A stretch of DNA of 64,000 nt. Origin: Salipiger mucosus DSM 16094 (GTDB lineage Bacteria > Pseudomonadota > Alphaproteobacteria > Rhodobacterales > Rhodobacteraceae). Location: positions 252,467 to 316,466 of the forward strand of contig NZ_KE557274.1 of assembly GCF_000442255.1 (NCBI RefSeq), read 5' to 3'. The first letter of the stretch is position 1; each line of letters opens with the position of its first letter. The notes under the pieces were generated by a model. The model ran no database searches and had not been told where the DNA came from. It saw only the letters and a list, made by a program, of their open reading frames with translations. The translations under genes and the position numbers were made by a program. Positions 1-64,000 of this stretch are shown here, one piece after another.

Positions 1-912
1 CAGGAACCCTGATCCCCACATGAGAGCGTTCGCCGCGAACCCGAGAAGGGATTCCGTGTTGTGCGTCACGATGAAGTCGTCCGTGACGTAGAGATGATCC
101 GGGTGATCGATGTAGATACATTGCGCCGGCTTCCGTCCGACCGGGTCGATGGAGGCAACCCTGGACATTTCCGGGGTGGCGCCAGGACGCGCGATCCTGA
201 TTTCCTGGGTCTCCCCCTGGCTCGCCCGGGCAATGATCTCGAGGGTATCGATGATTTCCGGCTCCCCGGAGCTCCCGAAAACCTGCCACAGGTGGTCACC
301 GCAGGCTTCGGTGGTGGCCCCGTTTTCCAGTGTGATCCTGAAAATCGCGACCTCTCCCTGGGGGTAGATCGCTTTCACCGCGGCGCGTCCGCCATCCGGC
401 GTCGATACTTCATGACCGACCCGCAGATCTCCCATGCGAACGAACCCGTTGGGTGTCAGGACACCGGCCTCCAGCGGCTGCGCCTTACCGGCGCCGGTGG
501 TCCCGACAACGAGGAAGTGCTGCCTGGCATCGTCGTTGGTCAGCCAGACCTCCTTGCCGGTCTTCATCTCGTTTCCAAGGAAGAAGATCCCCTTGGCCGA
601 CGTGGGCTTGCCATGTGCCGGGTGCGGCTGGTGGGGATCGGAAAATCCGCTCTGGATCGGCATCTTCAAGGGCGCCGTTTCTTCGCGCTTCATGCCCCAC
701 CGGTAGAACAGGACCGCGCAGATAAAGATGAACTCTGATATGCCAGGCAGCGCCCAGGCACTTGCGCCCAGGATGAACAACAGCGTGAGCATGTTGTTCG
801 GGATCCTGATCCAGTCGGCAAACTTCTTGAGTTTGCCCCTCGTGTCGCGAACCAGGAACTCTTCGTTGAGCTCCTGCTCGTTCGTCAGACCCCGCGTTTT
901 TCTTTCCACCAT
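1..912 (-). CDS. IcmO/DotL/TrbC-like type IV coupling protein, N-terminal part, interrupted by an intein
   Basis: The gene starts at 912 (ATG) and runs off the left edge. It encodes the inner-membrane ATPase that would feed DNA or protein substrates to an I-type (Dot/Icm, IncI-like) type IV secretion channel. Residues about 28-64 hold hydrophobic membrane segments. Residues about 135-143 read VVGTTGAGK, the Walker A motif. After an in-frame intein of 142 residues the extein resumes TESLLGFAANALMWGSGFL, which matches the P-loop continuation of IcmO/TrbC proteins. Family assignment rests on this P-loop context and the N-terminal membrane region; the rest lies outside the window. It is divergent from the small gene at 1038. 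No frameshift is present, so the host protein should be functional only after splicing. Confidence 0.85.
   Translation of the reverse strand, partial: MVERKTRGLTNEQELNEEFLVRDTRGKLKKFADWIRIPNNMLTLLFILGASAWALPGISEFIFICAVLFYRWGMKREETAPLKMPIQSGFSDPHQPHPAHGKPTSAKGIFFLGNEMKTGKEVWLTNDDARQHFLVVGTTGAGKAQPLEAGVLTPNGFVRMGDLRVGHEVSTPDGGRAAVKAIYPQGEVAIFRITLENGATTEACGDHLWQVFGSSGEPEIIDTLEIIARASQGETQEIRIARPGATPEMSRVASIDPVGRKPAQCIYIDHPDHLYVTDDFIVTHNTESLLGFAANALMWGSGFL
58..483 (-). other. Mini-intein with class 3 (Trp-Cys-Thr) signature inside the coupling-protein P-loop
   Basis: The 142-residue insert lies between Lys and Thr of the Walker A motif GAGK/T. It starts with Ala rather than Cys or Ser. Block A reads TPNGFVRMGDLRVGHEV. 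Block B ends GDHLWQVF, giving His64 and Trp66. Block F begins with Cys122 (CIYIDHPDHLYVTDD). The C-terminus is IVTHN, giving Thr140 and Asn142, followed by a +1 Thr. Trp66, Cys122 and Thr140 form the W-C-T triplet of class 3 inteins, which lack the N-terminal nucleophile and use the block F Cys. Nothing between blocks B and F is long enough for a homing endonuclease, so it is a mini-intein. Reading frame and boundaries were translated base by base. Confidence 0.9.
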
Positions 913-1037
913 GCGCTGACTCTTCGCCTCGGTAACCGCTTGCCGGGCAAGTAGTCGCCAAAGGTTCAAAGGGATTAACGCTTCGTTCAGGGCGGCCGAC
1001 CATATCCCTGGAATACAGGAAAGACAGGGAAGGCGGC

Positions 1038-1229
1038 ATGGCGAAGAAACCGGGAAAGAAAGCGCCGATCAGGCGAGGGCAGCGCCGCAGGGAAAGCCCG
1101 ACGTCGAAGTTCATCACCGACGAGGAACAGGCCGCCATCAACGAGTGGATGAAGACCAACGAGGTCGAGGTGCTCGAACCGGTCGACCCGAACGCGCCAC
1201 CGGAAGAAGAATCCGAGGATGAATCCTGA
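1038..1229 (+). CDS. Small hypothetical protein, basic N-terminus and acidic C-terminus
   Basis: This gene encodes 63 residues and starts with ATG after a purine-rich ribosome site (agggaaggcggc). The first 20 residues are very basic (KKPGKKAPIRRGQRRR) and the last 15 strongly acidic (PPEEESEDES), which suggests a nucleic-acid or protein adaptor rather than an enzyme. It is divergent from the coupling-protein gene and abuts the convergent gene whose stop is at 1230. I do not recognise the family. Codon use matches the neighbours, so I treat it as real. Confidence 0.6.
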   Translation: MAKKPGKKAPIRRGQRRRESPTSKFITDEEQAAINEWMKTNEVEVLEPVDPNAPPEEESEDES

Positions 1230-1931
1230 TCAGGCGGTGACGGGATCCCCGAAAGTCATCACGTCGTCGAGGTCGGCATCACGGCAGAGACGGAAGGCGA
1301 TCCGAAGCGACGGGATGTCCATCGCGGCGATATTCTTCTCTGACAGCCCTTCCTCTTCCGCCTTGTGCGCAAGGTACCTGTAGGCGCGGGCCTTGGCCTT
1401 GTTGATGACCTTCTGAAGGTCATCCGGATCCCCCGCCCAATCGAGGATGTCGGGGGCCTCTTTCCAGAGCCGGTCGAACTGTTCACGGGTCAGCTTGCGC
1501 GCGCGCCTGGTTTCCGCATCCGCGATATCGGAGGCGAGGCTCCCGCCGGTATTGGCCGGCAGAACCGTCTTGCAGGCAGTCTCGGCTTCGTGGTTCGAGC
1601 ACAGATAGAACCAGGGTGATTTCGGGTTTCCGCACGCGAAGAACTTCTTCTTCAGCTCGAGGCGGCCGGCGCAATCGGGACACCGGTGCCCGGGACGAAA
1701 CCACCTGTCCCCCTGGCTTGACCGGACCCGAAGGTTCCCGGACTTCGTGTCGAGCACGATCCTGCTGCGCTCGAGGTCAGCCAGGTCGTCCGATGATTTC
1801 CCGGGCTTCGAGTCACCAAAGATGAACGCGGAATTGGCATGCTCGGACACGTCTCCCTTCTCCCACTCGGCAAAGGTCTTTTCCCCGCCCGGAATGGAAT
1901 AGTGAACGTACTGTGCTTTGCTCGATGCCAT
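1230..1931 (-). CDS. Zinc-finger protein resembling DUF3268 proteins
   Basis: The protein has about 233 residues from an ATG at 1931, chosen because GGAG lies seven bases upstream; an open frame continues to 1982 without a better site. The middle holds a four-cysteine zinc finger: RCPDC, then FFACGN, then a second Cys/His cluster (LCSNHEAETACK). It is followed by TGGSLASDIADAETRRARK and FDRLW, the same order as in DUF3268 zinc-finger proteins (C..C, then a TLAD.ETR.AR region, then F..LW). The C-terminal half is helical. Such proteins occur in phages and plasmids and have no assigned reaction. It is transcribed divergently from the exported protein at 2023. Confidence 0.6.
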   Translation of the reverse strand: MASSKAQYVHYSIPGGEKTFAEWEKGDVSEHANSAFIFGDSKPGKSSDDLADLERSRIVLDTKSGNLRVRSSQGDRWFRPGHRCPDCAGRLELKKKFFACGNPKSPWFYLCSNHEAETACKTVLPANTGGSLASDIADAETRRARKLTREQFDRLWKEAPDILDWAGDPDDLQKVINKAKARAYRYLAHKAEEEGLSEKNIAAMDIPSLRIAFRLCRDADLDDVMTFGDPVTA

Positions 1932-2022
1932 GAAAGTCTCCGCGTGGACACAAAACATTGCACAGGAACGTGCGGTGTTCAATATTTATTCTTTCGAAAT
2001 CGAACAGGCGTAATTCGGGCGC

Positions 2023-3177
2023 ATGACACATTATTCTTCACTACTCCTCGGCAGTGCCCTCGCTGTTGCCCTGACCGGCCCCGCACTCTCACAGGTGAAC
2101 GACGTCCCTCCGAAGAACAGGCCTGTGCCCACCGGTGCTGACATCATGACATCGGTCGAACAGATCGGCCCGCGTGAATGGATCCTGCGGACGGCTGTTC
2201 CCGATACCGGGATGTCGAACGCGCGGATCTCGAGCCTGGATGCCGCCGCGGACCATGTCGGGTCCATTCTCGAGGTCGCACCTGATGCCGCCCAGCGCGA
2301 TTACCTGGAAAAGGTCCTGATCGTGGACGAGGAGATCACGGACGGGACATACCAGGCCATGCTTCGTGTCCTGAGCAGCCGGGACGATCCCGAATTCGCC
2401 GCAAGCCAGCGGCGCGACACCGATTTCGACAGCGGATCCGTCCCCGACGCGCTGCGTCCCGAGTGGGTCATGGTTGTTCCGGCATCCGTCTCCTCCGACG
2501 GCGCATGGGACATCGCCCGGCGCAACTCGACCTGGGCCTCGAAGTGGAACATCCCCTTCCGGGATGGTGCGACCCAGTTCCTGCCGGCAAGCTTCGATGC
2601 CGACGACCGTGCCGTCAGTGACCGGTCACGTGATTTCGACGTGCTGACCGACCACCTCAGCGACAGGTACAACGCCGACCACATCCTCTACGTGGCCCGC
2701 TCCGACAACGGCGAGATCCTCCTGTCACATTGGTCGGACGCGAACGCCTGGATGGGGACCATCAGTGCCGGCGACGGGATCGACATCTCCAACTACACGA
2801 ACCTGCGGGCGGCCGTGCTCGACGGCTTCTGGTCAACCTATGGGGATGCCGTCAGACAGCCATCGGCAACCGGCTCGGAACACTCGGACCGAACCGGGCA
2901 GGCAGACACGTCGAATGGCCGGGCAACACGCTATCGTCTGGTCGGGCAACCAGCCGCCGACGGCGGAACCATTGACGGCTTCCTGCAGGTGATCGACGAC
3001 GGGGCGATCACCACGCGGGATCTGCAGAGCAAGATCCAGGCCGTGCAGGGCCTGACGCTTGCCAGTGTCGAAGATCACGGGTCAAGCTTCCTCGTCCAGT
3101 TTAGCTGGAGGGGTGGCACTCTTCCGGGGCTAGAGCAAGCGCTGGCGAACGCCGGGTTCTCGTCAGACCTCTATTGA
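2023..3177 (+). CDS. Exported protein of unknown function
   Basis: This gene encodes 384 residues. The first 24 form a clear Sec signal peptide (short polar start, hydrophobic LLLGSALAVALTGPA, cleavage near ALS-QV). The mature part is probably periplasmic, has no membrane segment and almost no cysteine, and ends with two regions that look like paired alpha/beta modules. The overall plan (signal peptide, then repeated alpha/beta segments) loosely resembles DUF2066-type periplasmic proteins, but I see no diagnostic motif and do not assign it. It is divergent from the zinc-finger gene and nearly abuts the convergent gene at 3192. Confidence 0.7.
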   Translation: MTHYSSLLLGSALAVALTGPALSQVNDVPPKNRPVPTGADIMTSVEQIGPREWILRTAVPDTGMSNARISSLDAAADHVGSILEVAPDAAQRDYLEKVLIVDEEITDGTYQAMLRVLSSRDDPEFAASQRRDTDFDSGSVPDALRPEWVMVVPASVSSDGAWDIARRNSTWASKWNIPFRDGATQFLPASFDADDRAVSDRSRDFDVLTDHLSDRYNADHILYVARSDNGEILLSHWSDANAWMGTISAGDGIDISNYTNLRAAVLDGFWSTYGDAVRQPSATGSEHSDRTGQADTSNGRATRYRLVGQPAADGGTIDGFLQVIDDGAITTRDLQSKIQAVQGLTLASVEDHGSSFLVQFSWRGGTLPGLEQALANAGFSSDLY

Positions 3178-3191
3178 GAAAGCGGGTCCCG

Positions 3192-3533
3192 TCAGCGCGA
3201 CGGGGCCGCCTGAACCTCCTCGGTGAGGTCGTGATCACGCTTGTAGCGTTTCAGACAGACATCGATGTCGATCCCCTCGGATTTCGGCTCGAAGTCAGCG
3301 CCATTCTCGGAGACCTCCAGGACGAAATTCGTCACCGGCGTCTCTCCATCCTGGCTGAGACCGGCAGTTCCCTTCAGGCGGTACAGCGTGCCGTCGTCCT
3401 CGGGAAGATCGAGCCCGGGAATGGTGTGTCCGACGACACCCTCCGGGCCGATAGTGAGCTTGTTCACGTATCCGAATGCCATGACGGCCTTCTTCGCGCG
3501 CTGTTCCATGGTGCTGGTGCGGTTGTTCTCCAC
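3192..3533 (-). CDS. Hypothetical protein, 113 residues
   Basis: A GTG start at 3533 has a purine-rich GAGGA site about eleven bases upstream; the next Met (3509) has none close by, so the GTG start is preferred. The protein is mixed alpha/beta and soluble, with a regular strand-rich middle (GETPVTNFVLEVSENGADF) and no recognisable catalytic motif. It lies convergent to the exported protein and downstream of the helix-turn-helix gene, separated by 72 bases. I do not recognise the family. Confidence 0.6.
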   Translation of the reverse strand: MENNRTSTMEQRAKKAVMAFGYVNKLTIGPEGVVGHTIPGLDLPEDDGTLYRLKGTAGLSQDGETPVTNFVLEVSENGADFEPKSEGIDIDVCLKRYKRDHDLTEEVQAAPSR

Positions 3534-3605
3534 GGATCTGGTCCTCGTTGTGTGTGTTCTCCCCAGATTGTCCAGATCACCGCAAGGTACAAAGACGGCG
3601 TCGAT

Positions 3606-4634
3606 CTATGGCACGTACCGGAGGCGGTGCAGATTGATCCCCAGCATCCTGCAGCAGGCCAGCAGATCGCTGTCGCAGTTGGTCTCGACATGGGCCCTCT
3701 GGAAACGGGTCCCTCCGGAGACCCGCATGACACCTCCGAGGTTGTCCACGCATTCCAGCTCAGCGAGCCACGCCTTGTAGAAGCCCACGCCCTTCGTTCG
3801 GGCGAGTAGCAGGCAGGCGGCACGGAAACGGCTCGCCTCATCGAGGTCAGGGCTCACCGGTTTACCTTCCCCGATCCGGACGACGGCCGTTCTCACAGGG
3901 GTCGAAATCACCTCGGAGGTATTCAGGAACTCCGTGAAATCGATCTGCGGAGACGGGGCGGGGGACGTGGAGCGCTTGTTGCGATCCGTCCTGGAAGGCC
4001 GTGTCTTGTTCTGGGTTACCAACCCTCGCTGCTGATCCGCCTCGAACCATTCGAGCACGGCAACGTCGAAATCCGCATACTGGTAACCTTTCTCTGCAAC
4101 CTTCCGACGAAACTTGGCAACGAAGCGCTCTGCGATGGACTTGCCGGATGCTGCCGTCATCGTCTCCAGGGTCGAAGGAGCAGGAACCCAATCCTCAATC
4201 GAGATTTCAGAGAGAGTATGATTTTTAGTTTGAGTCTTGTTCGTGTCGTCCTGGTTGACATCCCCTGTCACCGTGGGCGCATCAGAAAAATCATGATTTC
4301 CGCTGGACTTGGACCCCATGTCGTCGTCCGGAACACGGGGGTCATGATAGACGATGCGGTACTCGCAGCTCGACATCCCGCGGTCCTTGCGCGTGCGGTG
4401 GGTTTTCTGAATGAAACCGAATTCCACGAGCTCGCGGATGATCTTGTTCACCCAGGCCCGCGAACGTTTCAGCATCTCGCCGATGCGTCCCTGAGAAGGA
4501 AAACAGGTGAAGGTCTTGGCGTCGGCATGCAACATCAGCGCGTTCAGGACGATTATGTGGTCGCCGTTCGTTTCGGGGTGCGCATACCACCACCCCGGCG
4601 ACCTGTGAAAGGTCGTCGACATATCATTGCTCAT
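3606..4634 (-). CDS. Helix-turn-helix protein next to repA, possible replication accessory
   Basis: From ATG at 4634 (a TTG at 4709 would add 25 residues) the protein has 342 residues. Residues about 25-95 form a winged helix: a predicted helix with FPSQGRIGEMLKRSRAWVNK, then IIRELVEFGFIQKTHR and a beta wing, as in the helix-turn-helix domains of plasmid replication and primosome-loading proteins. The centre is polar and likely disordered. The C-terminal 110 residues form a second folded domain of unknown type. The gene lies 157 bases downstream of repA on the same strand, which is the context for a replication role. No direct evidence shows it binds the iterons. Confidence 0.65.
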   Translation of the reverse strand: MSNDMSTTFHRSPGWWYAHPETNGDHIIVLNALMLHADAKTFTCFPSQGRIGEMLKRSRAWVNKIIRELVEFGFIQKTHRTRKDRGMSSCEYRIVYHDPRVPDDDMGSKSSGNHDFSDAPTVTGDVNQDDTNKTQTKNHTLSEISIEDWVPAPSTLETMTAASGKSIAERFVAKFRRKVAEKGYQYADFDVAVLEWFEADQQRGLVTQNKTRPSRTDRNKRSTSPAPSPQIDFTEFLNTSEVISTPVRTAVVRIGEGKPVSPDLDEASRFRAACLLLARTKGVGFYKAWLAELECVDNLGGVMRVSGGTRFQRAHVETNCDSDLLACCRMLGINLHRLRYVP

Positions 4635-4791
4635 AGGTCTGCCCCGGCCGGAATTTTGCGTTCCGGTCTCTTTGGTCTTGCTGCTCTGTCCGAGGATGCC
4701 TATGCTCAAGGTGCGAAAGAGAGCGCGGCCCCTCGGGGCTTGTGTCTTCAGGAGGTGATCGGAGTTGCCGCTCTGGTCACCTCTTTTTTTG

Positions 4792-5898
4792 TCAGGACGT
4801 CATCACGGCCTCCTTCAGTTTTTCCGCGCTGGGCGTGATCGTACGCATTTCGTAGTCGCTCAGCGACGGTTCCCACTCGGGGATGTCATCGAGATGTTTT
4901 TCCAGAACGGCCTGCTGGGGCGCGTTCCGGACGAAGACATACCATTGATCCTCCGCCTTCACGCGCTGGCTCCAGTCCACCGACGTTTCGGGGGCGGCCG
5001 CGGTGAAGGCGTAGACAGCGTGTTCAGGCACGTTCGTCTGGCCGGTGCCAGACGAGTTGACGACCTGCCTCCTGAAATTCTTCCGGAAGGCCTTGGCATC
5101 GTGCCCGAAGCCGGTCTGAAGCATCAGTCGCTCCAGGCTGATCTTGAAGATCTCCTGCTCACTTTCGACCCGGGCGACCTCGTATACCCGCTGAACGAAG
5201 GCACTCTTGAGTTGGAAGTACTCGGGCGCATAGGTCAGCAGCTCGGCGTCTTCCTCGAGAGCCGCGACGATCCAGTCGCAGGGCTCAATCGTGAACGACG
5301 TCATGCACCGACGTTCCTTGCCGCCGACATTCCGCGTCTCGTAATGCATGCTGGCGCGTTGAAACCAGCTGAACCACTCGTCCACGCCGCGGCCGTTCAT
5401 CTCGATGTTGGTGTAGATGCGCATGCTCTGAAGGCGTTGGATGCTCAGACGTACCTGGTCATAGGCGTAGCCGGTCGAGGTGGTGTTGGTCGCGCGCAGG
5501 TACTCACCAATAGTGACGTCGACCTTCCTCGGTGTTGATCCGCACGTGCGTTTGATGTGGGCCATCTTCGAGATGACAAACATGAAGAAGTGCTTGTCGA
5601 ACTGCGTCGCGAGCCCATACTTCGGGTTGGGTTCACAACGGAGCTCGACAGAGACCCCGTCCCAGGGGGCACGCGTAACCAGAGATTGTTCGGTGGTGGC
5701 GAGAGCAAAGAACTTGAAGACCATGAGCAGCGGCTTGTTGCCGATGCCGGCCACACGTCCACTATCTCCGAGGTCGAGGTCCAGTTGACCTACCTCGTAG
5801 TGCTCGACACCATCAAGTGCTGCCACATCGACTGTCTCATGTCCCGTAGAAGCCATTGGACCGGCCCCATTTTGTGTTTTCTGCTCGTTGGGGGCCAT
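4792..5898 (-). CDS. repA: Plasmid replication initiator, RPA (replication initiator protein A) family
   Basis: The protein has 368 residues. It matches the RPA-type initiators of alphaproteobacterial plasmids: an N-terminal GNKPLLMVFKFFALA segment, a first winged-helix region around KVDVTIGEYLRATNTTSTGYAYDQV, the FSWFQRASMHYE segment, and a second DNA-binding region (ISLERLMLQTGFGHDAKAF). It would bind the iterons directly upstream and open the origin. ATG at 5898 starts the longest frame without a good ribosome site; ATG at 5856 is an alternative. Four iterons lie between 39 and 200 bases before the start, so the initiator probably represses its own promoter as in other iteron plasmids. Confidence 0.85.
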   Translation of the reverse strand: MAPNEQKTQNGAGPMASTGHETVDVAALDGVEHYEVGQLDLDLGDSGRVAGIGNKPLLMVFKFFALATTEQSLVTRAPWDGVSVELRCEPNPKYGLATQFDKHFFMFVISKMAHIKRTCGSTPRKVDVTIGEYLRATNTTSTGYAYDQVRLSIQRLQSMRIYTNIEMNGRGVDEWFSWFQRASMHYETRNVGGKERRCMTSFTIEPCDWIVAALEEDAELLTYAPEYFQLKSAFVQRVYEVARVESEQEIFKISLERLMLQTGFGHDAKAFRKNFRRQVVNSSGTGQTNVPEHAVYAFTAAAPETSVDWSQRVKAEDQWYVFVRNAPQQAVLEKHLDDIPEWEPSLSDYEMRTITPSAEKLKEAVMTS

Positions 5899-5936
5899 TG
5901 TCTACACGAGGCCTTGAGGTGGCAAACGGATTTCAA

Positions 5937-6095
5937 CGTAGTTCCGGGTCCATCCATCGGAAACTTGACGTAGTTTCCGGTCCGTTTTCGAACCGCGCGA
6001 GGCATGGCACGTAGTTGCCGGTCCGTCCAGCTTAGCTTGTGACCTTTGTCGCGACCCCGGAGCGAGTCCCACCGGAATCGCGTAGTTGCTGGTCC
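5937..6095 (-). repeat. Origin iterons, first array (four copies, minus orientation)
   Basis: Four copies of a 15-bp repeat occur at 5937, 5969, 6010 and 6081. The consensus, read on the minus strand, is GGACCRGMAACTACG. The copies differ at one to three bases. Spacings are 32, 41 and 71 bases. They lie between the repA start and the A+T-rich gap, so this array can serve both origin binding and repA autoregulation. Confidence 0.85.
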
Positions 6096-6135
6096 GTTTG
6101 TTTAACTAATTGAATTTGCGGGATAAATAATGCCG
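6096..6135. other. A+T-rich segment between the two iteron arrays, candidate origin-opening site
   Basis: The stretch around tttaactaattgaattt and ggataaataatg is the most A+T-rich part of the whole 970-base non-coding region. It lies exactly where iteron orientation switches. No perfect DnaA box was seen. The assignment as an unwinding element is inference from position and composition. Confidence 0.55.
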
Positions 6136-6221
6136 CCCGGGATGCGTCTCTCGAATCGAGATTCAGGGCCGCGAGACCACTGATTCAGAGGGGCCGGCAG
6201 GGCCGTCGGATCTGACCTGTT

Positions 6222-6598
6222 GGACCGGCAACTACGTCGATCAGGTTTCCCTTTGCTCTGTGTCTGACGAGCCACGTGCTGGGCGGTCCATCGCAGGAGA
6301 GGTGGCGCCTAAAATTACGCTGCGACAAGGGCTTAACGAGAATGGACCAGAAACTACGCGGTTTCCAATCGAGATACCAATGGACCAGCCGGCACGTGGT
6401 CGGGGCGAGAATGGACCATCGGCGACGTGTTCCAAACACGAATGGACCACCAACGACGCGTAATATTGGCCTGAAACCCGTCCCTTCCCGGGTGAACGGA
6501 CCATCCGGGACGTGGAAAACCGAGTATCACTTGGCTCTGAACACTCACAATGGACCATTCGGGACGCGGAGGCGACCGACAATGGACCAGCAACTACG
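6222..6598 (+). repeat. Origin iterons, second array (eight copies, plus orientation)
   Basis: Copies start at 6222, 6344, 6382, 6413, 6444, 6498, 6552 and 6584, all beginning GGACC. Three keep the full consensus ending AACTACG (6222, 6344, 6584). Five diverge in the right half (GCACG, GCGACG, ACGACG, GGGACG) while keeping GGACCA and the final ACG. Spacing falls into 31-38 and 54-base classes. A weak inverted copy may lie at 6275-6289. No gene fits in 5899-6868; the open frames there run through the repeats. Confidence 0.85.
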
Positions 6599-6717
6599 CC
6601 AGCGTCCTCCAACAGGGTGAGGGTGCGCCCGGTCTCCCCAGCGGAGCCGCTCCGCGAACGCGATGGCCTGCTCTTCTGTTCCGGTCTGCCTCACGATCTC
6701 TGAGAAGGAAAACTTAG

Positions 6718-6740
6718 AATTTGGCATGCCATGCCAAATT
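6718..6740. promoter_or_regulatory. Perfect palindrome, probable operator of the Xre/RES locus
   Basis: Two 11-base arms, AATTTGGCATG and CATGCCAAATT, are perfect inverted copies around a single base. A further half-like TTGGCATG follows at 6739. The site is about 130 bases upstream of the antitoxin start, where Xre-type antitoxins autoregulate. Binding is inferred, not shown. Confidence 0.6.
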
Positions 6741-6868
6741 GGCATGAACTGCGACAGTGCAAGCCCCCGTGTGCAATAACTACATAAGCCCGAGAGATCT
6801 TAGCGTAAAGTTCATTTGATCTTTACAGTAAGTCCACATGGACCATATTGAAGCCAATGGAGGACGCC

Positions 6869-7258
6869 ATGCACGTTGCAGAGAAAATCCGGGAACCCGC
6901 ACAGATCAACGCGGTCGCGTTGAAAGCTTATGCACGCGTGGCCGATGCTTGGGGTCTCAGTCTCAAGGAAGCGGCTGGCCTTGCCGACATGTCAGAGAGC
7001 ACGTGGAAGCGCGCCAAGAAGCCGGATTTCGCGGGAGAGCTCACCAAGGACCAACTGCTGCGGCTCAGCGCTGTAATTGGCATCTTCAAGTCGCTCGAAC
7101 TCTACTTCTCGGAGCCTCTGGCAAAAAGCTGGTTCACCCGACCGAACAAGGGGCCGCTCTTTGGTGGAAGCCGACCAGTCGACACCGCCATCGACGGGGG
7201 TTTGCCGCAGATCCTCGCGGTTCGGACCTATCTTGATGCGTTGCGTGGTGGGGCATGA
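6869..7258 (+). CDS. Xre/MbcA/ParS-type antitoxin of a RES toxin-antitoxin pair
   Basis: The start at ATG 6869 is chosen because GGAGG lies six bases upstream; in-frame starts at 6848 and 6857 lack this. The 129-residue protein has an N-terminal helix-turn-helix (LSLKEAAGLADMSESTWKRA) and a C-terminal region with the family pattern SLELYFSEPLAKSWFTRPN followed by PLFGGSRPVDTA, the toxin-binding segment of MbcA/ParS/Xre antitoxins. Its stop overlaps the RES toxin start (ATGA at 7255), so translation is coupled. It should neutralise the toxin and repress the operon through the palindrome upstream. Confidence 0.9.
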   Translation: MHVAEKIREPAQINAVALKAYARVADAWGLSLKEAAGLADMSESTWKRAKKPDFAGELTKDQLLRLSAVIGIFKSLELYFSEPLAKSWFTRPNKGPLFGGSRPVDTAIDGGLPQILAVRTYLDALRGGA

Positions 7259-7956
7259 AGCCGACCGAGATTTCTGATCGCGGTCTCGTTCGTCTCCTGC
7301 CCGCCACCTACCACAAGCCACCATCGCTGCGCGGCCTCGTCGATACCGATGACGAGATGGAGATCTTGGCAGAGATCGAGGGCCTGACCAGTGGACGTCT
7401 ACAGGCCGAACGCGGGCGCAACCCACATCTGGACCCGCGCGAACTTGCTTGGCAACGCCGGAGCCGCGATCTGCGAATCTATGGCGACAGTCATGTCAAC
7501 GCCGCCTTCACCTACACCCGCGCCGGCGGAAACCGCTTCAACAGAGAGGAGCGAGGCGCCTGGTACTGCGCATGGGATGTGATGGTCTCCGTCAGTGAAG
7601 TGGCCTGGCACCGCACGCGCGAACTCGGCTTTACCGGCAGCTTCCACGACAGCGCCCGCTATGTGGAACTGCTTGCCGACTTCATCGGCGTCTTCGACGA
7701 TATGACCGATGAGGCAGGTCATCCGGCGCTGCATCCGGATACGGCTGTCGGGTATCCCGAGGGCCAAAGCCTGGCCGAGCATCTGCGTCGGGGCGGATCC
7801 AAGGGCCTGATTTACCCTTCGGTCCGGGCTCCTGCACCGGGCGGGAATTGCCTGGTCTGCTTCGAGCCCCATGCAATTCAGAACGTCCGGCCCGGCGCGT
7901 CTTGGGATCTTGTGTGGGATGGGACACCGCACTACTCGGTTGCGGCCGTCGGCTGA
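7255..7956 (+). CDS. RES-domain toxin, NAD-degrading family
   Basis: The 233-residue protein carries a RES domain. Visible hallmarks are an Arg in FTYTRAGGNRFNREERGAWY, the downstream acidic/aromatic segment (CAWDVMVSVSEVAWHR), and GLIYPSVRAPAPGGNCLVCF, where the conserved Ser sits. RES toxins deplete NAD+ by a glycohydrolase or phosphorylase reaction. The gene overlaps the antitoxin by four bases, the usual order for this family. It is full length and shows no frameshift. It probably stabilises the plasmid by post-segregational killing. Confidence 0.9.
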   Translation: MKPTEISDRGLVRLLPATYHKPPSLRGLVDTDDEMEILAEIEGLTSGRLQAERGRNPHLDPRELAWQRRSRDLRIYGDSHVNAAFTYTRAGGNRFNREERGAWYCAWDVMVSVSEVAWHRTRELGFTGSFHDSARYVELLADFIGVFDDMTDEAGHPALHPDTAVGYPEGQSLAEHLRRGGSKGLIYPSVRAPAPGGNCLVCFEPHAIQNVRPGASWDLVWDGTPHYSVAAVG

Positions 7957-7992
7957 TCCGCAAAACCATACTTGGCCTGGAGGCCTAAAAAG

Positions 7993-8121
7993 ATGGCAAC
8001 GCCTGATATCGAAAGCCCAGACCGCACCGATCTCAAGCAGATCGACCATGAGCACTTCTTTGAAGCGATAGATTCGCCGCCTTTGCCGACCGAAGCCCTG
8101 CGCTCTGCCTTTCACCGGTGA
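7993..8121 (+). pseudogene. C-terminal remnant of a TacA-family antitoxin, cut by the IS256 derivative
   Basis: The 42-codon frame has GGAGG nine bases before its ATG. Its second half, LKQIDHEHFFEAIDSPP then LPTEALRSAFHR, lines up with the C-terminus of the full-length TacA-like protein at 9752-10057 (LKDVDHEMFFSALDNPP then EPTDALKAAFAR). The frame ends in a TGA formed inside the terminal inverted repeat of the IS element starting near 8117, so the gene appears truncated by that insertion. The N-terminal DNA-binding part is absent. Confidence 0.6.
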
Positions 8122-8659
8122 CGTCCCAGGTCGTGGTGTAAGAGCGCCGACCTTCGGAGAGGTCCAAGGCTGATCAGGTCGCCACGGCGGACAGCCTGAC
8201 GGTTGTAGTGTCGGTGACACGCGCCAGGCTTTCAAGAGACATGTATCTCCGCGCAACCGTCCATTCGTCATTGGTCTCGAGCATCAGCGCGCCGACGAGA
8301 CGGACGATTGCCTCGTCGTTTGGGAAGATGCCGATGACGTCGGACCTGCGCTTGATCTCCCGGTTCACCCGCTCCAGTGGGTTCGTCGACGCGATCTGGG
8401 CCCAATGCTCACGCGGAAAATCCATGTAGGCGAGGACGTCGTCGCGCGAAGCGTCCATGAGGGCGCCGAGCCTCGCCTGCTTCTCAACCAGCTCAATCAG
8501 CGTCATTCTGTCATCGTCATCTCCGTTCTTGGTTCAAGGTCTCGCAACCCGAACCTTCTCGAAGATCGGCGGTGGCCGCCAGCGTTACACCCGGCCGCGC
8601 GCTGCGCTACGCCGGGGGCTCCGCGCGCGGCCTCCTACACCAAGCGTTGGGACACTACC
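8117..8659 (-). mobile_element. Internally deleted IS256-family element
   Basis: Imperfect terminal inverted repeats of about 28 bases are visible: the right end at 8117 begins ggtgacgtccca and contains ggtgtaagag; the left end at 8659, read on the minus strand, begins ggtagtgtccca and contains ggtgtaggag. They share GGT, GTCCCA, GGTGTA and GAG at matching positions. Only 543 bases lie between the outer ends, against roughly 1.3 kb for intact members. No clear target duplication flanks it. It cannot move by itself but might be mobilised by a related transposase. Confidence 0.75.
8174..8506 (-). pseudogene. IS256-family transposase with a large internal deletion
   Basis: The 110-residue frame joins a typical N-terminal piece, (DDDR)MTLIELVEKQA, directly to the C-terminal quarter: RLGALMDASRDDVLAYMDFP, then IASTNPLERVNREIKRRSD, VIGIFPNDEAIVRLVGALML and NDEWTVARRYM. 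An intact transposase is about 400 residues, so about 290 including most of the catalytic DDE core are missing. Codons upstream of the Met stay in frame with the family N-terminus but have no start. The protein is not expected to be active. Confidence 0.85.
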
Positions 8660-8713
8660 TCTTAACCAGCCTCGCGTAGGTCGCTCATCACCGAACGACA
8701 CGCAAGGAGCCTC

Positions 8714-9532
8714 ATGTATCAGGACCAGGACGCACAGAAGTCATTGCTTGAAGACTTGCAGGCCATGCTGGCCTCGGTTCCCGGGGCCCCCGAACGGGAA
8801 CGTTTGCTGGCACTGCTGCCCTCCGCCCGGAGGTTCGATATCTCGGACGAGATGGCGACGTCCGTGACCGACACGCTCAATGAGCGCCCCCACACACTCG
8901 AACACAACCTCGACTTCCTGATTTTGCCGGACGGGGTTTGCTGGTTCGAATGGTCGGAACGGGCGCGACGGACCGACGTCGACGTGCTCATGCACGATGT
9001 CGAGCATCCCGAGCGGGTCGGAGTGATGATTGCCTACGCGAATGACGACACAAGGCTGGTGTTGGGGACGGTTGCCTGGCGCTTCCCGGACGGGCGTGTC
9101 GATCATGCGCCCGCGTTCTTCTCCTGGGATGAAGAGCACCTGGGTGACCTCGCGCGACGCGCCCGGCATTCCTACAGTCACGTGGCGGCCGAAAGCTGGG
9201 CCCGCATGATGTCGATGATCTACACGCACGTGCCGGAGGGCTACGTGCAGGAGATGGAGGTGCTCGAGGATCTGAGGGACAGGGGCCCCGACATCGATAC
9301 AATGGCCGGCTCGGCTCGCCGGGAGGCGTCGGCCGAGGCCCTTTTCATGATCGGTGTCCTGTTGATGTCTCAAACGGGGCGCGCAGCATCCGAAGGGCAG
9401 GGGGACCGAGAGATCCTGAAAATGATACCGGCCGGGAAAAGGCTGAACCCCATCCCGCGGCCGAAAGGGTTCTCACGCCGCAGAGTGCGAGGCGGCACCA
9501 AGCTTGAATGGAGGCCAGTGCCGGAAAGCTAG
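8714..9532 (+). CDS. Hypothetical protein, 272 residues
   Basis: An ideal ribosome site (aaggagcctc) precedes the ATG. The protein is soluble and rich in Glu, Arg and Trp. The N-terminal 40 residues are helical, the central part mixed alpha/beta (PHTLEHNLDFLILPDGVCWF), and the C-terminus is basic (GKRLNPIPRPKGFSRRRVRGG). I see no catalytic motif or membrane segment and do not recognise the family. It lies alone between the IS remnant and the small minus-strand genes at 9587-10057. Proteins of this look occur in phage and plasmid accessory regions. Confidence 0.7.
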   Translation: MYQDQDAQKSLLEDLQAMLASVPGAPERERLLALLPSARRFDISDEMATSVTDTLNERPHTLEHNLDFLILPDGVCWFEWSERARRTDVDVLMHDVEHPERVGVMIAYANDDTRLVLGTVAWRFPDGRVDHAPAFFSWDEEHLGDLARRARHSYSHVAAESWARMMSMIYTHVPEGYVQEMEVLEDLRDRGPDIDTMAGSARREASAEALFMIGVLLMSQTGRAASEGQGDREILKMIPAGKRLNPIPRPKGFSRRRVRGGTKLEWRPVPES

Positions 9533-9586
9533 GTCCCCATATCAGTTCAGGAAATCGTCAGCCGTCAGGTGCATCACGCCGGTCAA

Positions 9587-9724
9587 CTAGATCTCGAAGT
9601 CTGCCGCGCCGTCGCCGTCGAAATGCTGCGCGCGCGGTTCATCGAAGAGCGTGTCGTTTCCAGATGTTTCCTCTACGAGCGGGCCCAGGGTCAGGGACTC
9701 GAGGTCGCTGAGTGTGGAGATCAT
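9587..9724 (-). CDS. Possible 45-residue acidic protein
   Basis: The minus strand reads an ATG frame of 45 residues, MISTLSDLESLTLGPLVEET to DGDGAADFEI, strongly acidic and free of the rare codons expected of chance frames. It lies 27 bases downstream of the TacA-like antitoxin gene on the same strand, where a toxin would normally be. It is far too short to be a GNAT toxin and has no GNAT motif. The ribosome site is weak (ctgtaagtgc). I regard it as plausible but unproven. Confidence 0.35.
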   Translation of the reverse strand: MISTLSDLESLTLGPLVEETSGNDTLFDEPRAQHFDGDGAADFEI

Positions 9725-9751
9725 GCACTTACAGAGAATAATTTCCAGCGC

Positions 9752-10057
9752 CTAGCGCTTTAGCTCATTTGCATACCGCGCAAACGCTGCTTTCAGAGCA
9801 TCGGTCGGTTCTGGCGGGTTGTCCAGTGCGGAAAAAAACATTTCATGATCGACATCCTTCAAAAAGGTGTTCTCATGTGTATCGATTACTTTGAGCGCAT
9901 GGCCGTATGCCGCAGACATTGTGAACGTGGATTCATCCACTCCGGAAAGCGCGGCTGCCTTCTGGATTGTCGCTTTGACGCGAGCCTTGGTTCGGAAACT
10001 CATCCGTGCATCTGCACGGCCTTCTGCTTCCAGAATCTGATCAACAAATGGCAACAT
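9752..10057 (-). CDS. TacA-type (DUF1778-like) antitoxin without an adjacent toxin
   Basis: The 101-residue protein has the ribbon-helix-helix N-terminus of TacA antitoxins (MSFRTKARVKATIQKAAALS then GVDESTFTMSAAYGHALKVI) and the toxin-wrapping C-terminal motif FFSALDNPPEPTDALKAAFA. AGGCGG precedes the ATG. In the family this gene is followed by a GNAT acetyltransferase toxin (TacT) that acetylates charged tRNAs. Downstream here is only a 45-codon frame, so the antitoxin is an orphan. It could repress its own promoter or neutralise a toxin encoded elsewhere. Confidence 0.75.
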   Translation of the reverse strand: MLPFVDQILEAEGRADARMSFRTKARVKATIQKAAALSGVDESTFTMSAAYGHALKVIDTHENTFLKDVDHEMFFSALDNPPEPTDALKAAFARYANELKR

Positions 10058-10105
10058 AACCGCCTCCTGTGACGCGTTGAACCCACATATACGTCAAACT
10101 GGCGC

Positions 10106-10133
10106 ACAATTGAAGTCATCGGGAATCAATTGT
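10106..10133. promoter_or_regulatory. Inverted repeat upstream of the TacA-like antitoxin
   Basis: ACAATTGA and TCAATTGT are separated by 12 bases, starting 49 bases before the antitoxin start. The arms are perfect. The position suits an autoregulatory operator for a ribbon-helix-helix protein. It could also influence the end of the PcfJ-like operon, whose last stop is at 10162. Confidence 0.4.
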
Positions 10134-10161
10134 CAGATTCCGAACACTCTTCCGGGAACGC

Positions 10162-12420
10162 TCACATCACCGGGGCGTCGGCTGCCGCCTCGGGTTCAGG
10201 CTCAGGCCTGTCCGGGATGTCATGCATCGTGGCACCATAGATCGGATCGATTGAGCCGACAGTGGGCTTGAGAACCGGATGCTGGACCAGGTCATCGATG
10301 CTGCGGACATCCTTGGTGACCGCGCGGTGAACGAGGCGGCCGACGGCCATCATGGCGTTGTTGATGTTCTCGGGTTCCTTCCACTTGTAGCCACAGATCC
10401 CCTCGACCTCGTCGAGCATCACGATTTCGCCGTTGGCAGCCATGTATTCCTGGATCTGATCCTGGTTCAGCGCGAGATCTTCGGCCCGGACGGACTGTTC
10501 GAACCACTCGAGGGCCGCGCGCATGTCATCGGTCGGCCGGGTGTCCCGGACGGCGTAGAACTGTCTGCGTTTCAGAGGGCGCGAAAAGTTCTCGATCTTG
10601 TCGAACTGGACCGTCGCCAGTCTCTGGAAGGACTGACGTCTCTGTCCGGTTCTGGGGTCCTCTATTTCGCAGGCCCGCCGCAGGCTGACGATATGTTGAA
10701 AACCGCTCTGGCATTGGTGCGTGTAGCCGCCGACGCAATGCCTCAGGCCTTCCGTCCCGTCTGCATTGCGACCATTGTTTCCCTCCGCCACCAGCTCATC
10801 CGTGCAGGTCAGGCTTTCGAAGTAGATCCCATTGGGCGCCTGGGGATTTCCGCCGAACAGGCGCGGCCAATGCCCCTCGGGAAGGCTCTGCAGGGAATTG
10901 ACGTCGAGACCATCGCCGATGGTGTTGGCCGTAATGCGCGCCAGGTCGTTCAGGTAGTAGCGCGTGTTCTCGAAAATGTTGGGCGCTGTCTTTCCGGAAG
11001 ACGGGTTCTCCAGATCGGGCATGAACAGGAGTTGCATCGCCGTGTTTCGGGCCGCATGGAACTGGTTTCCCGCAATGCAGATGTCGTCGATGTTTCCGAC
11101 CCGGGTGACCGCGGTGGCGGCAGCGGGCATCACGACGTGGTTCCGCACGAACTCGACCATTTCCATGGTCTGGTCGACGGCCGTCTGGAGATTGTGTTCC
11201 GACATGTCTGGGCGATAGAGGCCCAGCATCCAGTCCCGGACATCATCGCGTAGTTCCTGGTCCGAGAACTCGAGCTTGGAGAGCTGGCGGCCCACGGCCG
11301 ACCGGTAGTCCTCGTCGCCGCGCTTCGCCGCCTTCTCGACCTTCTTCCAGTCGATGGTCTCCTTCATCTGCTTCTCGAAATCAGGATCGATCCCCTGGGG
11401 AGGGCGGGTGTCCATGAATGCCTGGGCACAACGGCGGTGGAATTCCTGCCACTGTCCCTTGCTGCCCTTGTAGAGCACATCGAGCGGGCGATCCGTGAGC
11501 TCGCCCAGCGCATTCTTGAGCCGGCGGCCGATGGTCTTGGATACGGTCGTGAAGGCGTTCCACTCGTCCTCGTCCTTGGGGAACCAGTCCGGCGGGATCG
11601 CGCTGGCATGATCGACGATCTCGCTCACGCTCAGCCCGTTCGTGTTCCAGGCCACGCCACGGAGGCGCTTCAGGGACTTCTCCTTCACGCCGAAGACCTT
11701 TGCGAGCTCGGCATTCAGAGGCTTCTGCTTCTGGATCACCTGGCGCGAGAAGCTGGAGTTGTGCGCGAAGAAATCCGCGAGCAGCGGGTAGATTTCCGCG
11801 GCCTGGCGGCGATACAGGCCACGCTCGTCATCGCCCCCGTAGAAGCGCAGGGTCTTCCAGTCGTACGTGTCGAGCGCGTCCAGGACCCGGACCGCGTCCT
11901 TGTGGATCGGATCGACGCCGAAATCCGCAAGAGGCTTGCGCAGGCGCCTGGTCTCGGCGGCCACGAACTTGTCCTTCTGGAAATTCTCGAGCACGGCGTC
12001 GGCATCCGGCCTGTCGAGTTCGGACCGCACACGTGTCTCGAATGCCGAGAATGCGACCTCTCCGATTTCAGGATCTTTCCCGAAGAGGCCGAAATCACGG
12101 ATCGAGTCCGAAGCCGGGTAAGGCTGAAAGTCGGCCATTGATGATCGTGCTTCGCCGGCGTCTGCGAGTTTCCGGGCCTGCTCCTTCACTTTCTGCAGCC
12201 GCAGATCCTGTCGCTGCATTCGGTTGTTTTCCAGGAATCCGAAGCTGTCGAGCCGCTTTTTCTCTTCGTCGAATGCGAGCACCCGGACATGCGCGGGTTT
12301 GCGCTCCAGGTCCGACACGACGAGGGCGATGCCCCCGTTCGTGTCCATTGTCTCGGCGATGAGGTTTTCCTTGTGACGCGCGTAGACGTCGGCGACGAGG
12401 TCTTTGGTGGTCTTGCTCAT
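10162..12420 (-). CDS. Large PcfJ-like protein, third gene of the helicase operon
   Basis: The protein has 752 residues. Near residues 557-580 it has GLRHCVGGYTHQCQSG followed by HIVSLR, the LRHCVG-x-G-x-I-x-R motif of PcfJ proteins found on conjugative plasmids and phages. The rest is helical and charged, with no membrane segment; the C-terminus is Pro/Glu-rich. PcfJ-like proteins have no established reaction. The gene starts six bases after the stop of the strawberry-notch helicase gene, so the two are very likely cotranslated. This suggests a shared task in DNA handling, transfer or evasion of restriction, which is inference. Confidence 0.6.
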   Translation of the reverse strand: MSKTTKDLVADVYARHKENLIAETMDTNGGIALVVSDLERKPAHVRVLAFDEEKKRLDSFGFLENNRMQRQDLRLQKVKEQARKLADAGEARSSMADFQPYPASDSIRDFGLFGKDPEIGEVAFSAFETRVRSELDRPDADAVLENFQKDKFVAAETRRLRKPLADFGVDPIHKDAVRVLDALDTYDWKTLRFYGGDDERGLYRRQAAEIYPLLADFFAHNSSFSRQVIQKQKPLNAELAKVFGVKEKSLKRLRGVAWNTNGLSVSEIVDHASAIPPDWFPKDEDEWNAFTTVSKTIGRRLKNALGELTDRPLDVLYKGSKGQWQEFHRRCAQAFMDTRPPQGIDPDFEKQMKETIDWKKVEKAAKRGDEDYRSAVGRQLSKLEFSDQELRDDVRDWMLGLYRPDMSEHNLQTAVDQTMEMVEFVRNHVVMPAAATAVTRVGNIDDICIAGNQFHAARNTAMQLLFMPDLENPSSGKTAPNIFENTRYYLNDLARITANTIGDGLDVNSLQSLPEGHWPRLFGGNPQAPNGIYFESLTCTDELVAEGNNGRNADGTEGLRHCVGGYTHQCQSGFQHIVSLRRACEIEDPRTGQRRQSFQRLATVQFDKIENFSRPLKRRQFYAVRDTRPTDDMRAALEWFEQSVRAEDLALNQDQIQEYMAANGEIVMLDEVEGICGYKWKEPENINNAMMAVGRLVHRAVTKDVRSIDDLVQHPVLKPTVGSIDPIYGATMHDIPDRPEPEPEAAADAPVM

Positions 12421-12426
12421 GTATAC

Positions 12427-15400
12427 TTATCCCGCCTGCGCGAAGTATTCGGGCAGCTCGACATCGTTGTTCTGTCGAGTGGGATCTGCCTCCATCTGTG
12501 CAAGGTTCATCCGGTTGGACCAGTCGTTGGCCCAGTCACGGTAGGAGGAGCCGGCCCAGAAACGGACGCTCTTGTCGTCCATGATCCCGCGGATGAGCTC
12601 GAGCATCTCGTCCTCGTCGGTGATCTGGGCCGCCGCCATCATGCGTCGACCGTTTCCACCGTCGTCGTTCTCCCGGGCCCTGTCGTAGTGGGCCGCAACG
12701 ACCTCGGAGTCGTAGATGCCGCCGAAGTCCTTGTTGTTGGGAGACGGGAACGTCACGTGGTATCCGTTCGTGCCCGACCTCAGGACAAGCGCACGCTTGG
12801 ACAGATCCCGGTCCGGGAAGATGGAGATCGCCTGGTTCTCGCGCAGGGCATCAAACACCATTTCCGGCGTGCGCAGGGCAACCGGGATTCGCCGGCCTTC
12901 CAGGGCGTCCTTGTGGAGAACGATGCCGCGCTTCATGATGCCCGACTTGCCATCCTCGTAGACGCACATGGTGCCCATGTTGTTGTTCTCCTGGGCGATC
13001 TGCAGAGCCCGGAACAGGTTCCCGGTCAGCAACTGGACCTTGCGGCGCTTCTTGAAATCCCGTGACCGGTCGAAGCTGGCGAAAATCGCGTCGACGCGGT
13101 CATCGTCGGCATCGTTGAGCCCGTCCCAGATATGGAATCCGTTGTTCAGCTCATCACGCCGGAAGAAACGGTCGGCCAGCAATGTGTCGAAACTCACCGG
13201 GCGTGGCGTGGCATCCCCCGGAACGACCACCTGGATCTTGTATTTCGCCGCCGCGAAAGCGCTCTTGCGCGGATCTGGATACTGCACCGAGGTCACGATG
13301 CCGGTTTCGCCCATGTCCCCATCGTATCCATCGATACGGATCTCGGAGCCGGGCTTCACGTTCTCCACAAGAGTCTGGAGCTGGCTCATCCGCGTGTTGG
13401 CATCGGCAATCTTGTTGTTGCCGGCCTCGATGGCCTGTTCAACGGTCTCGAACCCTTGAGTCGTGCGCATCAGACGGTTCAGGCGGTCGGCGCGCTCGCT
13501 CTCGATGCGCTCGATCTGGGCCGCGGTGTCGCGACCCTCGCCCTTCTCCAGTGCGTTGTTGACCATGAGGTCCACGTCGTCGCCGGTCAGCGGGCTTGCG
13601 GTTGTCTCCATGACGCAGTCTTCCAGGAACACCGGGGACTCGAAGGCATCGACCGTGTTTTCCTCGGTCGGCCCCTCGAACAGATCCCTGTACTGCTGGT
13701 GGACCACACCTGGCAGGGCCTTGGGCTTGAGCGGGTTCTTGTTCTCTGCGTCAAGCTCGGCGATGTAGGCCTCGAAGTCATTCTGCAGATCTTCCAGGAC
13801 CTGTTCCTGCAGGGCACATGGCAGCAGCAGCATGCGACCTAGGATCTGGTTCGCAGAACGCTTGCTCTCCGCTTGGTCCCCCTCGTTCGCCACGGCAAGG
13901 TTGGCTTCGTTCGTTTCCGCGAACTCCTCGTCGAACCCGAGCATGCGCAGATATTCCGGGTTGAGATCAAAGTAGTTGGAGCACACGGTGTCCCCGACGC
14001 CGTTCAGCATATCGGGGATGTTCTCCATCAGCGTGTTGCTGTCCCGGTTGGACGACACGTTCGCGTTCAGCTTCCGGAGTTTCTGGTTCCGCGATGCGTG
14101 CATCCGCATTTCCGCCGGGATGCCGGAATTGGTGGCAATGATCTTCGGGTTCGTAAGGGAGCCACGGCGGTTGATGCGGCCGTATCCCTGGATCTGGTCA
14201 TTGATATCCTGCGGTGCATCGCCCTCGTAGAGCACACGTTGCCCGTGGTTCTTGAACCATGCAGCATCCTGGAAGCTCAGCCCCTCGAGACCGGACTTGT
14301 TGAGGATGACACCATCCATGTCACCGTTGTTGAACTCGTTCACGACATCGATGGTGCGTGGACGGTTTCGACGGCGAATGCGTCCTCCGCTGTACTCGTG
14401 GCCCCGACCGGTGATTTCCCCGAAATTGAGGCCGGCATCCGCAGCACGGTTCCGGACGGTGTCGATCAGGGAGATCGGTTGTGCCGGGATCTGGTCGATC
14501 AGCGATTTGATGGTCTCGTATCGTTCGGCCAGTGCCGGATCCTCGTCGGCCAGGAATTCCTCGACAGTCCGGCTCGCGTACCGGCGAACATGGTCCGCGT
14601 AGGCATTCGCCGTGTCAGGATCGGCGTCCCTGAGAAACTCTTCGGCGGAGCGCTCGTCACCGTCTCGTTGCCGGGCCAAGAACCGCTCGTAGAGCTCTGG
14701 TGCATTCTCCCCCATGTACTCTTCTGCGGTGCGCTGGGCACCGGACTGCATCCCGCCCGAGAACATGTTGCGGATCTCGCGACGAAGCATGTCACGCATG
14801 TTCGGTTCCGGGGCGGTTTCCAGCTCCTCTTCCTGCTGCGTCTCGTAGAGCTCCTGGAAGAGGGCGCCCTGGGTCCCGTCAGCCATGATGACCGGCTTCC
14901 GGCCATTGCGAACATCCTCGATGGCCATATTGGCGATGCTGTCGGCTTTCACAGCCGAAATCATGGTTTTCATGATGCGGAACAGGGGAGACCCGAAGCC
15001 CAGCTTTGTGTTCTGGATGCTCTTCACGCGGGCCTGTTGGCGCTGGACGTTGTTGTTCGCCTGCCGGCGATCATTGCGTTCGGCCTGCGGATCGAGGGCA
15101 ACGGCTTCTCGCTCCGCCCGAAGGTTGCCCAGCTCGGTCTCGGCCATTTCCACCCGTTGCTGAACACGGCGGTTCACGTCACCGGACAGGAAGGCGACCT
15201 CCGACAGGATCGGCGAGATCGCATCCACCAGCTGGCGGTTCCGGTCGAAGTTGTCCTCGTCGTCCACCGTTTCGAAGGTGAGCTTCGAGTTGTCGTGCTC
15301 ACGGCGGATGAAGACACCGTTCTGTGCCAACATGGACGAGATCACTTCCTGGGCGTTCTCGCCGCCCTTGTTCATGATCTCGTAGAGCGTCTCCTCGTCC

Positions 15401-17916
15401 AGGTATTCCGGGAAGAGGATATTGTAGAGCCCCATTTCCTTGATGCCCTTGGCGTGGGTCGCGGACATGAAGACCGTGCGATCCGCGGACTCGATGGCGG
15501 AACGGATGTTGCGCCCGGTGTTCGAGTTGCCGGTGGCCTTCTGCGCCTCGTCGGGAATGAACACGGTGTTCTCGTCGATCAGGTTTTCGAAGTACCGGAT
15601 CTTGGCGGTCATCATCGAGTCGGGTTGCTCGTGCTCCATTTTTTCAAGGTCGCGCGACACCTGGCTGTAGGTCGCGATCACCAGGTTGTAGCCTTCGGGG
15701 AAGGCGACCTCCCGGGTTTCGACGTCATCGTATTGCTCGGTTTCCTCGTTCCACTTCTGCTCGACGTGCACGTCCGTCAGGATGTCGAGAGCGTGGTCCT
15801 TGGTGAGACCATCGAACCTGCGCGTTTCTCCTGTGCTCTCGTCGGCATACTCGAAGGTGCCGCTGTTGAAGATCAGTGGGTTCACGTGCTCCAGCACGCC
15901 GGCATCGCCGAGGTCGCGAAGGATGTCGGAAATATTGGCGGTCTTGGCGGTCATCATGACGACCGTCTTGCCGTTCAGGATATGACGGCCGGCAATGCCC
16001 GCGGCGGTGCGACCTTTGCCGACACCTGTCTGGTCACCGATATGGAACCCCTGCTTGCCTTGTTCTTCACCGAAGGCTTCGAGCGCCATCGCGTCGACCT
16101 GCTCCGGAGAGAAGCGTTGGCCGAGCTCATCTTTCGTGATCCCCAGGCCGTTCGCGACGTACTCGTCGATATCCGGGTGGTTGCGAAGCACATTGGCCAT
16201 TGCCTGGCGCATCGGCGCCTCAAGGTGCTTCGGCGACATGGTCTCCGGCTCGCCGACACGGGAGGCCGATACGTAGGGCGACTGGTATTCGTTGCGCTCG
16301 GCCTTGGACGCGGTCGCTTCCGCTTCGCGATCCTCATCGAGCGCCGCCAGGTAATTGGCGATCTTCGCCCGCGATTTGATGACCTCGGAAGACCAGGTGT
16401 AGAGGGCGCCGAAATCGAAAATGTCCCGGCGGCGCTGCGAGGCTTCGTGCGGCTCATCAAGAGGCTCCGGGCGCCGGGTGCCGACCGAGAGCATGACCAT
16501 CTTGTCGCCACCGGCTTTTGCCGCGTGGACGGTGCTGTCGATACGGGCGTTGCCTTCCACCGCGTAGTGCTGTCCGAGCACCTTCACGAACCGGTCGAAT
16601 TCCTCGTCCGAGCTGCCGTCCGCTGCAAGGGGGAAGGTGAAGATCGCGTTGCCATCCTCGGACCGCTTGTCCAGCGCGTCGAAAATCTCCAGAAATTCCC
16701 GGCGGCTGAAGGTCTCTCCGCTACGCAGGGTCGGGGTGTCCGTCCATCCGGTTGCGACATTGGCCACGATGACGTCGGATCCATCGTAGGACGGCTCGCT
16801 GCCATCGATGGGATCTTCGCCGCGCAGGCCGAGCTCACGGGAAAAGGTGCGGATCGTCGCCGCCTCGTCCTCTCGGCTCTCGAAGATGCGCATGCTGCCG
16901 TCCTGGCCGCGCCTCCACTTGGCGAACGGCGCGCCCTTGCCGGGGTTCACGAAAACCGCGTTGGTATCGTCTTCGGACAGCGATCCGGCAATCCGGTGCA
17001 GGACGATGGAGATCGGCATGTTGATGTCGCTGACAGCGGATTCCGCCTGCTCGGTTCGCGTGCGATAGGCACTGTTCTCTGTGATCTGCGTGGCCTTCTG
17101 GAACAGCTCGTTCAGAGAACGGTCGGAATGCCGGCGCAGCCATCCGGAGAAGTAGTTGTCGAGGGCCAGGATGAAGGAGTCTTCCTGCTCCGAGGTCGGT
17201 GATTCCGTGCCATGGATCGTTTTCAGGAAGTCCTCGACGTCGGATCGCCGTTTCACTTCGCCAGCGATGATCCGTTCGCCGAACGCCGCGATGCAATCCT
17301 TGAAGGACCGGTCATCGACGCTGCGAAGGAAGAGACCTTTCTGGTCGGAGTCGGCTTCGTTGGTGACAGTCCCGTCCTCGGTCAGGACGATGCGGGCGCC
17401 GGGATTTTCCCCGTCCCCGTCAAAAGACCGAACGTGGTGACCATCCTTGTTCACCCCCACGTCGTAGGTCGTCCGCATGATTTCTGCCAGGCGATCCTTC
17501 TCGGGGCCTGAAACCTGCTCGGGCGCGCTTTTCGCGGGGTCATTCGGCGCGGGCTCTTCCGCCTGCTCCGCGGCCGGCTCGGCCTTGGGCTGCGGGGCCT
17601 CAACGTTCAGGAATACCGAGGAAACAGCCACCTCCGTGACGGAAACCTGGTCATAGCCCCCATCAACGAGCTTGGAGCGGAGGTCTCCCAGGTTGAAGCG
17701 TTCCCCGTCGGGGTAGACGTAGAAGGAGTCGGCGCCGCGCTCGACCTTCCTGAGCCCCATTGCCTCACCCATGGCATCGTACTCTGGCGCCTGCTCGGCG
17801 GCCTTCGCCAGGACGAGCAGGCGCTGCTTGTCATCGCCCTTGGGAACAGTCAGGACGCTGAGCTTGACGTTGTACGCGGAGAGGTCGAGCCATTTGATGT
17901 TCTTCGGGGTACTCAT
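12427..17916 (-). CDS. Giant strawberry-notch/DarB-like superfamily 2 helicase, 1829 residues
   Basis: Walker A lies near residue 630 (GFHIGDQTGVGKGRTAAGIA). The DExx box is near residue 787 (VFIPDEAQKA), followed by a SAT-like motif (FMSATHAKG). The helicase C-terminal half includes a strawberry-notch core near residues 1190-1260 (VILNKSGLEGLSFQDAAW, then DINDQIQGYGRINRRGSL). The order and the G-R-I-N-R arginine finger region match the strawberry-notch family, which includes phage P1 DarB, a virion protein that protects DNA against type I restriction. I see no methyltransferase motif. The N-terminal 550 residues and C-terminal 450 residues are unassigned. The gene lies 18 bases after the acidic-protein gene and six before the PcfJ-like gene. 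Confidence 0.8.
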   Translation of the reverse strand: MSTPKNIKWLDLSAYNVKLSVLTVPKGDDKQRLLVLAKAAEQAPEYDAMGEAMGLRKVERGADSFYVYPDGERFNLGDLRSKLVDGGYDQVSVTEVAVSSVFLNVEAPQPKAEPAAEQAEEPAPNDPAKSAPEQVSGPEKDRLAEIMRTTYDVGVNKDGHHVRSFDGDGENPGARIVLTEDGTVTNEADSDQKGLFLRSVDDRSFKDCIAAFGERIIAGEVKRRSDVEDFLKTIHGTESPTSEQEDSFILALDNYFSGWLRRHSDRSLNELFQKATQITENSAYRTRTEQAESAVSDINMPISIVLHRIAGSLSEDDTNAVFVNPGKGAPFAKWRRGQDGSMRIFESREDEAATIRTFSRELGLRGEDPIDGSEPSYDGSDVIVANVATGWTDTPTLRSGETFSRREFLEIFDALDKRSEDGNAIFTFPLAADGSSDEEFDRFVKVLGQHYAVEGNARIDSTVHAAKAGGDKMVMLSVGTRRPEPLDEPHEASQRRRDIFDFGALYTWSSEVIKSRAKIANYLAALDEDREAEATASKAERNEYQSPYVSASRVGEPETMSPKHLEAPMRQAMANVLRNHPDIDEYVANGLGITKDELGQRFSPEQVDAMALEAFGEEQGKQGFHIGDQTGVGKGRTAAGIAGRHILNGKTVVMMTAKTANISDILRDLGDAGVLEHVNPLIFNSGTFEYADESTGETRRFDGLTKDHALDILTDVHVEQKWNEETEQYDDVETREVAFPEGYNLVIATYSQVSRDLEKMEHEQPDSMMTAKIRYFENLIDENTVFIPDEAQKATGNSNTGRNIRSAIESADRTVFMSATHAKGIKEMGLYNILFPEYLDEETLYEIMNKGGENAQEVISSMLAQNGVFIRREHDNSKLTFETVDDEDNFDRNRQLVDAISPILSEVAFLSGDVNRRVQQRVEMAETELGNLRAEREAVALDPQAERNDRRQANNNVQRQQARVKSIQNTKLGFGSPLFRIMKTMISAVKADSIANMAIEDVRNGRKPVIMADGTQGALFQELYETQQEEELETAPEPNMRDMLRREIRNMFSGGMQSGAQRTAEEYMGENAPELYERFLARQRDGDERSAEEFLRDADPDTANAYADHVRRYASRTVEEFLADEDPALAERYETIKSLIDQIPAQPISLIDTVRNRAADAGLNFGEITGRGHEYSGGRIRRRNRPRTIDVVNEFNNGDMDGVILNKSGLEGLSFQDAAWFKNHGQRVLYEGDAPQDINDQIQGYGRINRRGSLTNPKIIATNSGIPAEMRMHASRNQKLRKLNANVSSNRDSNTLMENIPDMLNGVGDTVCSNYFDLNPEYLRMLGFDEEFAETNEANLAVANEGDQAESKRSANQILGRMLLLPCALQEQVLEDLQNDFEAYIAELDAENKNPLKPKALPGVVHQQYRDLFEGPTEENTVDAFESPVFLEDCVMETTASPLTGDDVDLMVNNALEKGEGRDTAAQIERIESERADRLNRLMRTTQGFETVEQAIEAGNNKIADANTRMSQLQTLVENVKPGSEIRIDGYDGDMGETGIVTSVQYPDPRKSAFAAAKYKIQVVVPGDATPRPVSFDTLLADRFFRRDELNNGFHIWDGLNDADDDRVDAIFASFDRSRDFKKRRKVQLLTGNLFRALQIAQENNNMGTMCVYEDGKSGIMKRGIVLHKDALEGRRIPVALRTPEMVFDALRENQAISIFPDRDLSKRALVLRSGTNGYHVTFPSPNNKDFGGIYDSEVVAAHYDRARENDDGGNGRRMMAAAQITDEDEMLELIRGIMDDKSVRFWAGSSYRDWANDWSNRMNLAQMEADPTRQNNDVELPEYFAQAG

Positions 17917-17934
17917 CTATTCATAAGCCTGTTC

Positions 17935-20013
17935 TTAGAATTTCAGTGCGCCCGCAATAGCGTCAAAGTTTCCTTCGATCAATTCCTCGGACTCTGATTT
18001 TTTTTCATCACTATCCTTGGGCTGCTCAGGATCTGTGCCGTCAGAAGCAAGAGACTGGTCCGAAACCTCGAGATCAGCAGGGGGTTCTTCATCCTGGCCA
18101 TTCTGGGCCGTGTCCGGCTCGGGTTCCGCGAGGAAGTCGTCGACCTCGAATGCATCCGCGTCGGCGTCACCGAGATCGACGAAGCCAACGGACTGGTCCT
18201 CTGGCTCGGGTTCTGATTTTGGCGCGGAGGCAGGTTCCGTGACAGTCTCCGCGGTCGCGGCCGGTTCCGGCGTGTCTGCTTCCGGCTCGAGGCTGGACAG
18301 ATCGACGGTCAGGTCGTCACTCGGCTCGTCTCCGCCCTGGGCGGTGTTTTCCGAGGCCACGGGCGCAGGGTCGGATGTTGCCTCTTCGGCGGAGGGGGTG
18401 TCTTCCTCGCTCGCCGACATGTCGTCCAGGGCGGAGAGGTCGATATTCAGATCATCATCATCGGCCTCCACTCCGGCTTCGGGCTGATCGGGGACGTCCG
18501 GATCGCTTTCAGGATCCGCGTTTTCGTCAGGCAGCTCCGACAGGTTCACCTCGAGATCGCCGTCTTCCTCCGGTGCGGGAGCCGTCCCGCCATCTTGTTC
18601 CTTTTCAGGATCGGGGTTCTGCTCCTCAGCCGCCTCCGGATCCTCCGCAGCTTGGGCTGCCTCGGTGGGCTCGCTCTCTTCTTCTGGCGCGTCTGGCTCG
18701 AAAAGGGAGAGATCGATGTCGAGGTCATCGGAAGCGGGGGTGACGGCCTGCTCTTCGGCTTGCGGAGCAACCATGCTTTCCTCGGCCGGCGTATCCGCTG
18801 CCGTATCCGGCGCCGCGTTCGGTGTGACATCGGGAAGCCCGGGCTGATCCAGGAAATCCATGTTCTCGGCCTGCAACTCGCCGGCCAGGTCGTCGATATA
18901 GGCGCTGAAGTCCATGTCCGGCTCATCATCGCCAACCGTGTAGATCCGGTCATTCCCGTAGCCGGGGAACACCTTGTCGAGACCATTCACGTGCGGGGTG
19001 TCGATCATGGCCAGGGGGCGCGCCTTGCCGGGCGCATGGAAGGCCGAGACGACGTCCGAGAAGCGCGCCCCGCTGCCGTAGGTGCTGTGGCGCAGGCCGA
19101 GGGAAACTTTCCGACACCCGGTGAGGGCACCGTCGCCCATGTGAACGAAGTTCTGAAACAGAAGGGCCGCCTTTTCCTCGAGATGCCGGGAAAATTCAGG
19201 ATCGTTGCGGACCGTAAGACGCTTGCGCAGAACGCTCACGGGAATGACCTCCCAGAGGGTGTCATTTTCAGGATCTTTCAGGGAGGCGACCAGGTCGCGA
19301 CCGTTGACCTCATAGGTTCCCTCGATCTCGCCGGCCATCTCGATGTAGTGATCCTCGTCGAGAAACCGGGTCATACGATCACGGAATGTCTCGTTCGGGC
19401 CCACGAACACCCGGATCGACGAGGACATGCCGTCGGCTTCGGAGAACCCCCGGATCACGACGCTGTCTTCAGCGCTCCCGCGCTCTTCGAGGAACGTCTT
19501 GAAGGCCTGGAAGAACTCTTCGGGCGTGGTCGTCTTGCTGGCCTCCTCCGTCCGGACGATGTTGAACATCTGGATGAGGTCGCCGTTCTCCAGGCTCTCC
19601 GGAGCATCCACGAAGGCCTCGACATCATGAATGACTTCGGCTTCTTCCCGGGTTGCATTCCGAGACACGGTCACGAAACCATCCGATGAGAAGGTATCCT
19701 CACCATCGATCCCGGTGATCCGGCGCACATCGGTGAACATGATGACGCCGCCCGGCTCGACCGTGTCCGGAGCCTTCTCGAGCGGATTGACCTCCTTCAC
19801 CCGCGGGCTCCGCGACCAATCCCGGAACATGCGGACCTTCTCCGACGTGGCGAGGTCGGTGCCGACAACACTCATCTGCTCACCGACCTTTTCGAAGCGG
19901 TCGACACGCACCGACTTGATGCGGTCGATGATCCGCTCGTGCGGGGAGGCGCTCTTCTGCGCATAAGTCTTGTTCTGGGTGGCGATGGTCTTCAGGAGCG
20001 ATGCTGCTGGCAT
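17935..20013 (-). CDS. Acidic scaffold-like protein with a repeated DLxIDLSxL motif
   Basis: The start at ATG 20013 is preferred over a TTG at 20043. The N-terminal 390 residues form a folded alpha/beta region without known motifs. From about residue 400 to the end the chain is acidic, Pro/Ala-rich and probably disordered. It carries four copies of one short motif: DLDIDLSLFEP, DLEVNLSELPD, DLNIDLSALDD and DLTVDLSSLEP, near residues 430, 490, 523 and 570. Such spaced repeats usually recruit several copies of a partner. It is the first gene of the operon with the giant helicase and the PcfJ-like protein, so a DNA-processing or packaging partner is likely. No family recognised. Confidence 0.7.
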   Translation of the reverse strand: MPAASLLKTIATQNKTYAQKSASPHERIIDRIKSVRVDRFEKVGEQMSVVGTDLATSEKVRMFRDWSRSPRVKEVNPLEKAPDTVEPGGVIMFTDVRRITGIDGEDTFSSDGFVTVSRNATREEAEVIHDVEAFVDAPESLENGDLIQMFNIVRTEEASKTTTPEEFFQAFKTFLEERGSAEDSVVIRGFSEADGMSSSIRVFVGPNETFRDRMTRFLDEDHYIEMAGEIEGTYEVNGRDLVASLKDPENDTLWEVIPVSVLRKRLTVRNDPEFSRHLEEKAALLFQNFVHMGDGALTGCRKVSLGLRHSTYGSGARFSDVVSAFHAPGKARPLAMIDTPHVNGLDKVFPGYGNDRIYTVGDDEPDMDFSAYIDDLAGELQAENMDFLDQPGLPDVTPNAAPDTAADTPAEESMVAPQAEEQAVTPASDDLDIDLSLFEPDAPEEESEPTEAAQAAEDPEAAEEQNPDPEKEQDGGTAPAPEEDGDLEVNLSELPDENADPESDPDVPDQPEAGVEADDDDLNIDLSALDDMSASEEDTPSAEEATSDPAPVASENTAQGGDEPSDDLTVDLSSLEPEADTPEPAATAETVTEPASAPKSEPEPEDQSVGFVDLGDADADAFEVDDFLAEPEPDTAQNGQDEEPPADLEVSDQSLASDGTDPEQPKDSDEKKSESEELIEGNFDAIAGALKF

Positions 20014-20043
20014 GTCGGATCTCTGCAAAGGATTGTTGTTCAA

Positions 20044-20315
20044 GGCGTCAAGTGTCCGTGGATAGTGAAATCCACAAACATGAAGACGATAGCAGTGAAG
20101 CCGCCCCCGTAGGTTAGGTAGAGGTTAACTTGTGAAGAAATCCTGATCGTTTCTCCTAGTCGAGAACTTCTTCCCGACGGCCGTTCAGGGAGCCTCTCTT
20201 CGGGCGACTGCGAGAAGCCTCAGGTACGTTGCCGCGCTGTCGCTTCAGAGCGTCTCATGACAGTTCGTTGGTCGAATCCAGGTTGCCGACCATCCGGGGG
20301 AGGCATATATCCGCA
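20044..20315. other. Divergent intergenic region between the helicase operon and the exporter
   Basis: No gene is supported here. The region must hold the promoter of the minus-strand acidic-protein operon and the start of the plus-strand riboswitch transcript. I could not pick a convincing -35/-10 pair on either strand. Confidence 0.5.
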
Positions 20316-20358
20316 CCTAGGACGACCTCTCGGAAAATCACCATGCGGGACGACCCGG
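20316..20358 (+). promoter_or_regulatory. Guanidine-II (mini-ykkC) riboswitch
   Basis: Two short hairpins carry identical ACGA tetraloops: AGG-ACGA-CCT at 20319-20328 and CGGG-ACGA-CCCG at 20346-20357. The linker is 17 bases and the ribosome site aaggag follows directly at 20361-20366. Paired ACGR-loop hairpins just before an SMR gene define the mini-ykkC class, which binds guanidinium. Placement next to the ribosome site suggests control of translation: guanidine binding would release it. Confidence 0.85.
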
Positions 20359-20374
20359 CACAAGGAGTTCGACA

Positions 20375-20695
20375 ATGGCTTGGGCCTGTCTTTTTGCCGC
20401 CGGAGTGCTGGAAATTGTTTGGGCTTTTTTTATGAAGAGGTCCGCCGGCTTCTCTCTGATCACGCCGACTGCCATCACGGTTGGAACCATGATCGCGAGT
20501 TTCAGCCTTCTGGGGGTTGCGATGAAAACGCTGCCCCTCGGAACGGCATACATGGTCTGGACGGGGATCGGTGCGATTGGTGCGTTTGTTGTCGGTATTT
20601 TTGTACTCGGCGAGTCTGTCACGCTTGCGCGGATCGTCGCAGCACTTCTGATCACAGGCGGGATCCTGACGATGAAGCTGGGCAGTCCCACGTGA
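20375..20695 (+). CDS. gdx: SMR-family guanidinium exporter (Gdx/SugE)
   Basis: The protein has 106 residues and four membrane helices, the standard size of small multidrug resistance transporters. The membrane-embedded Glu is in helix 1 (AGVLEIVWAFFMKRS), and the Gdx/SugE subtype pattern KTLPLGTAYMVWTGIGAIGA is intact. Gdx proteins work as antiparallel dimers exchanging guanidinium for protons across the inner membrane. The guanidine-II riboswitch immediately upstream confirms the subtype. It is a single-gene unit ending at an 11-bp hairpin shared with the convergent gene. Confidence 0.92.
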   Translation: MAWACLFAAGVLEIVWAFFMKRSAGFSLITPTAITVGTMIASFSLLGVAMKTLPLGTAYMVWTGIGAIGAFVVGIFVLGESVTLARIVAALLITGGILTMKLGSPT

Positions 20696-20737
20696 ACTTC
20701 ACGGTGAATTGGCTTCCGACAGAAGAACCGCACGGCA

Positions 20738-20769
20738 GCTACCTCCGGGTAGGGACCTCCGGAGGTAGC
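20738..20769. terminator. Hairpin between convergent genes
   Basis: GCTACCTCCGG and CCGGAGGTAGC form a perfect 11-bp stem with a 10-base loop, between the exporter stop and the convergent glycosyltransferase stop. No T-run follows, so it may act as a weak or Rho-assisted bidirectional terminator. Confidence 0.55.
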
Positions 20770-20788
20770 AGCTTCACGCGCTGACGGG

Positions 20789-22651
20789 TCAGGCGGCCGT
20801 CAACTGGGCCAGAACACTGTCCCAGTCTCGCGGAGTGGTCTGGGCGATCACGTTGAGTGTCCCATACCACGGGTCGGAGTTGCCCTCGACGCCCCAGTAC
20901 CACATGCGCTCAGAGCCACAGGGCAGAAGCAGGGTCGCGTTTTCATGACCGACGGCGCCGGCCGCATGCGCTGTGGTGTTGTCGATGGTGATAACCCGGT
21001 CGAGCGCCGCGAGCTGAACAAGTGAGCCGTGCGGATCCGCCACGGGATCGACCTCGTGATCCTGAACGATCTTCATATCGGGGAAGGCTTTCCGGGCGCG
21101 TTCGAGTTCAACGCGGTTGTCGCCGTACTGCAAGCTCACCACGAAGGCGTTCTCGGGAAGCATTTTCAGGATCCTCTCGAGATCGATGGACCGTACGTAG
21201 CCCGACAGGCTGCCGGCGCTCTTCCAGGAAATGCCGAAGATCGGGCGGCCGGCGGCTTGTCCCCCGTACCGCTGCCGTTTCGCCCGGACAGTCTCCTCGT
21301 CCAGGGTCACATAGCCGCCGAACGCAGCATTTTCAGGATCACTGCCGCGAAGGTCAGAGAGGAACCGGCATAGATCCCCCAGGAAAACACATTCACCATC
21401 CTGCACGCGATGACGTCCATCGTCGAATTCCTCCTTGTCGATACAGGTGACCGCCAGGCTGTTGGCGCCCAGTGCCCTGGCGATCCGGCTCTCGGTGACG
21501 AAGAAGACCTCCTTCACTCCGAGCGTCGAAAGCGCTGCCGCGGCCATCGGAAGCAGCGCGAACTGGTCACCGACACCCTGCTCCTCCATGAGAAAGACCC
21601 GTTCGCGGCCGGCCAGGTTTTCGGGGGACGCGTTCTCGAGCGGCACCGCACCGCGGTTCGATTTCGGGTGGCGTGCGGCGTAGGGCTCCCAGGCCCGGTC
21701 ATAGTCGCCACGACGCAGAAGGAAGGAGCCCATAACCTTGCCGAGCGCGTTGGCCGCGTGATCGGAGACAAAGGAGGCCTCCTCGTAGGTGGCGAGCGCA
21801 TCGTCATCCCGGCCGAGGTCCTGTTCGATGTTGGAGCGTACCATCAGCCCGCGCTGGTAATCCTCGGGGCGCTGGAATTCATGATCCTCGAACTCCGCCA
21901 GCGCCTCATCGAATTTGCCGAGGACGCGAAGCGCGTTCATGCGCATGACGACCAGCTCGTCGCTGGCCTCCTCCTCGAGCAGCGTCCGGGCGCGGTCGAG
22001 AACGCTATGGTAGTCATGCATGAGCATGTCGGCCTTCACCCGGCCGAGGCGGGCCCCACGGGAGGATGGCGCGATCTGGTGAGCCCGAATAAAACAGCTC
22101 ACGGCTTCGTTGAAGAACTCGGCTTCAAGATATGTCTCGCCTGCGATCCGGTAGAGAGGTTCCGACCGGGCCCGCTCCGCCATATGCAGCACCGCGTCGG
22201 CGCAGACCTTGTGGCGGCCCATGCGGCGCATGAGCTCTGCGAACAGGGTGGCCATGGCCTCGTCGGTACTCCCGAGACGGATGGCTTCCTGGAACTCCTG
22301 CACCGCGGTGAACGGGTCGGCCATCAGGGTCCTGGCCTTGCCGATGCCGGCGCGGATCTCGTGACTGCCGGGCTTGAGCTTGGCCCCCTCCTGGAAGAAC
22401 TTCAGCGCGGTCTCTCCCTCCCGTTGGGACAGGGCCACCACACCGAGGATCAGCCACGGGTGGTGACTTTTCACGCCGGCCTGGACCACCTCCGAGGCGT
22501 TCCGGCTGGCGGTTGCTGCATCCTTGGCGGGGGAGGGGGCCTCGATGGCCCGATAGGCCTCGTGGATCTTGAGCGCGTTCTCCCCCTTGATGCCGTACTT
22601 CTTGGATGCCCGCGCAATCAGCGAGCGGCGTTCCTTCCGCGAATAGCTCAT
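20789..22651 (-). CDS. TPR protein with C-terminal glycosyltransferase domain
   Basis: The protein has 620 residues. Residues about 40-330 are tetratricopeptide repeats (for example HPWLILGVVALSQREGETAL and PLYRIAGETYLEAEFFNEAV). Residues about 350-610 form a GT-B type transferase half, with MEEQGVGDQFALLPMAAAAL, FGISWKSAGSL and the C-terminal DRVITIDNTTAHAAGAVG followed by LLLPCGSERMWY, as in heptosyltransferase-like TPR enzymes. Relatives add sugars to flagellins or other surface proteins. The gene follows the glycosyltransferase/FkbM gene by 14 bases and is probably cotranscribed. Substrate unknown. Confidence 0.8.
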   Translation of the reverse strand: MSYSRKERRSLIARASKKYGIKGENALKIHEAYRAIEAPSPAKDAATASRNASEVVQAGVKSHHPWLILGVVALSQREGETALKFFQEGAKLKPGSHEIRAGIGKARTLMADPFTAVQEFQEAIRLGSTDEAMATLFAELMRRMGRHKVCADAVLHMAERARSEPLYRIAGETYLEAEFFNEAVSCFIRAHQIAPSSRGARLGRVKADMLMHDYHSVLDRARTLLEEEASDELVVMRMNALRVLGKFDEALAEFEDHEFQRPEDYQRGLMVRSNIEQDLGRDDDALATYEEASFVSDHAANALGKVMGSFLLRRGDYDRAWEPYAARHPKSNRGAVPLENASPENLAGRERVFLMEEQGVGDQFALLPMAAAALSTLGVKEVFFVTESRIARALGANSLAVTCIDKEEFDDGRHRVQDGECVFLGDLCRFLSDLRGSDPENAAFGGYVTLDEETVRAKRQRYGGQAAGRPIFGISWKSAGSLSGYVRSIDLERILKMLPENAFVVSLQYGDNRVELERARKAFPDMKIVQDHEVDPVADPHGSLVQLAALDRVITIDNTTAHAAGAVGHENATLLLPCGSERMWYWGVEGNSDPWYGTLNVIAQTTPRDWDSVLAQLTAA

Positions 22652-22665
22652 GAAAATGTTCGTCC

Positions 22666-23919
22666 TTATTGGCTTGAGAAAAAATAGCTGGTGGTCGACG
22701 CGTTGCCGAAGTTGCCGCAGGGGCGGTAGCGATGCGCCCGGGACAGATGCTGGATGACGGGCATCACGTTGCCGCGGGCCATCTCCACCCAGACCAGGGG
22801 GCGCTGGGCAGAAATCTCGGCGGCCAGCGATTCAAGGATCTCCACCTCGTGGCCGGGCTGATTGATCGTGATGAGATCGACGGACTGGGTGTAGAGAAGA
22901 CCGGGTAGGTCCTCCCAGCAGGCACCAATCCCGCCCGTGTCGAGCCGACCGTCAGACCTGTTTATCCGGGCTGTATCCGTGACGATTCCCGCGGCTTCGG
23001 CATCTGGCTCGACCAGCATGAGCCGGTCCAGGGTCATGTGGTAGTCGAAGTAGAGAAGGTTGTTCCCCCGGTCCGCACCGACCTGGAGCACACGGAGAGG
23101 ACGATCCTTCCCGAAGCGGTCTTTCAGGGCATCCAGCGCTGGGCGCGCGAAGAACTCGCACTCCGTGTGCACGGCCTGGATCGGATCATCCGGGTTGGAA
23201 ATCGGCGCATGCAGCGGTTCGCCTTCGTCCGAGCCATGGGGCAGGGATGCAACAGCGGCGGCATTGCGGATCTGCTCGTACCACTGACGGTGCACTGTCT
23301 CGACCCAGTCACGGCCGGTGGCAGAACGGGGTCCGGAGCTGTGCTGACCGATCCGATTGATGAAGAAGATCGCCGGGCGCTTTGCACAGCGGAAGGTCTC
23401 CCACATCTGATAGTAGAGCTTGAAGTCCTCGCCGGCATTCAGGTCGACGTCGAAACCGAACCGCGCCACGCACTCGGTTTTCATGAAGGCGCCGATCTGG
23501 ATGGAGAAGTAGGGCTTCACCCCCAGGAACTCCTCGCGCGAGTTCAGCGACACCACCTGGCCTTCTCGGAGGACCGGCTCACCCTGCTGATCGTAGTTGC
23601 AGATGAGACCCCAGACCGCGTCCAGATCCGGCTCCGATTTCATGATGTCGCCAAAGGCTTCAAAGGCATTGGGCGCCAGGACATCGTCGGCATCGAGGAA
23701 GAACACCCATTCGACACCGGCCCGGGAGGCCTCCTGGATGGCCGAGTTGCGGCGGGCTGAACGCCCGTAGGTCCCGGCGGTGTCATCCATTCCGAACGGG
23801 ATGATCTCATCGAAGGGCCCCGTGGAGTAGGCTGCTGCGGCCCGGATTGAGGCCAGGCATTGCGTCTGGTACAGCTCCGCATGACCGGGGCCGATGGGCG
23901 TGATGACCGCACACTTCAT
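22666..23919 (-). CDS. Glycosyltransferase family 2 protein fused to an FkbM-like methyltransferase domain
   Basis: The protein has 417 residues. The N-terminal 230 form a GT-A fold: MKCAVITPIGPGHAELYQTQ, the EWVFFLDADDVLAPNAFEAF metal-binding DAD, and a later AGEDFKLYYQMW. The C-terminal 150 resemble FkbM methyltransferases: RVLQVGADRGNN as the SAM loop, LMLVEPDAEA for the acidic strand, and LITINQPGHEVEIL where family members usually have an acidic residue in IDVEGxE. That substitution (Asn-Gln) may weaken methyl transfer. It starts the two-gene operon with the TPR transferase. A role in decorating a surface polymer or protein is likely. Confidence 0.8.
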   Translation of the reverse strand: MKCAVITPIGPGHAELYQTQCLASIRAAAAYSTGPFDEIIPFGMDDTAGTYGRSARRNSAIQEASRAGVEWVFFLDADDVLAPNAFEAFGDIMKSEPDLDAVWGLICNYDQQGEPVLREGQVVSLNSREEFLGVKPYFSIQIGAFMKTECVARFGFDVDLNAGEDFKLYYQMWETFRCAKRPAIFFINRIGQHSSGPRSATGRDWVETVHRQWYEQIRNAAAVASLPHGSDEGEPLHAPISNPDDPIQAVHTECEFFARPALDALKDRFGKDRPLRVLQVGADRGNNLLYFDYHMTLDRLMLVEPDAEAAGIVTDTARINRSDGRLDTGGIGACWEDLPGLLYTQSVDLITINQPGHEVEILESLAAEISAQRPLVWVEMARGNVMPVIQHLSRAHRYRPCGNFGNASTTSYFFSSQ

Positions 23920-24041
23920 TCAGGGGTTCCTCTGTTCTTTGAGGAACCCTACCATGACGGTGTTAAGCGCGGATTATCGGGCGACGAACGCTCATGAGCA
24001 CTCACTTCCATAAAGAATATGCCTGAGGCATACACGTCCAG

Positions 24042-24081
24042 TATTTTTTGCACCCAAAATCGAAAGTGGGTGCAAAAAATA
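24042..24081. promoter_or_regulatory. 15-bp-arm inverted repeat, probable AbiEi operator
   Basis: TATTTTTTGCACCCA and TGGGTGCAAAAAATA are perfect inverted copies with a ten-base loop. The repeat ends about 75 bases before the abiEi start. It lies between divergent genes, so it is not needed as a terminator. AbiEi antitoxins repress their own operon by binding inverted repeats in this position. Confidence 0.6.
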
Positions 24082-24157
24082 TAACTGTTTAGATGTTAAA
24101 CTATTCTTTTGGCGCGCTGGAGAAGAGCTTGCGGTCGGGCAAAATATTGACCTCTGC

Positions 24158-24973
24158 ATGGATGTGTACAACTTGCGAAGCAGTCAAATGGTGAGCCGTG
24201 AAATGCTGAAGGTCGATCTCGACACCCTGTTCCACCGGAGTTCGACACGCGTCGACCAGGATTCAACTGTCGTCAGGGATCACCTGGCCGACGGAAAGAT
24301 CGTGCGATGGAGAGAACTTCTCGATCTCGGCGTCAGCGCCAATTCCCTTTCGGCAATGATCCGTCGTGGTGACCTGGACCGGATGGAGTGGGGAACTTAT
24401 CAACTCACTCCGGATCTGCGGCCCGATCCCGAGGAGACACCTGACGTTGAAGACGACAACATGTACCTCGAGCAATTCCAGGAAGTCATTCCGAAGGCTC
24501 CGAATGCCGTGATCTGCATGATGAGCGCAGTGGCCTACCACGGCCTGTCGCTGGATGTTCCCCACCAGGTCTGGATCGGGATTCAGCACGGCCGCCGCCC
24601 GCCGCGGCTCGACTACCCACCTGTGAAAGCGGTCAAATGGCGAAAGGCGGAGGCATTGAGCCTGGGCGTGGAGACCAAGTCATTCCAGGGGACGGATATC
24701 CGCATCACCAATCTCGAGCGCACGGTCACCGACATCTTTCGGTACTCATCAAACCTCCACGATCCCACGCTCCCCCGGAAAGTCCTGAAAACCGCGATGG
24801 AAAAACCGGAGTTCGACCGGGAGAAACTTGCGGACTACGCCCGTACCTTCTCGGTCAAGGATCGCATCTGGCAGGATGTGGAGATGCTCGACCTCATGGG
24901 GGGAGCGCCTCAGAGCCATCACGCTTCTTCATTTCCTGCCGGGTACCAAAGCAACGGACCCGGAATCGCATGA
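24158..24973 (+). CDS. abiEi: AbiEi-type antitoxin of a type IV toxin-antitoxin system
   Basis: The protein has up to 271 residues; starts at 24188 or 24203 would shorten it by 10-15. An N-terminal winged helix (GKIVRWRELLDLGVSANSLS then AMIRRGDLDRMEWGTYQL) is the AbiEi DNA-binding domain. The C-terminal part has the family pattern VICMMSAVAYHGLS then HQVWIGI and ITNLERTVTDIFRY. AbiEi counters AbiEii without direct binding and represses the operon. The stop overlaps the abiEii start (ATGA at 24970). The inverted repeat upstream is its likely operator. Confidence 0.88.
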   Translation: MDVYNLRSSQMVSREMLKVDLDTLFHRSSTRVDQDSTVVRDHLADGKIVRWRELLDLGVSANSLSAMIRRGDLDRMEWGTYQLTPDLRPDPEETPDVEDDNMYLEQFQEVIPKAPNAVICMMSAVAYHGLSLDVPHQVWIGIQHGRRPPRLDYPPVKAVKWRKAEALSLGVETKSFQGTDIRITNLERTVTDIFRYSSNLHDPTLPRKVLKTAMEKPEFDREKLADYARTFSVKDRIWQDVEMLDLMGGAPQSHHASSFPAGYQSNGPGIA

Positions 24974-25872
24974 AAAACATCGGCGCCTCGATCAAGGACA
25001 AGCTCAAACAGCAGGCCCGCCAACAACGGGTCACCATGGATTTCATGATGATCCGGTACGCCAACGAGCGCCTTCTCGGTCGCTTGGCCGCATCGCGCTG
25101 GGCCGATGACTACTGCCTGAAGGGCGGCATGCTTCTGCCGGCCTGGAATGACGGTGACATGTTCCGACCCACAGCCGACATCGACATCAATGGCCTGAAC
25201 GATGGTGATCTTGCCGGTTTCAAGGAAATGGTCCTGGCCCTGAGCCAGATGACGCCGGATGACCTCGGATACGACGACGGGATCGACTTCCTGACGGAAA
25301 CGGTGGCCGACACCTACCAGAGAGAAGGGGGCGCAGACGGCGGGAAGATCGAAATGAAGGCCAAGCTTCACACGTCACCGATCCCGGTGCGGATCGATGT
25401 AAGCTTCGGGAATCCGGTGACCCCGTCCGTCGATCATGGCGACTATCCGTGCCTGTTCCGAGCCGACAAGAAGACGCCGCTGCCGATGCCGAAGATCCAC
25501 ATGTATCCGCCGGAGACCGCGGTGTCGGAAAAGCTACATGCCCTGGCCAGTTTCGGATCCTTCAACACGCGCATCAGGGACTACTACGACCTGCACATCC
25601 TGTTCGAGAAGTTCGACTTTTCTGATGACATGCTCGCGGAAGCTTTCCAGAAGACCTTTGCCAAGCAGGAGCGCGACCTGCCGGATGACCTACCGGCGCT
25701 GTCCGAGGAATACGCCGAGGAGAACCGCGGCAAATGGGCCAAGTTCAACGAGAGCACCAACCTCAGGGACGCGGTTCCTGATTTCCACGATGTCGTGACG
25801 ACCATCAGGGACCGATTGACCACGCCGCTCGATCTCGCGCGAGAGGGCTCGGCCGGTTATTCGCCGGCCTGA
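24970..25872 (+). CDS. abiEii: AbiEii nucleotidyltransferase toxin
   Basis: The start at 24970 overlaps the abiEi stop by four bases; the 300-residue protein is full length. The nucleotidyltransferase core is visible: DDYCLKGGMLL, then RPTADIDINGL, the R-x-T-x-D-I-D motif, then a third acidic strand (IPVRIDVSFG) and the downstream helix YPPETAVSEKLHALASFG with the conserved Lys and RIRDYYDLHIL. AbiEii-type toxins add nucleotides to tRNA acceptor ends and arrest growth; the pair can serve abortive phage defence or plasmid stability. Its end overlaps the convergent gene's end by 16 bases. Confidence 0.9.
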   Translation: MKNIGASIKDKLKQQARQQRVTMDFMMIRYANERLLGRLAASRWADDYCLKGGMLLPAWNDGDMFRPTADIDINGLNDGDLAGFKEMVLALSQMTPDDLGYDDGIDFLTETVADTYQREGGADGGKIEMKAKLHTSPIPVRIDVSFGNPVTPSVDHGDYPCLFRADKKTPLPMPKIHMYPPETAVSEKLHALASFGSFNTRIRDYYDLHILFEKFDFSDDMLAEAFQKTFAKQERDLPDDLPALSEEYAEENRGKWAKFNESTNLRDAVPDFHDVVTTIRDRLTTPLDLAREGSAGYSPA

Positions 25873-27317
25873 CCCTGGATGTCTTCCATGATGCTGTCGC
25901 GCAGGTTGTCGAGATAGGCGGGCTCCAGTTCGCCGGGCGAACGGGACGTTCCCGCAACCTCGATGCTTTCCTGGATCCGATCATACTGGATCCACAGGAA
26001 GTACCCGCCGAACGATGACAGGACGGCCCAAAGGGCCAGGATCATCATGGCAAGCGACATGGACCTGGGCGTCTTGTGAACGTGCCGGATAACCTCCGGG
26101 GCGGGCTCCTCGGCCGGCTGGGGCATGGGTGCTGGTGTTTCCGGCCGGGGCGCCGACTGGATCGGGGTCACCCGGACACGCCCGTCCCGGAGGTGGACCG
26201 TTGCGTATTCGGCACCCTGGAAATGGTCGTGGAGGGGGCTTGCGACCAGGTACTCGGGGATGGTGAGCTCACCTGCATAGGAGGGAACGTCACGGATTTC
26301 GATCCCGCCGCCCTCGGTGACCGACACCGCCTCGGCCCGGTATCTTTCCCCGGTATCGCCATCGACATCCACGATCATCTCCTGACCGGTCCGACGGATC
26401 GGAGACAGCAACGTACGCGCCGGCGGCTCTGCGGCTTGCCGCGGTTCGGGGGTCTTTTCCGGGACCTGTTCAATGATGGGATCGGCTTCCGTTTCCGGCT
26501 CCGGTGCGGGTTCGGGCGCCGGAGCCGGATCCGGGACCGGTTCCCGACGCAAGTGCCGGATACCGTTGCTCTCATCGAACCGCTCGGCAGGGACCGCCTC
26601 CGGAACAGGGTCCGGGACGAAGGTATCCCGTGCCGCCGGAGCTTCCGGGATTACCTCTTGATGGACCTCTTGATGAACCTCTTGATGATGAACCTTCTGA
26701 GGAACCTCCTCGATCACGGACGTTGTCGGAACTGGATCAGGTTCCCGCGCGATGCCTTCCGGCCCCTCGAAGGTGTCTTCGAATGAGCTCTCATCGACAG
26801 GGTGCTCAGTCCCCGAGGGATATTCGGGCGACATGACATCGTCGAAATCGGTGTCCGCGTCTTCGGGATCGTCTTCCGGTCGGTCTGCCGGGATGACATC
26901 CCCGTGCATTGCCGCCCCGGGGTCGAGGCCCTCGTCCAGCGCGTACTGGTAATTCATGGTGTAGCTTTCGGCATCGTGGCAAAGATCACCGTGATGGATC
27001 TCTTCCTCGACCTTCTTCACGATGGCCTGTTCCTGGCTGAACCTCAGCCGCCGGGATCCGTATCCCTGGATGGCGGGAACGACCAGGAGCTCCTCCCGGG
27101 CGATGCCGTCGGCTTCCCCGATGTCCGCCAGCCGGTCCGGGATCTCTTCCTTTCGGAGTGGATGAATGGTGAGTTCAGCGTTCCGTCCAGTCTCCCGGGT
27201 GTCGACTGCGATGACAGTGACCATGTTGTCCGGCCAGTCCTCGGAGATGGCGCGCAGCTCTTCGGTGTCCTGGATGAAAAGAAAGTAGTCGTATGCTTCG
27301 TTCATGAAATTGCTCAT
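25857..27317 (-). CDS. Membrane-anchored acidic, proline-rich protein of unknown function
   Basis: The start at ATG 27317 overlaps the stop of the upstream gene (ATGA), giving 486 residues. The N-terminal 110 residues form a small folded domain (NEAYDYFLFIQDTEELRAI). The middle is acidic and Pro-rich with an HQEV repeat encoded by three 12-bp units at 26654-26689. A small beta-rich domain follows, then one membrane helix near residues 425-445 (MSLAMMILALWAVLSSFGGY) and a short tail. The layout suggests a cytoplasmic sensor or scaffold anchored at the inner membrane. I do not recognise the family. Confidence 0.65.
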   Translation of the reverse strand: MSNFMNEAYDYFLFIQDTEELRAISEDWPDNMVTVIAVDTRETGRNAELTIHPLRKEEIPDRLADIGEADGIAREELLVVPAIQGYGSRRLRFSQEQAIVKKVEEEIHHGDLCHDAESYTMNYQYALDEGLDPGAAMHGDVIPADRPEDDPEDADTDFDDVMSPEYPSGTEHPVDESSFEDTFEGPEGIAREPDPVPTTSVIEEVPQKVHHQEVHQEVHQEVIPEAPAARDTFVPDPVPEAVPAERFDESNGIRHLRREPVPDPAPAPEPAPEPETEADPIIEQVPEKTPEPRQAAEPPARTLLSPIRRTGQEMIVDVDGDTGERYRAEAVSVTEGGGIEIRDVPSYAGELTIPEYLVASPLHDHFQGAEYATVHLRDGRVRVTPIQSAPRPETPAPMPQPAEEPAPEVIRHVHKTPRSMSLAMMILALWAVLSSFGGYFLWIQYDRIQESIEVAGTSRSPGELEPAYLDNLRDSIMEDIQGQAGE

Positions 27318-28540
27318 TCGATGGCTCCAAACGCGTCGCGCTGGAAAATTCCTGAAATCTCTTCGACGGCGCCCTGGACCGATGCGGCGTTTACCGGGAC
27401 AACCGAGTGGATCGGACCACATTCATCGTAATAGCGATCCGGGATTTCGTTCTCCGTCTCCCACATGCACAGGCAGGCATCGGCGCCGCCATGCGACATG
27501 AAGAATTCCGACAGAAGAGATTGCTTCGGCGGCAGCAGGAATGTTTCCGGCGCGGCTTCGGGGATTTCGGGCAACGTGATCGACACGCCGTGTGCGATTT
27601 CCTGACACAGAAGGCCTTCGAGCTCGAAAGACGGATCCCCGAACAGACGGTATAGCACCGGGCCCAGATCATTCCCCGTGGGGACATCGAGCGAAAGGAT
27701 ATTCCCGTTCCGAACGGCCCCGTAGCGCGCCATTTCGTCGGAAAAGATGGACGTGATCCGGTCGATCAGGTTCTGCACCAGCGTCCGGCGGAAGGGCGAG
27801 GATGAAAACGCCCGTTTCAGGCTGCAGCCCTCGGCGTCGATGCGGTCGCCACAGTGCTCAGCGATGGCGTTGATGCGCTCGACATCATCCTCTTCGAGGC
27901 GAACGAGTTCTTCCGGAAAGTAGGAGACATCGGTCTCGGGCAGTCGATACAGGGGCGTGCTCTCGTAGGCCCGCTCAAGGACACCCTTCACGGCGGCTTC
28001 CACCATGTCGTTGAGGAAGGCGCAGAGTTGCTCCGGCGCACGCAGGCGGATCTCGATGCAGGGCTTGCCGCCGGACGTGCGAATGGCCGGCGGGGAAGGG
28101 AGGGATTTCAGTCTCCGCGTGACTTTGGCCGGCACATCGGCATAGATCTGCGGCAGAACACTGTCCATCTCGTCCAGTTGGCCGATCACACAGAAGATGC
28201 CGGCCGCCATGCTTTCCCAGTCGGCATGATCACCAACCTCGGCCGCGTTTCGCGCACTCCTGGCCGATGTTGCCGAGAGCACGACACCTGACATGATCTT
28301 GGTGCGCAGGAGCGCCAGTGTTCCCGGTGTGATATCTTGAGTCCTGTTGTCGGAGAAACCGATGGACACGGGGCTCAGTCCGGAAGCCTCGACGCCTTGC
28401 AGAACTTCCTCGATCATGGCTGCGCCATGGGATTCCTCACCCTGAAGAACATCGGTGTCTTCGGGATGGCAGCCGAAAAGGGCCTCCCAAAGAGCAAAGG
28501 GTCCCGCACGGCGGATGTATTCTTCCATTGCGACAGTCAT
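27314..28540 (-). CDS. Hypothetical protein, 408 residues, first gene of a two-gene unit
   Basis: The protein is soluble and mixed alpha/beta, with two long helical regions and no recognised motif. Its stop overlaps the start of the membrane-anchored gene, so the two are translationally coupled. A good sigma-70-like promoter lies at 28571-28599. The gene is divergent from clpA across 162 bases. I cannot assign a function. Confidence 0.7.
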   Translation of the reverse strand: MTVAMEEYIRRAGPFALWEALFGCHPEDTDVLQGEESHGAAMIEEVLQGVEASGLSPVSIGFSDNRTQDITPGTLALLRTKIMSGVVLSATSARSARNAAEVGDHADWESMAAGIFCVIGQLDEMDSVLPQIYADVPAKVTRRLKSLPSPPAIRTSGGKPCIEIRLRAPEQLCAFLNDMVEAAVKGVLERAYESTPLYRLPETDVSYFPEELVRLEEDDVERINAIAEHCGDRIDAEGCSLKRAFSSSPFRRTLVQNLIDRITSIFSDEMARYGAVRNGNILSLDVPTGNDLGPVLYRLFGDPSFELEGLLCQEIAHGVSITLPEIPEAAPETFLLPPKQSLLSEFFMSHGGADACLCMWETENEIPDRYYDECGPIHSVVPVNAASVQGAVEEISGIFQRDAFGAIE

Positions 28541-28570
28541 TGAGCAGCTATTCTTGTCTATCTGGGGTAC

Positions 28571-28599
28571 GGCCTACACATTACCTGGATGCATGTCAA
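28571..28599 (-). promoter_or_regulatory. Sigma-70-type promoter of the 28540 gene
   Basis: On the minus strand a perfect TTGACA (28599-28594) is followed after 17 bases by TAGGCC (28576-28571). The -10 is imperfect. It lies 31 bases before the start codon. Confidence 0.5.
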
Positions 28600-28632
28600 C
28601 AAGTTAAGATAAGGATACATCGGCCGTTGTGA

Positions 28633-28661
28633 TTGACTTCCTGGCGCGTTTATCTTACAAA
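28633..28661 (+). promoter_or_regulatory. Sigma-70-type promoter of clpA
   Basis: TTGACT (28633-28638) is followed after exactly 17 bases by TACAAA (28656-28661), 41 bases before the clpA start. The ribosome site TGAGGA follows. Confidence 0.5.
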
Positions 28662-28702
28662 TATAGCAGAACAAAAGGCCATGGCCGGCCTCTGAGGATT
28701 GA

Positions 28703-31000
28703 ATGAGCGAGAACACCCGAGAACTGTCGAACATCCTGTCGGACGCCGAGCGTATTGCGCGGGACAACAGCCACTCCAGCACCACCGCAGAGCACCTTCT
28801 CCTGTCCATCATGGAAGATGACAGCGTCAAGGATGCCATCGCGGCCTGCGATGCACCCGTTGATCGGATCCGCGAACTGGTGCAAAGCTTCGTCGTGAGC
28901 GGTATGGACAAACTGAAGTCGGATCCGGCCCAGACGCCTGAGGCGGACGATAGCGTGAACAAGATCATGCGCCGGGCACGGATCCTGGCCCAGACGGATA
29001 GTGGCAGCGCGCAACTCAACAATCTTCGGGTCCTGACGGCCCTAATCGCCGAGAATGGCCAGTGGTCGTCGGCCCTTCTCGCTCAGCACGGCGTGACCCG
29101 GTTTGATGTGGTCAACTGGGCGAAACATGGCGTGACCAAGAGCGAAGCCATTTCGGCCAAGGCCGACGGCGGGCCTGGCCGAGAGGCAAGTACGGTCGGC
29201 CATAGGAATGGATCCCGGAAAAAGGCAGGGCGAGCGCTCGAAGACTTCCTGCTGAGCTACACACGAAACCTGACCGAACTGGCGCTCGAGGGGCAGATTG
29301 CGCCCGTCATCGGACGCGCGTCGGAGATCGAACGGACTGTGCGGATCCTCAGTCGCAAGGAAAAATCGAACCCGGTCTTCGTCGGGGATCCCGGTGTCGG
29401 CAAGACCAAGCTCGCCGAGGGGCTCGCCCTGCAGATCGCCGAAGGTCGTGCACCGGACGTACTCAAGAACCGGCAGCTGATCGAAGTGGATATGGCGGCG
29501 TTGATGTCAGGCTGCAAGTTCCGCGGTGATTTCGAGGAGCGCGTGAAGAAGCTCATCGGGATCGCGGAATCCGATCCGACCATCATCCTGTTCATCGACG
29601 AGATCCACAGCATCCTCGAGATCGGGGACAGCGGTGGTGATACCATGGGCGCCGGCGACATCATGAAGCCCGCCCTCTCGCGCGGAAACATCTCCGTCAT
29701 CGGCGCAACGACATTCAAGGAGTACCGCTCGGTCTTCGAAAAGGACCCGGCACTGTCGCGTCGTTTCCAGAAGGTGATGGTCGAGGAGCCCGACCGGGAC
29801 ACCGCCATCGAAATCGTCGAGAAGGCAGCCGATGGCCTGTCAGACCACCACGGCGTCTCGTTTTCAGAAGACATCATCGAACACGCGGTCGACCTGTCGA
29901 TCCGCTACATCCGGGATCGCAAGCTTCCGGACAAGGCGCTCGACCTGCTCGACGAGACCGCAGCCGGCTACAGTTCCGCCGAGGGCAAACGCGTGTCCCC
30001 GGATGTCGTCTCGCGCGAAGCGCTGGAAAAATCAGCCGAACTCATGACAGGTGTTCCGGTGGTCACCGGTGGTGCCACAGAGATCGACATCCTGCGGGAT
30101 CTCGATGCCACCCTGGCCTCGAGGATCTTCGGTCAGCGTGATGCGGTGTCAACCGTGAGCCGTGCCATCAAGGTGGCGCGCGCAGGTCTGCGCGAAAGCG
30201 AGCGCCCCATCGGCAGCTTCCTGTTCGTCGGCCCCACCGGTGTCGGCAAGACCGAGCTGACGCGCAGCCTGTCCGAAGCCATGGGGCTCGAGCTGATCCG
30301 GTTCGACATGTCGGAGTACATGGAGAAGCACTCCGTGGCTCGCCTGATCGGGGCCCCTCCGGGGTACGTGGGTCACACCACCGGCGGGCAACTGACCGAA
30401 GCTGTCCAGAAGAACCCCTATAGCGTCGTGCTTCTGGACGAGATCGAGAAAGCTCACCCCGACATCGCGGACACGCTCCTGCAGGTGATGGATCACGGCA
30501 CGCTCACCGATGCACAGGGACGCAAGATCGATTTCAGGAACACGATCATCATCCTGACGTCGAACGCAGGCGCCTCCGCAATGGCCAAGCCCGGGATCGG
30601 CTTCGGGAGCAGCACGCCCAGCGCACCCGAAGACAATCCCGAAATCGAGAATGTCTTCCGTCCCGAGTTCCGAAACCGTCTGGATGCCATCGTCTCTTTC
30701 CATCAGCTGCCGCGGGAAGCCGTCAGCCAGATCGTCGACGCCATGATCGCCGATCTGGAGGAGCGCCTGGCGGATAAGCAGGTGACCCTGGACATCACGC
30801 CCGAAGCACGAGACTGGCTGGCCAAGAAGGGGCACAGCTCCACCATGGGCGCCCGTCCGATGGGCCGGCTGATTTACCAGCAGATCAGCACCCCGCTGTC
30901 CGAAGAGGTCCTCTTCGGCGCTCTGGCGGGCGGTGGCATGGCATCCGTATCCGTGGACACGGACAGCGATGAACTCAAGATCGCGGCGGTGGCGGACTGA
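28703..31000 (+). CDS. clpA: ClpA-type AAA+ unfoldase
   Basis: The protein has 765 residues, the usual ClpA length. The N domain is present (TAEHLLLSIMEDDSVKDAI). D1 has Walker A GDPGVGKT near residue 230 and Walker B ILFIDEIHSI. D2 has GPTGVGKT near residue 512, VVLLDEIEKAHPDIADTLLQ, and the sensor region FRPEFRNRLDAIVSF. The D2 loop contains PGIGFG, in the place of the IGL/IGF tripeptide that docks on ClpP, so it should feed a ClpP peptidase. There is no middle coiled coil, which excludes ClpB. No clpP or clpS is nearby, so partners would come from the chromosome. The gene shares a stop/start overlap with the 58-residue gene downstream. Confidence 0.92.
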   Translation: MSENTRELSNILSDAERIARDNSHSSTTAEHLLLSIMEDDSVKDAIAACDAPVDRIRELVQSFVVSGMDKLKSDPAQTPEADDSVNKIMRRARILAQTDSGSAQLNNLRVLTALIAENGQWSSALLAQHGVTRFDVVNWAKHGVTKSEAISAKADGGPGREASTVGHRNGSRKKAGRALEDFLLSYTRNLTELALEGQIAPVIGRASEIERTVRILSRKEKSNPVFVGDPGVGKTKLAEGLALQIAEGRAPDVLKNRQLIEVDMAALMSGCKFRGDFEERVKKLIGIAESDPTIILFIDEIHSILEIGDSGGDTMGAGDIMKPALSRGNISVIGATTFKEYRSVFEKDPALSRRFQKVMVEEPDRDTAIEIVEKAADGLSDHHGVSFSEDIIEHAVDLSIRYIRDRKLPDKALDLLDETAAGYSSAEGKRVSPDVVSREALEKSAELMTGVPVVTGGATEIDILRDLDATLASRIFGQRDAVSTVSRAIKVARAGLRESERPIGSFLFVGPTGVGKTELTRSLSEAMGLELIRFDMSEYMEKHSVARLIGAPPGYVGHTTGGQLTEAVQKNPYSVVLLDEIEKAHPDIADTLLQVMDHGTLTDAQGRKIDFRNTIIILTSNAGASAMAKPGIGFGSSTPSAPEDNPEIENVFRPEFRNRLDAIVSFHQLPREAVSQIVDAMIADLEERLADKQVTLDITPEARDWLAKKGHSSTMGARPMGRLIYQQISTPLSEEVLFGALAGGGMASVSVDTDSDELKIAAVAD

Positions 31001-31176
31001 TGCGACGGGAACTTCGCCGGATCGGGTTCAAGGCGAGAGGCTGGATCGGGGCCAAGGTCGTCGACCTTGGTCTGCTGATCGCCGGCCCAAGGTGGCGAAA
31101 ACGTTTCTATGCGCATGCGGCCCGCATTCACGAGAAACAGAGACGCCGGCTGGCTGATATGGTGCGTGGCCAGTGA
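31000..31176 (+). CDS. Small basic protein coupled to clpA
   Basis: This 58-residue frame starts with an ATG that overlaps the clpA stop (TGATG at 30998-31002). The sequence is very basic and amphipathic: MRRELRRIGFKARGWIGAKV, a hydrophobic stretch VVDLGLLIAGP, then RWRKRFYAHAARIHEKQRRR. The tight coupling and sensible codons argue that it is translated. It could bind nucleic acid or the membrane, or act as a ClpA adaptor; none of this is shown. Confidence 0.5.
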   Translation: MRRELRRIGFKARGWIGAKVVDLGLLIAGPRWRKRFYAHAARIHEKQRRRLADMVRGQ

Positions 31177-31368
31177 TTGTCGGTAGCTACTGCCATCGAA
31201 GGCTGAGAGCGGATCCGAGACATAGGGTCAAGGAGCATCGCAAGGGTGAACGAGAAGCCTGCGACCAATCCGGCACCTCGAACGGCTAGAGCCCAAGAGT
31301 CTGGTCCCATCGGCCTCCTTTCTTTCGTCGGTTCCCCAATCTGATTTTTCAGAAACCGGGGAATTTCC

Positions 31369-32229
31369 ATGACCAAGAACCAGAACCTCAAGCGCAATTT
31401 CGCACACTTTCTCGCAGGCCTGGCCGAAATCGGGGATCGAGTTGGACCGGGCTCGAGCTATCATGCCGGCCGCGTTATTCGTGACGCGGCCAACTCAGTC
31501 TCGGATCCAGAAGATCTCGAGCTGCTACTCAAGGTTCGTGGAACAGCGGACTCCGGGGTCGAGGGGTCGAACCTGGATTTCGTGGCGGTGATCGACAGAG
31601 TGGAGCAGCCCGATCCTAGGCAGATCATGTCAGACGACACGCCCGGATCCGAGACTGTTCAACTTTGGAATATCGCTTCGGTTGTGACAGGGCTCAAGTT
31701 GGCCTCCGAAGCAAGTTGCTGGGAGGGGAACGGGATCCGGGAATACTCGGAAATGTTGGATGACTTTGTCTTGAGCCTTTCCCGGAACGCCGATGGTGAT
31801 CTGGGCGTCGATCCGCGGATATCCAATGATATTGTTCATGAGATGGTCACAGTCGGCCATCTGAGAGAGACCGAAGAAAATCGATACTGCCTCACGGAGC
31901 ACGGACTACACGGTTACCTGGACCAACTTCACCTTCGCGTTCTGGCCGGCGTCTATCCCTTGAACGAGCTCATGAAACGCGTCGAGTTCCTCGAAGGTGT
32001 CGAAGACGCGAGTATCCCGGTTGGGAACAGTCAGGACTGGTCCTTCGACAACCTTCCGCACTTCGTTGAAACCGAACCCAGCATTGAAGAACTCCGTGAG
32101 AGAATTTGGAATCTTGAGCCGGAAACGATCCTTCAAAGGGCCTTCCCCGAAACAATGTTCGAGCGCGAGTTTGAAGGGATACTACACTACTGCCCAGATG
32201 CTAGGCGGGACATGGAGATGTCATTCTGA
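31369..32229 (+). CDS. Hypothetical protein, 286 residues
   Basis: The protein is acidic and largely helical, with no membrane segment or recognised motif. The last third (EPSIEELRERIWNLEPETIL) looks like a helical domain. The ribosome site before ATG 31369 is weak. It sits alone between the clpA unit and motA. Codon use is slightly less G+C-biased than the neighbours, which may hint at separate acquisition. I do not recognise the family. Confidence 0.65.
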   Translation: MTKNQNLKRNFAHFLAGLAEIGDRVGPGSSYHAGRVIRDAANSVSDPEDLELLLKVRGTADSGVEGSNLDFVAVIDRVEQPDPRQIMSDDTPGSETVQLWNIASVVTGLKLASEASCWEGNGIREYSEMLDDFVLSLSRNADGDLGVDPRISNDIVHEMVTVGHLRETEENRYCLTEHGLHGYLDQLHLRVLAGVYPLNELMKRVEFLEGVEDASIPVGNSQDWSFDNLPHFVETEPSIEELRERIWNLEPETILQRAFPETMFEREFEGILHYCPDARRDMEMSF

Positions 32230-32325
32230 ACCAGCTGACGGTTGAGGTTCCTGCCACACCAGGAATTAACGCGCCCTGAAGTCTGAAGCCGCACCTGGAT
32301 CCTGACATTTCCGACGGACGGCTTC

Positions 32326-33195
32326 ATGACACTCATCATCGGCATCATTCTCGTAATTGGGCTCGTTTTCGGTGGCTTCGTGCTATCCGGGGGCAAGTTC
32401 GACATCATCCTGCACGCACTTCCCTTCGAGGGCATGATGATCGGTGGCGCCGCCATCGGCTCCTTCGTGATCGCGAACAGCATCCCGCTCATCAAGCAAA
32501 GCGCGGCAGGCGTTCTTAAGGTTGCCAAGGGCGCGAAGTGGAAGTCACAGGATTACTCCGATCTTCTGCTGATGATGTTCGAGCTCACACGCCTCTACAA
32601 GCAGCGGGGCCCCCAGGGGATCGATCCACACATCGAGAAGCCCGAGGAAAGCGAGATCTTCGGTCGCTACCCGAAGATCCAGAAAGACCACCATGCGATG
32701 GACCTGATCACGGATACCTTCCGCTCGATCACGCTGGGTCTCGTTGAGCCCATGCAGGTCGAAGACCACATCGAGAAGCAGCTGAAGAAGCACCACCACG
32801 AAGCCCTGGCACCAGCCGGATCCATCCAGCAGATGGCGGACGGCCTGCCGGCCATCGGCATCGTTGCCGCCGTTCTGGGCGTGATCAAGACAATGTCCTC
32901 CATCGACAAGCCGCCGGAGGTCCTTGGGGGCATGATCGGCGGCGCCCTCGTCGGGACGTTTCTCGGCGTCTATCTCGCCTACGGCTTCGTCGCGCCGCTT
33001 GCCGGCCGCCTGACGCAGATCGAGGAAGAAGACAGCGCATTCCTCAAGGTGATCCGGGACGTCATCGTCGCCACCGCGCATGGCCACCCGCCGGTGATCG
33101 CCATCGAACTCGGCCGCGGCGCGGTTCCCAGCAAGATGCAACCGACCTTCTCCGAAGTCGAGCAGTCGCAGCAAGAGGCGCCGAAACTCGCCTGA
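32326..33195 (+). CDS. motA: Flagellar stator protein MotA
   Basis: The protein has 289 residues and the four MotA membrane helices: two at residues 1-52 and two at about 170-222. The cytoplasmic loop carries the family segment IEKPEESEIFGRYPKIQKDH. The channel-lining helix has GLPAIGIVAAVLGVI with the conserved Pro. The C-terminal VIAIELGRGAVPS followed by a QPTFSE tail is typical of flagellar MotA rather than ExbB/TolQ. MotA needs MotB to form an H+-driven stator; no motB is present in the window. It is followed by an unknown gene, cheY and cheZ on the same strand. Confidence 0.92.
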   Translation: MTLIIGIILVIGLVFGGFVLSGGKFDIILHALPFEGMMIGGAAIGSFVIANSIPLIKQSAAGVLKVAKGAKWKSQDYSDLLLMMFELTRLYKQRGPQGIDPHIEKPEESEIFGRYPKIQKDHHAMDLITDTFRSITLGLVEPMQVEDHIEKQLKKHHHEALAPAGSIQQMADGLPAIGIVAAVLGVIKTMSSIDKPPEVLGGMIGGALVGTFLGVYLAYGFVAPLAGRLTQIEEEDSAFLKVIRDVIVATAHGHPPVIAIELGRGAVPSKMQPTFSEVEQSQQEAPKLA

Positions 33196-33249
33196 CGAGG
33201 ATTTCATCGCGCCAACCTATTTGACGGGGAAGACCCAGGAGGACTGAAA

Positions 33250-34473
33250 ATGGCAGGGCAGACACTTGTGGCGGCCATCATGGCGCTCATACCGACCTTC
33301 GAGCAGACACTCGACACGGACATTATCGTGAACGACACCGGGTACACCGGCCTCGAAGCCAAGGAGTGGAAGCGGGAGCAGGCATGCGATGCGCTGGGCA
33401 TGCAGACCTGCGACATCCCGATTGCCTACTTCAGCTATGTCACGCACCCGGACGGCTACAGCCGGGTCATGGATTTCACGATGCCCGACGGCAGGACCGG
33501 AAGCATATGTTTCCTGAACATGCCCGTGGGCTCCAATGAAACCCATGCGACCCTCTCCTACGTCGCCTCCCGTTTGCCGAACCTGGATTTCACCTTCGAG
33601 AACCAGCGCGCCGTCTACGATCCCTCCAGTGAAGACGTTCGGGCCTTCAACCTCCTGATGCAGATTTCGAACTGTGCTGGAACCGCCTGGATCTCGGATT
33701 CGAACTCCGCGAACCTGGATCGCGATATCGCTTTCTCTGCCATGATGCTCGGTCTTGGCGGCGGAGACCCGAGCTTTCTGGCGGAGGCCGGCGACACCGC
33801 CGTGCGGTATATTGTCGACGGAATGCACTCCAATGTCGGGATGGATGCGGTCGGGCACGCCCAGCGTGTACTGACGGAGCACTGGAAGTACGAAGTCGCG
33901 GCCGCTCTGGAGGCTGAATGCGGACAGAGCGTCATTGGCGGGATGGGACCGCCGGTCACGGTGGTGGAAGAAAGCGGCCCGCTTTTCACCGCCCCAAAGC
34001 CGGCAGGGACCATGGCCGCTCGACTGGATGCGCATGGAGGCGGATCATCGGCACTTCCGCCGGCCCTGGGGGATGCCCTTTCGGACGTTCCGGGAAATGT
34101 CGGGCAGGTTCCACCTTTGAGCGATGCCACGATGGATGCCCTTTTCGGGATCCATGAATGCATGGAGAGCTCGAGTGCCACGGGGACCGCGCAGATCCAG
34201 AGCATTGCGGTCACCCAGGAGCTCCTAGAGTACATCATCCCGTCCTTCCCGAAAATCTACGTGATGGGCCTGCAGGGAGATCCCCTGGCAGACGGGGTCC
34301 TGCCAGGAGACCGTCGACTGTCCCTGGACGACGCGCCGGGTCACAGGGGTCTCTACCCGTTTTACGAGGACATGCTGGACTACACGGCGTTCGAAGTGTT
34401 CGACGGAGACGGCGCGGCTGCCCTACGGTATGCTTGGGACAGAGCGAACCGCATGGCGGGAACCGCGCGGTGA
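33250..34473 (+). CDS. Unknown protein between motA and cheY
   Basis: A very strong ribosome site (aggagg) precedes the ATG; the protein has 407 residues. Residues 1-240 look like one folded alpha/beta domain (PDGYSRVMDFTMPDGRTGSI). A Gly/Pro-rich linker follows near residue 265, then a second helical region (LSDATMDALFGIHECMESSS). There is no membrane helix and no peptidoglycan-binding OmpA-like motif, so it is not a MotB. Position inside a MotA/CheY/CheZ run suggests a motility or signalling link, which is inference from context only. Confidence 0.7.
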   Translation: MAGQTLVAAIMALIPTFEQTLDTDIIVNDTGYTGLEAKEWKREQACDALGMQTCDIPIAYFSYVTHPDGYSRVMDFTMPDGRTGSICFLNMPVGSNETHATLSYVASRLPNLDFTFENQRAVYDPSSEDVRAFNLLMQISNCAGTAWISDSNSANLDRDIAFSAMMLGLGGGDPSFLAEAGDTAVRYIVDGMHSNVGMDAVGHAQRVLTEHWKYEVAAALEAECGQSVIGGMGPPVTVVEESGPLFTAPKPAGTMAARLDAHGGGSSALPPALGDALSDVPGNVGQVPPLSDATMDALFGIHECMESSSATGTAQIQSIAVTQELLEYIIPSFPKIYVMGLQGDPLADGVLPGDRRLSLDDAPGHRGLYPFYEDMLDYTAFEVFDGDGAAALRYAWDRANRMAGTAR

Positions 34474-34558
34474 CGCCTACTGAACGCCGCGCCGATGACG
34501 TTTCCTTAATTCGGCGTGGCTAACTCTCTCCAAGAATAAACGAGAGGGCAGGCATTCC

Positions 34559-34948
34559 ATGAGTGAGGCAGCTAAGAAAAAGGTTCTGGTCGTCGATGAC
34601 TACCATACGATGATCCGGATCATAAAAAAACTGCTCGTCGAGATCGGTTTCGACGATATCGATGTCGCCTCGGACGGAGAAGAGGCACTCCAAATGATCG
34701 GATCCGAAGACTATGATCTCGTCATCAGCGATTGGAACATGGACAAGATGACCGGTCTGGAGCTTCTCGAGGCTGTTCGCGAAGATCCGAAGACGAAATC
34801 GCTCCCCTTCATCATGGTTACCGCTGAATCCAAGCCGGCGAACGTTCTCGCAGCGAAGAATGCCGGCGTATCCAATTACCTGGTGAAACCCTTCACTCCG
34901 GCGACGATCAGGGAGAAGATCGAAAGCGTCCTCGGCCCCCTGGACTGA
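34559..34948 (+). CDS. cheY: CheY-like single-domain response regulator
   Basis: The protein has 129 residues and a complete receiver domain. The acidic pair is in KVLVVDDYHTM, the phospho-acceptor Asp in DLVISDWNMDKMTGLELL, the conserved Thr in FIMVTAES and the Lys in NYLVKPFTP. There is no output domain. Its close match to chemotaxis CheY proteins (DWNM, VKPFT) and the cheZ gene 28 bases downstream indicate that phosphorylated protein would bind the flagellar switch FliM. No cheA, cheW or receptor gene is visible, so phosphate must come from a host kinase. Confidence 0.92.
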   Translation: MSEAAKKKVLVVDDYHTMIRIIKKLLVEIGFDDIDVASDGEEALQMIGSEDYDLVISDWNMDKMTGLELLEAVREDPKTKSLPFIMVTAESKPANVLAAKNAGVSNYLVKPFTPATIREKIESVLGPLD

Positions 34949-34976
34949 AGACCAGCCAGCGCGAAAGGGGGCCTTC

Positions 34977-35723
34977 TTGGCGGAAGAAACAGACTTCAAG
35001 ACAACGGAAAAACGGATCCGTGAAACGCGTGAGGGAGAAGCCTTCCTTGCCGCGTTCGAGGCACGGATCCGAACCGAAATGCTGCGCGGGGTCGAGAACT
35101 ATCTCGCCAAGGAGCGCGAAATGCCGCCTTCGTCTGAAGTATCTGATCCTCCCGAAGGATCGGAGCTCGATCTGGCCGCGGTCGTCAGACACATCTTCGA
35201 GAAGATCAACGATACCCGGAGAGAACTCGAAGCGCTCACGAACATGGCACGTGAGCGGGATTCCACGTCATTCAACGGCGTCGGAGACGAGCTCGAGGCG
35301 ATCACTCACGATACCGAGCAGGCGACGACGAACATCATGAACCGTGTCGATGACATCGAGGATGTCGTCCGTGCCATCCGGACGAACGGCATCCATCAGG
35401 ATGATCTCGACCGGATCCTGAAAAGTTGCAGCGATATCACGTTGGCCTGCAGCTTCCAGGACATCACGGGACAACGGGTTCAGAAGGTCGTCGAGGTCAT
35501 CGAAAGCATCGACGGTCAGCTCTCCAAGATCGAAACCCAGCTTGGTGGCGAGGGCGGATATTCACCAAAAGCGCAAAAAGCCTACCGGAAAACACAACGT
35601 GAGAAGGGCCTTCTGAATGGTCCCGCACTGCCCGAAGAGCCCGTCGGACAGGATGAAATCGACGAGCTCTTCAGGACAGCAGAAGAAGCTCCCTTCAACC
35701 CGTCTGCGGAAGAAGAGTCCTGA
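34977..35723 (+). CDS. cheZ: CheZ phosphatase
   Basis: A TTG start at 34977 is preceded by aaaggggg; the next Met is 37 codons later, so TTG is preferred. The 248-residue protein is mostly long helices, as expected for the CheZ four-helix dimer. The catalytic segment is CSFQDITGQRVQKVVEVIES, with the conserved Asp and Gln (Q-D-I-T-G-Q). The C-terminal peptide GQDEIDELF matches the CheY-binding tail. CheZ speeds dephosphorylation of CheY-P. The pairing with cheY in one unit supports a complete phosphorylation-reset module. Confidence 0.92.
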   Translation: MAEETDFKTTEKRIRETREGEAFLAAFEARIRTEMLRGVENYLAKEREMPPSSEVSDPPEGSELDLAAVVRHIFEKINDTRRELEALTNMARERDSTSFNGVGDELEAITHDTEQATTNIMNRVDDIEDVVRAIRTNGIHQDDLDRILKSCSDITLACSFQDITGQRVQKVVEVIESIDGQLSKIETQLGGEGGYSPKAQKAYRKTQREKGLLNGPALPEEPVGQDEIDELFRTAEEAPFNPSAEEES

Positions 35724-35897
35724 AGAGGTGAAGGCGTCCCGAGGACTCTTTTCCGCGTATCGACGCAGCCTGGAAGCGAAAGGTCACCCGTGTTCTGGAC
35801 CTTGAAGCTTCCGTCTGGACGCAGGGTTGTCTGCCTGCGAAGGTCAACCTTCGAAGGAGCGAAATCAATCGTGCGAAATCGCGGTCCTGAGGGCCGA

Positions 35898-36254
35898 TCA
35901 GACGCCGGCCGGCACCTTCCTGACGTCCATGGCCGCAGAGATGACCTCCAGGATGTCCTCCGGACTATTGTCCTCGCTGTCGCAGAAGACAGGCATCTGC
36001 TCCACGCCCGGCATGTAGTAGGCCTCGAAATCCAGTGTCCGCCCGGTGCGCACTCCTTCGACCCATTCGTCGAGCGTGACCTGAATCAGGAACTGTTCGT
36101 CTTCTTCGACGGCTTCGACCTGCAGGCGCCGGTGTTCGCCACCGCCTTCGAAAGGGATATCCCACCTCAGGTCGGGGTCCGAATTTTCAGGAAATTCCTC
36201 TCCCAGTCCCATGGCCGCACGAAACGCCTCGATCCGCATCTTGCCGATTTCCAT
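35898..36254 (-). CDS. Hypothetical acidic protein, 118 residues
   Basis: GAGG precedes the ATG by a few bases and a TTGACT-17-TAAGTT promoter is visible upstream (36296-36325 on the plus-strand numbering). The protein is acidic with a strand-rich middle (DEQFLIQVTLDEWVEGVR) and a C-terminal helix (SPEDILEVISAAMDVRK). I do not recognise the family. It is convergent to cheZ across 174 bases that hold no gene. Confidence 0.6.
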   Translation of the reverse strand: MEIGKMRIEAFRAAMGLGEEFPENSDPDLRWDIPFEGGGEHRRLQVEAVEEDEQFLIQVTLDEWVEGVRTGRTLDFEAYYMPGVEQMPVFCDSEDNSPEDILEVISAAMDVRKVPAGV

Positions 36255-36371
36255 TTCTCACCTCAATATATTGCGTCGAAGATAACTTAATACACAAAAT
36301 ATAGTAAGTCAAATGTTTACCGGCACTGAATATGGGGCAGGCACTTTGTGAACTGCAGCCTGAGGATCTCG

Positions 36372-37388
36372 ATGGAACGACGCAATTTCATAAAGTCAGC
36401 CGCCTGTTTCAGTATTTTGGGCGCTACCGCCGGGCGGGCCCAAGAACGCGTGGTCATCCAGCCCAACACCGAGCTGGCGCTGCGCAGTGACCTTTATGCG
36501 CGCCTGGCGAGGAATGGTCCCTTCACACCGGCCCGTGTCCCGGTTCGGGTCACCGAGGAGAAAACCGGCCGTTCGACGCTCGTATACGTCTCGCCAGACG
36601 TGACGTCGGCCAAGCTTGTTGTCTTCAGCCATGGGGTCGTCGCGAAACCCCGGGTCTATGCGCCACTCCTCGAGTTCCTCACGACCCACGGGTTCTGCGT
36701 TGTTGCGCCGCTCCATGTTGATGGACAGGTCCAGGATCTCCGTACGCGCGAGACCGATGAAGGATGGCGTTTTCCAGAGTTGATGGAGGATATGCGGATC
36801 TGGGAGCGGCGCATGCAAGACTGCCTCGATGCGCGGGATTCACATGACCGGATCGGGAAAACCATAAATATCGAGATCGATGCCTCCTACCCGATTTTCA
36901 TGGGGCACTCCTTCGGCGCCATGACCGGCCTCTTGCTGTCGGGAGCACGGGTTGGAACGCTTGGCGGCCTTGCCGCCGGCCAGGATACCGATTGGGCCGG
37001 TCGCATTCTGCTCAGTCCGCCGGGGAATGGCGTCTTTGGCCTCACGCAGAAGTCCTGGGCCAGCCTGTCATCGCCAACGCTGACCATCACCAATGCCCAG
37101 GACCAGGGCATCATCCATCAGCCGCCGACCGCCAAGTTGGATTCCTACTTCCAGTCTCCCGAAGGCTATCGGCACCTCGGGTACCTGGAAGGCGGCGGAC
37201 CGTCGATATACAGTGGCCAACGGGCTCGCCCCAAGACAAAGGAGTACTTCCTCTTTTTCGACCTCAGAGGCGCGGTGGGCGCCTTCGTGGCGGCCTATGG
37301 GACCAGGGATACGGAAGCGTTCCAAGGCCTCTATGACGGATCCATTGAGGATCGGTCATACCGCCTGATCGCGATCAGGAGCCGCTAG
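36372..37388 (+). CDS. Exported alpha/beta hydrolase
   Basis: The start at 36372 (MERRNFIKSA) is chosen because gagg precedes it and a signal peptide follows; 36348 would add eight residues. The N-terminus RRNFIKSAACFSILGATAGR resembles a Tat signal. The mature protein has the alpha/beta-hydrolase pattern: VVFSHGVVAKP for the oxyanion strand, FMGHSFGAMTG for the nucleophile Ser elbow, and late Asp/His candidates near FDLRGAVGAF. It resembles dienelactone-hydrolase or platelet-activating-factor-hydrolase-like esterases. Substrate unknown. Its stop overlaps the end of the convergent gene. Confidence 0.75.
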   Translation: MERRNFIKSAACFSILGATAGRAQERVVIQPNTELALRSDLYARLARNGPFTPARVPVRVTEEKTGRSTLVYVSPDVTSAKLVVFSHGVVAKPRVYAPLLEFLTTHGFCVVAPLHVDGQVQDLRTRETDEGWRFPELMEDMRIWERRMQDCLDARDSHDRIGKTINIEIDASYPIFMGHSFGAMTGLLLSGARVGTLGGLAAGQDTDWAGRILLSPPGNGVFGLTQKSWASLSSPTLTITNAQDQGIIHQPPTAKLDSYFQSPEGYRHLGYLEGGGPSIYSGQRARPKTKEYFLFFDLRGAVGAFVAAYGTRDTEAFQGLYDGSIEDRSYRLIAIRSR

Positions 37389-38002
37389 ATGTTCGCGTAC
37401 CAGAACAGTTGTTCGTTCAACTCGTCATCGGATAGATCGTCTTCCAGGACCCGCATGATCGTCAGGCTCAACATGGCATCTATGACCTCGATGGGGTCGA
37501 CGAATGGCTCGACGCGCATGCTTCCGTGCAAGTCAGCCGGCACGCGACAGATGAACGGCGGCCCGTCGACCATGGCGTAAGCCATGACCATGGCATAGAA
37601 GGCGTAGTCGCCGGCCGGCAAGGTATTCGGGACCTTGAAAATGAGCGACCCGGGCATCAGGTTGAAGCTGCGGCAGTAGTGCTTCTTTTGAAGGAAGTCT
37701 GGCGCAACATCCAGGAGGTCGTCCAAAAGAGTTTGTCGATCCTCGCATGGATAGAGGAGGTTGACGTCCTCGATCCGCCCGTCCGGCAGCTTTATGAAGC
37801 TTTCGCCTTCCTTGAGAATGATCGCGCCGGAATCCCGCTCTTCCTGAGGGAGAACCCGGAACGTGGCCTCACCGTCCTTCCACGCCAGTTCTGGCCTTCC
37901 GGCCAAGGTATCGATGAGGAATTCCTTCAAGTTCGTGTCACCACGTTCTTCGGGGAACATCTGAGAGCGGCGACGACCTATTTCGACAATTTTCCTGGAC
38001 AT
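37385..38002 (-). CDS. Hypothetical protein, 205 residues
   Basis: The start at ATG 38002 is chosen; longer versions of this frame run into the divergent gene at 38102. The sequence is soluble and well folded in appearance (SLIFKVPNTLPAGDYAFYAM and YAMVDGPPFICRVPADLHGS), with a C-terminal helix DDLSDDELNEQLFWYANI. It has no recognised catalytic motif. It is divergent from the 397-residue gene and convergent with the hydrolase. Confidence 0.65.
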   Translation of the reverse strand: MSRKIVEIGRRRSQMFPEERGDTNLKEFLIDTLAGRPELAWKDGEATFRVLPQEERDSGAIILKEGESFIKLPDGRIEDVNLLYPCEDRQTLLDDLLDVAPDFLQKKHYCRSFNLMPGSLIFKVPNTLPAGDYAFYAMVMAYAMVDGPPFICRVPADLHGSMRVEPFVDPIEVIDAMLSLTIMRVLEDDLSDDELNEQLFWYANI

Positions 38003-38101
38003 GCTTATTGAATAGATGTTAATCTTCCTGCAGTCAATCTTTAGCTGGCGGGATGAAGCAGAAAGTTGGCTGATCCAAGAACAAGCAGGTGGCGGTGCCA
38101 A

Positions 38102-39295
38102 ATGTATCTCGCTGAAGTCGTGAACCAGATACTGGCAGAACTCGAACATCCTGATTTTGCCAAGGCGACGGCCCGAATCCCGCATGTAGCCGGCATAAAC
38201 TTCGTCCTCGATCACTCCCGGGTGCTCATGCGCGACTACGATCTCTATGCGTTCGACCGCAGTGCGCTGGTGGCCGCATCGGATCTGAAGACGGAGCGAC
38301 AGGAAGGCCTGGAGGCCATCGCCGAGAAGGTTCTGGAAACCCCGCGCAGATTGTTCATGGAAACCAACTGGGCGGACCGTCAGCGCGCTTTCTCCCGTGT
38401 GCCGACGATGCCCAGCGTCGATGTCCCGGTCGACTATGGCCAGCCTGTCCGTGTCGGCATCTGCCTGGATGTGCATGGCGGCGGGCGCGCGACGCTGCAG
38501 ACCGCCTGGATTCATCCTCTCAACACCATGCGTGACCTTGCAGACGACGGGTTCCTGGCGGAGATCGAGTGTCCAAAAAAGTCCCGGAAGACTCTGAAAA
38601 GGCTCCTGACGTTGAACTGGTCAATTTTCAGGATCGAGATCGACGTCAATCGTCGGTCCCATCTGACGAAGAAGGAATTCATCGAAGAATGCAGAGCGGG
38701 GAATGCCGACTTCCTACCGTTTCTGGAAGCGCAGAAGGCCATTTCCGGAACGCTTGGAGAGAAGGCCATCATTGACCGGGCTTTCGCCCTGTACAGACTC
38801 AATTGCATCTGCCGCTATCGTGTCGACCCGGCGGCCGGTGACTACCTGCATGAGATGGCCGCCCTCGCCCGGAACGAAATGGAGGCGATGCTCGACACCT
38901 TCCGCAGTGACCTGGACGGAGAAATCATATTCGGAATTGCCATGGCCGCCTTGCTTGAACTCGACGATGTCGACGTTCGCCCTGCGGGAAAGACATCCGC
39001 AACGGGAGGAAAGAATTCCCGTGCTCGCAAACGCACCCGAGGGAAGCAAGGACCGGAAAGGTTGGGGGTCGTGTCCCTCGACATCGACAAAGACATCGTC
39101 TCAAGTCATTTCCGAAGTTCAAAGACCGAAGGTCAGGTATCTTTCGACGCGGGTGGCGCAGCGCGCCGCAGCCCGGTGGCCCACCCTGTCTCCGGACATC
39201 TCTTCCGGGCGCGGAACGGCAAGGTGGTGTACCGTAAACCGCATTGGCGCGGGAAGGATGTTCGCAAAAGGATTGCAAAGGTTAGGCGGAGATGA
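38102..39295 (+). CDS. Hypothetical protein with a basic C-terminal tail
   Basis: The start at ATG 38102 follows aggtggcgg; an upstream TTG at 38066 is less likely. The 397-residue protein has a long folded N-terminal part with no known motif. The C-terminal 80 residues are basic and end HPVSGHLFRARNGKVVYRKP and HWRG, a tail seen in various plasmid and phage proteins of unknown role. A nucleic-acid contact through the tail is plausible. It precedes the helix-turn-helix gene by 63 bases and may be cotranscribed with it. Confidence 0.65.
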   Translation: MYLAEVVNQILAELEHPDFAKATARIPHVAGINFVLDHSRVLMRDYDLYAFDRSALVAASDLKTERQEGLEAIAEKVLETPRRLFMETNWADRQRAFSRVPTMPSVDVPVDYGQPVRVGICLDVHGGGRATLQTAWIHPLNTMRDLADDGFLAEIECPKKSRKTLKRLLTLNWSIFRIEIDVNRRSHLTKKEFIEECRAGNADFLPFLEAQKAISGTLGEKAIIDRAFALYRLNCICRYRVDPAAGDYLHEMAALARNEMEAMLDTFRSDLDGEIIFGIAMAALLELDDVDVRPAGKTSATGGKNSRARKRTRGKQGPERLGVVSLDIDKDIVSSHFRSSKTEGQVSFDAGGAARRSPVAHPVSGHLFRARNGKVVYRKPHWRGKDVRKRIAKVRRR

Positions 39296-39358
39296 ATTCA
39301 TTGACAGGACGCCAGGGTGGATGTATTCGGACACTATCAATTCTTGAGGTATCCATTC

Positions 39359-40252
39359 ATGACAAGTTCAGTTGCCCTGAGCAATGCGGAGGTCATCGAC
39401 CAGGCCAAGTCCGTGTTCAACTGCAGCCAGCGCGAATTGGCGCGTATCCTGATGCATAGCAAGGATCAGGTCTACCGCTGGAAAACGAACCAGTCCCGCA
39501 TGCCGGCCGACGTCCGCGCCCGGCTGGAGACTCTGATTTCCCACGTTCAGTCGGGAAGCGGGGTCAACACGATCATGCTGTCACTTAGTCATCGGTCTCC
39601 GGACGAAGGGGCGACGCAGATGCAGGAGTTCTTCGACGAGATGGCCTCGAAGCACGAGCTTTTCGAGGAAATCATGCCCTTCGGCTTCGACGTGCGCGAA
39701 CTGACGGCGACCCTGAAGGAGTTCGGCTTTTTCGTCCCTGACGATGCCTTGCCGACCGACCGACAGAAAACTCACCAGGTGCGCAACATCTTTTCCGCGT
39801 TCCTGAATTCGCTCGATATCCTGCACCAGTGGATGGAGACCTTCCTCGTCGACAAGTCCGAGCGCTCGGCCCTTGACTGCGAGAGCGTTCTCGCAGCCAA
39901 GGGAAAGCTGCAGGGCCACATCATCAAGCTGGCCATCGCCAAGATGGACATCGATTCCGTGAACCTGCATTTCCTGGATCGAAGCATCTTCTCGGAGAAG
40001 AAGCGCGACACCTTGTCGGCAGTCAACTCCGACATCAAGAGCTTCCTGGAGGCCTATCGGGGAGAGGGCTATGCCTTGATGCGCAACCCCTTCCGGATCA
40101 CTGAGGCCGACAACGACTCGCTGTTTTTCGAAATGGACAGCGCCGAGAACGCATCCGAGCACGACATCACCCAGTACTTCACGCTCGCACAAAGAACGAT
40201 CCTCCGCGAGGTCAGGGCACTTCGGAAGATCATGGAGCCAGGCGGTCGATAA
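39359..40252 (+). CDS. Helix-turn-helix protein of unknown role
   Basis: The start at ATG 39359 follows TTGAGG; the frame opens further upstream at 39317 with a poorer site. The 297-residue protein has an N-terminal helix-turn-helix (FNCSQRELARILMHSKDQVY then RWKTNQSRMPADVRARLETL), similar to Xre-type regulators. The remainder is almost all helix, with a long central pair (LNSLDILHQWMETFLVDKSE) and no enzyme motif. A hairpin terminator follows at 40285. It may regulate the neighbouring genes; no operator could be picked. Confidence 0.65.
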   Translation: MTSSVALSNAEVIDQAKSVFNCSQRELARILMHSKDQVYRWKTNQSRMPADVRARLETLISHVQSGSGVNTIMLSLSHRSPDEGATQMQEFFDEMASKHELFEEIMPFGFDVRELTATLKEFGFFVPDDALPTDRQKTHQVRNIFSAFLNSLDILHQWMETFLVDKSERSALDCESVLAAKGKLQGHIIKLAIAKMDIDSVNLHFLDRSIFSEKKRDTLSAVNSDIKSFLEAYRGEGYALMRNPFRITEADNDSLFFEMDSAENASEHDITQYFTLAQRTILREVRALRKIMEPGGR

Positions 40253-40284
40253 CGGGCACTGTCACCTTCTTGGACAACTGAATC

Positions 40285-40318
40285 AGGGCGGCGATGCACA
40301 TAGTGTCGTCGCCCTTTC
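40285..40318 (+). terminator. Intrinsic terminator after the helix-turn-helix gene
   Basis: AGGGCGGCGA pairs with TCGTCGCCCT over ten bases (one G-U pair) around an 11-base loop and is followed by a short T run (TTTCGG). Confidence 0.55.
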
Positions 40319-40339
40319 GGTTCACGCCGATGCGGCGGC

Positions 40340-40960
40340 CTATGGATCTTTTTTCCCGTCTGAGATCTGTGCCATGCAATCCGGGTAGTTTTCATAGAGG
40401 ATGGTGTATTCCTCGAAGACCTCTCCATCTTCCAGGAACATCACGAACTGGCTGTACAGGCCCTCGGGGACGTTCTGCGCCGCGGAGTGGAACACAACAT
40501 GCCCTTGCGTCCGGAGCCTATCGGCCAGCGCCTGGATCTGGATTTCGCTCCTGTAGTCGCCGTCGATCTCCACGGCGAAGGAGCCGACATCGTCCATGAA
40601 CGGCAGGAGCCGATCCTCGATGGTCTCGGAAACCAGAAGCTCGACAGCGGCGCCTTGAGTGTCCCGCCTGGGAGAATGCCCACCGAGCGCACAAACGCCG
40701 GTTTCGGGGGTCGCGACGGCCTCGAAGCGCGCCCAAAGATCGCTCGCCCTGGGAACCCTCACCAACGAGACTTCAGGGTTCTTCGTCGTGCCAATCCCGA
40801 GATCACGGCTCCTTTCGAAGTCGACCACGAGATCAGCGGCGGGAGTCCCCATGGGCAAACCGAGCGTGACGCTTCCCCCATCATCTTGCTGGGCCGATGC
40901 TGCGGCTGTAAAAGTGAGACCTGCGATCAGCGCCGGTACCGAAAACCTGAAAATATCCAT
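40340..40960 (-). CDS. Exported protein of unknown function
   Basis: ATG at 40960 gives a short signal peptide (MDIFRFSVPALIAGLTFTAA then ASAQQ); ATG at 40987 would add nine residues. The mature part of about 185 residues is soluble with two cysteines (TGVCALGGH and YPDCMAQ) that could form a disulfide. No family recognised. It is divergent from another exported protein at 41023 across only 62 bases, so the two share a regulatory region. Confidence 0.65.
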   Translation of the reverse strand: MDIFRFSVPALIAGLTFTAAASAQQDDGGSVTLGLPMGTPAADLVVDFERSRDLGIGTTKNPEVSLVRVPRASDLWARFEAVATPETGVCALGGHSPRRDTQGAAVELLVSETIEDRLLPFMDDVGSFAVEIDGDYRSEIQIQALADRLRTQGHVVFHSAAQNVPEGLYSQFVMFLEDGEVFEEYTILYENYPDCMAQISDGKKDP

Positions 40961-41022
40961 CGTCTCAATCTCTCGTTTAAAGTTCACCGCAAATCTATAT
41001 GGGAAGAGTATTGAGAGGATTT

Positions 41023-41559
41023 ATGTCGATGGAGACCAACCGGAACCTGCTTGCAGCTGTATCGCTGATTGCCGTGCTGTCTCCGAACCTGGGAGTTGCG
41101 GCAGGATCCACGGATCCATCGGCGGATACCGAGGCTCCGAGCAGAAACCTTATCCAGGAGATCCCAGGACACAAAAGATCGCCGGAAGAGAGCGCAATCC
41201 TCGACCGCATGCGGAGCCAACTGGAGGAAATGGCAGAGGGCGGGCGCCCTGATAGGGAGGCCACAGACGGGGCGGAGGGTGCGCGTGCGGCCCAGCCACG
41301 CTCAGTGGATGTGCCGGATCCCGGCGATCTTCCCGACCCTCAGGATACTTCGGAAGAAAGGCCGTCGGTGTCGGAACGCGCTGCGATCCAGAAAGCCTTG
41401 TCGGCTCTACCGGGGGACATCCTTGAAAAGGACGCGACCGACATCGACCGGGCCATGGTCCTCAGGGTCGTGTGTGGCGATGGGGACTCAATGATCGGGA
41501 CCCCAGAACGACGCGAACAATTTCAGGAAGCTCGCGCCGTTCTGTGTTCCAGCGATTGA
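41023..41559 (+). CDS. Exported proline- and acid-rich protein
   Basis: The start at 41023 follows gagg; the 178-residue precursor has a signal peptide (METNRNLLAAVSLIAVLSPN then LGVAAG). The mature protein is rich in Asp, Glu and Pro and likely flexible, with a C-terminal helical region containing two cysteines (LRVVCGDG and AVLCSSD). It would act in the periplasm or outside. It nearly abuts the convergent H-NS-like gene. Family unknown. Confidence 0.6.
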   Translation: MSMETNRNLLAAVSLIAVLSPNLGVAAGSTDPSADTEAPSRNLIQEIPGHKRSPEESAILDRMRSQLEEMAEGGRPDREATDGAEGARAAQPRSVDVPDPGDLPDPQDTSEERPSVSERAAIQKALSALPGDILEKDATDIDRAMVLRVVCGDGDSMIGTPERREQFQEARAVLCSSD

Positions 41560-41566
41560 AGGCCGC

Positions 41567-41887
41567 TCACTGGATCAGGAGATCGTCCAGAGATTTTCCC
41601 TGATCGAGAGCGTCGATGACCCACTGGGGCTTCCGTCCGCGACCGGTCCAGGTCTTCGACGGGTCGTCGGGGTTCGCGTACTTGGGAATACCCTTCGTCT
41701 TCTTGGCGGTATTGCCGTTCGTTGTCAGCTGATCGAGCGAGAAGCCGTATTGCTCTTCGATCTTTTTCAGAGCGGCGCGCGCTTCGTTCTTGCGCTCGAC
41801 CTCACGCTTCTCGAGTTGAGCGTCAATATCCGCGCGCAACTGCAGGAGCTGTTCGCGGTTCATTTCGAGGAGTTTGTCTGAATTCAT
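41567..41887 (-). CDS. H-NS-family nucleoid protein
   Basis: The start at ATG 41887 gives 106 residues, the size of alphaproteobacterial H-NS-like (HvrA-type) proteins. The N-terminal 50 residues are a coiled-coil dimerisation region (LLQLRADIDAQLEKREVERK). The C-terminal DNA-binding domain carries the H-NS signature SKTWTGRGRKPQWV. It would bind A+T-rich DNA and silence or bridge it. Plasmid copies often act as stealth factors that limit disturbance of host regulation. It lies downstream of the acidic coiled-coil gene in the gyrase block. Confidence 0.9.
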   Translation of the reverse strand: MNSDKLLEMNREQLLQLRADIDAQLEKREVERKNEARAALKKIEEQYGFSLDQLTTNGNTAKKTKGIPKYANPDDPSKTWTGRGRKPQWVIDALDQGKSLDDLLIQ

Positions 41888-41981
41888 TGTATTGTCTCGG
41901 TTTGCTTTGACAGGTGCACAAGCGCCACTAAAGCGTTCAGCACCAAGTTGCAAACCGAGACAACAAACTCAATGCCGAACC

Positions 41982-43118
41982 TTACCCGGTTTCCTGAAGA
42001 AACGTGGGGAAGGCGACGTTCAGGTCATCTTCCTTTTTGGATCTGGCTTCCGGTTCACGGTTAGCTTCAGAGCCCTCACTTTCCGCAGTGGCGTCCGAGC
42101 TCTCTGCTTCCTGGGCGCCATCCTCCGCGGCCAGCATCGCGATATCGTCGACGTTCTGCTCGGCCCCGTCTTCAGTCTCGCCGGCGATTTCGGAAGCGAG
42201 ATCCGAGACCAAGTCGGCATGGGGATCGTCTTCGGGCGATGGTTCGTCGTCGGCCTCATTTTCGAGATCTTCCGGCTCATCCTCGGAGGCCAGATCCGCT
42301 TCGTCCTGCGCTTCCTGCAGAAAGTCCGTTTCGTCGGTGTCGTCCGACGCTTCGGAAACTTCCGAGGTGACCTCGTCTGCAGTGCTCTTATCGTCAGCAT
42401 CCCCTTCGGATTCCTCCGACATGGTGACATCGGTCACATCGGCGTCGTCTGCCTCGCTTTTGGCGCCATCCGCGTCATCAACCGACGGACCCTGAGCATC
42501 TTCGTCGCTCTCGGATCCTGCCTCCGAGGTTTCGGCATCCGAATTCGCGGTCTCGATGTCCTGGGCCGACGCGGCTTCGGGCATTGCGGTTTCGGATCCC
42601 TGCACCTGGGACGTCTCCACGGTCACCATGGTATCGTCGGCAACGGGGGCATCGGCCGCCGCAGCATCGTCGACATTCTCGGCCTGCGGTGCCTCCACTT
42701 CGGTGTCCTGCACAGGCGTCGCCGGCACAGCCGATGCCTCGGCGGTGGCTGCGATCTCGGTCGTTTCCTCGGACTTGGCCGACTTGCTGGCTTTCTTGCG
42801 GTTGCCGCCGCGCCGTTTCTGTTTGACCTCGACCTTATCGATCATGCCCATCTCGGCGAGCTGCGACACACGGCTGTCGATCATGTTCCGGGTCTTGTCG
42901 GCATCGAGATCCTCGGGAAGGTCTCCGAGGAATTCCTCGAAATCCTGGTGTCCCTGGTCGAGACGCCCCTGCGCGTCTGCGCCCTTCTTGCGCAGCGCCT
43001 CGAGGGCCGCTTCCATCTCGGAAATCTCGCTGTTCAGATTGGCGACCTCGGACTCGGTCTGGGTTACGCGAACGGCAATCTTTTCGCCGTCGCCGATAAT
43101 GGTCAGAAGATCCTTCAT
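41982..43118 (-). CDS. Coiled-coil protein with a very long acidic tail
   Basis: The protein has 378 residues. Residues 1-60 form a coiled coil (VTQTESEVANLNSEISEMEA), followed by a small helical domain and a short basic patch (KQKRRGGNRKKASKSAK). Residues about 120-365 are acidic low-complexity sequence rich in Asp, Glu, Ala and Ser. The last residues turn hydrophobic (DDLNVAFPTFLQETG), possibly a binding peptide. The basic patch followed by an acidic tail suggests a DNA mimic or chromatin partner. It has its own promoter at 43142-43171 and lies between gyrA and the H-NS-like gene. Confidence 0.7.
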   Translation of the reverse strand: MKDLLTIIGDGEKIAVRVTQTESEVANLNSEISEMEAALEALRKKGADAQGRLDQGHQDFEEFLGDLPEDLDADKTRNMIDSRVSQLAEMGMIDKVEVKQKRRGGNRKKASKSAKSEETTEIAATAEASAVPATPVQDTEVEAPQAENVDDAAAADAPVADDTMVTVETSQVQGSETAMPEAASAQDIETANSDAETSEAGSESDEDAQGPSVDDADGAKSEADDADVTDVTMSEESEGDADDKSTADEVTSEVSEASDDTDETDFLQEAQDEADLASEDEPEDLENEADDEPSPEDDPHADLVSDLASEIAGETEDGAEQNVDDIAMLAAEDGAQEAESSDATAESEGSEANREPEARSKKEDDLNVAFPTFLQETG

Positions 43119-43141
43119 GTCTTGCTCCTTTGGTCCCGTCT

Positions 43142-43185
43142 ATTCTATGACAACATAGAGTGGGCTGTCAATACAATAAGAATAG
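43142..43185 (-). promoter_or_regulatory. Promoter of the acidic coiled-coil gene with upstream AAGAATAG element
   Basis: Minus strand: TTGACA (43171-43166), 18 bases, TAGAAT (43147-43142). CTATTCTT lies six bases upstream of the -35 (43185-43178). The same element recurs at similar distances before gyrA and the 51972 gene. Confidence 0.65.
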
Positions 43186-43186
43186 G

Positions 43187-43205
43187 GGCCGGGAATTTCC
43201 CGGCC
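43187..43205 (-). terminator. Hairpin after gyrA
   Basis: GGCCGGGAA and TTCCCGGCC form a perfect nine-base inverted repeat around one base, five bases past the gyrA stop, followed on the minus strand by CCTATTCTTATT. It overlaps the upstream element of the next promoter. Confidence 0.55.
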
Positions 43206-43210
43206 TCGCA

Positions 43211-45913
43211 TTATTCTTCCGTGGCGTCGTTCTCGGTCGCCGGGATCCTGGCCACCGTGGTGATGGTCTTGCCTTCATCAATGTTGAAGAGCTTGACCCC
43301 CTGCGTGGTTCGACCTGCTTTCCGGATACCTTCGACCGGGATGCGGATCGTCTGTCCATCCTTCGTCATCATGACCAGGCCATCACCTTCGGTCACAGGA
43401 AAGCAGGTCAGCAACGGGCCCGTCTTCTTGTTGATCTGGGCGGCCGAGAACCCTTTTCCGCCCCGGTTGGTGGTCCGGTACTCGTAGGCACTGGACCTCT
43501 TGGCGAAACCGTTTTCGGAAACGGTGATGAGGATGTCTTCCTGGTCGGCCAATTGCTGCATCCGCTCGGAGGTCAGTTCGACCTCGCGTTCGGAATTCTC
43601 GCCGCCCAGGATGGTTTTCCCGCCGGCATTGTAGGCTTGCCGTTCTTCTTCGCTTGCGTCGTTCCCGGACAGGAGGCATGCGCTGATGATGCGGTCACCC
43701 TTGGCAAGCGACATTCCCCGGACACCGGTGGAGGTGCGCGATGCAATAACCCTCAGGTCCCCGACACGCACACGCAGGCACTGGCCCTTCTGCGTCGCCA
43801 TGAGGATGGTGTCCTCGTCACTGCAGAGAAGGACGTTCACCAGCTTGCCCTTGGGATTCCCGTTCTCATCATCGAGCGGCATGGCGATCTTCCCGCGCTT
43901 GTTGACGTTGGAGAAGTCCGATGCGCGGCTGCGACGGATGTTTCCAAAATCGGTGACGAAGACCATGCTGAGTCCCTCTGCCTCTTCCTCGGTTTCCGGC
44001 ATCGGGATCACCGAAGACAGACGTTCGCCTTCGGTCGAGCGCAGCTGCATGTAGTTGATCATCGGCCGGCCTCGGGCGTTGATGGCGCCTTCGGGAAGTT
44101 GCCAGGCCTTCAGCTTGTGGGCGATCCCGCGCGAAGTGAAGAAGAGCAGGGGACTGTGCGAAGAGCAGGTCATCACGGATGTGATGAAGTCCCCGTCCTT
44201 CATGTCCATGCCACTGCGACCTTTTCCGCCACGCTTCTGCTCACGGTAGCTTTCGAGGTCGGTCCGCTTGACGTATCCGCCATTGGTGAAGCTGAGAACC
44301 ACATCTCGACGGTCGATGAGATCCTCGTCCGACAGAATGTCCAGTTCGTTTGCCTCGATCCGGGTCCGGCGTTCATCGGAGAACTTCTCCCGGGCCTCGA
44401 TGAGTTCCTGCTCGACGACACCGATCAGGACATCACGGTTGTTCAGGATCCGGACGTAGCCACGGATCTCCGCGGAAATCTCGCGCGAGCGCTCGGCGAT
44501 CTTGTCACGTTCCATGCCGGTCAGGCTGCGCAGGTTCAGGGAAAGAATGGCGGAAGCCTGCCCCTCGTTGAGGTAGAATTCCTTCTCGGCCGAGTGGAAT
44601 TCATTGTCCGGGTCCGCATCCTCCAGGAGCTTCTGGAAATCGCCCTCGACCGGGAAGGCAAGCTGCATGAGACGGGTACGCGCATGATCGCCATCGGACG
44701 ATGACTTGATGAGATCGACCACCTTGTCGACCAAGGATACGGCGGCATACAGCCCCACCTGCTTCACCAACGCATCGCGGGCCTTGGTCAGGTCATGGAT
44801 GGTCCGCCGGCGCACCACGTCCTTGCGGAAGTCAACGAACGCCTCGATCTGCTCCATCAGGCTCATCACCTTCGGGCGCCCGTAAATATCCAGACAGGTC
44901 GCATTCACGGCGAAGGACGACACCAGGTCGGTGTTCTTCCGAAGCTTGTTCAAGATCAGGTTGGGATCGGCGTCCCGGCGCAGTTCGATCACCACGCGCA
45001 CGTTGTTCTCCCGGTCGGACTCGTCCCGGACGTCCGTGATCCCCTCGAGAACACGTTCGTTCAGGAGGTGGGCGATCTTTTCCTGGAACGTCGCCTTGTT
45101 CACGTTGTAGGGCAGCTCACTGATGACGATGCGGCTCTTGCCGTTCTTCATCTCCTCGATGTCCGACACCCCGCTGATCGCGATCACGCCGCGGCCGTCC
45201 TCGTAGGCTTCGCGGATCCCGGACTTGCCCCGGATCACCCCGCCGGTCGGGAAGTCGGGGCCGGGCATGACCTTCATGATTTCCGATAGATCGGCTTCGG
45301 GCGATTTCAGCTTGAGCAGGCAAGCGTCGATGGCTTCGGCAGGGTTGTGGGGCGGCATCTTGGTGGCCATGCCCACGGCAATGCCCGCGCCGCCATTGAT
45401 GATCAGGTTTGGGATCACAGTCGGGAGCACGACAGGCTCCACGTCCTTGTTGTCGTAGGTGGGCGTCCAGTCGACGGTGGAGCGCTCGTAGTCCCGGGTC
45501 ATCTCGTGCGCGGCCCGTGTCATGCGGGCCTCGGTGTAGCGCATGGCCGCCGGACTGTCTCCGTCGAGGGAGCCGAAGTTGCCTTGCCCGTCGACGAGCG
45601 GCAGGCGCATCGCGAAGTCCTGCTCCATGCGCACCATGGTGTCGTAGATCGCGGAGTCACCGTGCGGGTGAAGGGAACCCATCACGTCCCCGACGATCCT
45701 TGCCGACTTGCTGTAGGCCTTGTCCTTGGAATAGCCGCCCTTGATCATCGCGAAGAGGATCCGGCGATGCACGGGCTTGAGGCCGTCGCGAATGTCGGGA
45801 AGGGCTCGAGACACGATCACCGACATCGCGTAGTCCAGGTAGGACGTTTGCATGACCTGGCTGATGTCCACGTCGTCGGAGGAAGACGGGTTCTCGATTG
45901 CTTCTTGCGTCAT
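43211..45913 (-). CDS. gyrA: DNA gyrase subunit A
   Basis: The protein has 900 residues and is complete. The catalytic Tyr lies in [12 protein letters not shown]. The quinolone region reads [14 protein letters not shown], with the Ser and Asp equivalent to Escherichia coli Ser83 and Asp87 both kept, so no resistance change is seen. The GyrA box QKRGGKG is present in the C-terminal domain, which marks gyrase rather than topoisomerase IV. Six beta-pinwheel blades are covered by length. With GyrB it forms the A2B2 enzyme that introduces negative supercoils. It has its own promoter and lies 480 bases from the gyrB unit's last gene, with the bactofilin gene in between. Confidence 0.96.
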
Positions 45914-45939
45914 TGGAATGCCTTTTAATGTCTTGCGGC

Positions 45940-45984
45940 AATCTATCCTTAAAAGGTTTCCGTGTCAACAAACGCAAAGAATAG
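45940..45984 (-). promoter_or_regulatory. gyrA promoter with upstream AAGAATAG element
   Basis: Minus strand: TTGACA (45968-45963), 17 bases, TAGATT (45945-45940), 26 bases before the ATG. CTATTCTT lies eight bases upstream of the -35 (45984-45977). Confidence 0.7.
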
Positions 45985-45995
45985 CTGAAAACAGG

Positions 45996-46021
45996 AAGGG
46001 CGGGCACCTTGGCCCGCCCTT
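45996..46021 (-). terminator. Intrinsic terminator of the bactofilin gene
   Basis: AAGGGCGGGC and GCCCGCCCTT form a perfect ten-base stem with a six-base loop, followed on the minus strand by CCTGTTTTC. It separates the bactofilin gene from the gyrA promoter. Confidence 0.7.
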
Positions 46022-46050
46022 GTGCTGATGCGCACGCTGCGCTGGACTGA

Positions 46051-46569
46051 TCAGTCCGACGTCGCGTGGGAGAGGTCGCGTCCCGGGGCACTCGGACGGG
46101 GAGTGTACCCGGCTGCCTCTCGCTGCTCAGCGGGGGTAGGTTTCTGCTCGGCAGAATGGGTTTTCATGATGCGCGGGTGGCGGCGGACCGACGGACCGGC
46201 ATTCTGGACGGCGTCTTCCTCGGGGCTGTCGAGGTTGGCCTGGCGGATCTTGGCGCCCGGCTCCAGGCCGTACTTGATGGCCATGAAGTTGCCTTCGAGC
46301 GTCGCCGACGCGGTCACGAAGATGTTGTTGGCGGTGACATCGCCAACGAGACGGCCGGAGCTGGACACGGTATCGGCATCCACGTTGCCGTCGACGTTGC
46401 CGTCCAGCTCGATCATCAGCTTGTTGCAGCTGATGTTTCCCTCGAAATCACCGACGATGCGAACATCGCCCTCTGTCTCGAAGTCGCCCCGGAAAACGCC
46501 GCCGGATGCGAAGACGGTCACGTCACTGGACGTGTCGCCGGTGTTTGCAGTTTCGTTCCTGGAATCCAT
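46051..46569 (-). CDS. Bactofilin
   Basis: The start at ATG 46569 (ggag upstream) gives 172 residues. The central 110 form the bactofilin (DUF583) beta-helix: VFASGGVFRGDFETEGDVRI then VGDFEGNISCNKLMIELDGN, with repeated G-D-V/G-N-V turns. Flanking N- and C-terminal tails are polar and disordered, as usual. Bactofilins self-assemble into nucleotide-free filaments; in some bacteria they anchor chromosome- or plasmid-partition proteins or place envelope enzymes. The location between gyrA and gyrB makes a plasmid-positioning role worth considering. It has its own promoter and terminator. Confidence 0.9.
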   Translation of the reverse strand: MDSRNETANTGDTSSDVTVFASGGVFRGDFETEGDVRIVGDFEGNISCNKLMIELDGNVDGNVDADTVSSSGRLVGDVTANNIFVTASATLEGNFMAIKYGLEPGAKIRQANLDSPEEDAVQNAGPSVRRHPRIMKTHSAEQKPTPAEQREAAGYTPRPSAPGRDLSHATSD

Positions 46570-46662
46570 TCTGATCTGATCTCCTAATCTATCATGCTCC
46601 CCTGGCCACCCGTCTGGCCCGAAGTGCTCAGTGAAAGCCTTGCCGTCAAGCAAAGTAAGCAT

Positions 46663-46691
46663 TGAATACCCCTGAAAAGGATAGAAGTCAA
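46663..46691 (-). promoter_or_regulatory. Bactofilin promoter
   Basis: Minus strand: TTGACT (46691-46686), 17 bases, TATTCA (46668-46663). An AAGAATAG element (46730-46737) lies 38 bases further upstream, farther than at the other promoters. Confidence 0.6.
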
Positions 46692-46784
46692 CAGATTTGA
46701 TGAAAAACTTCGAGAAAAGATGGGTCGAAAAGAATAGGGCAGGTCCGCGGCAAGGTTTCCGGCATGCCTCCCCGGGTCTCATCC

Positions 46785-46822
46785 AAGAAAGACCCCGCGA
46801 AGCCGGGAGCTGCGCGGGGTCT
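46785..46822 (-). terminator. Intrinsic terminator of the gyrB unit
   Basis: AGACCCCGCG and CGCGGGGTCT form a perfect ten-base stem with a 13-base loop, followed on the minus strand by TTCTT. It lies 30 bases after the stop at 46852. Confidence 0.75.
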
Positions 46823-46851
46823 CGACGTGGTTCTTGCGGTCGATCCGGAGA

Positions 46852-49798
<2,947 letters not shown>

Positions 49799-49876
49799 TT
49801 AATGAGCGGCGGCGCATAAATTGTTGTTGACAAAACTTAAATTAGCATGTCAACTGTGCGGCGAATGGAGTCGAGC

Positions 49877-50308
49877 ATGAAGTTGAAATCAGCCATACCG
49901 CCGAGCAGGCAAGGAAAGAAGCAAGTCATCGCATACGTCGAACCAGCGCTGGCCGAAGCGGTGGAACGGAAAGAAGAACAGGACGGTGTGTCCAAGCAGG
50001 AAGTCGTTGCCCGTGCGATCAACGCGGTCATGACCGCCCATGGGAAGAAACCGCTCCTGGAGATGGGACATCATCGCATCGTGCGCCGGAGGAACGGAAA
50101 ATCAAAGGCGCGCAGCAACGATCAGACCCCGCACTGCCGGCGTGGCCGCCGCGGCGTGGGCGGGTGGTACGACTACGGGAAAGTTCAGCAGCTGGCCGAG
50201 TTTTCGCAGGAGATCGACCTGTCCATTCAGGCCATCGTGGAGATGGGCCTAAAGGACATCACCGGCATGCAATCTCTGTACGAAAAGCAATCCGAAATCG
50301 CGGACTGA
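49877..50308 (+). CDS. Ribbon-helix-helix protein divergent from gyrB
   Basis: The start at ATG 49877 is preferred because GGAG lies six bases upstream; 49847 is the alternative. The 143-residue protein begins with a ribbon-helix-helix pattern: basic strand GKKQVIAYVEP, helix ALAEAVERKEEQDG and helix SKQEVVARAINAVM. A second half, YDYGKVQQLAEFSQEIDLSI then QAIVEMGLKDI, is a separate helical module. Such proteins bind operators as dimers. Shared control region with gyrB suggests that it regulates gyrase expression or plasmid maintenance. Confidence 0.7.
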   Translation: MKLKSAIPPSRQGKKQVIAYVEPALAEAVERKEEQDGVSKQEVVARAINAVMTAHGKKPLLEMGHHRIVRRRNGKSKARSNDQTPHCRRGRRGVGGWYDYGKVQQLAEFSQEIDLSIQAIVEMGLKDITGMQSLYEKQSEIAD

Positions 50309-50393
50309 CCAACGGCGGCTGCGGCAGGGCACGGTGGTGCGCCATGCCGCAGCCGATCCGTCAGGGCTTGACTGGCTTGAAGTGCTATCGACG

Positions 50394-50678
50394 TCAAGGA
50401 GACGACAGGTTGGGCGCGTGCTGGACACGCTCAACGGCGGCGTCGAAAATGTCTCCGTAGCCTGGTCTGTCCGCGCCAGTCCCGACAAAGCTGGGATCCA
50501 CGCCCAGTTCCGCGCACCATTCGTCGAAATCGATCTCGTCCGCCGCATACTGCTCGCGGGCGACATCCTCGTAGTCGGGATTGTCGTCCAGGGCCTTTTC
50601 GACCGCAGCGGCCAGTATGCACTGATCTGCTTCCTCTCTCGTCAAGTCCGCCACATTCTCTTCGCGTGTGTTGGTCAT
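50394..50678 (-). CDS. Small acidic protein, 94 residues
   Basis: cggag precedes the ATG. The protein is strongly acidic and helical (LTREEADQCILAAAVEKALD then DNPDYEDVAREQYAADEIDF). It lies downstream of the 406-residue gene but beyond a clear terminator, so expression is by read-through or its own promoter. Acidic proteins of this size often mimic DNA or inhibit nucleic-acid enzymes; that is speculation. Family unknown. Confidence 0.6.
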   Translation of the reverse strand: MTNTREENVADLTREEADQCILAAAVEKALDDNPDYEDVAREQYAADEIDFDEWCAELGVDPSFVGTGADRPGYGDIFDAAVERVQHAPNLSSP

Positions 50679-50690
50679 CTGAATCTCCGT

Positions 50691-50722
50691 GAAAAAAAAG
50701 AGCTGCCCCGAAGGACAGCCCT
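50691..50722 (-). terminator. Intrinsic terminator with UUCG loop
   Basis: Minus strand: GCTGTCC-TTCG-GGGCAGC, seven pairs including one G-U, followed by CT and eight T bases. It ends the transcript of the 50752-51972 gene. Confidence 0.85.
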
Positions 50723-50751
50723 GTTTTCGTTAGAATGCGTAGGGCCCGGGG

Positions 50752-51972
50752 TCACCCGAACCGAATGGCCGGCTCGCGCTCGCGCTCTTCCGCGTAGTCC
50801 GCCTTGTCGACCAACTCCGGGTTCGACGGGAAGAAGTAGAGCGCGTCCCCCATCTCGTCGCTGACGAAGAGTACTTTCATGTCCTCGACCTCGATCAGAT
50901 CCATTTCCTGCGGCGCGTAGACCCGGCTGACGGCCCGGTGTGTCGCTTCCGGGATCTCGAGACGCTGGCCGTTCTCAAGGTAGCTCTGCACGTGAGCGCG
51001 CACGGTTGCCTGCGGGGCTTCTGCTGCCATCATCTGCTCGCTGCCGCGCGTCGATTGAAAGACGCGGACATCTTCCATCGGGGTCTCGGTCAGGGGGGCG
51101 TAGATCTGGCGCGCGGTCTTCACGATGGCAGGGTCCTGCGCCGCCATCATCGGGATCATGGTGCTCAGCGGACACAGTGCCGACGTGTGGTTGTACCCGG
51201 GCAGCTGGAAGGTCGGGCCGAGGCTGGCGAGCGCGTTTTCCCAGCTGTCGGCCGAGAGGGCCTTTTGACCCGGCTCGGCACTCACGGTCTCGCCGACGTC
51301 CCGTTCGGCCTTGGCGACCTCGATGGCGTTGTTGAGTAGGTAGACGTCATGCTTGACGCCTTGCGGCACGTCATCGCGCTCCTCGATGCGCTGGTGCATG
51401 CCTTCGCTCAGCGCGTCGAAGAATGCGAACATGTCGAAATCGACGTCATCGGCCTTCTGGATGACGCTCTGGAAATGCGACGCGATGCGCGCGGAAAAGG
51501 TCGGCGCCACGTAGTCACCATTGCCGTCGACGAACGACAGACTGGCGTATTCCGGCGATTCAACGGGGCGAGCGTCGAGGCGGCCGGTCTCGGCGTTGTA
51601 CTCGACGATGTCGCCCATGTCGCCCACGGCGATCACGCGGTGGTTGGACAGCTCAACGGCCCGGGTGCCCGGCTCGATGTCGCCGGAAAACCGGAAGGTG
51701 CTCTCCGCGAGCTGGTCGCGCGTCAGGACAGCCTGGCGGCCGTCATCCAGGTCGAACATGATGTCCCCCGGGCCGACCTGTACGGTCTCGCGAACGGGGA
51801 TCTCATCGTAGTCGTCATCCCACGCGTCGTGGTCCTCTTCGAAATCGACGACGATGCGGGCCTCCTGTTCAGCTTCGAAGATTGAGCTGATCTGCCCTTT
51901 CCGACCGGTGTCGGCGACATGAGCAAGGGTGTGAAAGCCTTCGCGCTCGAAGACGTTGGTGGCATCGGACAT
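50752..51972 (-). CDS. Hypothetical protein, 406 residues
   Basis: A strong ribosome site (gaggag) precedes the ATG. The protein is soluble and acidic. The first 150 residues are strand-rich (VGPGDIMFDLDDGRQAVLTR, then VELSNHRVIAVGDMGDIVEY), the rest helical (FQSVIQKADDVDFDMFAFFD). No family recognised. It has a promoter with the AAGAATAG element and ends at an intrinsic terminator, so it is a single-gene unit of the plasmid backbone. Confidence 0.7.
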   Translation of the reverse strand: MSDATNVFEREGFHTLAHVADTGRKGQISSIFEAEQEARIVVDFEEDHDAWDDDYDEIPVRETVQVGPGDIMFDLDDGRQAVLTRDQLAESTFRFSGDIEPGTRAVELSNHRVIAVGDMGDIVEYNAETGRLDARPVESPEYASLSFVDGNGDYVAPTFSARIASHFQSVIQKADDVDFDMFAFFDALSEGMHQRIEERDDVPQGVKHDVYLLNNAIEVAKAERDVGETVSAEPGQKALSADSWENALASLGPTFQLPGYNHTSALCPLSTMIPMMAAQDPAIVKTARQIYAPLTETPMEDVRVFQSTRGSEQMMAAEAPQATVRAHVQSYLENGQRLEIPEATHRAVSRVYAPQEMDLIEVEDMKVLFVSDEMGDALYFFPSNPELVDKADYAEEREREPAIRFG

Positions 51973-52007
51973 GGAAAACTCCTCGGGTCAATGTTGGTCG
52001 TTTATTC

Positions 52008-52051
52008 CTATCTGAAAAGATAAACGAATATCGCAACCGACTCAAGAATAG
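52008..52051 (-). promoter_or_regulatory. Promoter of the 51972 gene with upstream AAGAATAG element
   Basis: Minus strand: CTATTCTT (52051-52044), seven bases, TTGCGA (52036-52031), 17 bases, AGATAG (52013-52008). The -35 and -10 are weaker than at gyrA, but the element spacing is the same. Confidence 0.45.
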
Positions 52052-52056
52052 ATCGG

Positions 52057-52743
52057 TCACCAGCGGTCGCAAAGAGACTGCCAATACGCGTAGGATTCCG
52101 GGGAGTCCAGCTCCCCATGTTGTGCCTCGCGCTCCCGGACCATGGCTTGGATACGCGGGGTGATGTCATCCTTCAGTGTCCGGATCGCCCGGGAAACAAC
52201 GGATGTTGAGCCGGTGTAGCTGCGGGGGAAGCGACGTCGCACACTGCGGAAAATCGACTCCCGGATGGAGGCAGCATGAGAATTCAGGACACGCCGGTTA
52301 ATGTCGACATGCGTATTTTCGTGCTCCATCGTGACGTCGTACCGACAGGTATTCGGACGGAACTCGCGCGCGATGTAGACCGTGATGCTGTCATATCCCA
52401 ACGAGACCTCGAGATCCGAAGGCCAGACGCAGGTGGTTCCGTCGCCCATCCTGGCCATCCTGAAATTTCCCCGGATTTCCGATGTCAGGTTCGCCACCGT
52501 CAATCCATTGACCATCGTGTCCGGGTGACGGGCAATGCGACCGTCCGAAAGTTCCGCAAGCTGACCCCGCTCCAATGAACTATCATAGACAACGTCCGTG
52601 GTAACCGGGACCAGGCGGACATCGGCCTGAGGATACGACCGATGTCCCTGGAAGACATCGACACATCTCGCATCCCTTGCGGATGCGAAGGTCCCCAGCG
52701 TCGTCAGGACTGCGGTGGTCAAGATAAGCCGATAAAATTTCAT
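52057..52743 (-). CDS. Exported protein with an HENTH zincin-like motif
   Basis: The start at ATG 52743 gives a clean signal peptide (MKFYRLILTTAVLTTLGTFA); 52764 would add seven residues. The 228-residue precursor has VTMEHENTHVDINRRVL: His-Glu-x-x-His is the zinc-binding motif of many metallopeptidases, and the pattern resembles DUF922-type proteins. Other conserved ligands cannot be fixed by eye. Four cysteines may form disulfides. It would act in the periplasm, perhaps on cell wall or envelope proteins. It is divergent from the DsbA-like gene. Confidence 0.65.
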   Translation of the reverse strand: MKFYRLILTTAVLTTLGTFASARDARCVDVFQGHRSYPQADVRLVPVTTDVVYDSSLERGQLAELSDGRIARHPDTMVNGLTVANLTSEIRGNFRMARMGDGTTCVWPSDLEVSLGYDSITVYIAREFRPNTCRYDVTMEHENTHVDINRRVLNSHAASIRESIFRSVRRRFPRSYTGSTSVVSRAIRTLKDDITPRIQAMVREREAQHGELDSPESYAYWQSLCDRW

Positions 52744-52799
52744 GAAAGGACCCGCGTTGTACAATTATGGATGAACTATGCAGAAGAGTTTTCGAAACC

Positions 52800-53498
52800 A
52801 TGATCTTTCCGTCAAAGACCGCCCTGGTGCTGATGGGGCTCTTGTCAGCCGGGCAGGTGACTGCCCAACCGTCGTCCCAGACCCCGGACGCCCCCTTGCC
52901 GGATGACTTCTTTGGTACCTCTGAGAGCATGAAGGATCTGACCGGCCGAAACGATGACCCAGGATTCCCGATCTTTCCACGCGCGGGAAACCCGGATGCG
53001 GATGTGACCATAGAGTACTTCTACAGCCACGATTGTGCGCCCTGTGTCGATGCATCACGTGCCCTGTTCACGCTCCTGCGCCGCGGTGAAGACATCGACG
53101 TGACCTTCCATCCAGTGGGGCTGACCGAGGAATCCTACTTCCATGCCGTGGTCGAGACCGTTCTCTACGGGATCGATCCCAAGATGTTCGAACTCTTCCA
53201 CTTCGGATCCATGGCAGCTGTCGACACCGAACAGGAGCTCGATTCCAGGGTCTTCATGCGCGACATCGCGGATCGTGAAGGGCACATTGAAGTGCTCGAG
53301 GCACGCTTGGACCGCTACGAGGAGTGGACCTCTTCCCTGGTTGTGAACTCGGAGATCCTGAAATCTTTGGAAGCCCGGGACCTGCCGGTTTTCATCGTCA
53401 ATGATGCCCTCTACCAGGGGTTCGCCGGGGCCGAGGACCTTGTCAGCGCCATCCGCAGCGCGAAGGGAGAAGAGATCCTGAAATCTCGCGGCCAATAG
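52800..53498 (+). CDS. DsbA/DsbG-like periplasmic thiol protein
   Basis: ATG at 52800 gives MIFPSKTALVLMGLLSAGQV, a good signal peptide; ATG at 52767 adds eleven residues and cannot be excluded. The mature protein has a thioredoxin-fold active site in YFYSHDCAPCVDASRAL (C-x-x-C with Ala-Pro) and the cis-proline strand in RDLPVFIVNDALYQGF. A helical insert lies between them as in DsbA-family proteins. It should make or repair disulfides in the periplasm. Nearby exported cysteine-containing proteins and transfer components are possible clients. Confidence 0.8.
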   Translation: MIFPSKTALVLMGLLSAGQVTAQPSSQTPDAPLPDDFFGTSESMKDLTGRNDDPGFPIFPRAGNPDADVTIEYFYSHDCAPCVDASRALFTLLRRGEDIDVTFHPVGLTEESYFHAVVETVLYGIDPKMFELFHFGSMAAVDTEQELDSRVFMRDIADREGHIEVLEARLDRYEEWTSSLVVNSEILKSLEARDLPVFIVNDALYQGFAGAEDLVSAIRSAKGEEILKSRGQ

Positions 53499-53501
53499 GC
53501 G

Positions 53502-54533
53502 TCAATCGAGCCTCGCAAGAAAAGCACGGGCGCCCTTCTCGAACTTCTGTCGGGTACGGGCATGCCGAAAGAGGATCAGAAGGCCGATCAGCGCGGCAAC
53601 GTGTCCTGTCAGGGCAACCTTGCCGGCAAAGGTGTCGTAGATCCAGCCCTTGTAGAGGTACCCAGCGTGGACAATGATCAGGGCGCCTTGCATCGAGAGT
53701 GAATAGACGGCCTGCCGACGATAGCACCACAGGAACCAGGCAATCCCCCCGACGAATACGCCCATGTTGAGGAGTGCGATCTCCAGTTGCTCGAGGGACG
53801 CGCGATCAATGATCAGCCCGGTGGTGCGGATTGCCACCCATCCGGACGGGACCACGAGCAGAAGACCGGCAAGCGTCTTCTCGTAGAGGGACAGGTAGGT
53901 GAACGCGTGAAACCGTGTCGCGTGCAAGACCCCGATCCCGAGAAAGACGAGTCCAATGCCGATAGCCATGGCCAGGACTGAGTCCATGCCGGACGGACGC
54001 CAGGTCTCTCGCATCGGCCGGGGGTATCCGTTGCCTTCCATGGAAATTTCGACGACCGACGTGATGGCCTCCGTGATCCGCTCGGCAACGGCGCTTCCCG
54101 CGTAACGGGCAGGGGTGTCGACAACCGCCGTCAGGCGACAGTTCCTGGAAACCCAGACCCGGGAGACCTGTTGCCGGCGTCCGTCGTATCGCCATGTGCC
54201 GGTCCAGCCATATTCGGGTCCACCATGGAAGACGACATCCGAGGGCTGTTGGCGGACGGTCTTGATCTGCTCACGTACCTCAAGCTGAAGCACTTTCCGG
54301 AGATGTGCCCTATCCATCGATGACAGGGCTCGCCCAGCGCGGGCTTCAAGGCGGACCTTGATCTCCGGGTCCAGTGGATGAGACAGCTGCATGCGCCCGA
54401 TAGACGAGGATGGGGCACGGTCGAGTTCCTGGCCAAGAACCAGGTTCCCGTCAATTGCCTCGGGAAGTGCGCAGGCCGACCAGGCCGCCTGCGCGGTCAT
54501 CAGAAAAATCAGGATCGCCGATAGGACACGCAT
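53502..54533 (-). CDS. Inner-membrane protein with an exported N-terminal domain
   Basis: The protein has 343 residues. A signal peptide or first helix is at residues 1-19 (MRVLSAILIFLMTAQAAWSA). A soluble region of about 150 residues follows. From residue 185 there are four or five membrane helices (MDSVLAMAIGIGLVFLGIGV, LAGLLLVVPSGWVAI, LLNMGVFVGGIAWFLWCY, VALTGHVAALIGLLILF). This arrangement suggests an integral protein with a periplasmic domain. I do not recognise the family. It is convergent with the DsbA-like gene, three bases apart. Confidence 0.7.
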   Translation of the reverse strand: MRVLSAILIFLMTAQAAWSACALPEAIDGNLVLGQELDRAPSSSIGRMQLSHPLDPEIKVRLEARAGRALSSMDRAHLRKVLQLEVREQIKTVRQQPSDVVFHGGPEYGWTGTWRYDGRRQQVSRVWVSRNCRLTAVVDTPARYAGSAVAERITEAITSVVEISMEGNGYPRPMRETWRPSGMDSVLAMAIGIGLVFLGIGVLHATRFHAFTYLSLYEKTLAGLLLVVPSGWVAIRTTGLIIDRASLEQLEIALLNMGVFVGGIAWFLWCYRRQAVYSLSMQGALIIVHAGYLYKGWIYDTFAGKVALTGHVAALIGLLILFRHARTRQKFEKGARAFLARLD

Positions 54534-54677
54534 GCTGGTTCCAGAGCCTCATGGTCACCATGAATCCTGAAAATTGTAGTGTGAAGTTAAGGATGCTTGT
54601 CCGATGGACGCCGAATTCGAGGTCGAACGATGCACTGGTCTTGTCCCGCGCAGTTGCGGAAGAGAAGCGAAACCGTT

Positions 54678-55064
54678 TCAGTTCCCGAGCGTTGCGTCGA
54701 ACTCGATGATCGTGCGGTTCTGCTCGGCGCGCTGCGGAACGGAAATCTGTCCATTGTTGATTCCGTGCCCGGAGAAGAAGATCTGGCGGACCTCCAACTC
54801 GGTTCCTGGTTCGCGCACGGAGAAACCGGCTTGCACCAGATCTTCCCGCCAATCCTCCAGGATGCCGCTCGGCTCATGTTCCGTCGCGAACCGGAAGACG
54901 CGCATCGTCGACCCGATCTCCCGGGATGTCACCACCTCGGCATCCTCGGGAAGCGTGAGCGGAGCGGGAAACCAATCTGGCGTTGCCGTTGTGTCACCGG
55001 CGATTGCGAATGCCGGCAACACAACCGAAAGCGCAACGAAAAAACAGGATCTCCTCAACTCCAT
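54678..55064 (-). CDS. Small exported protein
   Basis: The start at ATG 55064 gives a signal peptide (MELRRSCFFVALSVVLPAFA). The mature protein of about 100 residues is mixed alpha/beta (EIGSTMRVFRFATEHEPSGI then LEDWREDLVQAGFSV) with no membrane segment. It shares the look of periplasmic or secretin-associated small domains but has no diagnostic motif. It lies 144 bases upstream of the membrane-protein gene on the same strand. Confidence 0.6.
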   Translation of the reverse strand: MELRRSCFFVALSVVLPAFAIAGDTTATPDWFPAPLTLPEDAEVVTSREIGSTMRVFRFATEHEPSGILEDWREDLVQAGFSVREPGTELEVRQIFFSGHGINNGQISVPQRAEQNRTIIEFDATLGN

Positions 55065-55310
55065 GATACTCACTCCGACGGTGTCATTTCAGAATCCGGG
55101 AAACCATACCGCCGAGTGGAGATCTTCGCGAGCCATTGCTTCCGCCTATCGGCAGGAGCTTGCTCACCAAGCGTTCGAGAGCCTCCGTAACCTGGAGATC
55201 TGGCAGGCCTGAATTTTTTGACTGGCCTCTCGGCCAGCTGCCAAGGCATGAACATTATATGATGTGCAGCGACGTCCAGCATGCATATCCAATGATTTGC
55301 ATGCTGACGC

Positions 55311-56081
55311 TCATTGCATGAGGTCGGCAGTCCGGGTGTGAGCGAGTTCCATGTCTCGAAGAAGACGACACTGCCGCGTGTTTTCCAGGGCATCCGTGAA
55401 CGCGCTCTCGGAAACGCGACGGGTCCCATCCGGTCCGGCCGCAACGGGTGTCACACCGAAATAGTCGCAGACAGAGTCCACGATCCGGGCCCTGGCTTGA
55501 TCTTGTGAATTGGTGGACTCGTCCACGAGCGCTGCCTGGCGCAGGGGGCCGGGCAAGCTGTCGACTGGACCGTCCATGATTTTCAGGATGTCCTCGTCTT
55601 CCATTCGGAGCACGTCATCGGTGACATCCAAGACAACGTCATTTTGCCCAGGGGTTTCCACCGTCATCTCGATCCGGTCGCTCAGCAGCGTGACGGCATC
55701 GAGGGCGAGCTCGCTTTCAATCTCGGCGCCCTGAAGTGTCGGGAAGACGCAGACAATGCGGTCGTCGTCGCTGGTACCGGTCCCGACCATTGCGAAAACG
55801 CGTCCATACCCAAGGAAGCCGGCCATTTCACTGTCCTGGCACAGAACGCGTCGATCCTGAAAATCACCGGCCACGAGACTGCGGTCGGTGTCCTGTCCGA
55901 CCTGCCATCCAGTGGCCTCCGTCCAGGTCATGCGTTCGCCGTTCTCGTCCGTACCTTCGATGCCGGCCACGGGCTCTCCAATGGATGAGACCGTCGAAAG
56001 AACCTGGTCGGCGGTCATTCCCATGTCGCCAATGTGCATCCTGTGTGTTCCGTCGATCAGAATGGAAACGTTGTTAAGCAT
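55311..56081 (-). CDS. Hypothetical protein, 256 residues
   Basis: ATG at 56081 follows an ideal aaggagggcc site, so the longer frame to 56207 is rejected. The protein is acidic, soluble and strand-rich in the middle (GYGRVFAMVGTGTSDDDRIV then QNDVVLDVTDDVLRMEDE), with a helical C-terminus. No family recognised. It is divergent from the metallophosphoesterase gene. Confidence 0.65.
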   Translation of the reverse strand: MLNNVSILIDGTHRMHIGDMGMTADQVLSTVSSIGEPVAGIEGTDENGERMTWTEATGWQVGQDTDRSLVAGDFQDRRVLCQDSEMAGFLGYGRVFAMVGTGTSDDDRIVCVFPTLQGAEIESELALDAVTLLSDRIEMTVETPGQNDVVLDVTDDVLRMEDEDILKIMDGPVDSLPGPLRQAALVDESTNSQDQARARIVDSVCDYFGVTPVAAGPDGTRRVSESAFTDALENTRQCRLLRDMELAHTRTADLMQ

Positions 56082-56162
56082 GAGTGGCCCTCCTTGAACT
56101 ACATGTTTCCCCGGAATAGAAAGGAACAAAGCCTCACCGGATCGAGGTAAGGAGAGCAATAC

Positions 56163-56723
56163 ATGACAAAAACCTGGGTCATCGGATGCCCGCACTTCGG
56201 GCACCACAATATCTATTCATTCAAGGACGACGATGGGAACCTCATTAGGCCCTACGCGGACAATGCGGATGATGGCGACGAGTACATCCGCCAACGCTGG
56301 CAAGAAACCATATCGTCAAAGGACACGGTCTATGTGAACGGCGACGTGGCCATGGCTCGATGGGGTCTGAAAAGACTTGAAGCATTGAATGGCAAGTTGA
56401 TCCTTATCATGGGGAATCACGACAGTCACCCAATGCAAGACTATCTTCAATATTTTCAAAGAATCCTGCCCGAGAAGAAGGTCGACCAGTTCATCATCAG
56501 TCACCGCCCGTTGCACCCGGGATCGTTGCCGACATGGTGTCTGGGCAACATCCATGCCCATACTCACGAACGTCCCGTGACAATGGAGACGGAAGACGGC
56601 CCGGTCCCCGACCCCCGCTATTTCAATACCTGCGTGGAAGTGAACGATTTCCGGCCAGTTCTGCTGCATGATGCGATGAACGCCCTGCGTCGCCGGAACC
56701 AGGTGTCGGAACCACAGGGCTGA
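56163..56723 (+). CDS. Metallophosphoesterase of the phage/plasmid type
   Basis: The protein has 186 residues. The calcineurin-like metal ligands are in order: GCPHFGHHNI (variant of DxH with Cys-Pro-His), YVNGDVAMA (GD-x-x), ILIMGNHDSH (GNHD), FIISHRPLHPG and GNIHAHTHERP (the terminal G-H-x-H motif). The first motif lacks the usual Asp, which could change metal use. Small proteins of this kind are common in phages and may hydrolyse nucleotides or phosphodiesters. It ends at a bidirectional hairpin shared with the convergent gene. Confidence 0.8.
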   Translation: MTKTWVIGCPHFGHHNIYSFKDDDGNLIRPYADNADDGDEYIRQRWQETISSKDTVYVNGDVAMARWGLKRLEALNGKLILIMGNHDSHPMQDYLQYFQRILPEKKVDQFIISHRPLHPGSLPTWCLGNIHAHTHERPVTMETEDGPVPDPRYFNTCVEVNDFRPVLLHDAMNALRRRNQVSEPQG

Positions 56724-56732
56724 CAAAATGAA

Positions 56733-56763
56733 GGGAACCGGCCCTTTCTCGAGGCCGGCTCCC
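56733..56763. terminator. Bidirectional hairpin between convergent genes
   Basis: GGGAACCGGCC and GGCCGGCTCCC pair over 11 bases with one mismatch, around a nine-base loop, ten bases after the metallophosphoesterase stop and 27 before the convergent stop. Confidence 0.6.
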
Positions 56764-56790
56764 GCACGCGAATAGTCTGGAAGACAGGTC

Positions 56791-57918
56791 TCAGGGGGTT
56801 GGCGCCGAGGACGCCGCACGCCGTGCGCCCAGGCGACCGAGCTTCGGACGAGGGCGACCTGCCGGCTTGGACGCTGCGGGCGCCGGTGTGTCTTCCTTTG
56901 GCTCGGATGTCGCCGGTACCTCCGAAGGCTCTGCAGGGGTCTCCTGAGTTTCTTCCGAGGTGTTCTCGGATGGCTCGTCGACCGGCTTGGAGGTCGTCTC
57001 CTGGGCCTTTTCCGGTGCTTTCCGTGCCGCACGACGACGCCCGAGGCGGCCGCCCTTCTTCGGCGCGTCCTGCTCCGCCTCCGCGGCGTCCTGCGCGTCG
57101 GCTTCGGCGGAGGCTTCCATCTCGGCATCGCGGGACTGGTAGTCTTCCTTGCTGTCCTCCTCGCCGCCAAATGACGGGTCATCGGCGGACTCGGATGCCG
57201 CCGGAGCGTCGACGTCCGCCGCATCATCCACGGTCTCCGCGGGCGTATCTTGCTCGGGTCCACTCTCGGCGGCATCAGCTGACGGATCGGTATCGGTTTC
57301 TGCCGACGGCTTCGACGCTTCTGTTTCGTCCGGAGCCGAGGCATCCGCCACAGGCGTTTCTCCGGTCACCTCCGGGTCGGGAGATGAGTTTTCCTGCATA
57401 TCCGCAACGTCGGGCTCGACCTCGGCCGTGTCCGTGTGTTCGTCGCCGGACAGATCGATCTCCTGGGAAAGCGTCTTGCCCTGGTACGCAGCCTGAAGGG
57501 CTTCGAGATACTGCTGACGGGCATGCTCGAGTTTCACGGAGCCGACTGTATTCGCGTAGCCCGGGGCAAAATCCTTGAAGCTGTGGATGACCTGCCCGTC
57601 GCGCTCCTTGCGGGTGCAGTCCTTGAAGTCGAACGTGATATCGGCGCCGTCGACATCGCCCTTGAAGTAGCTGCCATCACGGAGCGAGCCCGGGTGCGGC
57701 GTCTGGATCGTGTCGCCGATAAGATCGCGCAGCACCTCCACGGTGGACAGCGCCGTCGCGTTGTAAGCGATCATGTCGATTTTCTCACCGTTCGCCTCGC
57801 CCTCGAGGAAGGCATAGAACACCGGCGGCCTGGAATCCTTGGCTGCCGTCTTTCCATACCGGACGGATTTCACCTGAACAGCGCTGTGGTCGGTGCGTTC
57901 TGGAGTCTTGTCGGCCAT
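56791..57918 (-). CDS. Protein with acidic tail and two GRLGxRRAA motifs
   Basis: The protein has 375 residues. Residues 1-150 look folded (AVQVKSVRYGKTAAKDSRPP, then PPVFYAFLEGEANGEKIDMI). Residues 150-275 are acidic and disordered. Two basic motifs follow: KKGGRLGRRRAARKAP near residue 290 and KLGRLGARRAASSAP at the very C-terminus, separated by a second acidic stretch. Alternating acidic linkers and repeated basic motifs suggest a scaffold that binds DNA or a repeated partner site. Family unknown. It is transcribed divergently from the IalB-like gene. Confidence 0.65.
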   Translation of the reverse strand: MADKTPERTDHSAVQVKSVRYGKTAAKDSRPPVFYAFLEGEANGEKIDMIAYNATALSTVEVLRDLIGDTIQTPHPGSLRDGSYFKGDVDGADITFDFKDCTRKERDGQVIHSFKDFAPGYANTVGSVKLEHARQQYLEALQAAYQGKTLSQEIDLSGDEHTDTAEVEPDVADMQENSSPDPEVTGETPVADASAPDETEASKPSAETDTDPSADAAESGPEQDTPAETVDDAADVDAPAASESADDPSFGGEEDSKEDYQSRDAEMEASAEADAQDAAEAEQDAPKKGGRLGRRRAARKAPEKAQETTSKPVDEPSENTSEETQETPAEPSEVPATSEPKEDTPAPAASKPAGRPRPKLGRLGARRAASSAPTP

Positions 57919-58046
57919 AAGGGTCTCTCTTCAATTTCAAGAATTATTGTTCAGGTTCTGCAGTGAGGCGCAAGTAACAAATTTTTCGGTGATTTATCCC
58001 TGATAAACTCTTTCATGTCATCCTGGGCAGAGTTTTGGAGGTCTTG

Positions 58047-58520
58047 ATGAAGAAACACCTATTTTCCGGAGTGGCTGTCCTCGTGGCGGTCCTGGGCGCC
58101 CCGGCCATCGCCGCGGACGCCGAAATCAACGAAGCCTGGGAAGGGCACAAGGCGGATGACGTCTGTTTTGCCATCACCTTCCCGGAGGCGGAACGCCCGG
58201 GCGGCGACCGCTACGTCACGGTCTCGAACCGGTTCGAGGAAGGCGTCGAAGACGAAATCGCCGTCGTCTCCGGTTTCGGTGAAGAAGCCAACATCGAGGG
58301 CACGATCAGGATCGATGAAGAGCTCCCGTTCCAGCTGCTCGTCTACAAGGGCACGGGGTTCCTGAAAACCGAGGAGCTCGAAGAGAAGGCCGTCCAGCAA
58401 ATGAAGGCCGGCCGCGAGCTCGAGGTGAAGTGGACGAAGCCCGACGGCACCTACGTCTTCGACGAATACAGCCTCTACGGCATGACGGCATCACGGGCCT
58501 TCGCCAACGAGTGCGATTGA
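58047..58520 (+). CDS. Exported IalB-family protein
   Basis: ATG at 58047 follows ggagg; the precursor has 157 residues with a signal peptide (MKKHLFSGVAVLVAVLGAPA). The mature part has the invasion-associated-locus-B pattern: a first cysteine in DVCFAITFPEAERPGGDRYV, a C-terminal MKAGRELEVKWTKPDGTYVF then DEYSLYGMTASRAFANEC with the second cysteine. IalB proteins are small periplasmic or surface proteins of alphaproteobacteria with no settled biochemical role. A strong hairpin follows at 58594. Confidence 0.75.
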   Translation: MKKHLFSGVAVLVAVLGAPAIAADAEINEAWEGHKADDVCFAITFPEAERPGGDRYVTVSNRFEEGVEDEIAVVSGFGEEANIEGTIRIDEELPFQLLVYKGTGFLKTEELEEKAVQQMKAGRELEVKWTKPDGTYVFDEYSLYGMTASRAFANECD

Positions 58521-58593
58521 GGTAAACCGCCAAGCTTGCGAGAAGGACGCCGATTGGCCGGCCCTTTGCAATTCGTGTTGCAAACGGGCCTAA

Positions 58594-58624
58594 GGGCTCG
58601 GAGCGCAATGTCCGCTCCGAGCCC
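58594..58624 (+). terminator. Strong hairpin after the IalB-like gene
   Basis: GGGCTCGGAGCG and CGCTCCGAGCCC form a perfect 12-base stem with a seven-base loop, 74 bases after the stop. No T-run follows, so it may be a Rho-assisted terminator or transcript-protecting hairpin. Confidence 0.6.
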
Positions 58625-58959
58625 ATTGCGGAAGTGTTAAATTCTCGCTGAGCACGCTCGCAGAAGAACCTCTGTTGACGTACGGTAGATCTTCATGCCG
58701 CACCGCAGCTCTGAATCCGGTCGTTCGTGCGCCGCGTAGCGAAATCCTCAGGAGCAGCGACCGCACCGCGGGACCTTTCTGCCGTTCGCTGCGGTTGCTC
58801 ACTTCACGCTGCATTTGCATAGGCGTCCGACTTGAAGGGCGAGAGCCGACCTTCGCCGCACCTGCGAGCCGGCGCGACGCGAGTTGAAATAGCAGACCTA
58901 CAATTCTTCTCCGAAACGCGAGAATTTCTATGTCGTCCCTTGGCCGCTCTGAGCCTCAG
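58625..58959. other. Gene-free stretch before the metal-response module
   Basis: I see no supported gene, IS end or attachment site here. The open frames have no family resemblance. The stretch separates the plasmid-type region to the left from the metal module to the right and may mark a junction, but no repeat proves it. Confidence 0.4.
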
Positions 58960-59283
58960 TCATCCGGCGCGCGGCGCGGCAAGGATCACTGCGGCCCCGA
59001 TTAGGCACAGGCCTGCCCCCGAGAGATCCCAGAGGTCCGGCTGCTGCCCTTCCGCACCCCACATCCAGACGAGTGAGGCTGCGATGTAGACGCCGCCGTA
59101 GGCAGCAAAAGCCCGGCCGGCGAAGTCGGTATCGACCTGCGCGAGCAACCAACCGAACAGAGCAAGGCTCGCAATTCCCGGTAGTAGCCAAAGGCTCGAG
59201 GCACCGCGCCACCAGGCCCAGACTGCAAAGCAACCGGCGATCTCGGCCAAAGCGGCGAGCGGATAGATGACCGCGGCTGGCAT
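58960..59283 (-). CDS. ynfA: YnfA/UPF0060 family membrane protein
   Basis: The start at ATG 59283 overlaps the stop of the regulator gene (TGATG), so the pair is cotranslated. The 107-residue protein has four membrane helices and the family pattern [20 protein letters not shown], then [20 protein letters not shown] and [20 protein letters not shown]. YnfA proteins are small transporters related to the SMR fold, often found beside metal-resistance genes. Substrate here is unknown; linkage to a MerR regulator suggests metal or cation stress. Confidence 0.9.
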
Positions 59284-59711
59284 CAGGTGGCGGGCCGGCC
59301 GTGGTCCGCAAGGCATTCCTCGTGGTCGCGCAGCACCTCGAGGATGCGGCAGTCAGCGACCCGGTCGGCACTGCACTCGCTGAGCATTCGTTGCAGTTCG
59401 ACCCGAAGCGCCTCGAGCCGGGCGATACGATCCTCGACCTCGCGGAGCTGTTTTTGTGCGACCGCGTCGACCTGAGCACAGGATCGTTCAGGGCTGTCGG
59501 AAAGGTCCAGAAGTTCCCGGATCGCCTCCAACGAAAAGCCGAGCTGCCGCGAGTGCCGGATGAACGCAAGGCGATCGAGATCAGCATCTCTGTAGCGGCG
59601 CTGGCCGCCCTCGCTCCGGCCGGGCTCCGGCATGAGGCCGATCTGCTCGTAATAGCGGATTGTCTGAACCTTGGTGCCGGTTCGCTTGGCCAGCGTGCCG
59701 ATGGTGAGCAT
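59283..59711 (-). CDS. MerR-family metal-responsive regulator (ZntR/CadR/PbrR type)
   Basis: The protein has 142 residues. The winged helix-turn-helix reads [20 protein letters not shown] then [17 protein letters not shown], and a dimerisation helix follows. The cysteines are Cys78, Cys113, Cys121 and Cys133; Cys78 marks sensors of divalent ions, since monovalent CueR sensors have Ser there. It should repress and, with metal, twist the 19-bp-spacer promoters at 59797 and 61658. A third dyad, ctatagctgctgtag at 59731-59745, lies 20 bases before its own start and points to autoregulation. It is cotranslated with ynfA. Confidence 0.9.
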
Positions 59712-59730
59712 TGTCGACCTCCGCAGATAC

Positions 59731-59745
59731 CTATAGCTGCTGTAG
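59731..59745. promoter_or_regulatory. MerR-type dyad upstream of the regulator gene
   Basis: CTATAGCTGCTGTAG is an imperfect dyad close to the dyads inside the two target promoters (CTACCTGCTGTAG and CTACAGTTGCTGTAG). It is probably the autoregulatory operator. Confidence 0.65.
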
Positions 59746-59796
59746 AGAAGGGTGAAGAACAGGACAATAGGTCACGGCCTCCCCCGGAGAAACGCC

Positions 59797-59827
59797 TTGA
59801 ACCTCTACCTGCTGTAGCTTGTATCTC
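59797..59827 (+). promoter_or_regulatory. MerR-controlled promoter of the SCO/PCu(A)C operon
   Basis: TTGAAC (59797-59802) and TATCTC (59822-59827) are separated by exactly 19 bases, the long spacer of MerR targets. The dyad CTACCTGCTGTAG lies centrally in the spacer. Confidence 0.8.
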
Positions 59828-59862
59828 TCCGCCGTCTGACGAGGCAAAGAGGGGTCCTGCGA

Positions 59863-60471
59863 ATGGCTCGAGTTCGGAAATTGGTATGGCTGTTGTGCGG
59901 CATCGGCATCCTGGTTCTTGGCAGCGCGGTGTTGTGGCAACGCACGACCTCCACTCCGACGGCTGAGAGCGAACCGGCCATCGTCGCCGATTTCGAGCTC
60001 ACCGGTCACGACGGCATGGTTCGCACCGAAGAGGATCTTCGCGGGACGTGGAGCCTGATCTTCTTCGGCTTCACCCATTGCCCGGACATTTGCCCCACGA
60101 CGCTCGCTGATGTTGCCCAGGTGATGGACAATTTGGGACCGCAGGCCAGCCAGGTTCAGCCTGTGTTCATTACCGTCGATCCGGAACGCGATGATGTCCA
60201 GGCGCTTGCGGACTACGTGCCTCAGTTCCACCCGTCGTTCCTTGGCCTGACCGGAACGCCTGCGCAGATCGAAAGCACTGCCAAGACCTTCAAGGTCTAC
60301 TACGAGAAGGTGGACGAGCCGCAGGCACCGAATGGCTATTCCATGGGCCACACGTCTCAGCTCTTCCTATTCAACCCGCAGAACGAGCTGGTTCGCCTCT
60401 TCAGCTACGGCACCCCGCCTTCCGAGATCACGGCAGACATGGAGCCGCGGATCGCCGCCGATAGCAGCTGA
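59863..60471 (+). CDS. SCO1/SenC-family copper chaperone
   Basis: The protein has 202 residues with an N-terminal membrane anchor (KLVWLLCGIGILVLGSAVLW). The thioredoxin-like SCO core has FFGFTHCPDICPTTLADVAQ with the copper-binding C-x-x-x-C, FITVDPERDD, and the third ligand His in YSMGHTSQLFLF. It should sit on the periplasmic face and move copper to cytochrome oxidase CuA or act as a thiol reductase. It is the first gene of the operon SCO, PCu(A)C, SCO under the MerR-type promoter. Confidence 0.93.
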   Translation: MARVRKLVWLLCGIGILVLGSAVLWQRTTSTPTAESEPAIVADFELTGHDGMVRTEEDLRGTWSLIFFGFTHCPDICPTTLADVAQVMDNLGPQASQVQPVFITVDPERDDVQALADYVPQFHPSFLGLTGTPAQIESTAKTFKVYYEKVDEPQAPNGYSMGHTSQLFLFNPQNELVRLFSYGTPPSEITADMEPRIAADSS

Positions 60472-60533
60472 ACCAAGGGCCTGCTTCGCCACTGTTTCCA
60501 AGGTCCGTGCGGCCCAACATGAAAGGATATACC

Positions 60534-60989
60534 ATGAAGAACCTCGTTCCCTTCGCCGCCGTGGCGGCCTTCCTGATGCCTGCGCCACTCTTTGCCGGCT
60601 CGGACGACATCACCGTTGAGAACGCATGGTCGCGTGCCTCCATCGGCACCAGCCGGCCTGGGGCGGCTTACATGACCATTCACAATACCGGAGAGGATGC
60701 AGCGAGCTTGACCGGCCTTTCGACCGACCTGGCTGCGATGGCTGAGATCCATCGAAGCACGACCAACGAGGAGAACGTCACATCGATGGCGCCGGCCGGG
60801 ACCATCGACATTCCGGCGGGAGAGACAGTCGCCCTGGAGCCGGGCGGGCTGCATGCGATGCTGATGCAGCTCCAGCGCCCCATGATCGAGGGGGAAAGCT
60901 TCTCCCTGACGCTCGAATTCTCCGATGGAGAAGAGATCGAACTCGAGGTGCCGATCCGTGGTATCGCGGCGCGGGGTCCGCAGGACTGA
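60534..60989 (+). CDS. PCu(A)C-family periplasmic copper chaperone
   Basis: ATG at 60534 follows aaaggatatacc; the 151-residue precursor has a signal peptide (MKNLVPFAAVAAFLMPAPLF). The copper motif is complete: AEIHRSTTNEENVTSM supplies H and M, and GLHAMLMQL supplies the later H-x-M. PCu(A)C hands Cu(I) to CuA sites of cytochrome oxidase, usually together with SCO. Its stop overlaps the next SCO start (TGATG at 60987). Confidence 0.93.
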   Translation: MKNLVPFAAVAAFLMPAPLFAGSDDITVENAWSRASIGTSRPGAAYMTIHNTGEDAASLTGLSTDLAAMAEIHRSTTNEENVTSMAPAGTIDIPAGETVALEPGGLHAMLMQLQRPMIEGESFSLTLEFSDGEEIELEVPIRGIAARGPQD

Positions 60990-61597
60990 TGCGCAGGCGG
61001 AGCTTCCTGCTATATGGCGCGGCCGGCACCGGCGCGATAGCTGCCACGCTGGGGATTGGATGGTGGCAGGTGGACGGTCCCGGCGCGGACGCGCCGGTCG
61101 GGAAGCGTCCGCTGCCGCTGACCGAGATGTCTTTCCGGCTCACGGATCACGAAGGAAAATCGGTTGGTCCGCAGAGCCTTCTGGGGCGCGCCTCGCTCGT
61201 CTTCTTCGGGTTCACCTACTGTCCGGAGGTCTGCCCCACGACGTTGGCCGACATCTCGACCTGGCTCGACGGGCTCGACGAGGATGCGAAAGACCTGAAC
61301 GTCGTTCTCATCACGGTCGACCCGGAGCGCGACACCGTCGAGGCTCTTTCGGAATATGTCGGCTATTTCCACCCGTCCATCAGGGGATGGACAGGGAGGA
61401 CATCGGAGATCGACCGAGCGACCGAGGACTTCCGGGTGCGTTACGAGAAGGTCCCCCTGGAGGGAGGCGGTTACACGATGAACCACACGTCAGGCGTTTT
61501 CCTGTTCGGCGCCGATGGGCGCCATGTGACCATCATCGACTACCACGAGTCGCGCGAGTTTGCGCTCCCCAAGATACGGCGCGCGATGGAGGCGTAG
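60989..61597 (+). CDS. Second SCO1/SenC-family protein
   Basis: The protein has 202 residues. The N-terminus MRRRSFLLYGAAGTGAIAAT resembles a Tat signal or anchor. The SCO core has FFGFTYCPEVCPTTLADIST, LITVDPERDT and the His in YTMNHTSGVFLF. It is about the same length as the first SCO copy in the operon but differs widely in sequence, so the two probably have separate partners or redox roles. It is cotranslated with the PCu(A)C gene. Confidence 0.92.
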   Translation: MRRRSFLLYGAAGTGAIAATLGIGWWQVDGPGADAPVGKRPLPLTEMSFRLTDHEGKSVGPQSLLGRASLVFFGFTYCPEVCPTTLADISTWLDGLDEDAKDLNVVLITVDPERDTVEALSEYVGYFHPSIRGWTGRTSEIDRATEDFRVRYEKVPLEGGGYTMNHTSGVFLFGADGRHVTIIDYHESREFALPKIRRAMEA

Positions 61598-61657
61598 TGC
61601 CGTGGCTCCAGCTGACGCTCGGATATCGTCTGGTCTTGGAGAAATTGTCATTCGCCC

Positions 61658-61688
61658 TTGAACCTACAGTTGCTGTAGGTCGTATATC
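61658..61688 (+). promoter_or_regulatory. MerR-controlled promoter of the P-type ATPase
   Basis: TTGAAC (61658-61663) and TATATC (61683-61688) have a 19-base spacer holding the perfect dyad CTACAGTTGCTGTAG. It closely matches the promoter at 59797, so one regulator probably controls both. Confidence 0.82.
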
Positions 61689-61723
61689 GAGTTCCGATCG
61701 AAGAATCACGACGGAGAGCCATC

Positions 61724-64000
61724 ATGGCGGACGGGAGCGCAGGAGAACGCGAATGGCGCGTGACAGGCATGGATTGCGGGTCATGCGCCGCCAAGGTGCG
61801 CGGCGCGGTCGAGCGCCTGCCTGGCGTCGAGGATGTCGATGTCGCGCTCATGGCCGAGCGGCTGCGACTGACGCTCGATGAGACACAGACACCGCCCGAG
61901 CGCATCGAGAAAGCCGTGCGCGGCGTCGGCTTCGGCATCGCGCCCAAGGGCGCACGGCCGGAGAAGCCCAAGGGCGGATTCGTCCTGCCGGATGGGGCCT
62001 TTCCAGATGCTGCTGAGGGCTCGGAGACCGACAGCGAGCCGGAGAATGGCGACGAGTCAGCCGAAGAGGCGCCAAGCTCGTGGATGAAATCCTCCAAGGG
62101 CCGACTGGTGATCGGCACCGGCGCATTGCTTGCCGCGGCCTGGGCGTCCCGCCTCGTCCTCCCGGCCGAGATTGTCCATTGGGTCTTCGTCCTGGCAACC
62201 CTCGTCGGGATCGTGCCCGTTGCAAAGCGTGCCTTCTCCATGACGCGGGCTGGCATGCCCTTCACCATCGAGATGCTGATGACCATCGCTGCCGGCGGCG
62301 CGCTGGTGATCGGCGAGCCGGAGGAAGCGGCGCTGGTCGTCTTCCTCTTCGCCGTTGGTGAACTCCTGGAAGGCGTCTCGGCCGGCAAGGCACGTGACAG
62401 CATCCGGGCGCTCTCGAAGCTCGTGCCGAAGACCGCGCGGCTCGAAGTGGGCAGCAAGACGCGTGAAGTCGCGGCAGAGAAACTCCAGGTTGGCCAGATC
62501 GTGCAGGTGCGCCCCGGCGATCGCGTGCCCTGCGACGGCGAGGTGATCGAGGGCACCTCGGGCGTCGACGAGAGCCCGGTGACCGGCGAGAGTGTCCCGA
62601 GCCTCAAGGAGCCCGGCGAGGAGGTCTTCGCTGGCTCGATCAACGCTGAGGCGCTGCTGCGCGTGCGGGTCACGAAGGCGGCCGAGGACAACACCATCGC
62701 CCGCATCGTCCGCCTCGTGGAAGAGGCCGAGAGCGCCCGCGCCCCGACCGAGCGCTTCATCGACCGGTTCAGCCGGGTCTACATGCCCGCCGTGGTCGGC
62801 GCCGCTGTCCTTGTCGCCGTCATACCTCCGCTGGCCTTCGGGCTGGCCTGGGGCGAATGGATCTATCGCGCGCTGGCACTGTTGCTGATCGGGTGCCCCT
62901 GCGCGCTGGTGATCTCGGTGCCCGCGTCGATCACCTCGGCACTGTCCACCGGCGCGCGCAACGGCCTGCTGATGAAGGGCGGCGCAGTGATCGAGCCGGC
63001 GGCGCGCACCACCCATGTCGCGTTCGACAAGACCGGAACGCTCACGCATGGCAGGCCCCGCGTGACGGACGTAGCGTTGCTGAGCGGGAGCGAAGACGAC
63101 CTTCTGGCCCTTGCGGCCGGCGTTGAGAGCGGCGCGAGCCACCCTCTCGGACAGGCGATCTGCGCGGAGGCCGAGCGGCGGGGCGTGGGTGCGGCGGCAG
63201 CCACGGGGGGCCGCGCGCTCCCCGGCAAGGGGGCTGAGGCCTCCATCGACGACGTGACGGTCTGCGTCGGCTCTCCGCGGCTGGCGGAGGAGCGCGGCGC
63301 GCTCGCGGACGACCTGCGGAGCCGCGTGGCGGCGCTGGAAGCCGACGGCAAGACCGTGGTCATCGTGTTGCGCGATGACGTGCCCCAAGGCCTCATCGCG
63401 CTGCGGGACGAGCCGCGCGCCGATGCGGCGGAAGCCGTCGCGCAGTTGCGGGGCCTCGGCATCTCTTCGGTCATGCTGACCGGGGACAACCCGCGCACGG
63501 CGCAGGCTATCGCAGACGGGCTCGGGATCGAGCATCGCTCGGAGCTAATGCCGGAAGACAAGGTTACGGCGATCCGCGACCTGACGGCGGACGCACGGGT
63601 GATGATGATCGGCGACGGGATCAACGACGCGCCCGCGCTCGCCGCCGCGCATGTCGGCGTTGCCATGGGCTCGGGCACCGATGTCGCGCTCGAGACGGCC
63701 GACGCGGCGATCCTGCGCAACCGCGTGACCGATGTGGCAGGCAAGGTCCGCCTCGCTCGGGCCACCATGTCGAACATCCGCCAGAACATCGCGATTGCGC
63801 TCGGACTCAAGGCGGTCTTCCTCGTGACGACCGTGCTCGGAATCACCGGCCTGTGGATCGCGATCCTCGCGGATACCGGCGCCACGGTGCTGGTCACTAT
63901 GAACGCCCTCCGGCTGCTGTTCTTCCGGCCCACCGAAACGGCTGAACCCACGGAACGCGTCGGTCCGACCGCCGAGGAGGCACGCCCCGATCACGCAGCC
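61724..64000 (+). CDS. P1B-type heavy-metal ATPase (Zn/Cd/Pb type), cut by the window end
   Basis: The frame starts at ATG 61724 (acggagagcc upstream) and stays open to base 64000, 759 codons, so only the tail may be missing. An N-terminal metal domain has TGMDCGSCAAKVRGAVERLP. An acidic linker follows, then membrane helices. Motifs are in order: VTGESVPSLKE (actuator), GCPCALVISVP (transport-site CPC), FDKTGTLTHGRP (phosphorylated Asp), SHPLGQAI (nucleotide-binding HP) and MIGDGINDAPALA. This is the ZntA/CadA subtype, which pumps divalent metals out of the cytoplasm. The MerR-type promoter upstream supports metal induction. Confidence 0.94.
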   Translation, partial: MADGSAGEREWRVTGMDCGSCAAKVRGAVERLPGVEDVDVALMAERLRLTLDETQTPPERIEKAVRGVGFGIAPKGARPEKPKGGFVLPDGAFPDAAEGSETDSEPENGDESAEEAPSSWMKSSKGRLVIGTGALLAAAWASRLVLPAEIVHWVFVLATLVGIVPVAKRAFSMTRAGMPFTIEMLMTIAAGGALVIGEPEEAALVVFLFAVGELLEGVSAGKARDSIRALSKLVPKTARLEVGSKTREVAAEKLQVGQIVQVRPGDRVPCDGEVIEGTSGVDESPVTGESVPSLKEPGEEVFAGSINAEALLRVRVTKAAEDNTIARIVRLVEEAESARAPTERFIDRFSRVYMPAVVGAAVLVAVIPPLAFGLAWGEWIYRALALLLIGCPCALVISVPASITSALSTGARNGLLMKGGAVIEPAARTTHVAFDKTGTLTHGRPRVTDVALLSGSEDDLLALAAGVESGASHPLGQAICAEAERRGVGAAAATGGRALPGKGAEASIDDVTVCVGSPRLAEERGALADDLRSRVAALEADGKTVVIVLRDDVPQGLIALRDEPRADAAEAVAQLRGLGISSVMLTGDNPRTAQAIADGLGIEHRSELMPEDKVTAIRDLTADARVMMIGDGINDAPALAAAHVGVAMGSGTDVALETADAAILRNRVTDVAGKVRLARATMSNIRQNIAIALGLKAVFLVTTVLGITGLWIAILADTGATVLVTMNALRLLFFRPTETAEPTERVGPTAEEARPDHAA

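Follow-up and report, generated by a model that had tools for sequence, protein, structure and literature searches.

The question raised by this locus is what an in-frame stretch of 142 residues is doing inside the Walker A motif (P-loop) of a protein that resembles conjugative coupling proteins, and whether it is likely to remove itself. The window, which is the whole stretch of 64,000 nucleotides analyzed from Salipiger mucosus DSM 16094, lies inside the 702-kb contig C2 of a genome (G000) of 5.69 Mb in 30 contigs. At the start of the window, a minus-strand reading frame of 1032 amino acids from a TTG, or 1013 from an ATG, is free of stops across the insert and is made up of the following parts.

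484-969, minus strand: N-extein of the coupling protein, which ends in GTTGAGK and has the P-loop Lys at 486-484
969 and 912-910, minus strand: start candidates from the frame reading, TTG at 969 and ATG at 912-910
58-483, minus strand: class 3 mini-intein of 142 residues (AQPLEAG...VTHN), residue 1 at 483-481 and residue 142 at 60-58
1-57, minus strand: start of the C-extein, sequence TESLLG, with the +1 Thr at 57-55

The start annotated for the Bosea homologue suggests that the ATG at 912-910 is the likelier of the two. The gene extends 2130 bases past the window start, to G000:C2:250337 (locus L002:14338). The calculated precursor from the ATG has 1013 residues (~110 kDa) and, without the intein, 871 residues (~95 kDa).

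The exteins on both sides of the insert match the NCBIfam model TrbC_conju (E 6e-118, 395 bits, in two stretches, the better being 304-768). The 395 bits fall short of the 800-bit equivalog cut-off of NF041447 TrbC_conju, as do the 413 bits of the intein-less Bosea homologue, and we therefore use the name IcmO/TrbC-like rather than that of the equivalog. The C-extein scores above the Pfam cut-offs for TraG-D_C (39 bits versus 22) and TrwB_AAD_bind (31.6 bits versus 20.5), and both matches point to membership in the type IV coupling proteins (TraG/TraD/VirD4 superfamily); a Pfam search limited to the in-window part of the protein was uninformative. These results agree with a sequence-only reading of this DNA, which had called the host an IcmO/DotL-type coupling protein. 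The best plasmid homologues share 56 to 63% identity with our protein over the matched pieces; the large plasmids that carry them come from Rhizobium leguminosarum, Methylorubrum extorquens AM1, and two Bosea strains. A plus-strand frame at 61-738 was discarded as antisense to the matched coupling protein. Separately, in a record named as Dolichospermum phage Dfl-JY45, a gene that is annotated as hypothetical (L118:1776-4340) encodes an IcmO-like coupling ATPase with 39% identity that covers half of our protein.

Genes for DotH/IcmK (PF12293) and DotI/IcmL (PF11393) and a TrbI/DotG-like gene, all on contig C2, score above their Pfam cut-offs. A DotO/IcmB homologue (37% identity, E 6.8e-182), for which Pfam named no family, is found at C2:209455-212346. 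The presence of DotH, DotI, DotO, and DotG-like genes on one replicon points to a type IVB (MPF_I) transfer system. The type IVB genes found are spread across about 290 kb of the contig. Two further features of the window concern the replicon itself.

4792-5898: plasmid-type replication initiator of the RPA family
12427-17916: strawberry-notch-type helicase

The best three plasmid matches of the helicase lie on the two Bosea megaplasmids and the Methylorubrum megaplasmid, all of which also bear coupling-protein homologues; this suggests a related megaplasmid family. None of 19 other genomes from the same genus has a match, and this fits an accessory replicon. The gene is best described as encoding an IcmO/TrbC-like coupling protein that belongs to a type IVB-like system of a megaplasmid-like replicon, and the transfer system of this replicon is presumably conjugative. 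The contig also holds two topoisomerase-like genes, and minus-strand frames at window positions 43211-45913 and 47276-49729 have N-termini that we take to resemble gyrase A and gyrase B subunits. Genes for a Clp-type AAA ATPase and for MotA and MotB domain proteins (window 28703-31000 and 32326-33195; L113:7616-8728) were also observed on this megaplasmid-like contig.

The insert separates the Lys from the Thr of the Walker A motif in frame (GTTGAGK/T, where the slash marks the insertion point), and translation confirms to the nucleotide the position 58-483, the 142 in-frame residues, and the Lys/Thr cut given by the sequence-only reading. The Rhizobium and Bosea homologues read GTTGAGK/TE without a gap; aligned with the joined exteins over 864 and 841 columns, they are 55% and 53% identical, respectively. 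In a class sample of 385 genomes, 25 have a match, ours included, and all 13 others that match both sides of the P-loop are without the insert: their first match ends at query positions 164 to 169, their second starts at 303 to 306, and the two overlap or touch in the genome. One of these 13 (G379) has a TAA within the first stretch. The remaining 11 of the 25 genomes give one-sided or very weak matches that are uninformative on the site, among them a match across the intein end in G156 (E 1.9e-4). Two genomes of the same family cover the site, and the insert is present in G033 and absent from G041. An alignment with homologues had been proposed as a check in the sequence-only reading, and by this check the 142 residues are not host sequence. 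Because the insert shares its frame with matching exteins, the empty sites are gapless, and related inteins occupy the same IcmO junction (see below), we conclude that the insert is not there by chance.

Class 3 inteins are defined by Trp at position 12 of block B (B:12), Cys at F:4, and Thr at G:5, together with His at B:10, His at G:6, Asn at G:7, and a +1 nucleophile (PMC5222942). The corresponding residues of our intein, with its only other cysteine, are as follows.

301-303, minus strand: Cys61, B:7, the sole other intein cysteine; Cys in 30 of 50 distinct rows
292-294, minus strand: His64, B:10; invariant in 36/36 aligned inteins
286-288, minus strand: Trp66, B:12, class 3 signature; Trp in 49 of 50 distinct rows (Asn in viral locus L030)
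118-120, minus strand: Cys122, F:4, class 3 nucleophile; invariant in 36/36 aligned inteins
64-66, minus strand: Thr140, G:5, class 3 signature; invariant in 36/36 aligned inteins
58-60, minus strand: Asn142, terminal Asn, G:7; invariant in 36/36 aligned inteins

The 36-row alignment combines our intein with 35 of the 53 that were read from loci L020-L074. It shows no variation at G13, H64, C122, T140, H141, and N142, and at least 90% of its rows have W66. W66, C122, and T140 thus supply the WCT signature, and H64, H141, N142, and Thr+1 supply the remaining class 3 residues. Position 1 is Ala, in keeping with a class in which no nucleophile is required there. Ala1, Trp66, Cys122, Thr140, Asn142, and the +1 Thr had all been named correctly from the sequence, and His64 and His141 can be added to them. 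At 142 residues in all, and lacking a homing endonuclease domain in the stretch from block B to block F, the element is a mini-intein; searched against Pfam at E values up to 1, it gave only a weak Hint_2 match (12.7 bits, cut-off 28.4) and no endonuclease.

An AlphaFold2 model of the intein, built on the 36-row alignment, has a pLDDT of 97.4. A Foldseek search of the PDB with this model ranks first six chains from two class 3 inteins, MchDnaB-1 of Mycobacterium chimaera (6rix and 6riy) and MsmDnaB-1 of M. smegmatis (6bs8), and among the five PDB sequence matches the best three are these same class 3 DnaB inteins, the other two being gp41-1 inteins. In VIA-align, 6bs8, 6rix, and 6riy have Z scores of 19.2 to 19.8 over 123 to 128 residues, which does not set them apart from gp41-1 (20.4), Prp8, and other inteins; the fold thus identifies an intein, and the class assignment rests on the motifs. 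Based on the model, the insert is predicted to have the intein (HINT) fold. The full set of class 3 residues, the modeled fold, and the empty sites together uphold the earlier description of the insert as a class 3 mini-intein.

A tblastn search with the intein (E ≤1e-3) matched 24 of 72,556 plasmid records and 432 of 50,697 phage records. The same intein family occupies K/T or K/S of unlike proteins at most of 48 viral loci, and the kinship with phage inteins noted in the earlier reading is supported. In proteins of the IcmO kind, inteins at the same P-loop junction were found in G033 (308 amino acids), Methylorubrum extorquens AM1 (365), Massilia (367, with a +1 Ser), Xanthomonas (145), Pseudomonas syringae (150), and five further Pseudomonas genomes (150). 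A second IcmO site, ARSLGF/C, holds 142-residue inteins in Burkholderia vietnamiensis, Ralstonia, and Cupriavidus; it is empty in our protein, which reads ARSLGFTMVY. The IncC plasmids pKAZ5 (L078:1946-4918) and pN069_1 (L079) carry TraD with a 369-residue WCT intein at GTTGSGK/T; three more plasmid records match in the same way and one E. coli record matches in part. The TraD of pKAZ5 scores 725.8 bits for TIGR03743, for which the cut-off is 366. As a side observation, an ATPase annotated as T2SS/T4P/T4SS family on a Miltoncostaea oceani plasmid (L080:2341-4662) has a 338-residue WCT intein at GEMGAGK/T.

Extraction from the fetched loci gave 64 inteins, a further 7 frames being rejected for an unclear start or end. 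The residue before the intein is Lys in 60 of the 64, and the +1 residue is Thr in 55, Ser in 6, and Cys in 3, counts that lean toward the extraction rule, which accepted only inserts preceded by Lys, Phe, or Asn and followed by Ser, Thr, or Cys. Cys is present at the fixed F:4 distance in 63 of 64; the exception (L064) is shifted by one residue. Intein counts and trees leave out L001, L003, L004, and L011 (repeats of kept loci), L079 (identical to L078 over the match), L109-L114, and L007 and L010 (G024, in which the intein-like match is in another, split frame). A two-pattern scan of the genome contigs yielded 10 loci from 90 pattern matches. In a phylum sample, 9 of 398 genomes have a match, ours included, and none of the junctions at L121 and L123-L128 reads GTTGxGK.

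Taken together, these results make it very probable that the Walker A motif of this IcmO/TrbC-like coupling protein is interrupted by a class 3 mini-intein that is able to splice, most likely a descendant of phage-type homing inteins. By analogy with studied class 3 inteins, Cys122 would attack the Lys-Ala1 junction after translation, and the N-extein would then move to Thr+1. Cyclization of Asn142 would free the 15.3-kDa intein, and an acyl shift would join ...GTTGAGK to TESLLG..., which would restore the P-loop and leave a protein of ~95 kDa. The activity of the transfer ATPase would then depend on splicing.

There is an outside chance that this intein has decayed while still looking intact, so that splicing is slow or has ceased, the coupling protein is dead, and the replicon no longer transfers itself. 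The scatter of the type IVB genes over the contig would fit such a history, as would the MOB-suite labeling of three related megaplasmids as non-mobilizable and the state of the IcmO gene that hosts the studied Burkholderia vietnamiensis (Bvi) intein, which is itself interrupted by an integrase gene. Against decay, every catalytic residue is present, the 1032-residue frame has no stop, the GC content of the intein (0.63) resembles that of the exteins (0.61), and DotG-, DotH-, DotI-, and DotO-like genes are all retained. For IcmO P-loop inteins from five Pseudomonas genomes, dN/dS is 0.05 to 0.13 in 10 of 10 pairs, and for 400 C-extein codons of the same pairs it is 0.005 to 0.114, the intein value being the higher in 9 of 10 pairs; these values describe purifying selection on relatives and not on our copy, which is without a close relative here.

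A competent intein could also splice conditionally and act as a post-translational switch that licenses DNA transfer, e.g., through a reversible Cys61-Cys122 disulfide. We regard this as unlikely, slightly more so than decay. Its precedent is the class 3 intein Msm DnaBi1, also in a P-loop, in which oxidation of the catalytic cysteine reversibly halts splicing through a Cys48-Cys118 disulfide (PMC6195587). Our intein has exactly two cysteines, which leaves Cys61 as the only candidate redox partner of Cys122, and Cys occurs at B:7 in 30 of the 50 distinct rows. However, the partner cysteine is not in the same place as in DnaBi1: Msm Cys48 has no positional equivalent in our intein (Phe48), and where ours has Cys61 in block B, Msm DnaB-1 has Asp62 (positions compared by hand). 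Viral relatives in unlike proteins usually have Cys at B:7 too, so this residue is not special to transfer genes, and it is absent from the Xanthomonas and Pseudomonas IcmO inteins. Moreover, the insert is sporadic, being missing from all 13 other genomes matched on both sides, which argues that DNA transfer does not need it. The broader proposal that the P-loop of coupling proteins is a recurrent class 3 landing site (two sites in IcmO, one in IncC TraD) and that a CxxH-Cys122 redox gate operates here is, as a whole, less probable again. If such a gate exists, newly made coupling protein would pump DNA only when the thiol state of the cell permits, which would amount to a post-translational transfer licence. 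More generally, splicing as a control point for conjugation is possible but unsupported. As for the 142 residues being conserved IcmO host sequence and no intein at all, the homologues with empty sites, the match of the modeled insert to the intein fold, and the range in length of inteins at this one site (142 to 367 amino acids) leave this with almost no probability.

The origin of the intein was approached through its relatives. Over the splicing blocks it is at most 58% identical to any of them, a value reached by viral locus L041 and by the Massilia IcmO intein. In the best tree, computed from 48 splicing-block rows of the 50 distinct (two viral near-copies were omitted), the IcmO P-loop inteins do not group together: the IcmO P-loop label requires 5 changes, of which the starred branches force 2. 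A single clade of IcmO P-loop inteins is nevertheless not rejected (p-AU 0.131), and in five further one-clade tests on 46 rows, from which the long branches of G033 and Arthrobacter were omitted, no grouping is rejected (p-AU 0.116 to 0.439). The tree tests are thus compatible with either single or multiple entry into IcmO. The large inserts that inteins at the same site carry in Methylorubrum, Massilia, and G033 suggest that the small inteins likely arose by loss of an endonuclease; a string in the Methylorubrum insert, LLGALLGDG, is reminiscent of the LAGLIDADG motif. Most likely, the ancestor was a homing, endonuclease-bearing, phage-type intein that inserted at Lys/Thr or Lys/Ser of P-loops and has since lost its endonuclease.

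This intein adds the Walker A motif of a type IVB-like coupling protein to the sites of class 3 inteins, and it connects a selfish element of the phage type with the machinery of plasmid transfer. Since a single junction is occupied in several lineages by inteins that differ in length and is empty in close relatives, it offers a natural set in which to ask whether splicing limits DNA transfer.

The sequence-only reading knew of no well-described case of such an intein in a conjugative coupling protein, and this does not stand. The Bvi IcmO intein of B. vietnamiensis G4 is a plasmid-borne class 3 mini-intein of 142 amino acids that splices in E. coli (Tori and Perler 2016, PMC5222942), in a host protein whose function that paper calls unestablished. 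It is at another site, but the P-loop inteins of other IcmO genes and of IncC TraD count further against the claim. Among the papers listed from the open-licence literature, none combines class 3, IcmO, and the P-loop and none treats IncC TraD inteins; a paper on Azotobacter concerns ribonucleotide reductase inteins.

The Bvi IcmO intein (plasmid pBVIE03) resembles ours in coupling-protein family, class, length, Cys122, and Asn142, with 35% identity. It differs in its site (ARSLGF/CITFA), its +1 Cys, and its Pro at position 1. The integrase gene in its host gene (L017:3058-7620) cuts the latter upstream of the intein, and the P-loop of that gene is intein-free. The other IcmO P-loop inteins share with ours the host family, the Lys/Thr junction (Lys/Ser in Massilia), and the WCT signature, and they differ in being 145 to 367 amino acids long, with 38 to 65% identity per matched stretch. 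Unlike ours, those of Methylorubrum, Massilia, and G033 have their large inserts between blocks B and F, and those of Xanthomonas and Pseudomonas begin with Pro rather than Ala. The IncC TraD intein of pKAZ5 is likewise at the P-loop Lys/Thr of a conjugative coupling protein, with an AQPL start, the WCT signature, and 56% identity to ours over the splicing blocks, but its host is of the SXT_TraD kind on MPF_F plasmids and, at 369 amino acids, it is full-size.

Outside the coupling proteins, Msm DnaB-1, Mle DnaB, and MchDnaB-1 are class 3 mini-inteins of the same fold as the one predicted here, and those of Msm and Mle are at the P-loop, directly after its Lys (GVGK/ST; PMC5222942). In contrast with ours, the host of all three is a replicative helicase and the +1 residue is Ser. 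In phages, Lys/Thr of the terminase P-loop is described as a "classic" intein insertion, as for mycobacteriophage TerL1-a (PMC5050341). TerL1-a and related phage inteins share the invariant P-loop Lys/Thr with ours, and the same phages carry WCT class 3 members (PMC5050341), whereas their hosts are terminases and other proteins and not coupling proteins. Based on these comparisons, we conclude that intein class, host family, and type of site all have precedents and that the Salipiger intein is a further case of a known kind.
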